A stretch of 28,899 bases of DNA from a virus. The stretch's first letter is position 1. Every line of letters starts with the position of its first letter. Position numbers and translations under genes: made by a program. The stretch lies in the IMG/VR virus record IMGVR_UViG_3300024430_000075, positions 1 to 28,899 of that record, one strand, 5' to 3'. A model generated the notes under the pieces. It saw nothing but the letters and a program-made list of their open reading frames with translations. It was not told where the DNA came from and did not search any database. Of the stretch, positions 1 to 28,899 are shown piece after piece.

Positions 1-972
1 GGGGGCCTCGCGCGCCTGCCGCCGCCGCTCCTGCTCGGCGCGGGCCGCCGTCTCGGCGGGGCGGTTGAGCAGGATCGACACGTCGGGTTGGCCGGCCGCC
101 ATCGACAAGGCGAAGGCGGCATTGTCCCACACCCGCCCGAGGTCGGGCAGGCTGTCCTCGATCGCTCGGCCGACTTCCTCGATCTCGGCGATGATCGCCG
201 CCGACCAGATTATGGCGTTGCGCTGGCTCGAGGCCCAGAAGCGGTCGAGCGTTTCGTTCGCGGCGGCGAACTTGGCGATGATCTCTTCCTCGACGACGCT
301 GCCGCTGTCGTGCAGCGCCTGCTCGAGGTCGTGGAGCGCGCCGCCGCCGTCGCGAAGCGCGGGCACCAGCTGGCCCGACATCCGCCGCCCGAAGATCGCC
401 GCCATCTCCGAGGCGAACTGCGCCTGCGAGCCGGCCCGCTGCGAGGCCTCGGCGATGGCGTCGAGCAGCTGGTCGGAGGTCGCGATCTCGCCGTTGAGGA
501 TCCGGTGCTTGATCCCGAGCCGCTCGATCGCCTGCGTGGAGCCGTTGTCGACCCCGTTCTGCACGTCGCCGAGCGTCGACAGCAGCCGCTCGAACATCTT
601 GTCGACGGTCTCGCCGCGCACCTCGAGCGTCCGCAGCGCCTCGCGCAGCGTCTGGAACCGCTCGACTCCGACCCCGGCCCGGTCCGCGGCGGCCTGAAGG
701 TCGTCGGCCGCGCCCAGCATCGACCGGCCGAAATTGACCACCGCCCCCACGCCGAGCGACACGCCGAGCGATCCGGCCAGGTTCTGCAGCCGGGAGAAGC
801 CGGCGCCGAGCCGCGCCGTCGCCGCGTCTACTCCCGCCAGCGATCGGTCCATCCGGTCGGAATCGCGCTGCACCTGCGCCGTCAGCTGGGCGACATTGCG
901 CTGCGCGAGCGCGACCGAGGCGTCGACCTGCAGCAGCAGCTGCCTGACGTCGCGCTGACCGGCTGCCGCCAT
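1..972 (-). CDS. Phage tail tape measure protein (N-terminal part, cut by window edge)
   Basis: The frame is open from an ATG at 972 to the left edge (324 codons, no stop), so only the N-terminal part is present. A GGAGAG Shine-Dalgarno element lies just upstream of the ATG. The protein begins with a region rich in Gln, Ala and Val heptads (about residues 10-55). A small hydrophobic Gly/Leu/Val patch follows (LAGSLGVSLGVGAVV, about 65-80), then long alpha-helical segments such as a region reading QAAADRAGVGVERFQTLREA. This is the usual make-up of tape measure proteins, which fill the tail tube and set tail length. Its place directly after the tail tube and two tail chaperone genes is the canonical siphophage position. 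The full length is unknown. Confidence 0.88.
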   Translation of the reverse strand, partial: MAAAGQRDVRQLLLQVDASVALAQRNVAQLTAQVQRDSDRMDRSLAGVDAATARLGAGFSRLQNLAGSLGVSLGVGAVVNFGRSMLGAADDLQAAADRAGVGVERFQTLREALRTLEVRGETVDKMFERLLSTLGDVQNGVDNGSTQAIERLGIKHRILNGEIATSDQLLDAIAEASQRAGSQAQFASEMAAIFGRRMSGQLVPALRDGGGALHDLEQALHDSGSVVEEEIIAKFAAANETLDRFWASSQRNAIIWSAAIIAEIEEVGRAIEDSLPDLGRVWDNAAFALSMAAGQPDVSILLNRPAETAARAEQERRRQAREAP

Positions 973-987
973 TCGCTCTCTCCGCTG

Positions 988-1110
988 TCACTTGCCGCCG
1001 CCGGAATCCTCCGGCGGCTTGTTCATTTCCCTGAGCGCCTCATAGGCGCTGAAAAATTCGTGGGGCGTCGATCGGTAGAAGTCGGCGGCGGTCCAGTGGA
1101 ACGCCGCCAT
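988..1110 (-). CDS. Phage tail assembly chaperone, TAC-like, possibly made by frameshift
   Basis: A 40-residue protein from an ATG at 1110, preceded by AGGGG at good spacing. It carries the pattern W-T-A-x-D-F-Y-x-S-T-P-x-E-F, which resembles the small GTA gp10.1 / Phage_TAC tail chaperone family (W..d.FW..TP.El). The open frame continues upstream of the ATG, through DPLRRKQGLAMAAFHW, into the end of the preceding gene in its -1 frame. Homologues usually have about ten more residues before the W, so part of the domain may be reached only by a -1 ribosomal frameshift, as in lambda G/GT. Chaperones of this kind coat the tape measure protein before tail tube polymerisation. The family call is fairly good; the exact start is uncertain. 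Confidence 0.65.
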   Translation of the reverse strand: MAAFHWTAADFYRSTPHEFFSAYEALREMNKPPEDSGGGK

Positions 1111-1139
1111 CGCCAGCCCCTGCTTGCGCCGAAGAGGAT

Positions 1140-1547
1140 CTACGCCGTCTTCCCCTTCGGCTTCGCTTCCCCCGACGCGGTATAGCCCCCGGTCAGCGCC
1201 CCCGCGAGGACGACCAGCAGGCGCGGGCACACCTTGAGCGAGCCCACTTCGTGGATCAGCTCGCCGATCCGCTTCGGCTGCGCCTCGCGATAGGTGGCGA
1301 TCCGGGGATCGTCGGGATGGGCGCGGCCGTAGCCGCGCATCAGCTCGGTCGTGATCACCGCCTGCTCGACGAGAGTGAGCGCCATGTCGTTCGCGTCGAC
1401 CACGAGCCGGCGAAGCGGCCGCAGCTGCGCCTCGATCGCGACGATCGCCTCATGGTCGGGCCGAAGCCCGAGCTCGCCGCCGTCGCCCAGGTCGATCGTC
1501 AGCTCGCCCCGCGCGTTCACGTCGGTCGCTTTCTCTAAGTCGGCCAT
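1140..1547 (-). CDS. GTA gp10-like tail assembly protein (Phage_TAC_11 type)
   Basis: A 135-residue protein. The ATG at 1547 overlaps the stop of the tail tube gene by one base (TAATG), indicating translational coupling. It has the features of the GTA gp10 family: an N-terminal beta segment GELTIDLGDGGELGLRPD, followed by a helical domain with AIEAQLRPLRRLVVDAND, and a region from LTLVEQ to TELMRGYGR. The C-terminal KPKGK tail is basic and may be disordered. In gene transfer agents and related siphophages this gene sits between tail tube and tape measure and acts as a tail assembly chaperone. The last codons include GGG GAA and GGG AAG stretches that could allow a -1 slip into the next frame. 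Confidence 0.8.
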   Translation of the reverse strand: MADLEKATDVNARGELTIDLGDGGELGLRPDHEAIVAIEAQLRPLRRLVVDANDMALTLVEQAVITTELMRGYGRAHPDDPRIATYREAQPKRIGELIHEVGSLKVCPRLLVVLAGALTGGYTASGEAKPKGKTA

Positions 1548-1987
1548 TACTTCAGCTCGTCCACCGTCGGCGCCGCCGCCATGACGAAGGTGAAGTTGTT
1601 CTCGTAGGGGGCGTTCTGGTTTGCGGTGCTGTCGTCCTGCGTGACGAACATCGAACACTCGAACTCGACGTCGGCGGGATCGGCGCCGGCGCTGCCGCCC
1701 TTGCGGACCTGGAGATCGAGCGCCGCGATCGTGCCGGCGCGGCCGACCTCGATGATGCGCTCATATCCATTCGCGTCCGGCAGGTCCGGCAGGAAGCTTC
1801 CCTGCAGCGTGAGCGCGCGGGTGCCCGGCGACTGCGGATCGTAGGGGAAATCGCTTTTCGTGCCGGTGGAGAACGTGGCGCTGGAGCGGCTGATCGACAG
1901 CTGCTGATTGCCCTTCACCTCGTAATAGGTCGTGCCGGCGGCATTCTTCACCCAGAGCCGCCGGTCGTTGCCAAGCCTCTTACCCAT
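1547..1987 (-). CDS. Major tail tube protein (TP901-1/GTA gp9-like)
   Basis: A 146-residue protein with ATG at 1987 after a strong GGAGGAAGG ribosome binding site. It starts MGKRLGNDRRLWVKNAAG and contains beta-rich stretches such as QQLSISRSSATFSTGTKSDF and RALTLQGSFLPDLPDANG, then an acidic segment (GADPADVEFECSMFVTQDDS) and the end NNFTFVMAAAPTVDELK. This size and layout match tail tube proteins of the TP901-1 and GTA gp9 families, which polymerise as hexameric rings around the tape measure. The gene sits between the tail terminator and the tail chaperones, as expected. It is expected to be among the most highly expressed late products. Confidence 0.85.
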   Translation of the reverse strand: MGKRLGNDRRLWVKNAAGTTYYEVKGNQQLSISRSSATFSTGTKSDFPYDPQSPGTRALTLQGSFLPDLPDANGYERIIEVGRAGTIAALDLQVRKGGSAGADPADVEFECSMFVTQDDSTANQNAPYENNFTFVMAAAPTVDELK

Positions 1988-2013
1988 CGTCCTTCCTCCT
2001 CGCTTTCAGAAAA

Positions 2014-2403
2014 TCATGCAGGCTGGGCGAACAGCGAGAAGCGCTGCACGCCTTCGTAGGTCTGCCCGTCCTCGAGCAGCCCGTCGTCCTCGCCTTCGAA
2101 CACGGGCGGCGACAGCTCCACTCCGTCCGCGGTCAGCGCCTGGCCCTCCAGGGCCTCGCGCGCGGCGGCCATGCGCGGCGTCAGGAACTCCCGCCCCGGC
2201 TCGCGCACATAATGAAGGATTTCGAAGTCGATCCGGTCGAGGCCGCCGCTTTTGCCGCCCATCGGCGTCGTGCTCATGTCGCCGATCAGCGAATAAGGCG
2301 GCTGCGTCTCCCCGGGCACATGCTGGTAGAAGGGCGCGAGCGCCGGCAGAGCGCTCAGCACCTCGTAGATCGCGACCTGCGCCGCCAGCTTCAGGTCAGG
2401 CAT
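2014..2403 (-). CDS. Tail terminator / DUF3168 family protein (GTA gp8-like)
   Basis: A 129-residue protein. The ATG at 2403 lies inside the end of the upstream gene (8-base overlap). It starts MPDLKLAAQVAIYEVLSA, then has a Pro/Tyr region (FYQHVPGETQPPYSLIGD) and a predicted beta-strand series with DRIDFEILHYVREPGREF. These are the recurrent features of DUF3168 tail completion proteins: a helix, a YP.x.G segment, then a strand with a W or H before a helix carrying LTPRMAAAREALEG. Such proteins cap the tail tube and join it to the head connector. The position between the HK97 gp10-like gene and tail tube agrees. No unusual features are seen. Confidence 0.8.
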   Translation of the reverse strand: MPDLKLAAQVAIYEVLSALPALAPFYQHVPGETQPPYSLIGDMSTTPMGGKSGGLDRIDFEILHYVREPGREFLTPRMAAAREALEGQALTADGVELSPPVFEGEDDGLLEDGQTYEGVQRFSLFAQPA

Positions 2404-2869
2404 CGCCCACTCCTCGCGCCGCCCGCGCCAGCGTCCGCTCCCAGAAGGTCCTGATCCGACCGCCCAGTGTGTTCCGGATCGCGCGAACCCGCTCGGAGAA
2501 GACGAATGGCTGCGGTGCCTTCGCGCGCACCCGCAACTGGTAGCTGCTGATCTTCCCGCTCCTGGTCGAACGCCGGGCCTGCACCGTCTGCGCCTTGCGG
2601 CCGCCATGGACGATCGCGGCGAAGAACAGCCGGCGGTTGACGGCGCGCCCGAGCAGCCCGACGCGCAGCCGAAGCGTCCGCCGGTAGACCCGCTTGGACA
2701 GCGCCGCCGGCAACCTTCGCCCCGGCGCCGACGCGCGCTGCGCGGCCAGTATCTGATCGCCGGCCGCGTCGAGATCGGCGACAACCTCCTCGCGGGCTGA
2801 CTCCGGGAGCTGGCGCATCAGGCGCGTGAACGCCCGGTCGCCCCGCACCCGGCGCCCTCGAACGGTCAC
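2396..2869 (-). CDS. HK97 gp10-like tail component
   Basis: A 157-residue, strongly basic protein starting at a GTG at 2869, only one base beyond the stop of the upstream gene. The N-terminal helix (RAFTRLMRQLPESAREEV) and the run of amphipathic helix then beta strands (KISSYQLRVRAKAPQPFVFS) are typical of the HK97 gp10 family of minor head-tail proteins. The C-terminal helix FWERTLARAARGV is also typical. These proteins help join tails to heads. It overlaps the start of the DUF3168 gene, an arrangement common in HK97-like phages. An alternative ATG is not available near the start, so GTG is preferred. The family call is made from pattern and gene order. Confidence 0.7.
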   Translation of the reverse strand: MTVRGRRVRGDRAFTRLMRQLPESAREEVVADLDAAGDQILAAQRASAPGRRLPAALSKRVYRRTLRLRVGLLGRAVNRRLFFAAIVHGGRKAQTVQARRSTRSGKISSYQLRVRAKAPQPFVFSERVRAIRNTLGGRIRTFWERTLARAARGVGDA

Positions 2870-2870
2870 C

Positions 2871-3077
2871 CTATTTCCCCGGCTTATCCGCCGCCGCGGC
2901 GGGCGGCGCCGAATCGTCCTTCGGCGCGGGGCCCTTCTTCACCAGGCCAAGCTTGCCCAGCTTCTCGGGGTCGCCGTCGAGGTCGTATTGGAACTCCTCG
3001 TTGCGGCTCTTGCTGCCGATGGCGGCGTTGCTGAAATCGCGGGTCGCGTGGACCAGCTCGGTCTTCCTGTCGGCCAT
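2871..3077 (-). CDS. Hypothetical protein in head-tail joining region
   Basis: A 68-residue protein with the start taken at the ATG at 3077, which has AGGGAG seven bases upstream. An alternative ATG two codons earlier (3083) overlaps the upstream stop as ATGA but would leave only one base between Shine-Dalgarno and start. The N-terminal half reads ADRKTELVHATRDFSNAAIG and looks folded. The C-terminal third is Lys, Ala and Pro rich (KKGPAPKDDSAPPAAAADK) and probably disordered. No family is recognised. It is sandwiched between the head-tail adaptor and the gp10-like gene, so it is probably a small structural or assembly factor. Confidence 0.7.
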   Translation of the reverse strand: MADRKTELVHATRDFSNAAIGSKSRNEEFQYDLDGDPEKLGKLGLVKKGPAPKDDSAPPAAAADKPGK

Positions 3078-3079
3078 AT

Positions 3080-3442
3080 TCATGCTCCCTGTGGTGTTGA
3101 AGTGTCGGCGAAGATTTGCAGCTCCACCCGGGTCCCGTAGCGGTCGACCGGCGGAGCGATCACGTTCAGCTCGACGTCGCCGCCAGGCGCGTGCCAGATA
3201 ATCTGGTCCTTCGCCTGCGGCGCCGTCTCGCCCGAGCGGAAGCGGATATTGATCTGGTAGGTGGCGACGCCCTGAAGCGTGCTGGCGATCACCGACTCGC
3301 GGCCGCTCTGCCCGATTACCTCGGCGTGGATCCGCTCCATTCCCACCACCGTCGTCCACGCCTGCGTATAGCCGCCCTTGCCGGTCTCGATGTTCGTCTG
3401 CCGCCGAAGCGTGACCCGGTCCCTCAGCCTACCGGCGCGCAT
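3080..3442 (-). CDS. Head-tail adaptor / head closure protein (SPP1 gp16, GTA gp7-like)
   Basis: A 120-residue protein with ATG at 3442 and a GGGAGG site seven bases upstream. It begins MRAGRLRDRVTLRRQTNIET, the signature opening of phage head-tail adaptor proteins (aGrLrdRvtlq). It continues with W-x-x-V-x-x-M-x-R-I-H-A-E-V and R-x-Q-I-x-F-like beta strands (ATYQINIRFRSG). These proteins form the stopper ring beneath the portal-adaptor. The gene lies directly after the connector gene and before the tail terminator, matching GTA order gp6-gp7-gp8. The stop overlaps an ATG of the next gene. Confidence 0.85.
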   Translation of the reverse strand: MRAGRLRDRVTLRRQTNIETGKGGYTQAWTTVVGMERIHAEVIGQSGRESVIASTLQGVATYQINIRFRSGETAPQAKDQIIWHAPGGDVELNVIAPPVDRYGTRVELQIFADTSTPQGA

Positions 3443-3466
3443 CTTCGCGCCTCCCGCTCATCCCCA

Positions 3467-4093
3467 TCAAAGCATCACCCGCCGATAGGGCGCGCACAGA
3501 GCGGCGATGCCCGCCGGCAGCTCGGTGGCGATGGTTCCCGTCACCACGCTCTCCCGGTTCAGATAGAGATGGCCGAGCATCAGCTTCACCGCCGCCGTCA
3601 GCGACGCCGGCGCGAGCCCTTCCTCATAGCCCGCCTCGAACCTCACCCTGACGCTGCCGCGCTCGTCATAGGCGGTCGGCCAGCTTGTGCCGTAGGTGGG
3701 CAGGACCAGGTCCGCCGCGCCCTCGCTCCACCGCCAGTCGGCCTCGTCGAGCTCGGCCGCCACGCCGTCGGCGTCCGCATAGGAGATCGCCGTGATCGCC
3801 GTCACCGGCTCGCGCGGGATGACGATGTCCTGGCTGCCGCACCGCCCGCTCGAGGCGGCGGGAAAGCCGTGCAGCGAAAGCTCCATCTCGCGCGGCGTCA
3901 GCACCTGGCTGGTATGCCGCTCGACATGGTCCTGAGCCGCCGCCAGATAGGCGGAGATCAGGTCGTCGTCGTCGTCGAAGTCGACTCGCAGATGCGCCTT
4001 CGCCTCCGCCAGGTCGATGACCGGCGGGATGACCTCCGCCGGAGCGAGGGGGCCGACGGTCCTGATCGAATATCTCATTCCCGTCGGCCCCAT
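3467..4093 (-). CDS. Head-tail connector protein (gp6-like adaptor)
   Basis: A 208-residue protein matching the phage gp6/GTA gp6 adaptor family. It has the hallmark DLAEAKAHLRVDFDDDDDLI followed by a helix (AYLAAAQDHVERHTSQVL). It ends with a segment of the type A.L..AVKLMLGHLYLNRE, the helix that usually closes this family. The run of five Asp residues is typical of the family consensus (D..ddd.li). The adaptor attaches below the portal ring. The start at ATG 4093 is taken; an ATG five codons in (4078) is an alternative because neither start has a strong Shine-Dalgarno sequence. It sits between a small disordered protein and the head closure gene. Confidence 0.87.
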   Translation of the reverse strand: MGPTGMRYSIRTVGPLAPAEVIPPVIDLAEAKAHLRVDFDDDDDLISAYLAAAQDHVERHTSQVLTPREMELSLHGFPAASSGRCGSQDIVIPREPVTAITAISYADADGVAAELDEADWRWSEGAADLVLPTYGTSWPTAYDERGSVRVRFEAGYEEGLAPASLTAAVKLMLGHLYLNRESVVTGTIATELPAGIAALCAPYRRVML

Positions 4094-4114
4094 GGTTTCC
4101 GGTCGTCCGCCGGC

Positions 4115-4474
4115 TCAGCGGCCGCCCTGGTCCTTCATATTGTCCGCGACGGCTTCGGCGCCAGTCTTGGTCGGGTCGTTGAAGTCGATGCGATTCGCGT
4201 CCGCGGGCTGACCCTGACGCGGGGCGTTGTCGACCGCAGGATGGTCGACGTCGATCCTCGACTTGATCTCCGGTTCCTGGAAAGCGCCCGAAGCCTCCAT
4301 GTCCGTGGCGGCGGCCGCTTTCAACGTGTCCTCGGACATTCCCGCCGTGTCGGGCACGCCGGGACGATCGGAAGTCTTCACGTTGCGAGTATCGACGCTG
4401 CGGGCGACCGTCGCGGCGGCGCCCCTGCTTCTGGCCGGCGCAGCGGTGCCGGCGCTTCCCTTGGTTACTGCCAT
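4115..4474 (-). CDS. Hypothetical protein, probably disordered
   Basis: A 119-residue protein starting at ATG 4474 with GGAG seven bases upstream. The N-terminal part is Ala, Ser, Gly and Arg rich (TAAPARSRGAAATVARSVD). The rest is hydrophilic with many Asp, Pro and Lys residues and no clear hydrophobic core. No known family is recognised. It lies between the major capsid and the connector gene, where head decoration or other capsid accessory proteins are often found. That role is only suggested by position. A strong hairpin separates it from the capsid gene upstream. Confidence 0.7.
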   Translation of the reverse strand: MAVTKGSAGTAAPARSRGAAATVARSVDTRNVKTSDRPGVPDTAGMSEDTLKAAAATDMEASGAFQEPEIKSRIDVDHPAVDNAPRQGQPADANRIDFNDPTKTGAEAVADNMKDQGGR

Positions 4475-4534
4475 GACGATCTCCTTCACATGGGGAAACG
4501 GCGGGTGCATCCCGCCGCTTCCTGATGCGAAGAA

Positions 4535-4559
4535 GGCGTCGGGGCGAAACCCCGACGCC
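4535..4559 (-). terminator. Hairpin after the capsid gene, probable terminator or mRNA stabiliser
   Basis: A perfect 10-bp inverted repeat (GGCGTCGGGG and CCCCGACGCC) with a five-base loop lies 25 bases downstream of the capsid stop. On the minus strand it is followed by TTCTTC, a weak T-rich tract. It could be a partial terminator that lowers expression of genes after the capsid, or a 3' stabiliser of capsid mRNA. Confidence 0.6.
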
Positions 4560-4584
4560 TCTCTCTTCGTCGAGCGATGGCCGC

Positions 4585-5838
4585 TCAAGCGGCGATCTGG
4601 AGCGCCCGCATCGGCTCGGGATTCTGGACACCGCCCCCCACCCGCTTCGTCGTGTAGAAATGGACGAAGGGCTTGTTGGTGAACGGGTCGCGCAGCACCC
4701 GGATTCCGACCCGGTCGACCACCAGATAGGTCTGCTCCATGTCGCCGTAGAGGGCGGCGATTGCGGCGGCGGCGATGTCGGGCATGTCCGGCACCTCCAC
4801 CACCGGCGCCGCCGCCAGCGTCGAGGGCTGGCCCAGCGCGAACGCCGGCTGCCACAGATAATTGCCCTGCCCGTCCTTCAGCTTGCGGAAGGCGGCCAGC
4901 GTCTGCTGGTTGGTGTAGAGCTTCGCGTTGCCGCGGAACTCCCCGGGGAGGCTGTAGATCAGGCTGATCAGCGCGTCGGCCGTGACCTGGGTGGCATGCC
5001 CGCTGTTGACGACGGCGATCGCGCCCCACGGGTGCCTGGCGGCATTGGCGGCGCCGGTCACGAAGGTGAGGATGCCGTAGGGCTTGTTCGTGCCGTTGCC
5101 GGACAGGAAAGCGATATTCTCCTGCTTGGCGAACTCGCCGTCCACTTCGTCCGACAACCACACCTCGAGGTCGACGGCAGCATCGTCGAGCAGCTGCTGC
5201 GAGATGCCCGGGTTGGCGTAGATCTCGCCGGGCACGAAGTCGAGCTGACCGATCGCCGGCGTGGTCGTGGCCGGCCTGGCCGCCGTCTCCCCGACCCAGC
5301 CCGAGCCGATCGCGCGGTCGCTGAAGTTTTTCTTGAAGCCCGCGGTCGAGATGCTGATCACCCGCGAATTCTCGCGGATCGGCGAGACCCGCTTGACCTT
5401 GCTGGTGATGGTGCGGTCCCATTCGATCGGCGCGAGATAGCCGCCATCGGCGTCCACCCCCTTGGTCATTGCCGCCTGCACCTCGCCGCTGCGGAGATGA
5501 GCCTTGAAGGCCACGACATATTCCGGGTCGGAAGCCGGGATGTCGCCGATGACGCCGCCGTTCAGCTTGTTGGAGGCGAGGATCGCCGCCTGGTCGTCGA
5601 GCGCCTTGGTGAGCTTGTTCAGGTCGGCGTTGATCGCGTCCAGCTTTGCGGTCACGACCGCATCGTCCACCTTCGCCGCCAGCGAGGCGTCGTTGGTCGC
5701 CTTGAATTCCTCGAAGGCAGCCTGGAGCTGGCCGATCAGCGCTTTGGGATCGCTGATATCGGCGCGGGGGGTGGCGTGAACGGCGCGCGGCATGTCGAGC
5801 GAAAGCGCGGCAGCCGCCGTAAACATCATCTTGTTCAT
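4585..5838 (-). CDS. Major capsid protein, HK97 fold
   Basis: A 417-residue protein starting at ATG 5838 with AGGAG seven bases upstream. The first about 110 residues are helical and charged (KALIGQLQAAFEEFKATND onward), as in the scaffolding delta domain removed by the prophage protease. The mature part begins around the KAHLRSGEVQAAMTKGVDAD segment, followed by GGYLAPIEWDRTI. It then has the E-loop, P-domain and A-domain pattern of HK97 capsids (ANPGISQQLLDDAAVDLE, FLSGNGTNKPYGIL, and GIRVLRDPFTNKPFVHFYTT). Length and order after portal and protease genes agree with the family. Several hundred copies would form the icosahedral head. Confidence 0.95.
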   Translation of the reverse strand: MNKMMFTAAAALSLDMPRAVHATPRADISDPKALIGQLQAAFEEFKATNDASLAAKVDDAVVTAKLDAINADLNKLTKALDDQAAILASNKLNGGVIGDIPASDPEYVVAFKAHLRSGEVQAAMTKGVDADGGYLAPIEWDRTITSKVKRVSPIRENSRVISISTAGFKKNFSDRAIGSGWVGETAARPATTTPAIGQLDFVPGEIYANPGISQQLLDDAAVDLEVWLSDEVDGEFAKQENIAFLSGNGTNKPYGILTFVTGAANAARHPWGAIAVVNSGHATQVTADALISLIYSLPGEFRGNAKLYTNQQTLAAFRKLKDGQGNYLWQPAFALGQPSTLAAAPVVEVPDMPDIAAAAIAALYGDMEQTYLVVDRVGIRVLRDPFTNKPFVHFYTTKRVGGGVQNPEPMRALQIAA

Positions 5839-5848
5839 GGTAGGACTC

Positions 5849-6727
5849 CTATGCCCTGATGGTTTGGAGAAGACCGGCGAGGGCGCCGGCCAGTTCGGGA
5901 TCGGGAGCAGAGTCCGTCGTGCTCCCGGATGGGGCAGAGTCCGTCGTGCCCCGAATCTTGTTGATGCGCGCGCGCGCTTGGCTTCGGGTGTTCCCCGAGG
6001 CCAGCAACGACAGCTCCATCGCGCGCAGCTCATTGATTTGTTTGTCGGAAGCCTGGGCTTCCTCGTCTACCTTCACCTGGTCCGCAGGGAGGAGCGCGTC
6101 GGCGAAGCCACGCTCGATCGCCGCGCTGCCCGACATCCATGTCTCGGCATCCATCCACTTGGCAACATCCTCAGCCGACTGCCCCGTGCGCTGCGCGTAG
6201 ACATCGCGCATCGCGGCGTCGAATGGCTCCAGCCAATCGGCCGTCTCCCGCATGTCGTGCCTGTTGCCGATCGCGATCACCCAGCAATCGTGGATCATGA
6301 TGAAGCCGGCCGCCCCGATCTCGATCTCGTCGCCGGCCATGGCGATGATCGACGCAGCGGAAGCGGCCATGCCGAGGATCTTTACCGTGATGGCCTGAGA
6401 ATGTTCGCGCAGCACGTTGTAGATCGCGATGCCCTCGAACATGTCGCCACCCGGGGAGTTGATCTGCACCTCAACCGGCCTGTCACCGATAGCGCGAAGC
6501 TGTTCCCTGACCTTCTTCGCCGTCACCCCGCCGCCGGTCCAGAAGTCCTCGCCGATGATGTCGAACATGGTGATGACATTGTCGCCCGACGACAATGCCC
6601 GCACACCAGCACCTTCGGACGACCAGCGATCCAGAACGCTGCTCGGCGTCAGCGCCGACACATCGCGGCGTTCGGGAACCGGAAGAGCTCCAGGCCGCGC
6701 CTTGGCGAAGACAAACATCGGCTTCAT
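5849..6727 (-). CDS. Head maturation protease, ClpP-like (S14) fold
   Basis: A 292-residue protein starting at ATG 6727. It has the ClpP-type core: PVEVQINSPGGDMFEGIAIY near residues 85-104, the catalytic serine in GMAASAAS (Ser123), and the catalytic histidine in MIHDCW (His146). This protease cleaves the capsid delta domain during head maturation. The C-terminal tail contains a short duplicated TTDSAP / TDSAP segment encoded by a small tandem DNA repeat near 5910-5960. The gene follows portal with one base between stop and start, and precedes capsid by ten bases. It is visibly less GC-rich than the terminase gene, like the portal, suggesting a shared recombinational origin. Confidence 0.93.
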   Translation of the reverse strand: MKPMFVFAKARPGALPVPERRDVSALTPSSVLDRWSSEGAGVRALSSGDNVITMFDIIGEDFWTGGGVTAKKVREQLRAIGDRPVEVQINSPGGDMFEGIAIYNVLREHSQAITVKILGMAASAASIIAMAGDEIEIGAAGFIMIHDCWVIAIGNRHDMRETADWLEPFDAAMRDVYAQRTGQSAEDVAKWMDAETWMSGSAAIERGFADALLPADQVKVDEEAQASDKQINELRAMELSLLASGNTRSQARARINKIRGTTDSAPSGSTTDSAPDPELAGALAGLLQTIRA

Positions 6728-6728
6728 C

Positions 6729-8075
6729 TCACTCTTCCTCTTCCTCTGAACGGTCGCGCCGACGCCCTGTATTCACCGCCGGCGGAGCCGCAGGATCTTC
6801 TTCGACTTCCCCCGCCGCTACAGCACCACGGGGGGCCGCGGTCGGCTGCGGAAGCACTTCACCGCCCGGCTCGGGGTTGCGATCGAAGGCCTCGCGCACC
6901 TCGTTGGCCTTCAGCCAGCCATGGCCGCCGCCCGCGCCGAGCGCCTTGGCGAAGAACTCGGCCTGATCCTTCAGCGACCCGCGCAGCAACGCGCCGTCAT
7001 TGAACTTGGCATACAGCCGGTCGCGTTCGTCATCATCCAGGATCCTCTCCACCGCCTGCTCCCAGGCGACGAACCAAATCATCAGGCAGTAAGTGACGAG
7101 GAATTGCCCGAGCTGCTCAATGCCCGAACCCCAACTCGTTTCGTCGAACATCAGCAGTGGCCGCGGCACACCTGTGAAGCGCGACACCTCTTCCGATTCG
7201 TGCTCGCGCGTCTCGACGTGCTGCGATTCCTTGGCGTTCTGGCTGAGCTGCTTGGCCTTCAACCCCTGCTCGAGGATCGCCCACTTGCCGGCATTGTCGG
7301 CACCGCTGTAAATTTCCTCCCAGTCGTCGCGGATGCGCTGGTGGACATCGTCGCCCAGCGTCTTATCGGTCTCCAGCACGCCCGCCGCGAAAGAGCCGTT
7401 GCTGAACAGCTTGCCAGCGGCGCGCTGCGCGATCGTGGCGATTCCGAGTGTCTCCTTCGCTACCTCCAGCAGGGACACGCCGCGCAGACCGTCGAGCGTC
7501 ACCGGATGGCGAAAGTGAAACACCTCCCGCGAGGAGAGATAAACCGTACCCCCTTTTGGCCGTTGATATTTGAACCTTATGTCGAAGGTGTCGGTCAGCT
7601 CAGGGGTCACCGACTTGCGCGGCAACGGCACGATCTGGCTGATCTTACTCCCGACCCGGATCACCATAGCATACGCATTGCCGTCGAGTAGTGCACAGGT
7701 CTGCATGTACGACTTGAACTCAGCGGCCGTCTGGTAGCGGTTAGGGGCCTTGTGCAAAATCCTGAAGAGCGGATGCTCGCGCGCCTTCCTCTTATTGCCG
7801 CCGTCCTCGTCCTGCTCCATCAGGTGCAGCGGCAGCATCCCGATCGCACCCGCGATCAAGTTCACCGACCTGAAGAAAGTGCTGTTGCGAAGCGCCGCGC
7901 GATCGTTGACGGAAATCCCCGTCGACGATCGGAAGCCGCCGCTCAGAAACTCAATCAGCGCCGGATCGTCGAGATTGTAGGCCGTAAACGCCTGCACCGG
8001 CCCAGCACCAACCGGCGACGCGGAGGCCGGACTGGCCGCCCCCAACCAACCAGCTACGTTTTTCAGCCACGACAC
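6729..8075 (-). CDS. Phage portal protein, HK97 family
   Basis: A 448-residue protein starting at GTG 8075, nine bases after the terminase stop. Family landmarks are: VNDRAALRNSTFFRSVNLIA, the LHKAPNRYQTAAEFKSYMQ segment, GNAYAMVIR, and the C-terminal region FTGVPRPLLMFDETSWGS followed by a long helix. The C-terminal 60 residues are Pro, Ala and Glu rich and end in five glutamates, probably disordered. The portal forms the dodecameric ring through which DNA is packaged. Base composition is lower in GC than the genes on each side, and codons are less biased, hinting at a mosaic boundary between the terminase and portal genes. Confidence 0.94.
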   Translation of the reverse strand: MSWLKNVAGWLGAASPASASPVGAGPVQAFTAYNLDDPALIEFLSGGFRSSTGISVNDRAALRNSTFFRSVNLIAGAIGMLPLHLMEQDEDGGNKRKAREHPLFRILHKAPNRYQTAAEFKSYMQTCALLDGNAYAMVIRVGSKISQIVPLPRKSVTPELTDTFDIRFKYQRPKGGTVYLSSREVFHFRHPVTLDGLRGVSLLEVAKETLGIATIAQRAAGKLFSNGSFAAGVLETDKTLGDDVHQRIRDDWEEIYSGADNAGKWAILEQGLKAKQLSQNAKESQHVETREHESEEVSRFTGVPRPLLMFDETSWGSGIEQLGQFLVTYCLMIWFVAWEQAVERILDDDERDRLYAKFNDGALLRGSLKDQAEFFAKALGAGGGHGWLKANEVREAFDRNPEPGGEVLPQPTAAPRGAVAAGEVEEDPAAPPAVNTGRRRDRSEEEEE

Positions 8076-8084
8076 GAGCTGCGC

Positions 8085-9815
8085 CTACCCGACCATTCGC
8101 AAGCCGCGGGTCTCGTAGACCGATGTTTCTCCAGCCTCCGGATTCGCCTCGAGCAGCTTGGTGGCGTTGAAGCCGGCGATCAGCGGGTCGATCTTGGCCT
8201 TGCCGGCGGTCTCCTTCGTGATCAGCACGGCATTGCCCCTTTGCTCCACCTTCGCGTTCCCGACGCACCAGGCCATCATCGCCGATCCGGAATGCACCAG
8301 CATCCGGTCCTTGAGCTTGCGCTCCATGCTCCACACCGCGCTCGACAGCCGGAACCCCTGCGGCACCGCCACCACCTGGTGAGTGGTGGTGGAGAGGCCG
8401 ATCCCCTCCAGCGCGTCGACGAGGACGCCCACGTCTTGCGGGTCGAGCCCGACCGCGCTCTTCTCGGGCAGCAAGCCAGTGGCCGCGACCCTTCCAAGGA
8501 CTTCCACGATCTCCTCGATGTCCTGCGTCGCGTCGTCGCAGAGCGTCAGGTCGCCGTCCGCCTCGAAGTCGAGCAACTTGGGCGCGATCTCCTTGCGCAG
8601 CTCGAGCACGTCGCGCTGCGCCCAGGCGTGGAACCAGTAGAGCCAGCGCTTCGAATCGCGCTCCCGCCCCGCCACGCAGAGCCCGAACATATCGTCCAGG
8701 CCGCCGCCGTCGGCGCCGGCCACCGCCACCTCGCACCGCGCCAGCATCGCGTCGAGGTCGCCGCAGACATCCCGGTCCCCGGCACCCTCCCAGAAATCCG
8801 CGCCCCGCCAGCGGTCGTTGCGCAGGCGAAGGCCGATCTCGACGTTGAAATGCTGCGAGGCGACCAGCATCAGCTGGTCCATCCCCTCGCGCTCGGCCCG
8901 CTCCAGCTCGCGCTGCAGGAAGTCGGTGCTCACCGACCGGTCGAGATTCGGGTTGACCAGCGGCCAGTATTTGCGGTCCTTCCAGCCGTCCACCTTCAGC
9001 ACCGATTCCGGCAGCTCGTAGAGCACCGGCAGCAGCGGCATCTCGATCTCGCCGTCGCGGACCGCCCGAGCCGTCTCAAGCTCGCGCTTGAAGACCCCCG
9101 ACGGCGGCTCCTTCGACTGCGTCGTCGTCTGGAACAGGAACCCGTCCGGCCTCGCCGCCAGCGCGCCGCGCAGCTCGACGAAGATGTCGGCGGCGTTCGA
9201 TTTCTTGGCGAAGACGTGGGTCTCGTCGATCATCGTGCCGACGTCCTTGCCGCCGGTGACGACGTCGGTGTCGGCCGCCTTGATCATCAGCACCGATCCA
9301 TCGGTGCGCCGGGTGATCCTCCTCAGATGGTCCTGGACGTGGAACAGCTTGTCGAGCTCGGCGTCGATCCTGATCGTGCCGCGCGCCTGGCGGAAAGCGC
9401 GGCCGGCAATCTCCATCGTCGGCGCGATGAAGCTGAACTCGGCCTCGGGCCGGCGGTTCATGATCATCGCGGTCAGCATCACGACGCCGCCGTTCGACGT
9501 CTTCGAATTCTTCTTCGGGATGAGCAGGAAATATTCCTGCAGCATCCGCCGGTGCGCCGCCGGGTCGTAGCAGCCGAACAGGGCCCTGACGATCGGGAAG
9601 AACCAGGGCCCGCAGGCTTCGGCCATGGTCGGCTTGCCGATCAGGTCCGGGATCCGCAGCCGCTTGAAGATGCGCAGTGCCCGGCTTGCTTCGTCCGCGA
9701 ACAGGGGCAGGTCCGGCACCAGGCTCTCGCCCGCCAGCAATCGCCGCTCCCAGTCCGGGCACGCCGTCGACCAGGGATTGACCAGCGGCTCGACCGACCC
9801 CGCTGCCGCTGCCAC
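8085..9815 (-). CDS. Terminase large subunit (Terminase_1 type)
   Basis: A 576-residue protein. The start is placed at GTG 9815 because AGGAG lies seven bases upstream; the frame is open further upstream but without such a site. The ATPase domain shows a Walker A variant IPKKNSKT (residues 99-106) and Walker B TMIDETH (about 194-200). The nuclease domain follows, with acidic residues at GADGGGLDDMFGL and downstream. The enzyme cuts concatemers and pumps DNA into the procapsid through the portal. The KKNSKT form of the P-loop is usual for this terminase family. It is followed immediately by the portal gene. Confidence 0.93.
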   Translation of the reverse strand: MAAAAGSVEPLVNPWSTACPDWERRLLAGESLVPDLPLFADEASRALRIFKRLRIPDLIGKPTMAEACGPWFFPIVRALFGCYDPAAHRRMLQEYFLLIPKKNSKTSNGGVVMLTAMIMNRRPEAEFSFIAPTMEIAGRAFRQARGTIRIDAELDKLFHVQDHLRRITRRTDGSVLMIKAADTDVVTGGKDVGTMIDETHVFAKKSNAADIFVELRGALAARPDGFLFQTTTQSKEPPSGVFKRELETARAVRDGEIEMPLLPVLYELPESVLKVDGWKDRKYWPLVNPNLDRSVSTDFLQRELERAEREGMDQLMLVASQHFNVEIGLRLRNDRWRGADFWEGAGDRDVCGDLDAMLARCEVAVAGADGGGLDDMFGLCVAGRERDSKRWLYWFHAWAQRDVLELRKEIAPKLLDFEADGDLTLCDDATQDIEEIVEVLGRVAATGLLPEKSAVGLDPQDVGVLVDALEGIGLSTTTHQVVAVPQGFRLSSAVWSMERKLKDRMLVHSGSAMMAWCVGNAKVEQRGNAVLITKETAGKAKIDPLIAGFNATKLLEANPEAGETSVYETRGLRMVG

Positions 9816-9972
9816 GCCTTCTCTCCTTTGGGCCACCGTCCCGCTCCCGGTCCGGTTCTCGAAACTAATGCCCGGCGGGCCGGCGCCAGGAACGCCGTCC
9901 GCCGGGCAGGCCGCCGAGGCGGCAGCGCGCGGGAGGCCCGCGCTCATCGGCCGCGCCGAAGCGCGCCCGGTC

Positions 9973-10470
9973 TCAATTCACCTGGTTCGGCGGCAGAAGA
10001 TCGTTTCCCCAGATCGTCCCCTCGCCGGCGCTCTGAGCGGCGATCGCCGCCTGCTCCTTCTTGCCTGCCGGGCGCCGCGGCGGCGCTGCCTCGTCCTCGT
10101 CGTCGTCGGAGCCGGACCCCAGCCCGAACAGCGCCGCGTCGGCGCGATCGATGATCCGCCCCATCTCCTTGATCGCCTGGACGTTCCCGGCCCTCATCTG
10201 CTCAAGCAAGGTCGTCAGGTGCGCCGCCTTCAGCCGGTCGAGCATGACGGTCCGCGACCTGAGCTCGGAAAAATAATGCTTGCGCAAGGTCGGCCCGCTG
10301 ATCCCGAGCGTTCCGGCGATCCGCTTCGGAGCCCAGCCAAGCGCCAGCAACACCATGACTTTGTTGCGGTTTCTGGCGGTCGCCTCGTGCGGAGGCCGGC
10401 CCCGGCCTTCGAACCCCTCCGGGATCGGGTCGCCGAACAGGTCCAGGTCGACCGAATTTTCCTGATCCAA
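9973..10470 (-). CDS. Probable terminase small subunit (HTH protein)
   Basis: A 165-residue protein whose start is placed at TTG 10470 on the basis of a GGAG site nine bases upstream; no ATG or GTG fits as well, so this start is tentative. Residues 40-66 form a clear helix-turn-helix (LGWAPKRIAGTLGISGPTLR). A long helical segment (RLKAAHLTTLLEQMRAGN) follows and then an acidic and basic tail. That plan, plus its place directly before the large subunit, fits small terminases that recognise cos or pac DNA. The frame upstream of the TTG is open but overlaps a non-coding stretch, so a longer product cannot be excluded. Confidence 0.7.
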   Translation of the reverse strand: MDQENSVDLDLFGDPIPEGFEGRGRPPHEATARNRNKVMVLLALGWAPKRIAGTLGISGPTLRKHYFSELRSRTVMLDRLKAAHLTTLLEQMRAGNVQAIKEMGRIIDRADAALFGLGSGSDDDEDEAAPPRRPAGKKEQAAIAAQSAGEGTIWGNDLLPPNQVN

Positions 10471-10592
10471 GAAAAAAATCTCCAAATGAGAGGGGCAGAG
10501 GTGATCAGGGGGTCGGACCCCTGAACTTTTCACCCCCCCCAGCCAGTGGCCAGGGCGAGAGCCCCAACACGTTCGCTTCAATCCGAGGCCCG

Positions 10593-10907
10593 TCAGGGCG
10601 CCCGGCCGAGCGCCCGAAGCCGCCGCGCCTCCGCCGTCTTGCGAGGGTGGCACCGCTTCAGACAGAGCAACTCGACATTGGCCGGATCGAGCGGCGCCCC
10701 GCCGTCCTTCAGCTCACGCCTGTGATCGCCGACGATCCGTCCACCGGAGCCGCAGCGCTCGCACCAGTTCCCGCGCTCGCGCTTGATCTGCGCGACCAGA
10801 GCGCGCCACTCGCGACTTTGATAGAAGGGTTCGGCCCGCTTCGGCGCCGCCCTCAGCTTCGGAGCGGCGGCGCCGAGGCGCGGCGGCAGGGACCGGAGCT
10901 TGGCCAT
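10593..10907 (-). CDS. HNH endonuclease
   Basis: A 104-residue protein starting at ATG 10907. It contains an HNH core: a zinc-type pair CERCG, then the catalytic His in GDHRRELKDGG, and a C-terminal segment DPANVELLCLKRCHPRKTA. The last cysteine pair is spaced C-L-K-R-C rather than the more common C-x-x-C, a small deviation from the family. The N-terminal 25 residues are basic. HNH nucleases next to terminase genes are widespread in HK97-like phages, where they assist cos cleavage and packaging. The gene lies upstream of the small terminase. Confidence 0.88.
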   Translation of the reverse strand: MAKLRSLPPRLGAAAPKLRAAPKRAEPFYQSREWRALVAQIKRERGNWCERCGSGGRIVGDHRRELKDGGAPLDPANVELLCLKRCHPRKTAEARRLRALGRAP

Positions 10908-11019
10908 GATCCCGCCGCCGCTCCGGTCAGAAGCGGCGCATCTCCCTCTCCCTTGCCTTGAGCCTGTTCGACGAAGGTCAGGCCTCGCCCGACGATATCC
11001 GCCGGATAGCATGGAAGGG

Positions 11020-11066
11020 GGTGCGTGGCGGACACCCAATATTTTCGCGCCCATGCGCCACGCACC
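11020..11066. repeat. 11-bp inverted repeat upstream of HNH/terminase genes, possible packaging or operator site
   Basis: GGTGCGTGGCG at 11020-11030 and its exact complement at 11056-11066 flank a 25-base AT-richer spacer. A further partial copy of the same motif occurs within 11074-11084 (read on minus as GTGCGTGGG). The element lies in a 182-base gap between the DUF6362-like and HNH genes, where cos or pac sites are often found. It could equally be a regulator binding site or an RNA hairpin. Confidence 0.5.
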
Positions 11067-11089
11067 TTGACAGCCCACGCACGCCGAAA

Positions 11090-11584
11090 TCAGCCATTCA
11101 GCGCCGCGGCGATGCCGGCGAGCGCCCGCCCATAGCGCTTGCGCAGCCCCTCCGGCCCGGGCCGCCCCCGCCCGAGCCGGTCCCAGATGCGCAGCCACGG
11201 CACCTTGTCGAAGCCGCGCACCCGATAGGTCAGGACGATCGCCACCAGCCTTCGGTCGCGCTCCGGAACGAAGGCCAGCCACTCGCTCGCCTCCACCATC
11301 GCCTTCACCTGGTCGCGCGTCAAAGCGGGCCGCCGCGGCACCTGCACGGCCTCGCGCTCGTCGAACTCGCCGTCGACGTCCACCCGCCAGCCCTGGCGGG
11401 CGATGTCGGGCCACAGCGCCCTGACATGCTGCCACCCACGCTCCCGGTCCGGCACCCGCCACCACGCCTCCATCGCATCGGCGAGCCGCGTCTCGACGTC
11501 GTCGAAGGTCCAGAACCGCCGCGCGCTTCCGGTTTCGGAAGCCTCGGAGCGAGCCCTTCCGGCATTGGTCTCGGCATAATTCAT
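11090..11584 (-). CDS. DUF6362-like helix-turn-helix protein
   Basis: A 164-residue protein starting at ATG 11584; AAGGA lies somewhat far (12 bases) upstream. It begins with a short variable leader then FWTFDDVETRLADAMEAWWR, followed by LTRDQVKAMVEASEWLAFVP. It ends with a helical block resembling a sigma-like or ArpU-like helix-turn-helix (VPWLRIWDRLGRGRPGPEGL). This layout is that of the DUF6362 family found just before HNH and terminase genes in alphaproteobacterial prophages. The position between replication and packaging genes suggests a late-gene regulator, but that role is inferred only from place and fold. Confidence 0.68.
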   Translation of the reverse strand: MNYAETNAGRARSEASETGSARRFWTFDDVETRLADAMEAWWRVPDRERGWQHVRALWPDIARQGWRVDVDGEFDEREAVQVPRRPALTRDQVKAMVEASEWLAFVPERDRRLVAIVLTYRVRGFDKVPWLRIWDRLGRGRPGPEGLRKRYGRALAGIAAALNG

Positions 11585-11609
11585 TGAACCATGGTCCTTA
11601 TTTTCAGCA

Positions 11610-11720
11610 TTTGGAAAGACTGGAAGGATTGGAAGCCTTTTTGTGAATTTCGCCTCGCGCCCGCGCCCGCACGCCCGCACTCACGGCCAACATCGCGCAT
11701 CCCCTTCCAACCTTTCCAAA
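11610..11720. repeat. Imperfect 18-bp inverted repeat in the gap after the primase gene
   Basis: TTTGGAAAGACTGGAAGG (11610-11627) and, inverted, CCTTCCAACCTTTCCAAA (11703-11720) agree at 16 of 18 positions, with 75 bases between. The left arm is part of a small cluster of GGAAG-type direct repeats up to about 11636. The stretch has no coding sequence. It may be a replication or regulatory element, or a folded RNA leader of the late genes. Confidence 0.55.
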
Positions 11721-11752
11721 GCCGCAGAAATCCGCCGCTTTTCGTTTCCACC

Positions 11753-11786
11753 GACCCTTCCGCCTGACTTCCGTGGCGGAAGGGTC
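11753..11786 (-). terminator. 12-bp stem hairpin overlapping the primase stop, possible terminator
   Basis: GACCCTTCCGCC (11753-11764) is repeated exactly as its complement at 11775-11786, with a ten-base loop. It overlaps the stop codon of the primase gene, at the border between early replication and late genes. There is no T tract behind it on the minus strand, so rho-independent termination is only possible, not shown. Confidence 0.5.
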
Positions 11787-14700
11787 ACGGTCGATCGTCC
11801 CATCCGCCGATGAAGTCGTCGCGAGGCGGCGGCCGAGCCGCGGGCGCCCTCGGCACCGGGTCCTCCAGGTCGGGCAGGCTCTCGCGCACCCTCCCCTCGG
11901 CATCGACGAACTCCTCCTCCGAGCGAGTCAGCCTGAGCCCGATCCAGCGCATGCCATCGCTTCGGGTCTTGGCGAAGCCCTTGTCGATCATCGCGTCGGC
12001 GAAGCCCTTCGAGCTCCACTCCTTCTCGCCGGCGGCCTTGCACCAGGCGGTGAACACCCGGTGCAGCTCCGACGACTTGACCCGGCTCTGCGGGTCCATC
12101 TCGGTGCACAGCCGAAGGAAGCGCGCCAGCGGGTCGCTATGGTCGCGATAGGCCTGGGTCGCCGCCGTCACCCCCTCGGGCTCGACGAAGCCGTGCTCGA
12201 GATAGTCGACCAGCCCCTCGACGAGCCGCCGGAACACGCCGGGCAGCTCGGCCGCCTTGATCTTGGCGAGCAGCTTGGGGTCCTTGGTCGGCCAGTCGGC
12301 GACCCCGGGCTCGGGCTGGTCGATGTTCCTCAGCCACGGGATCAGCTTCATCCGGCCCCAAATGCCTTCGTCGGTGTCGGGGATGGCGGGCTTGGAATTG
12401 CCGCTCATCAGCAGCTTGAAGCGCGGCAGCAGGTCGAAGAAGCCCCGGTGCAGAGCCCGCACGCTCATCGGCTCGCCGCCCGTCGCCGCCTTGATCAGCG
12501 CCGAATTGAGCTTGGCGCCGCGCTCGGGCTCGGACGCGCGAAGCATCCTCACCCCGCCCAGCTTGGCCAGGTCCGGGGTCGCCTGGTCGCCCCTCTTCTT
12601 GATCCCCTGGTCGAGGAAGGATTCGATCCCGATCGTGCCGGAATAGTCGCCCAGCGCCGAGCACCAGCTGTCGATCGCGGTCGACTTGCCGTTGCGGCCA
12701 CGGCCGTAGTTGAACCACAGCTTGTGCTCGCCAGTGTCGCCCGAGGCGGCATAGCCGCCGACCTGGTGGAGATAGCGGCGCATGCCGTCGTCGGGCTGGG
12801 CCCAGGCGATCATCCCGTCATAGAGCGGGCTAGGCGCCTCTGGATCGTAGAGGACGGGCGCGAGCCGGGTGATATAATCCTCGCGCCGATGAGAGTCCCG
12901 GCTCACCGCCACCTTGCGCGATCCATCCGGCAAGATCTCGACGGCGAATCGCAACGTGCAATTCTCGACGTTGATCGCCATCTGCTCGCAGTCGAAATCC
13001 TCGATCGGGACGGTCAGCCAGCGCCGCGCGAGATTGGCGATGGCGACGGGCTTGCTCGCCTGCTCGGACTGCCGACCCCACGTCGCGAGCAGGGTCGAGA
13101 AACGCTTCCACTGCTTTCCGACCGCCACCCAATGGTCGAGCGCGTGCAGATTCGCCTGGTCGACGTCGAGCCGCTCCTGCTTGCCCTCCCTGACCAATTC
13201 GAGCTTGAGTCCGGTCTCGGCGACCCGCCGGGCCTCGCGCTGGATCGACCTTATCGTCTCGAACACGGCCGCGACCAGCTCGGCGGGCGCCGTGTCCTTG
13301 TCCTGGTCGAGCACCTTCCACCGCCGCTCGTCCCAGCCCAGCCAGCCTTTGCCGGTGGTGAACCGGAAATCGCGCCCGTGGCGGTCGCGGAAGCGCTCGC
13401 CGATCCCGAAATCGGTCATCGGATAGGCCGAGCAGGCGAGGTCGAGCAGCAATGGCCCGGGATCGAAGCCGCGGGCGCCGCCGCCGTCAACGGCTCGGTC
13501 GATGTCGGAATGCTGGAGATCGGCGACATCCTCGCACAGCGGCCAGATCGCCTCCTTGGCCGACCCCTCGTCGAGCAGCTTCGCCGCCACCCGCCGGCCG
13601 ATGCCCCAGGCGATCGCCGTCAGCTCGGCCTTGCGTTCCGCCGCCGGCAGCCGCGCCGCCCCCGCCAGCCGCCGCTCCAGCCACGCCTCGGCGATCGGCC
13701 GAAGCCGGGCAAGCTCGGCCTCGCCGAGCGGTGGCGGCGGCGCTGCGGGCTCATCCCCGAACCCCGCGCCCGACGATTGGCCCGCCAGCCTTCCATCCCG
13801 GAAGGGTCGCGAATTTCTCGCCGATTGATCGTCCGACGACGGGCGGCGAGCCGCGCTCGAGGCCGGGGGCGATCGGGCGGAAGCGGCGGAAGCCCTGCGG
13901 CGATCCGGCCCGTAGCGCGAAGCGCGCGAGCGCGCGGCGGCCGCGATCTCGCCGAGATCGCGAGGCTTGTTGAGTCCGGCGGACCAGCCGCTCTCGATCG
14001 TCGCGGCGAGCTGGCGGTCGTCATCTCGCCCCGGATTGTCGCGCGCCGCCGCCTCGAGGCACTGCCGGGCGATCGTCTCCTGAAGCGCCCCGGCGGCCAC
14101 TAGCGAGGCGATCTTGAGCGCGCTTTCGTTGAGCTGGCTGTTGCGCTGGCCGCTGCCGGCGGTCCGGACCGCCTGGCACTCGCCGTCGAGCGCCGCCAGC
14201 GCATATTTGCGCACCGCCTCGCGCTCGGAATCGTCCCAGGCCTGTCCCAAGCCTGCCGAAGCGCCCGCCGGCAGCGGCCGCGCCGCGGCCGCGCCGGCGC
14301 CGTCCCGTCCCGCTCCCTTGCCTGGCGAGCTCAGGATCTCGATCAAAGCCGCCGGCGCCTCGGCGATGCCGCCGATCGGCTCCTTGCGGTGCCAGCGATA
14401 GCGAAGCCCGGCCTGCCCCTTGACCGCATTGGGCCCCATGACGCTCGGCGGAGCGATGACGTAGCCGCCCAGCCCGCGCACGTCGACATGGTCGGGGAGG
14501 TTGCCGCGGTTGGCGATCGCCGGCCCGTCCCCCGGCTGGAGCAGATAGGCATGGACCCCGTCGGAAGGCGTCAGCGCGGCGAGCGTGACCGGGAAATCGC
14601 ACCCCATCATCGCCTCGAGCTCGGTCTTGAGACGGTCGAGCGTCCAGATCTCGCCCGTGTCGGCGTCCTCGCGCGGGTCGAAATCGACGACGAACAGCCG

Positions 14701-14973
14701 ACGGCCGCCCAGATCGAGCGTCGGGTGGCCGGTGGCGATCGCGACCAGCGCTCTCGGCCACTTCTTCCACCAGGCGCGGATCAGCTCCGGGTCGGTGCTC
14801 GCCTTGGTGACCCCGCCGCTGTTCGGGATCGGCCTGCCCGCCTCATCCTTGTCGCGCGCGAGCAGGGGCTGCTTGTTCTTCGGGTTGCACGGAAAGACCG
14901 GCCATCCCCGCGCGGCGTAGGCGAGGGCGGCCGCGAGCAGGTCGTCCCGAAGTGGTCCTTCGGGCCGTGTCAT
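11785..14973 (-). CDS. Bifunctional primase-polymerase / SF3 helicase (P4-type)
   Basis: A 1062-residue replication protein starting at ATG 14973, whose ATGA overlaps the dpdA stop. The N-terminal domain is a prim-pol: AYAARGWPVFPCNPKNKQPL near residues 18-37, a catalytic Asp-x-Asp in VVDFDPRED (about 97-99), and a conserved VDVRGLGGYVIAPPS segment. A linker about 100 residues long (roughly 360-460) is Ala/Pro/Ser rich. The C-terminal half is a P4/D5-type helicase with Walker A GRGRNGKST (about 757-765) and a following segment RFKLLMSGNSKPAIPD typical of SF3 primases. A short region near the end (about 960-1000) reads like the P4 primase winged-helix. It would open and prime the phage origin. 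Confidence 0.92.
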   Translation of the reverse strand: MTRPEGPLRDDLLAAALAYAARGWPVFPCNPKNKQPLLARDKDEAGRPIPNSGGVTKASTDPELIRAWWKKWPRALVAIATGHPTLDLGGRRLFVVDFDPREDADTGEIWTLDRLKTELEAMMGCDFPVTLAALTPSDGVHAYLLQPGDGPAIANRGNLPDHVDVRGLGGYVIAPPSVMGPNAVKGQAGLRYRWHRKEPIGGIAEAPAALIEILSSPGKGAGRDGAGAAAARPLPAGASAGLGQAWDDSEREAVRKYALAALDGECQAVRTAGSGQRNSQLNESALKIASLVAAGALQETIARQCLEAAARDNPGRDDDRQLAATIESGWSAGLNKPRDLGEIAAAARSRASRYGPDRRRASAASARSPPASSAARRPSSDDQSARNSRPFRDGRLAGQSSGAGFGDEPAAPPPPLGEAELARLRPIAEAWLERRLAGAARLPAAERKAELTAIAWGIGRRVAAKLLDEGSAKEAIWPLCEDVADLQHSDIDRAVDGGGARGFDPGPLLLDLACSAYPMTDFGIGERFRDRHGRDFRFTTGKGWLGWDERRWKVLDQDKDTAPAELVAAVFETIRSIQREARRVAETGLKLELVREGKQERLDVDQANLHALDHWVAVGKQWKRFSTLLATWGRQSEQASKPVAIANLARRWLTVPIEDFDCEQMAINVENCTLRFAVEILPDGSRKVAVSRDSHRREDYITRLAPVLYDPEAPSPLYDGMIAWAQPDDGMRRYLHQVGGYAASGDTGEHKLWFNYGRGRNGKSTAIDSWCSALGDYSGTIGIESFLDQGIKKRGDQATPDLAKLGGVRMLRASEPERGAKLNSALIKAATGGEPMSVRALHRGFFDLLPRFKLLMSGNSKPAIPDTDEGIWGRMKLIPWLRNIDQPEPGVADWPTKDPKLLAKIKAAELPGVFRRLVEGLVDYLEHGFVEPEGVTAATQAYRDHSDPLARFLRLCTEMDPQSRVKSSELHRVFTAWCKAAGEKEWSSKGFADAMIDKGFAKTRSDGMRWIGLRLTRSEEEFVDAEGRVRESLPDLEDPVPRAPAARPPPRDDFIGGWDDRP

Positions 14974-15818
14974 AGCGGCCGGTCCGCAGAGTCGGTCGTT
15001 GGAGAACTCCACACCGGCAGCAACATGGACGATAGGAGAGTAGGTTCCGGAGCATTGCGTGCGATGCGATTGGTATATCTGATTGCTTCTTGAACGCTGT
15101 TTGCGTCCCGCCCCTCCCTCCTAGCGGCAAAGCTCCAGGCCATGCTGTCAGCCGACGCCAGCAGCGCCCGCACGAGGGCGCTGCCGAGTGCTGTTGCCTT
15201 GATTCCGAACCCATGTAGCCTAAGCTCCGGCCGCTCCCGCTTTATGGCGAGCAATACCTCCTCAATCGCAGCAGGATTACCGTTCCTCTTGCATACACTA
15301 CCGACCCCGACCCAAGCGCCCACCGCAGGCTTCTCGCCGACCACCGGCGGGAAAGCACGAGACAGGGCTGGTGAACGTGCGCACTCGTCGAGCCGGTCGC
15401 CGTAAGTTTTGAGATGTTGGACATATTCGTCAGGTGAGTACCCTTGCAGGACGGGCATCTGGTAGACGCCGCCGAGGTCGCAGGCGCCGATCGCATCAAA
15501 TCTCTCTATTGTGAGGGCCTGATGTTCATGCACGGACCTTCCAGTCAATCGCAACATGTACGGCTCGCACATGTAATCTTGGGTCACTGCCGCCAGCAGA
15601 CGACCGTTTTTCGACCATCTGTTGACTTCAGCAGCGTAGATCTCTGGGCTGTTGGGATAACCTCCGTATTTACGGATCGTCGAGAATGCGCCTGAATCCA
15701 TGATCCAGTCGTTCGCCGCGAATGCTCCCTTTCGCCGGACGAGTCGGTGAACCGAAATGAACGCCGCGTCGACACGCCCCGCGTCCGATGGCTGATGGAT
15801 GCCGGTGAAGAAGCGCAT
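14970..15818 (-). CDS. dpdA: DpdA-family 7-deazaguanine DNA transglycosylase
   Basis: A 282-residue protein with the features of phage DpdA proteins, relatives of tRNA-guanine transglycosylase that exchange guanine in DNA for preQ0-type bases. Seen in order: MRFFTGIHQP at the start; WIMDSGAFS (catalytic-type Asp, compare DSGGF in TGT); TQDYMCEPYML; MPVLQGYSPDEYVQHL; VGVGSVCKRN; LRLHGFGIKA; SADSMAWSF. The ATG at 15818 overlaps the upstream stop as TGATG, and its own stop overlaps the primase ATG, so the three genes are co-translated. The region is clearly poorer in GC than its neighbours, a sign of transfer. The TGT zinc-binding cysteines are not seen, as in short phage forms. No preQ0 synthesis genes are visible nearby; the precursor would come from the host. 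Confidence 0.87.
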   Translation of the reverse strand: MRFFTGIHQPSDAGRVDAAFISVHRLVRRKGAFAANDWIMDSGAFSTIRKYGGYPNSPEIYAAEVNRWSKNGRLLAAVTQDYMCEPYMLRLTGRSVHEHQALTIERFDAIGACDLGGVYQMPVLQGYSPDEYVQHLKTYGDRLDECARSPALSRAFPPVVGEKPAVGAWVGVGSVCKRNGNPAAIEEVLLAIKRERPELRLHGFGIKATALGSALVRALLASADSMAWSFAARREGRDANSVQEAIRYTNRIARNAPEPTLLSSMLLPVWSSPTTDSADRPL

Positions 15819-16147
15819 CACGGCCGCTCGACCTGGTCGCGGATGACCTCTAGCGCTCCAAGCGCAAGGGTCTGAGGCACCACCCCAATAAGGGCGCAGG
15901 CACGAGCTATAGTCAGATGGTCGTGGGCCGCATGGATGAGCGCCCGCTTCATTTCTGGTGTCCACATCAGCCGCGCTGGCCGCTCGATCGGGACGACAAT
16001 CTTGTTCTGCCGCAGGACTTGGCGAGCGCTGTCCGTATCGGCGCCAACTATGATCGCCAGCTTTGGCGCAGTCGCCCAAGGATGCGCCTCATGAGCGGCG
16101 ATCAATGCCGCTCGCAACGTACCTGCTGGCCAGCGGCGGCTGGTCAT
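15818..16147 (-). CDS. Small HTH-like protein coupled to dpdA
   Basis: A 109-residue protein starting at ATG 16147 with GGAGG six bases upstream. Its stop overlaps the dpdA start by one base. Two segments look like helix-turn-helix units: ATAPKLAIIVGADTDSARQV in the first half and LTIARACALIGVVPQTLALG in the second, joined by a stretch with PARLMWTPEMKRALIHAAHD. I do not recognise the family. Because it shares dpdA's lower GC and is translationally coupled to it, it may be a DNA-binding partner that helps target the modification, or a regulator. Both are inferences; there is no catalytic motif to point to a different role. Confidence 0.75.
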   Translation of the reverse strand: MTSRRWPAGTLRAALIAAHEAHPWATAPKLAIIVGADTDSARQVLRQNKIVVPIERPARLMWTPEMKRALIHAAHDHLTIARACALIGVVPQTLALGALEVIRDQVERP

Positions 16148-16263
16148 CTCACGCCTCCACTGCCTCGCAGCGTCAGCGGGACGATGCGCGCGCGCTCAGC
16201 GGGTGCCGCGCCCCGCGCGGGGGCGCTGCCCCCGCGGTCCTGACTGCCGTCGCTGCCAGCCAT
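16144..16263 (-). CDS. Possible short leader peptide upstream of the dpdA pair
   Basis: An ATG at 16263 opens a 39-codon frame whose TGA overlaps the next start as ATGA. The peptide is Gly, Ala and Arg rich, and the strongest hairpin of the gap lies inside it. It may be only a chance frame over a structured leader. No strong ribosome binding site is seen. Confidence 0.3.
   Translation of the reverse strand: MAGSDGSQDRGGSAPARGAAPAERARIVPLTLRGSGGVR
16216..16236. other. Strong GC hairpin upstream of the dpdA pair
   Basis: CGCGGGGGC and GCCCCCGCG form a perfect 9-bp stem with a three-base loop in the 150-base gap between the 96-residue HTH gene and the dpdA-linked gene. No T tract follows on either strand, so a simple terminator is doubtful. 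It could protect or attenuate the mRNA. Confidence 0.5.
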
Positions 16264-16297
16264 TACCCAGCCCGAACGCCTCCCTTGCTTTTCGCCC

Positions 16298-16588
16298 TCA
16301 TGCTTCCAGCCCCAGGCTGAGCTGGTCGCGCCGCCAGGCCTCGTCCTGCCCGGAATCGTCCGTCCGCGCTGTGCCCGCTGCGGCTTCTTCGAGCCGCACC
16401 AGGCCGAGCCCGATCGCCAGCTTCAACCCCGGACGATCGTGACCCTTCAGCACCCGCAGCACATGGCTGACGCTGACCCCGGCCTCGAACGCGACGCGCT
16501 TGGCGTGCCCGCGCCCCGGCGTCCGCCGCCGCAGCTGGTCGACCACCTGCCGCTCGAGCGCGGCGGTGAGGATCGGGCGGCCGCTCAC
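16298..16588 (-). CDS. Small HTH protein, unknown role
   Basis: A 96-residue protein starting at GTG 16588, whose GTGA overlaps the upstream stop. The first 60 residues hold a classical helix-turn-helix pattern (KRVAFEAGVSVSHVLRVLKG) after a helix (LERQVVDQLRRR). The rest is acidic with no clear fold. Such small DNA-binding proteins are common in phage early operons and may regulate the operon or replication. The family is not recognised. It is the last gene of the run of overlapping small genes before the structured gap in front of the dpdA pair. Confidence 0.72.
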   Translation of the reverse strand: MSGRPILTAALERQVVDQLRRRTPGRGHAKRVAFEAGVSVSHVLRVLKGHDRPGLKLAIGLGLVRLEEAAAGTARTDDSGQDEAWRRDQLSLGLEA

Positions 16589-16995
16589 GGCACCACCTTC
16601 AGATGGCAGCCTTTCGGCCCTTCCTCGAAGACGGTCTCGGCCCAGGGAGGGACAAGATTGGCAGGGTGAAGCACCCTCGGATCGAGCCGCTCGCGCAAGG
16701 CGTCGACGCGCGGCTTCAGGAAGCGGGCACTGAGCGGGTCAATATGCTGCCAGTCGGCCCACCCAGCGACCTCGTCGGCCACCGCCTGGGCGCCGGCGAG
16801 CCCCATCACCAGGCCCATCATCCCGAATCCGGTCGGCAGGTGGGTGAGCAGCCACGCCATCTGGCCATCCGGGTCCACGTCGTCGGGAAACCAGACCGGC
16901 CTGAAGTCCAGCCCGAACAACTCCCGCCGCCACCCGGCGACGACCTGCCAGCCCTTGTCCGTCGAGCAGCGTATCTCGCCCACCGCCCAGCTCAT
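16585..16995 (-). CDS. Hypothetical conserved phage protein
   Basis: A 136-residue protein starting at ATG 16995, which overlaps the upstream stop as ATGA. It is Trp rich (at least six Trp). It reads CSTDKGWQVVAGWRRELFGL, then LPTGFGMMGLVMGLAGAQAVAD in the middle, a hydrophobic stretch that may be an amphipathic or buried helix. The C-terminal half is mixed (HPANLVPPWAETVFEEGP). I do not recognise a family. The gene is part of the tightly overlapped early run. Its real coding status is supported by the overlaps on both sides and the balanced composition. Confidence 0.68.
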   Translation of the reverse strand: MSWAVGEIRCSTDKGWQVVAGWRRELFGLDFRPVWFPDDVDPDGQMAWLLTHLPTGFGMMGLVMGLAGAQAVADEVAGWADWQHIDPLSARFLKPRVDALRERLDPRVLHPANLVPPWAETVFEEGPKGCHLKVVP

Positions 16996-17279
16996 CGGCC
17001 CCGCTCCGCGTGCCGCACCGTCCCGTTCAGCGGGCCAGACGGCCCCGCCGACCGGACCGGCACCAGCGCCAGGCCGGAAGGTGGGCCTTCGTCGACCAGG
17101 CCGGCGCGAAGCGAGCTGGCCAGGCCCTCGATCGAGGTCGCCAGCGGCCCCGAGCAGGGGTCGTCGCGGCCCGCGCGCACCAGCGCCGCATAGCCGTCGA
17201 GGAAGGCCGCCACCTCGATGTCGCGCTCGGCCCTCGCCGCCTCGCGGATCTGAGCGACCGTCTTGCGGGGGCGGCTCAC
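16992..17279 (-). CDS. Hypothetical small protein
   Basis: A 95-residue protein starting at GTG 17279, which overlaps the MazG-like gene's stop as GTGA. The N-terminal half is a charged helix (KTVAQIREAARAERDIEVAA). The rest contains a second helix SIEGLASSLRAGLVDEGPP and a strand-like end. No family is recognised. Coding is supported by overlaps with both neighbours in the run. Confidence 0.6.
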   Translation of the reverse strand: MSRPRKTVAQIREAARAERDIEVAAFLDGYAALVRAGRDDPCSGPLATSIEGLASSLRAGLVDEGPPSGLALVPVRSAGPSGPLNGTVRHAERGR

Positions 17280-17569
17280 GGCGTCAGCACCCCCTGCTCG
17301 CGCGCGATCGCCATGAAGCGCTCGATCTTGTCGCGCTTGGCGTCCACCTCCCCGGGCGTCCCCACCGGATGGGGGATGATCGACTCGTCGACGAGTATCT
17401 CGACGACGGCGAGCAGGTCCTTCAGCTCCACGACGACGCGCTCGGCGTTGGTCAACGGCTGACCGGCCTGGACCTCGCCGAGGCCGAAGCGGAGCGCCTT
17501 CGAGACGCGCTGGCCGACCTCGCTGCATTCCTCCGACAGGCATTCGAGAAGGTGCTCGACGCGGTTCAT
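17276..17569 (-). CDS. MazG-like nucleotide pyrophosphohydrolase
   Basis: A 97-residue all-alpha protein starting at ATG 17569 with GGGGAGG seven bases upstream. It has the MazG metal-binding pattern EExxE...ExxD: EECSE near residue 10, and ELKD about 35 residues later. The family hydrolyses nucleoside triphosphates to monophosphates and pyrophosphate. Its size is that of single-domain phage MazG-like proteins. In the same operon as dpdA and a methyltransferase it could clean or balance nucleotide pools during phage replication; that link is inference. The start upstream of the ATG is not used, since the longer frame lacks homology and a proper site. Confidence 0.75.
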   Translation of the reverse strand: MNRVEHLLECLSEECSEVGQRVSKALRFGLGEVQAGQPLTNAERVVVELKDLLAVVEILVDESIIPHPVGTPGEVDAKRDKIERFMAIAREQGVLTP

Positions 17570-17823
17570 TCGGCCGCCTCCCCCATTCTCCGGGCCGCCT
17601 CGTCCGCCGGCGAATGCTCGGCGAGCCATGAAGCGGCCGATCGGCTGTGCTGGAACACCAGATGCGGCGCCCGCGCCTGGCGGGCGTCGACGATCGCCCG
17701 CCGGCGCGGCCAGGGCAGCCGGCCGAAGCAGCCGTCGCACAGCAATTTCCAGTGCGGGATCGCCGCGCCGCAGCCCGCCGTGAGGCAGGCGCGCGGCTCA
17801 CGTTGGGCGCGCCTCCGCCTCAT
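17566..17823 (-). CDS. Small zinc-binding protein
   Basis: An 85-residue basic protein starting at ATG 17823, which overlaps the upstream stop (ATGA). It contains C-L-T-A-G-C and C-D-G-C, spaced to hold one zinc ion, followed by GRLPWPRRRAIVDAR. The family is not recognised. Such zinc ribbons are common among phage early proteins and may bind nucleic acid. The C-terminus is helical and ends just over the start of the MazG-like gene. Confidence 0.68.
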   Translation of the reverse strand: MRRRRAQREPRACLTAGCGAAIPHWKLLCDGCFGRLPWPRRRAIVDARQARAPHLVFQHSRSAASWLAEHSPADEAARRMGEAAE

Positions 17824-18059
17824 CCCCAGGCCCCGCGAATCCAGGCGTCGGTGCCATCGTGGCAGCGCGCCCACCGCTCTCGATCTGCTTCGGACGGCTC
17901 AAAGACCTCGGACCGGCTCGTGCAGGTGCCGACCGAATGGAACGCCCGCCCGTAATAGCGGCCCCCAATAATGTCGGTGACGCGCATCAGCGCGGTCGGG
18001 CCATCATCGTACCTGACAAGGTCGCCTACCTTGGCAGCGTAGCTGCGGGAGGGCATCAT
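17820..18059 (-). CDS. Hypothetical protein, small beta-barrel-like
   Basis: A 79-residue protein starting at ATG 18059 (a second ATG follows immediately). It overlaps both neighbours by ATGA. It reads KVGDLVRYDDGPTALMRVTD, then IGGRYYGRAFHSVGTCTS, a beta pattern like small barrel or SH3-type folds, ending with a Trp-rich tail. No family is recognised. It is one of several small, coupled early genes. Confidence 0.62.
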   Translation of the reverse strand: MMPSRSYAAKVGDLVRYDDGPTALMRVTDIIGGRYYGRAFHSVGTCTSRSEVFEPSEADRERWARCHDGTDAWIRGAWG

Positions 18060-18613
18060 CGTTTACCGCTCCCGGTAAGCAGATGACGATTTCGGTCGTT
18101 CACCGGGCCGAGCAGCGGCAGGACGTGGGCGACGCTCTCGCCGCCCACATCGGCCTCCGCGCGCTCAACGGCCCACAGCAGCCGATCTACGAGCCGGGTT
18201 TCCTCGGCCGCCAGCTCGCGAAGCGTCGCATCGCCGGGCGCCCAGGTGTCCGAGCTGCCTTCGTTCACGAGCCGGGCGACGCCGCAGGTGGCGACGCTCG
18301 CGGGTCGCCAGATGCAGCCGCAGCCGTGGCACAGGTGCGACCGGTGGGGCGGGTCGGTCCACCCACGCTCGGGCTCGGGCTCGTCGACGTGCTGCAGCCC
18401 GCAGCGCGGGCAGTGGAGCACCATCGGGATCGGCAGCACCCTGGCCGTCATCGCCGCCAGACCGTTCAGGCTCTTGTCCCGGCCGCCCCGGCCGAGCCCG
18501 TCCCGCCACGTCACCAGCATCGCCGCGAGATAGCCCTGCTGATATTCGCTGTCCGGCGGATCGGCCCGGAACGTCTCCAGCGCCGCCCGGACGAAGTCCG
18601 CGATCCCGGTCAT
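18056..18613 (-). CDS. Conserved phage protein with central zinc ribbon
   Basis: A 185-residue protein starting at ATG 18613, overlapping the methyltransferase stop as ATGA. An N-terminal helical region is followed by a zinc ribbon: CPRCG, then about 25 residues, then CHGCGCIWRP. The segment between has the pattern H-V-D-E-P with DPPHRSHLC, seen in many phage proteins that lack a named function. The C-terminal half is helical and acidic. It probably binds nucleic acid or protein through the ribbon. It lies between the methyltransferase and small accessory genes. Confidence 0.76.
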   Translation of the reverse strand: MTGIADFVRAALETFRADPPDSEYQQGYLAAMLVTWRDGLGRGGRDKSLNGLAAMTARVLPIPMVLHCPRCGLQHVDEPEPERGWTDPPHRSHLCHGCGCIWRPASVATCGVARLVNEGSSDTWAPGDATLRELAAEETRLVDRLLWAVERAEADVGGESVAHVLPLLGPVNDRNRHLLTGSGKR

Positions 18614-19623
18614 TCCGCCGCCTCCAGGTCGTTGACGCCATCCTCTTCTTCATCGTCCGGCCCGGCCGAAAGCTGGATCAGGGTTTCTCCATCGACAGCG
18701 CCGGGCATCTCGGCAGCGGCCACGTTGTTCAGCGCCTGCCGAAAATATGAGGCCTTGAGCTCGACGCCGATGCCACGCCGGCCGTTGATCAGCGCCCCGT
18801 AAATCTCGCTGCCGACACCCATGAACGGGCTAAGCACTACGTCTCCTGGATTGCTCCACAGCGCGATTACGCGCTCGATGGCGTCCAGTTGGAGCGGGTG
18901 GACGTGCTTTTCGTCGTCACGTTCCTTCGCCGCCTTGTAGGGCAGCACCCGCTCGATACGGATATCGTCCCAAAAGCAGGAAGCGTATTGACGCCAGATC
19001 CAGTGTGAGAGGCGGTTCTTCGCCTGGTCGGTCTCGCCTCGATATTGCCAAAGTCCAGGCGGAACCTCGCGGCCACCAGCATAGCGGTCGAACCCGGTTG
19101 CGTGGGTGACCGGCTCGGCGTTGTCGCCGTCACGCTTGAAGAACAGGAACTGATCGCCCGCCGCGACGGTGCTGGCCGTGCTGTCCTTCACCAGCTGCTT
19201 GTGGGTCAGGTGACGCAACCTGGTCCGGATGGCCACCTTGAGCGGCTCCTTCCAGATGAAGGCTCGGCCATAGAAATAGAATCCGAAGCGCTCGTGCAGG
19301 GCAATCACCTTGCCGGGAAAATCGTAATAGCCGCTGCGCTGGCCTGGGTTCGGGATGTCCATGCAATGCACGGCGGTCATCCGCCCCGGCTTCGTCACCC
19401 GCGCGACCTCGCCAACCAGAAAAGCGTAATGCTCCAGGAACCCGTCATAGGTGCGGTTGTTCGACAGGTCCTGATCGTGACTCGAATAATTGTAGAGCCC
19501 GCAAAAGGGCGGCGAGTAGACACTGAGGTGCACGCTCTGCGCCGGCAAGGACGGCAGTACCTCGCAACAGTCGCCGTTGTAGAGCGCGTAATTCTCCGCG
19601 ATCCGCTGCTCGCTTACAGCCAT
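18610..19623 (-). CDS. Site-specific DNA methyltransferase, beta class
   Basis: A 337-residue protein starting at ATG 19623, which lies ten bases inside the end of the SNF2 helicase gene. Motif IV is SPPF (residues 37-40, in VYSPPFCGLYNYSS). Motif I appears late, PFMGVGS (266-272), followed by GIGVEL. The order IV then I marks the beta class, and SPPF points to amino methylation (N4-cytosine or N6-adenine). The substrate site cannot be read from the sequence. No cognate restriction nuclease is adjacent, so it is an orphan phage enzyme that could protect phage DNA or regulate genes. It is coupled to the helicase upstream and to the zinc ribbon protein downstream. Confidence 0.92.
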   Translation of the reverse strand: MAVSEQRIAENYALYNGDCCEVLPSLPAQSVHLSVYSPPFCGLYNYSSHDQDLSNNRTYDGFLEHYAFLVGEVARVTKPGRMTAVHCMDIPNPGQRSGYYDFPGKVIALHERFGFYFYGRAFIWKEPLKVAIRTRLRHLTHKQLVKDSTASTVAAGDQFLFFKRDGDNAEPVTHATGFDRYAGGREVPPGLWQYRGETDQAKNRLSHWIWRQYASCFWDDIRIERVLPYKAAKERDDEKHVHPLQLDAIERVIALWSNPGDVVLSPFMGVGSEIYGALINGRRGIGVELKASYFRQALNNVAAAEMPGAVDGETLIQLSAGPDDEEEDGVNDLEAAE

Positions 19624-20969
19624 GCCGGCACCGTCTCGCGCTGATCGAAGGTCTTGAGGCGGTCGAGGCGGATCGCATCGTTCATCTCAGCGACGATCCG
19701 GCTGAACATCTCGTCGCAGGCCTTCGCCTTGCGCCGAAGGTTGCCGAGGGTGCCCACCTGGGCGGTCGTGCCGATAATGTCCCCCCGGACCTGGTGGGTC
19801 TGGCCGAACCGCCAGAAGCGCCGGACCGCCTGGTAATATTGTTCGAAGCTGTCAGTCGGAAAGTAGCTGAAGCGATGGCAATGCTGCCAGTTCATCCCGA
19901 AGGCTGCGATCTTCGGCTTGGTCACCAGCGTCCGGATCTGGCCGCGCCTGAAGGCGGCAAACACCTCTTCCTTGCGCTCATCCGGGTCCGCGCCGCTGAC
20001 CTGCACGGCACCGGGGATCAGGCGGGCGAGCAAGTCACCCTCCGCGTTCAGATGACACCAAGCAACGGCCGACGTCGCATCGGCGAGACGCTGGGCCGCC
20101 GCCTCGCACCGGCGCTCGATCGTCAGCCGTAGATCGGCGCGCTTCTCGTCCAGCGAGCGCGCCGGCGCGTGGAACAGGTCCCCTGCGGCGTTCGGGCTTT
20201 CCACCAGATGCTCGGCCTCGACCAACTCCGGCAAGACGAACCGGCCATCGTCGAAGCCCAAGTCGGAGGGCCGGCGGCAAGCACGCGACCAGCTCGCCAT
20301 CCATCGCCAGAAGTCGCGCTCGGCGTGCGGCTTCAGCCGCCACTGCGATCCGATGAAGGCGGGGTGCAGGCTGTCTTGGTCGTTACGGAAGAACAGCGAC
20401 AGCATGTCCATATAGCCGAGCTCGCCCAGCGCCTCGGCCGACGTGCCAAGCTCGACGTAGTCGTTCGGCGCTGCGGTCGCCGTGCACAGCAGCCGGTATT
20501 TGGTTCGGCGCATGAACTCGGTGATCGCCTGCTTCCGCGCGCCGTCGAAATTCTTGATGATCGAGCTTTCGTCGCAGACGATGCCGGCAAAATCCTCCGG
20601 GTCGAAATAGTGCAGCTTCTCGTAATTGGTGACGATCGCCCGCGCGCCGCGATGGCGTCCGTCCATGCAGCGCGCGGCGTCGATGCCGAACTTCTCCGCC
20701 TCCTCCACGGTCTGCTGCGATACCGACAGCGGCGCCAGCACCAGCACCGGCTTGTTTTCGTGAGCGATCACGTTCTGCGCCCACACCAGCTGCATCGGCG
20801 TCTTGCCGAGCCCGCAATCGGCGAACTCGGCGGCCCGCCCCTTGCGGACGCTCCAGTCGACCAGGTGCGCCTGGAAATCGAACAGGAACGACGGCAGAAA
20901 AGTCGGCGCGAAGCCGTGATCGCCGCCCAGCTGAGCCTTGCGCTCGAGGAAAGCGCGATAGGCGTTCAT
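19614..20969 (-). CDS. SNF2-family DEAD/DEAH-box helicase
   Basis: A 451-residue protein starting at ATG 20969. It has Walker A DCGLGKT (51-57), motif II CDESS (132-136), motif III-like CTATAAPND, and motif VI QAVRRFWRFGQ near the C-terminus. It is short for SNF2 proteins and carries no extra domains. It is likely a DNA translocase rather than a strand-separating helicase. A SNF2 protein overlapping a DNA methyltransferase gene is a repeated arrangement in prophages and may mean the two act together; the partnership here is inferred from the ten-base overlap. Confidence 0.88.
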   Translation of the reverse strand: MNAYRAFLERKAQLGGDHGFAPTFLPSFLFDFQAHLVDWSVRKGRAAEFADCGLGKTPMQLVWAQNVIAHENKPVLVLAPLSVSQQTVEEAEKFGIDAARCMDGRHRGARAIVTNYEKLHYFDPEDFAGIVCDESSIIKNFDGARKQAITEFMRRTKYRLLCTATAAPNDYVELGTSAEALGELGYMDMLSLFFRNDQDSLHPAFIGSQWRLKPHAERDFWRWMASWSRACRRPSDLGFDDGRFVLPELVEAEHLVESPNAAGDLFHAPARSLDEKRADLRLTIERRCEAAAQRLADATSAVAWCHLNAEGDLLARLIPGAVQVSGADPDERKEEVFAAFRRGQIRTLVTKPKIAAFGMNWQHCHRFSYFPTDSFEQYYQAVRRFWRFGQTHQVRGDIIGTTAQVGTLGNLRRKAKACDEMFSRIVAEMNDAIRLDRLKTFDQRETVPAWL

Positions 20970-21148
20970 GCCCGCGGCTCCGGATGGTGCCTGGCGAAAT
21001 AGCGGCGATAGCCGGCGAGCAGGGCGGCGGAGCCCGCCGCGGCCTCGCTGCGCCGGGCGCGATCGCCGTCGACGATCCCCTTGCTGGTCGGGACCGGGCA
21101 GCCGGCATAACGGCCGAGGCCCGGCAGGTCGGCGGCGCCCCTAGCCAT
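20966..21148 (-). CDS. Hypothetical small protein
   Basis: A 60-residue protein starting at ATG 21148, overlapping the next gene start as ATGA and the previous stop. It has an Arg/Ala-rich C-terminal helix (AAGSAALLAGYRRYFARHHP). No family is recognised. The overlaps on both sides are the main support. Confidence 0.52.
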   Translation of the reverse strand: MARGAADLPGLGRYAGCPVPTSKGIVDGDRARRSEAAAGSAALLAGYRRYFARHHPEPRA

Positions 21149-21446
21149 GACGGCCAGCTCCGGGCGCGCTCGCGGGCGAAGTCCGGAATCCCCGCGCCTT
21201 GGCGAAGTCGATCAGCTGGTCGTCGCTGAACGTGCCCAGCCAGCCGCTGACCCGCCAGCCCTGGCCGAGCCGGTAATAGTCCCGGCTGTCGTCCCGGGAC
21301 GGCCGCGGCGAATAGCCGAGGCCGCCGAGGAACGCGCGCGCGGCGTGGAGCTCGCTCACCTTGCGGTCGATCCAGGCCACCCCCGACGAGGCGGCCGGCG
21401 CCGAGGCCGGTTGCGCGTAGGCAAACCGCTGCACCGGCCGGCTCAT
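21141..21446 (-). CDS. Hypothetical protein
   Basis: A 101-residue protein starting at ATG 21446, overlapping the upstream stop as ATGA. An Ala/Pro-rich start is followed by WIDRKVSELHAARAFLGGLG, then a basic DYYRLGQGWRVSGWLGTFSD segment. It ends in a helix (QLIDFAKARGF). No family is recognised. The composition and overlaps support a real gene. Confidence 0.6.
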   Translation of the reverse strand: MSRPVQRFAYAQPASAPAASSGVAWIDRKVSELHAARAFLGGLGYSPRPSRDDSRDYYRLGQGWRVSGWLGTFSDDQLIDFAKARGFRTSPASAPGAGRHG

Positions 21447-21784
21447 CCGAACCTGCCCCTGAGCACCCGGTCGACCGCCGCCGCCGCGGCTTCCATCATC
21501 GGCAGATTGTCGCCCTCGCCCTTCAGCGTCCGCTCGGCGAGGTGCGGCGTGCCGAGCCGGCGCTGCACCCCCGCCACCGCCTCCCGAACCGCGATCAGAT
21601 GATCGCCCGAGAGGCCGTGTCCGGGGGACAGGGCCGACGCGGGCGATCCGGAGAGGCCGTGTCCGGGGGACAGGGCCGACGCGGGCGATCCGGACAGGCC
21701 ATGTCCGGGGGACATGGTTGCCGGTGATCCCGAGAGGCCGTGTCCGGGGGACACGCCCGCCTCGCTCGTTTCCGTTCGCATCAT
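21443..21784 (-). CDS. Protein with four SPGHGLSG repeats
   Basis: A 113-residue protein starting at ATG 21784 (second ATG at 21781), overlapping the upstream stop as ATGA, with GAGGAGG eight bases upstream. Residues about 11-62 hold four tandem copies of (V/M/L)SPGHGLSG, three followed by SPA and a short variable tail. The rest is a helical tail (LIAVREAVAGVQRRLGT onward). The repeats are encoded by near-identical 39-42-bp DNA units with a palindromic core, so the DNA may matter as much as the peptide. I do not recognise the family. The place after a winged-helix protein and before a helicase recalls lambda-type replication genes whose coding sequence contains origin iterons. Confidence 0.62.
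   Translation of the reverse strand: MMRTETSEAGVSPGHGLSGSPATMSPGHGLSGSPASALSPGHGLSGSPASALSPGHGLSGDHLIAVREAVAGVQRRLGTPHLAERTLKGEGDNLPMMEAAAAAVDRVLRGRFG
21609..21754. repeat. Four tandem repeats with palindromic core (iteron-like)
   Basis: Units start at 21609, 21651, 21693 and 21732. The first two are identical 42-mers; the third is 39 bases and the last is truncated. Each contains TGTCCGGGGGACA, a 13-bp palindrome with GGG at the centre (cores at 21618, 21660, 21702 and 21741). The 42-base spacing is four helical turns. They lie inside the coding sequence of the 113-residue gene. Confidence 0.85.
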
Positions 21785-22341
21785 CCGCCTGCCCTCCTCT
21801 GTGCCGGCAGCGCCGTCCGGCGCTCCGCCTGGCCCGGTCGCGATCCGGGGATCACCACCACCCGCCATTGCGTCCCGTCGGGCGCCGCCACCGTCTCCGT
21901 CCGGATGCGCCCGTCGCGGATCAGCCTGGTCACCCGCCACGCCGCCTGGTTGCGGGTCGCCAGCCCGGCGATCCGAGCCAGCTCGGCGTCGGAGAAGGCC
22001 CGCCGCCGCCGCTCCGCGCAGCGCTCGAGCGCCGCGAAGATCTCCTCGATCGCCGAATCCGGAGGCGGCGCCGGCCTCGGCGCCGAGGCCGGGACCTGCT
22101 CCTGGCCGCGCTTGACGATCAGATGCTCCCACCCGTCGGGCCCGCGCCGGCTGTGCGGCCGGACCGCGCCGGCGTCGCGAAGCGCGTTGATCCGGTTCTT
22201 GGTCGGCCCCGGCGGCACCGAGGAAGGGCCCCGGCAATAGACGAAGCTCTCGCCGGGCAGCGCCATCCGCACCCAGCCGGCCACCTCCGCCTCGGTCAGA
22301 AGCAGCCCCGCCGCCGGCGCAGGCGGACGCGCCGCGGTCAC
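21781..22341 (-). CDS. Winged-helix-like DNA-binding protein, possible replication initiator
   Basis: A 186-residue protein starting at GTG 22341 with GGGAGGGGGG eight bases upstream. An N-terminal domain (LLLTEAEVAGWVRMALPGES then GPTKNRINALRDAGAVRP) looks like a winged helix. A second helix-turn-helix-like region appears near residues 110-145 (DAELARIAGLATRNQAAWRV, RLIRDGRIRTE). Two DNA-binding modules separated by a Pro/Ala linker would suit a replication or regulatory protein. The iteron-like repeats lie in the next gene, as in lambda O. No family is recognised, so this is inference from fold and place. Confidence 0.66.
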   Translation of the reverse strand: MTAARPPAPAAGLLLTEAEVAGWVRMALPGESFVYCRGPSSVPPGPTKNRINALRDAGAVRPHSRRGPDGWEHLIVKRGQEQVPASAPRPAPPPDSAIEEIFAALERCAERRRRAFSDAELARIAGLATRNQAAWRVTRLIRDGRIRTETVAAPDGTQWRVVVIPGSRPGQAERRTALPAQRRAGG

Positions 22342-22363
22342 CGGACATGCCCCCCTCCCGCCA

Positions 22364-22861
22364 TCACCCGCGCTCCTTCGTGCGTCGCTCTGCGAGCCGC
22401 TCCGTGACCCGCTCGGTCAGCACTTCGAGGTGCTCGGCGCCGCGGCCATAGAAAAGCAGGACGCCGAGCGTCAGACTCTCCAGGATGACGAAGGCGTTGT
22501 CCTCGGTGTCGACCGATCGAACGATCGTGCTGAGCAGCCCCGGCGACAGACGGTTGTGCACGTCGCTCGGGCTCGCGCCCGCCTGCACCTCGCGCTTCCA
22601 GATTGGGCCGTAATCGGCCACCACCGACCGCACGGCCTCCTCGGAACCGACAAACACCGGGTAGAGCACGTTGCCCGACAGCACCGACAGAAAGATCACC
22701 CCGCCACTGCGGTTGACTTCGGCCAGTTCCTCGGGCGTCAGCCGCCAGGCGGAAACGATCGCCTTACCGTTCGAGAATGTGTGAAGATCGGAGACGTCGT
22801 CCCGACCCGAGGGCGCGGCGTAGACCTTATTAGCCCCGGAGAAGGCGAACGCTTCCGCCAT
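22364..22861 (-). CDS. Conserved hypothetical phage protein
   Basis: A 165-residue protein starting at ATG 22861, one base overlap (TGATG) with the CII-like gene. It reads KVYAAPSGRDDVSDLHTFSN, then SVLSGNVLYPVFVGSEEAVR, a hydrophobic strand pair and a C-terminal helix rich in Glu/Arg. Related proteins seem common in early regions of alphaproteobacterial prophages, but I know no function. No catalytic motif is seen. Confidence 0.66.
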   Translation of the reverse strand: MAEAFAFSGANKVYAAPSGRDDVSDLHTFSNGKAIVSAWRLTPEELAEVNRSGGVIFLSVLSGNVLYPVFVGSEEAVRSVVADYGPIWKREVQAGASPSDVHNRLSPGLLSTIVRSVDTEDNAFVILESLTLGVLLFYGRGAEHLEVLTERVTERLAERRTKERG

Positions 22862-23343
22862 CAGGCCCGCGCCGCCGCGCGAGTCTTGAGCGCGGCCTCG
22901 AGCTCGACCGCGACCCGGACCAGGTCCGCGGCGTCGGCGAGGCGCCGGCCGGCCTCGGCCGGAGTGACGTCGTTGTCGTCGGTGAGGTCGGTGCAGATGC
23001 CCTCGATCAGCTCGCCCGCCTCGCGTCCGAGCCGGGCGATGAAGCCGCTCCATACGGTCGGCGCGGCGCCCGGGTCGGGCAGCCGGACCAGGCCGAAGCC
23101 GGCCTCGCGAGCCTGCATCCGGGTCATCACCGGCTCGCCGGCGACGGCCTCCAAATCCTCGACCGCGTCGGAAGGAAGGAAGGCGACGACATTGGGGTTG
23201 CAGCAATCCGACAGCTGGGACTTGCCGAGCCGGCAATAGTCGGCCGCGTCCTCGAGCCCGCCGACCCGCTTGACCAGCTCGCGCGCCTTCACCTTGTGGA
23301 AGCGCTGCCTCGCGGTCAGGCTCGCCGAGCGGTCGACGGTCAT
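22861..23343 (-). CDS. CII/Cro-like helix-turn-helix regulator
   Basis: A 160-residue protein starting at ATG 23343, overlapping the upstream stop as ATGA. Residues 20-75 read KVKARELVKRVGGLEDAADY, CRLGKSQLSDCCNPN and LPSDAVEDLEAVAGEPVMTR. This is a helix-turn-helix with a following P-x-D-x-V-x-D-L-E helix, resembling phage CII/CP76-type regulators. A long helical C-terminal domain follows. It is the second gene of the leftward early operon, where lambda-like phages keep CII. It may steer lysogeny, DNA replication timing or early expression; which of these cannot be read from sequence. Confidence 0.74.
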   Translation of the reverse strand: MTVDRSASLTARQRFHKVKARELVKRVGGLEDAADYCRLGKSQLSDCCNPNVVAFLPSDAVEDLEAVAGEPVMTRMQAREAGFGLVRLPDPGAAPTVWSGFIARLGREAGELIEGICTDLTDDNDVTPAEAGRRLADAADLVRVAVELEAALKTRAAARA

Positions 23344-23858
23344 GCCGCCTCACCAACCGAAGAGGCCGGGCTGTCCGCTGGCGGCGGCGGGGGCGCGCTC
23401 GTCGGCGTACAGGTCGGCGAGGAAGGGACCGGGGCGGGCGCCCCAAAAGGGCGGCGGCTGTCAGCCTCCGTCCGAAGCGAGGTCCGATCCGGACCGGAAC
23501 TTCCGCCGCCCTTTCCGGATGACGCCAGCGGCCATTCGAGCCTAGCTGGCGCCATGAGCTGGTGGGCATCGATCTGCATCTCGCGGCCGACCGCAGGGTC
23601 GGGCCCGGCGGCGATCATCTCGACCTCGTCGAGCAGCATGGCGGCGTCGGCGGGGATGCTCTCCTCGGGCCAGTTGCCGGGCTCGCGGAAGAAGGCGAGG
23701 AAGCGCTCGAAGATCGTCACCGTGCAGGTCTTGCCGTCGGCGAGGCAGGCGAAGAACTTGCCGTCCTTGGCGACCAGGGTGCCGAGGGTCGAAAGCTCCC
23801 TGCCGTGCGCCGCCGCCCAGAGCAGGCCGAGTGCGCGGAGCCGGTCGATCAATGTCAT
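23340..23858 (-). CDS. Cro-like protein, first gene of the leftward early operon
   Basis: A 172-residue protein starting at ATG 23858. The first about 85 residues form a compact domain (MTLIDRLRALGLLWAAAHG, then STLGTLVAKDGKFFACLADG, with ERFLAFFREPGNWPEESIP). It resembles a family of small alphaproteobacterial proteins found beside repressors. The C-terminal half is Pro/Ser rich and probably disordered. It is divergent from the CI-type repressor, directly under the operator-overlapped leftward promoter, so a Cro-like role is likely by position; a DNA-binding motif is not certain. Confidence 0.66.
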   Translation of the reverse strand: MTLIDRLRALGLLWAAAHGRELSTLGTLVAKDGKFFACLADGKTCTVTIFERFLAFFREPGNWPEESIPADAAMLLDEVEMIAAGPDPAVGREMQIDAHQLMAPARLEWPLASSGKGGGSSGPDRTSLRTEADSRRPFGAPAPVPSSPTCTPTSAPPPPPADSPASSVGEAA

Positions 23859-23887
23859 GGCCTGAATGCCTCGCTGGTGAGGCGGCC

Positions 23888-23918
23888 ATTAGATCGGGAA
23901 ATGTCCCGGCCTTGTCAA
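23888..23918 (-). promoter_or_regulatory. Leftward early promoter (PR-like)
   Basis: On the minus strand TTGACA (23918-23913) is followed, after a 19-base spacer, by TCTAAT (23893-23888). The operator at 23895-23908 fills the spacer. It would drive the Cro-like gene and the whole leftward lytic programme. The spacer is longer than ideal. Confidence 0.6.
23895..23908. promoter_or_regulatory. Repressor operator 1
   Basis: CGGGAAATGTCCCG: a 14-bp palindrome (six of seven pairs) between the -35 and -10 of the leftward promoter. One of five copies of the same motif in the two control regions of the window. Confidence 0.8.
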
Positions 23919-23932
23919 TGGGAATTTTCCCG
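23919..23932. promoter_or_regulatory. Repressor operator 2
   Basis: TGGGAATTTTCCCG: same motif, with a mismatch in the outer pair and one at the centre. Its centre lies about 43 bases before the likely repressor transcription start, close to the position at which lambda OR2 activates PRM. Confidence 0.78.
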
Positions 23933-23933
23933 A

Positions 23934-23962
23934 ATGATCCCGCGCGGCATTTTTGGGATACT
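23934..23962 (+). promoter_or_regulatory. Possible repressor promoter (PRM-like) for a leaderless mRNA
   Basis: TGGGATACT at 23954-23962 reads as an extended -10 (TGn plus GATACT). A start seven bases on would fall at 23969, the first base of the repressor GTG. The -35 position (about 23934-23939, ATGATC) is poor, as in activator-dependent promoters. Confidence 0.45.
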
Positions 23963-23967
23963 TCCCG
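23954..23967. promoter_or_regulatory. Repressor operator 3
   Basis: TGGGATACTTCCCG: third copy in this gap, ending one base before the repressor start codon and covering its possible -10. Binding here would block repressor transcription or translation (autoregulation). Confidence 0.76.
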
Positions 23968-23968
23968 A

Positions 23969-24700
23969 GTGGAACAGCGCCAGGCCGAACTGCTCGCCAG
24001 GGTCGAGGCGAAGCTCGCCCAGCACGGCCTCAACGAGACCCAGGCTTCGCTCGCGGCGGTCGGCAAGCCCGACCTGATCCGCGACCTCCGGCGCAAGAAG
24101 GGGATTCCGGGCGCCGAGCGGCTGCGCAAGCTCGCCGGGGTGCTCGGCACCAGCTCGGACTGGCTGCTGACGGGCGAGGGCGAGGCCGACGCGCCGCCGC
24201 CGGGCCGCTCCGCCGCCGTGCTCGCCGACCCCTTTGCGACCTTTCGCCACGAGCGGCCGCGCGACGTCCCGGTGCGCGGCACCCCCTCGTGCGGCGAGGT
24301 CGAGGTCGACGGCGAGCAGGTCGAGTCGGTCGAGATGGACCTGGGCGAGGTCGTCGATTACGTCCGCCGCCCGGCCAGCCTCGAGGGGCGCCGCGACGTC
24401 TACGCCATCTACTTCACCGGCTTCTCGATGGAGCCCCGCTTCGAGCCCGGCGAGGTCGCCTATGTCGACGCCGCCCGGCCGCCGTCGATCGGCGACTATG
24501 TCGTCGTCCAGCTCCGCCGCCAGCGCGGCGAGGAGGACGAGCCGAGGATCGTCTCGGCCTTGGTCAAGCGGCTCCGCCGCCGCACCGCCGACTGGATCGA
24601 GCTCGAGCAGTTCAACCCGCCGCTCGTCTTCCGGGTCGAGGCGAAGCGGGTCGCGGTCATGCACCGCATCTTCCCGCTCGGCGAGCTGGTCGGGATCTGA
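23969..24700 (+). CDS. CI-type repressor with HTH and S24/LexA-like peptidase domain
   Basis: A 243-residue protein starting at GTG 23969; the longer open frame would run through the operators. Residues 8-69 are a Cro/CI helix-turn-helix region (NETQASLAAVGKPDLIRDL, then AERLRKLAGVLGTSSDWLL). The C-terminal half is a LexA/CI-type peptidase domain: GFSMEPRF holds the catalytic Ser153 and SALVKRL the Lys200. The likely self-cleavage site is Cys108-Gly109 in TPSCGEV, the Cys-Gly type known from UmuD, rather than the Ala-Gly of LexA. Thus DNA damage through RecA would cause induction. It is divergent from the Cro-like gene with three operators between them. It ends six bases from the convergent HIRAN gene. 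Confidence 0.92.
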   Translation: MEQRQAELLARVEAKLAQHGLNETQASLAAVGKPDLIRDLRRKKGIPGAERLRKLAGVLGTSSDWLLTGEGEADAPPPGRSAAVLADPFATFRHERPRDVPVRGTPSCGEVEVDGEQVESVEMDLGEVVDYVRRPASLEGRRDVYAIYFTGFSMEPRFEPGEVAYVDAARPPSIGDYVVVQLRRQRGEEDEPRIVSALVKRLRRRTADWIELEQFNPPLVFRVEAKRVAVMHRIFPLGELVGI

Positions 24701-24706
24701 CCCGGG

Positions 24707-25486
24707 TCAGCGCAGGCTGAACGTGCCTCGGCCCGGCGCTCCGCCGGCGAGCCGGGCGCCCGAGCGATCGCCGAGCACCGTCACATATTCGCCGCCCAGC
24801 ATTCGCCCCCCGCTCAGCTGGCAGGCGATCGTCGTCCCGAAATCCGTCTTGGCCCGGGCGCTGAGCCGGCCCCACAGATCCTCGTCGACGACGAGCCGGT
24901 GCGGGGCGGGCCGCTCCCTGACCAGTCCGCTCGCCTCGGCCATCGCCATCGCCCGGTCGCACCGTGCCAGCCGGGAAGCCGCGCCGTCGGCCGAGCCCGA
25001 ACCGGTCGCGGCGACCGGCCGGCTCGGCGGCGGGGCGTCGGTGACCGAGAGGACGATCGCCGCCGCGGCGGCGAGCAGGAGCAGGAAGCCGAGTGTTCCG
25101 CCGATGCCGCCCCGGTCGGCGGCGGGCGCGGGCGGTGCCGGCGCGGGCGGCACGGTCGCCGGATCGGCCGGCGAATCGGTGGAGACCCCGAGCACGACTC
25201 CGAGCATTCGGCTGTCGCTCCGGCCGATGCCGTCGATGACGGCGGCGAGGGGTCGCCCCTTGTCGAGCCTCTCCGCCATCCACTCGGCGGCGTCGCGGGC
25301 GACGTTGCCGATCTGGACGCCGCGGGCACTGATCACCTTGATGCAATTGCCGTCATGGGGGTTGGCGGGATCACGCTCGAGCGCCACCGGCTCGCCGATC
25401 CGGCAGCGCGCAATCTCCTGCTGCCGGTCGGAACCGTCCTCGTTGCGGAAGCTCTCGCCGGTCACGGCCGCCCGGTAGGTTCCCAT
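24707..25486 (-). CDS. Membrane-anchored HIRAN-domain protein
   Basis: A 259-residue protein starting at ATG 25486. Residues about 5-100 form a HIRAN domain: TGESFRNEDGS, CRIGEPVALERDPANPHDGN, then IKVISARGVQIGNVARDAAE, with the family's N-P-x-D-x-N-x-I-x-V core. A Pro/Ala linker leads to one membrane segment (GTLGFLLLLAAAAAIVLSV, about 130-148), and an about 110-residue C-terminal domain follows. HIRAN domains bind DNA ends or damaged DNA, usually within helicases, so the membrane anchor is unusual. Transcription opposite to the integrase operon from the same operator region and convergent with the repressor suggests expression in the lysogen. Function is unknown; exclusion or stress sensing are guesses. 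Confidence 0.78.
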   Translation of the reverse strand: MGTYRAAVTGESFRNEDGSDRQQEIARCRIGEPVALERDPANPHDGNCIKVISARGVQIGNVARDAAEWMAERLDKGRPLAAVIDGIGRSDSRMLGVVLGVSTDSPADPATVPPAPAPPAPAADRGGIGGTLGFLLLLAAAAAIVLSVTDAPPPSRPVAATGSGSADGAASRLARCDRAMAMAEASGLVRERPAPHRLVVDEDLWGRLSARAKTDFGTTIACQLSGGRMLGGEYVTVLGDRSGARLAGGAPGRGTFSLR

Positions 25487-25522
25487 GACGCGATCATAAT
25501 CGCGCGGCCGACCCGAGGCCAA

Positions 25523-25536
25523 CGGGACATTTCCCG
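25523..25536. promoter_or_regulatory. Repressor operator 4
   Basis: CGGGACATTTCCCG: fourth copy of the operator motif, in the divergent gap between the HIRAN gene and the integrase operon. It abuts a possible minus-strand -10 (CATAAT, 25542-25537), so it may also control the HIRAN gene. Confidence 0.8.
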
Positions 25537-25544
25537 ATTATGGA

Positions 25545-25572
25545 TTGACACGGGAAATTTCCCGAATATTTT
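25545..25572 (+). promoter_or_regulatory. Rightward promoter of the integrase operon
   Basis: TTGACA (25545-25550), a 16-base spacer, then TATTTT (25567-25572). The perfect operator palindrome at 25551-25564 fills the spacer. The start codon of the first gene is about 23 bases past the expected transcription start, with a GAGGGAG site before it. Confidence 0.75.
25551..25564. promoter_or_regulatory. Repressor operator 5 (perfect palindrome)
   Basis: CGGGAAATTTCCCG: a perfect 14-bp palindrome and the consensus of the five sites. It lies exactly between -35 and -10 of the rightward promoter. Confidence 0.85.
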
Positions 25573-25601
25573 GCGGCTCAGAACAGCGAGGGAGCCGACC
25601 G

Positions 25602-25847
25602 ATGCCCGCCATCCATTACGACGCCCCGGCCTGGGCCGAGCGAGCCGAGGTAAATCCCGGCGACATTCTCATCGCCGACGGCGACTTCACCTGCATCGAC
25701 GCCGGGACCCGGCTGACGGTCGAGCGCGATCTTCACAGCCCGGATCTCTACGTCCGCTGTTCCGAGGGGAAGCACTATCTCGACGGGCAGCTCGACGACC
25801 AGGGCCGTTATGTCGGGCTGTTTCCGCCGGAGCACGCGCCATGCTGA
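25602..25847 (+). CDS. Hypothetical protein, first gene of the integrase operon
   Basis: An 81-residue protein starting at ATG 25602 with GAGGGAG about eight bases upstream. It reads MPAIHYDAPAWAERAEVNPG, then beta strands (DILIADGDFTCIDAGTRLTV, DLYVRCSEGKHYLDGQLD) and a Pro-rich end. A small beta fold is likely. No family is recognised. It lies directly under the operator-controlled promoter, so it should be repressed in the lysogen along with the integrase genes. Confidence 0.72.
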   Translation: MPAIHYDAPAWAERAEVNPGDILIADGDFTCIDAGTRLTVERDLHSPDLYVRCSEGKHYLDGQLDDQGRYVGLFPPEHAPC

Positions 25848-25915
25848 GCGGCGCGCCCTTCCCCAATCCCGGCGCCACCGCTTTGCTCGTCGAGCATGAT
25901 GAGCGCTGCATCTGA
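25841..25915 (+). CDS. Possible 24-residue peptide
   Basis: ATG 25841 opens MLSGAPFPNPGATALLVEHD before a stop at 25913-25915, overlapping the end of the first gene and the start of the next. It may be a small coupling ORF that carries ribosomes to the next gene, which has no strong site of its own. It could also be chance. Confidence 0.35.
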   Translation: MLSGAPFPNPGATALLVEHDERCI

Positions 25916-26204
25916 AACCTCGCGCGCCGGTGCCCCGCCACCGATCGAGCGTGAGGTTTGGCAGGAACAAGAAGGCCTGATCCGCTGCGGGCAACATGAT
26001 GGCGCATTCGTGGTCGTCGACGCTCACAAAGTCGTCAGCCTCCAGCCCGTGAGCGGAGGAGGCACCCGAATCGGCACCGTCGCGGGCACCTTCTTTTCCG
26101 TGCGCGGACCGCTGGAGGAAGTCCTCGCCAACGTCGTTGCCGCGCGAATCGGCGACAGCGTGGCCGTGGGCGGCTTCTACCGAGCAGCGGGAGCGGTGCG
26201 ATGA
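25896..26204 (+). CDS. Hypothetical protein
   Basis: A 102-residue protein from ATG 25896 (a second ATG follows at once). It reads PPIEREVWQEQEGLIRCGQH, then strands FVVVDAHKVVSLQPVSGGG and TRIGTVAGTFFSVRGPLEEV, and a helix ending GFYRAAGAVR. The stretch is slightly less GC-rich than its neighbours. No family is recognised. The stop overlaps the next start (ATGA). Confidence 0.63.
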   Translation: MMSAASETSRAGAPPPIEREVWQEQEGLIRCGQHDGAFVVVDAHKVVSLQPVSGGGTRIGTVAGTFFSVRGPLEEVLANVVAARIGDSVAVGGFYRAAGAVR

Positions 26205-26413
26205 GCCGGCCCCGGCTCCGGGTCGTCGACGGCGGCGCCATGCCGCGGACGCTGCCCCACGATCCCGCCAATCGCGGCTATGTCCTCGTCTATCGCCGCG
26301 GCGAGGTGAACCACTGCCCCGGCTGCGGGCGCGCCCACTGGCATCTCGGCCGGCGCTCGGCCGAATGCGCCTTCTGCGCGACCGCGCTGCCGTTCGAGCA
26401 CAGCCATGGATAG
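26201..26413 (+). CDS. Small zinc-ribbon protein
   Basis: A 70-residue protein starting at ATG 26201, overlapping the previous stop. It contains CPGCG near residue 39 and CAFC near residue 56, a zinc ribbon, in the context EVNHCPGCGRAHWHLGRRS. The N-terminal third is basic. A nucleic-acid or protein-binding role is likely; the family is not recognised. Its stop lies within the start of the next small gene. Confidence 0.7.
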   Translation: MSRPRLRVVDGGAMPRTLPHDPANRGYVLVYRRGEVNHCPGCGRAHWHLGRRSAECAFCATALPFEHSHG

Positions 26414-26525
26414 GCCGCTGTCCCTCACCGGAGCGCTCGGCGCCCTCGCCGTGGTCATGGCCCTGGTCTGGATCATCGTGCCGGGCGCCGCCTGGCTCAC
26501 TTTTGAGCTTTGGCGGGCGGCGTGA
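26406..26525 (+). CDS. 39-residue single-pass membrane peptide
   Basis: ATG 26406 opens MDRPLSLTGALGALAVVMAL followed by VWIIVPGAAWLTFELWRAA and a stop at 26523. Residues 9-34 form one clear transmembrane helix. Its start lies in the end of the zinc-ribbon gene and its stop overlaps the next GTG (GTGA). Small membrane peptides like this occur in phage early operons; the role is unknown. Confidence 0.6.
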   Translation: MDRPLSLTGALGALAVVMALVWIIVPGAAWLTFELWRAA

Positions 26526-26734
26526 ACGTCCGCGACCTTATCGCCCTCGACGAGGTGATCGCCGCCGCCGAGCGCATCGAGGACCCCGACCCCGGCGACC
26601 TGAACCGGATCATCGAGAGGTTCAACAGGGGCGAGACCTCGCCGCATGAGCACCTGGTGGAGCTGGGCGCCCAGGTGCTTGCCTTGCTCGCCTGGGTCGA
26701 AACCAAGGGCGGACGCCTCGAGGCCGAAGCATGA
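26522..26734 (+). CDS. Hypothetical acidic helical protein
   Basis: A 70-residue protein starting at GTG 26522, overlapping the upstream stop as GTGA. It is acidic and largely helical (NVRDLIALDEVIAAAERIED, then HEHLVELGAQVLALLAWVET). No family is recognised. An upstream TTG in frame is less likely. It overlaps the next ATG (ATGA). Confidence 0.6.
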   Translation: MNVRDLIALDEVIAAAERIEDPDPGDLNRIIERFNRGETSPHEHLVELGAQVLALLAWVETKGGRLEAEA

Positions 26735-27159
26735 ACGCGCCCAGCGCCACCCCGGATCTCGCCGAAGCGGCGGCGTTCGAGGTCGGCAGCCGCGAGCGTC
26801 ATTATCCCGCCATGATCGAAGCCGGCGAGATCAAGCGGGCCGAGGCCGCCGCGGATCTCGACGCCTGGCGCGCGATCGCAGCCATGCTCGCCCTTCCCCG
26901 CGGCGCGGACGCCGACGGCCGTGTCGGCAATCCCCGGCTCCAGGCCGGCACCGAAATCCCCTGGCCCGCGCTCGCGGCTGCCGCCGGCCGGGCGCTCGAG
27001 CGCCAGACCCGCCGGGCCGAGGCCGCGCGCGGCGACGCCAGGGCGGCCCAGCGCCACGATGCCCTCCGGGCGATCCACTACGTCATCGTCGCGGAAGCCT
27101 GGTTCTGGAACGGGGGCCGCGGGCCGCGGCCGATCAGCGCGGTCCGGACCGCCGCCTGA
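26731..27159 (+). CDS. Hypothetical conserved protein upstream of integrase
   Basis: A 142-residue protein starting at ATG 26731, overlapping the upstream stop. Its first half is a helical block (DLAEAAAFEVGSRERHYPAM, then KRAEAAADLDAWRAIAAMLA). The second half holds Arg-rich helices and HYVIVAEAWFWNGGRGPRP. No family is recognised, but the helical pattern E..R...YP..I..G.i....A..di..w recurs in alphaproteobacterial prophage proteins. Its stop overlaps the next start (TGATG). Confidence 0.66.
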   Translation: MNAPSATPDLAEAAAFEVGSRERHYPAMIEAGEIKRAEAAADLDAWRAIAAMLALPRGADADGRVGNPRLQAGTEIPWPALAAAAGRALERQTRRAEAARGDARAAQRHDALRAIHYVIVAEAWFWNGGRGPRPISAVRTAA

Positions 27160-27320
27160 TGCAGGCTCCAGCCGCCCCGCAGCCTCCGCCCGAGCTGGTC
27201 GAGCTCGCCGAGGCCCTTGCACGCGCCGCCGTGGCGCGCCAATTTGACGCCCTTCTCCCCCGAGGCTCCGCCCGTGCGAACGATCATCTACGCCCGGTTC
27301 AGCTCGACGCTGCAGAATAG
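27159..27320 (+). CDS. 53-residue protein overlapping the integrase start, candidate directionality factor
   Basis: ATG 27159 overlaps the upstream stop by one base. The protein is MQAPAAPQPPPELVELAEAL followed by a helix (ARAAVARQFDALLPRGS) and a short end. It overlaps the first 47 bases of the integrase in another frame. A small helical protein encoded just before a serine integrase could be its recombination directionality factor, or only a coupling ORF. The family is not recognised. Confidence 0.5.
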   Translation: MQAPAAPQPPPELVELAEALARAAVARQFDALLPRGSARANDHLRPVQLDAAE

Positions 27321-28899
27321 CCGGTCGGCCGACGACCAGGTCGCTCTCTGCCGCGCCCGCTGCGTGCAGGAGGGATGGGAGGTCGTCGGCGTTCACAAGG
27401 ACGAGGCGATCAGCGGCGCCGCCGGCATCGGCGAGGACGCCCGTCCCGGTCTCTTCGCCGCGATCGCCGCGATCGAGGCCGGGGGAGTCGACCAGCTGCT
27501 CACCGAGTCGACCGACCGCATCGCCCGCCACCAGGGCGACGCCTTCGCGGTTCGCGAGCGGATCGAATATGCCGGCGCCCGATTGTTCACATTACTTGAC
27601 GGCGTCGTCGACGACATAACCGGGACTATCAAAGGACTGTTCGACGCCCGCTTTCGTAAGGATTTGGGAGCCCGCACTCGGCGCGGCCAGGCCGCGGTCG
27701 TGGCGTCGGGCCGCATCCCGGCAGGCCTCGCCTACGGCTATCTGAAGGCGCCCCGGCTCGACGGGCGCGGCGATCTCGTCCGCGGCGAGCGGACGATCGA
27801 CTCGGACCAGGCCGAGGTCGTCGTCCGGATATTCTCCGAATACGCCGCCGGCTCGAGCCCGCGGGCGATCGCCGAGGGGCTCAATCGCGACGGCATCCCG
27901 GCGCCGAGGGGCGGATCGTGGCGCGCCAGCACGATCGCCGGCGATCGGCGCCGGCGCAACGGCATGCTGCAGAACCGGCTCTATGTCGGCGAGATCGTCC
28001 ATGCGCGAACGAGCAAGGTGCCGGAGCCCCGGACGCGCAAGACGCGCATCCGGCCGAACGCCGAGGCGGACTGGATCGTGCAGCCGGCGCCCGAGCTGGC
28101 GATCGTCGGCCGCGACCTCTGGGAGCGCGTCCAGGTCCTGCGGTCTCGGCACGCGCAGCCGGACCGGCCCGAGCGCGCCCGACGTCCGAAGCATCTCCTG
28201 TCCGGGCTGGCGGTCTGCGGCGTCTGCGGCGGCGGCTACACGATCGCCAGCCGCGACCGATGGGGTTGCGGCCGCTGGCGCGACGGCCGCGGCTGCTCGA
28301 ACAACCGCACCGTCGCGGGGCGCCTGCTTGAGGAAAGGGTGCTTGCGGGGCTCGGGGACAAGATGCTCAACCCGGACGTCGTCGCGGCCTACGTCCGCGA
28401 ATTTCACCGCGAGCATGCCCGCCGGTCGGCCGAGGTCGGCCGCCGGCGAGCCAAGCTGGATCGGGCGCTCGCCGCGATCGACGCGAAGATCGCGCGCCTG
28501 GTCGAGGCCTTCGGCGAAAGGGGAGGGGACATCGAGGAGGTGCGCGCGGTCCTCGCCGCGGCGCGAGTCGATCGCGAAGGGATCAAAAGCCGGCGCCGGG
28601 ACCTCGACGCGCTCTCGGTCCTCACCCTGCATCCCGGCATCGCCGACGATTATCGCCGGCGAATGGCTCGGATCGGGTCGACGATCGGGCCCGACGACGC
28701 GCCGTTCGTCCGCAGCCTGATCGACCGCGTGACGATCACGCCGGCGCCCGAGGGCAAGCGCGGCGTCTCGATCGAGCTGTCCGGCAGGCTCGCCGGCATC
28801 CTCGCACTGGCGACAGGAGCGCCGCCACCGGCGGAAATGTACTATAACGGTGGAGCGGGTAGCGGGAATCGAACCCGCGTCACAAGCTTGGAAGGCTAG
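27274..28899 (+). CDS. int: Large serine recombinase (phage integrase)
   Basis: A 541-residue protein. The start is placed at GTG 27274, with GAGG eight bases upstream. The protein then opens VRTIIYARFSS, in which Ser10 is the likely nucleophile. An N-terminal resolvase domain (residues 1-140, with EAISGAAG and LTESTDRIARHQGD) is followed by a recombinase domain (PAGLAYGY, FSEYAAGSSPRAIAEGLNRD). A zinc ribbon begins at Cys315-Cys318 and ends with GCGRWRDGRGCSNN. A coiled-coil-like helix (VGRRRAKLDRALAAIDAKIA) then precedes a C-terminal tail. The last 16 residues (GSGNRTRVTSLEG at the end) are the translated antisense of the tRNA-Gly 3' half, and the stop TAG lies inside the tRNA anticodon stem. 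The integrase C-terminus therefore depends on the att site. Confidence 0.93.
   Translation: MRTIIYARFSSTLQNSRSADDQVALCRARCVQEGWEVVGVHKDEAISGAAGIGEDARPGLFAAIAAIEAGGVDQLLTESTDRIARHQGDAFAVRERIEYAGARLFTLLDGVVDDITGTIKGLFDARFRKDLGARTRRGQAAVVASGRIPAGLAYGYLKAPRLDGRGDLVRGERTIDSDQAEVVVRIFSEYAAGSSPRAIAEGLNRDGIPAPRGGSWRASTIAGDRRRRNGMLQNRLYVGEIVHARTSKVPEPRTRKTRIRPNAEADWIVQPAPELAIVGRDLWERVQVLRSRHAQPDRPERARRPKHLLSGLAVCGVCGGGYTIASRDRWGCGRWRDGRGCSNNRTVAGRLLEERVLAGLGDKMLNPDVVAAYVREFHREHARRSAEVGRRRAKLDRALAAIDAKIARLVEAFGERGGDIEEVRAVLAAARVDREGIKSRRRDLDALSVLTLHPGIADDYRRRMARIGSTIGPDDAPFVRSLIDRVTITPAPEGKRGVSIELSGRLAGILALATGAPPPAEMYYNGGAGSGNRTRVTSLEG
28851..28899 (-). tRNA. tRNA-Gly(UCC), 3' half; attachment site at right end
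   Basis: On the minus strand the final 49 bases read as the 3' part of a tRNA: anticodon loop CTTCCAA (anticodon UCC), T arm GCGGGTTCGATTCCCGC, acceptor TACCCGC, then T and an encoded CCA. The 5' half would lie beyond the window. The tRNA 3' end points into the phage, the usual orientation of an element using a tRNA as attB. One pair in the anticodon stem (T28 against T42) appears mismatched. Confidence 0.85.

Follow-up and report, generated by a model that had tools for sequence, protein, structure and literature searches.

The locus studied here raises the question of whether a lone phage dpdA and the small gene coupled to it form a DNA-modification module. The window is the whole of IMG/VR record IMGVR_UViG_3300024430_000075, a linear virus contig of 28,899 bases that is probably a fragment. 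It contains HK97-type head genes, which are nearest to those of alphaproteobacterial phages, and a large serine recombinase gene at the edge of the record (Table 1). Because of this recombinase, the phage is probably temperate. It had been called a prophage from its sequence; what the recombinase makes probable is a temperate phage. On the minus strand, the gene for a 96-aa HTH protein is followed, after a gap of about 150 nt, by a 109-aa ORF, dpdA, and the gene for a Prim-Pol/D5 primase. We favor, at a probability of about 0.7, the reading that the lone DpdA is accessory cargo that uses host-made preQ0, and that its gene was co-acquired with a 109-aa gene that is not its partner.

Table 1. 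Positions of the features discussed in the window and in related dpdA or primase loci (locus handles begin with L).
Feature	Record	Position	Strand	Evidence or remark
dpdA, lone phage DpdA (TGT-fold DNA-guanine transglycosylase, predicted), 282 aa	Window	14970-15818	-	PF23859, phrog_1279, AF2 fold
In-frame 63-bp insertion within dpdA (residues ~145-165)	Window	15324-15386 (boundaries approximate)	-	Alignment with 86 relatives
109-aa orphan ORF, possible N-terminal HTH, coupled to dpdA	Window	15818-16147	-	ORF and Shine-Dalgarno; without family or homologue
Prim-Pol/D5-type primase-helicase	Window	11785-14973	-	Prim-Pol E 1.1e-34, D5_N, phrog_1156 E 2.7e-132
HTH DNA-binding protein, 96 aa, next gene upstream of the 109-aa ORF	Window	16298-16588	-	phrog_3642 E 0.0012
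136-aa gene, further upstream	Window	16585-16995
N4/N6 DNA methyltransferase and helicase	Window	18610-20969
Capsid gene	Window	4585-6033
Large serine recombinase	Window	27217-28899
VUT genes by dpdA	L162; L166; L167	4771-5298; 2405-3004; 2282-3004
PP-loop gene just 5' of the primase	L140; L141; L142	4733-5953; 4766-5992; 4784-5992
PAPS-reductase-like PP-loop gene near dpdA	L004; L075; L040; L096	3748-5004; 3887-4996; 6408-7580; 4793-5926
PTPS (QueD-family) gene coupled to dpdA	L010	2350-2763		PTPS E 2.5e-20
Small gene upstream of dpdA, without family	L083; L001	5699-6013; 4623-4991

The 282-aa protein matched the Pfam family PF23859 (DpdA) with an E value of 6.8e-38 and a score of 130.7 bits (curated cut-off, 27), and the PHROG family phrog_1279 with an E value of 4.7e-56. 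Its AlphaFold2 model, for which the input was an alignment with 86 relatives, had a pLDDT of 90.9 and a pTM of 0.88, and a C-terminal tail of low confidence. The model has the TGT-like (β/α)8 fold. The top Foldseek ranks were TGTs and the solved structure of DpdA, the DNA preQ0 insertase from the bacterial Dpd system (7ui4; rank 2, E value of 1e-5). In VIA-align, the model superimposed on the TGT-like barrel of 7ui4 with a Z score of 17.6 and an rmsd of 3.4 over 228 residues, although 7ui4 is longer (413 residues) and only 17% identical. The Z scores against TGTs were 16.8 to 18.4, the highest being that of the archaeal TGT 1iq8. The window DpdA shares this fold and the DSG motif with TGT and ArcTGT. 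However, it had no match to PF01702 (TGT) in a Pfam scan to an E value of 1, and it lacks the zinc motif C-x-C-x2-C. Profile comparison with bacterial or canonical TGTs gave nothing significant, and the alignment profile found only chance matches to viral proteases among PDB sequences. PADLOC returned no match for DpdA or for the 109-aa protein. The motifs quoted in the sequence-only reading are present (DSGAF, QDYMCEP, GVGSVCKR, HGFGIKA, and SADSMAW), and the family profiles and the predicted fold support its assignment of the protein as a DpdA.

The residues D41 (in the DSG motif), D81, C84, E85, H202, and D224 are invariant among 87 aligned sequences. By motif and strand position, D41 and D224 would act as general base and nucleophile in the manner of a TGT. 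The window copy has 33 residues where all 86 relatives have 12. Therefore, it carries a 21-residue insertion that is unique among the 87 sequences. A direct repeat was looked for as the origin of this insertion and was not found.

We found no family match for PTPS/QueD, QueC, or VUT in the record, and no GTP cyclohydrolase (FolE) or radical SAM protein in Pfam scans of the window ORFs. The lack of folE, queC, queD, and queE noted previously is thus borne out, but because the record is probably a fragment, it holds only for these 28,899 bases. Of the dpdA phages described in the literature, the largest class (group 3 of Hutinet 2019, with 76 members; PMC6884629) has dpdA without preQ0 genes, and a host supply of preQ0 has already been proposed for these phages (PMC6884629, PMC8306585). 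Therefore, the window phage probably belongs to a known class. Like Orion, 7-11, and MED16, it has dpdA and, within the record, no preQ0 synthesis genes, and the precursor is presumed to come from the host. It differs from them in its alphaproteobacterial-type head genes, in the 21-aa insertion, and in a DpdA that is 33 to 48% identical to the named phage copies. To this class, the window would add a probably temperate phage with such head genes. A full-length QueC was present in 20 of the 24 bacterial genomes that carry a related dpdA. It is plausible that the window phage borrows host preQ0, as had been suggested for it.

We suggest that DpdA would replace guanines of the phage genome with a host-made 7-deazaguanine, either preQ0 or a base derived from it, and that the resulting modification would probably be sparse. 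Among the published lone-dpdA phages, dADG replaces about 0.02% of G in Salmonella phage 7-11 (PMC6884629) and about 0.13% of G in Pantoea phage MED16, where it had no noticeable effect on the restriction enzymes tested and blocked none of them (PMC8306585). Mycobacteriophage Orion has no 7-deazaguanine in its DNA (PMC6884629). Because Orion is unmodified and the MED16 modification blocks no enzyme tested, activity and an anti-restriction benefit are only putative for the lone-dpdA class. The Orion result also fits a different explanation, in which the lone DpdA of the window phage has no activity or has a substrate other than DNA. The TGT-like gene would then be decaying or repurposed, or its product would act on RNA. 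The unique insertion and the low-confidence C-terminal tail of the window copy point in the same direction. However, the reading frame is open, all 37 family-invariant residues are kept, the fold is predicted with high confidence, and the Orion negative is explained by a host that lacks the preQ0 pathway genes (PMC6884629). We therefore consider an inactive or RNA-directed DpdA unlikely.

The stop codon of the 109-aa ORF and the start codon of dpdA share one base in the sequence TGATG, in keeping with the previously described cotranslation of the two genes. The dpdA stop and the primase start (ATG at 14973) overlap in ATGA, and a good Shine-Dalgarno sequence, GGAGG, lies 6 nt before the ATG of the 109-aa ORF. 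The previously noted GC-poor stretch is real: the lowest GC content of the window (57.4%) is at 15251 to 15750, inside dpdA, and the GC contents of dpdA and the 109-aa gene are 59% and 64%. The GC3 values of the two genes are 0.65 and 0.68, compared with about 0.87 for most neighbors. Because both have a low GC3, they are consistent with a recent joint acquisition. The same early operon also contains genes for an N4/N6 DNA methyltransferase and a helicase, a pair that is conserved in L077 and L070. The 136-aa gene further upstream was searched for in viral contigs, and none was found.

Could the 109-aa protein be a partner of DpdA? The sequence-only reading had suggested a compact modification module with this protein as a possible targeting factor. 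As a DNA-binding subunit, it would steer DpdA to particular sites or permit its action there. The stop-start coupling and the atypical composition common to both genes would fit such a module, and so would the HTH-like N terminus of the protein. This last feature comes from a poor single-sequence AlphaFold2 model (pLDDT, 63.6), in which residues 4 to 60 resemble a winged or tri-helical HTH with middling Z scores of at most 7.3, tied with many HTH proteins. The best Foldseek match of the model in the PDB had an E value of 0.41. The protein had no family in Pfam, PHROG, NCBIfam, or PADLOC, and a Pfam match, HTH_Tnp_1 to the C-terminal segment, was insignificant (E value of 0.17). Of the two HTH-like segments described earlier, the N-terminal one thus appears in a low-confidence model, and the C-terminal one corresponds to this insignificant match. 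A role in DNA binding is plausible from the model.

The 109-aa protein is an orphan. Searches of phages, plasmids, viral contigs, and species genomes gave no homologue; the contig scans used exact octamer patterns, which reach close relatives only. There was also none in 783 alphaproteobacterial genomes, comprising 398 from the family and 385 from the class of a Sphingomonas relative. The matches in genomes and contigs were chance ones, most with internal stops, and the best of them, L184, fell within a sensor/transporter gene but in another reading frame.

We also surveyed 104 dpdA loci, 80 viral and 24 bacterial. None had a detectable relative of the 109-aa gene, and jackhmmer of the protein against all ORFs of these loci included nothing. 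The two genes thus show no conserved co-occurrence, and relatives keep dpdA with other neighbors, the outcome named beforehand as contradicting a module. Coupling was counted in the 84 loci with enough upstream sequence, for upstream ORFs of at least 60 aa. In 34 of them, dpdA was stop-start coupled to the upstream ORF, and these ORFs belonged to 32 unrelated families, including XRE HTH proteins, a PP-loop protein, PTPS, and families without assignment. Therefore, coupling is an operon habit and not a sign of partnership. In addition, the DpdA of phage 9g inserts preQ0 in E. coli without such a partner (PMC6884629). Although the coupling, the composition, and the HTH-like N terminus agree with it, we regard the two-gene module as very unlikely, and the proposed targeting function finds no support at any other dpdA searched. 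Still less probable is a stricter version, in which a short DpdA owes its site choice to the 109-aa protein, a DNA-binding subunit devoted to it that would dock on the 21-aa insertion. If true, it would be a type of partner not described for phage DpdA.

We lean toward another role, in which the 109-aa gene encodes an early phage protein, such as a transcriptional regulator, and precedes dpdA by chance in a mosaic operon. Small XRE-type HTH genes, not homologous to the 109-aa gene, adjoin dpdA in L018, L022, L024, L077, L005, and L072, and 4-nt overlaps are frequent among the genes of the dpdA operon. However, the HTH assignment is weak, as the tied Z scores and the Pfam E value indicate. This role is compatible with the cargo reading, in which the product of the 109-aa gene would be a small protein independent of DpdA, perhaps one that binds DNA through an HTH, and would not be a dedicated partner.

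The position of dpdA was compared with that in phages that have a related primase. There were 22 such phages, and neither dpdA nor the 109-aa gene was found in their loci. A dpdA profile that detects the window copy found none in the whole records of 18 sister phages. In the three closest sisters (L140 to L142), the primase matches are 72 to 74% identical, both genes are absent, and a PP-loop gene immediately precedes the primase. The L140 protein, which was the one tested, matches DndC profiles (E value of 6e-28) and is DndC/PAPS-reductase-like. Therefore, dpdA occupies a variable slot. The DndC-like gene sits just 5' of the same primase as dpdA does in the window, but it encodes an unrelated enzyme. 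Such an exchange fits the view of this position as a site for DNA-modification cargo. We suggest that dpdA is accessory cargo in this slot, which adjoins the 5' end of the primase gene within the early replication operon, and that dpdA and the 109-aa gene probably arrived together.

Unlike the 109-aa gene, a VUT/YhhQ-type transporter gene is a recurrent neighbor of dpdA. Such a transporter of queuosine precursors is encoded beside or close to dpdA in 5 of the 104 loci (L015, L017, L027, L043, and L053), and all four PF02592 (VUT) matches in 50 whole viral records are at dpdA. A VUT gene also lies beside dpdA in phage phiLM21 and in actinobacterial plasmids from Nocardia and Embleya. In the Sinorhizobium phage phiLM21, gp25 (annotated as a queuine tRNA-ribosyltransferase) is 47% identical to the window DpdA, and both genes are in the early region. 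However, gp25 is directly followed by the VUT-type gene, the gene before it is unrelated, and the 109-aa gene is absent. Hutinet et al. noted YhhQ homologues in phages, without correlation with any group (PMC6884629). Through the dpdA-VUT pairing in relatives, the way in which lone-dpdA phages obtain their precursor could be tested simply.

Other genes were observed near dpdA in relatives. PAPS-reductase-like (SspD/BrxP/DndC-like) PP-loop genes are present in four loci (Table 1), directly upstream of dpdA in L004 and L075, and DNA methyltransferase genes also occur. In bacteria, dpdA is part of a restriction-modification cluster of several genes (PMC6884629). The short viral contig L010 is the only locus in which a true PTPS gene is directly coupled to dpdA. 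A small upstream gene without a family (MRxxVxGSFTATHSCVEGHPH...) is found only in L083 and L001, the two closest dpdA relatives; it was considered as QueD-like and rejected because it had no Pfam PTPS match. A separate DpdA-like family of about 330 to 370 aa, with the motifs LDSGGF, GVGSMCRR, and IDSQAYG, is present in the Sphingomonadaceae genomes L121, L122, L124, L127, and L134.
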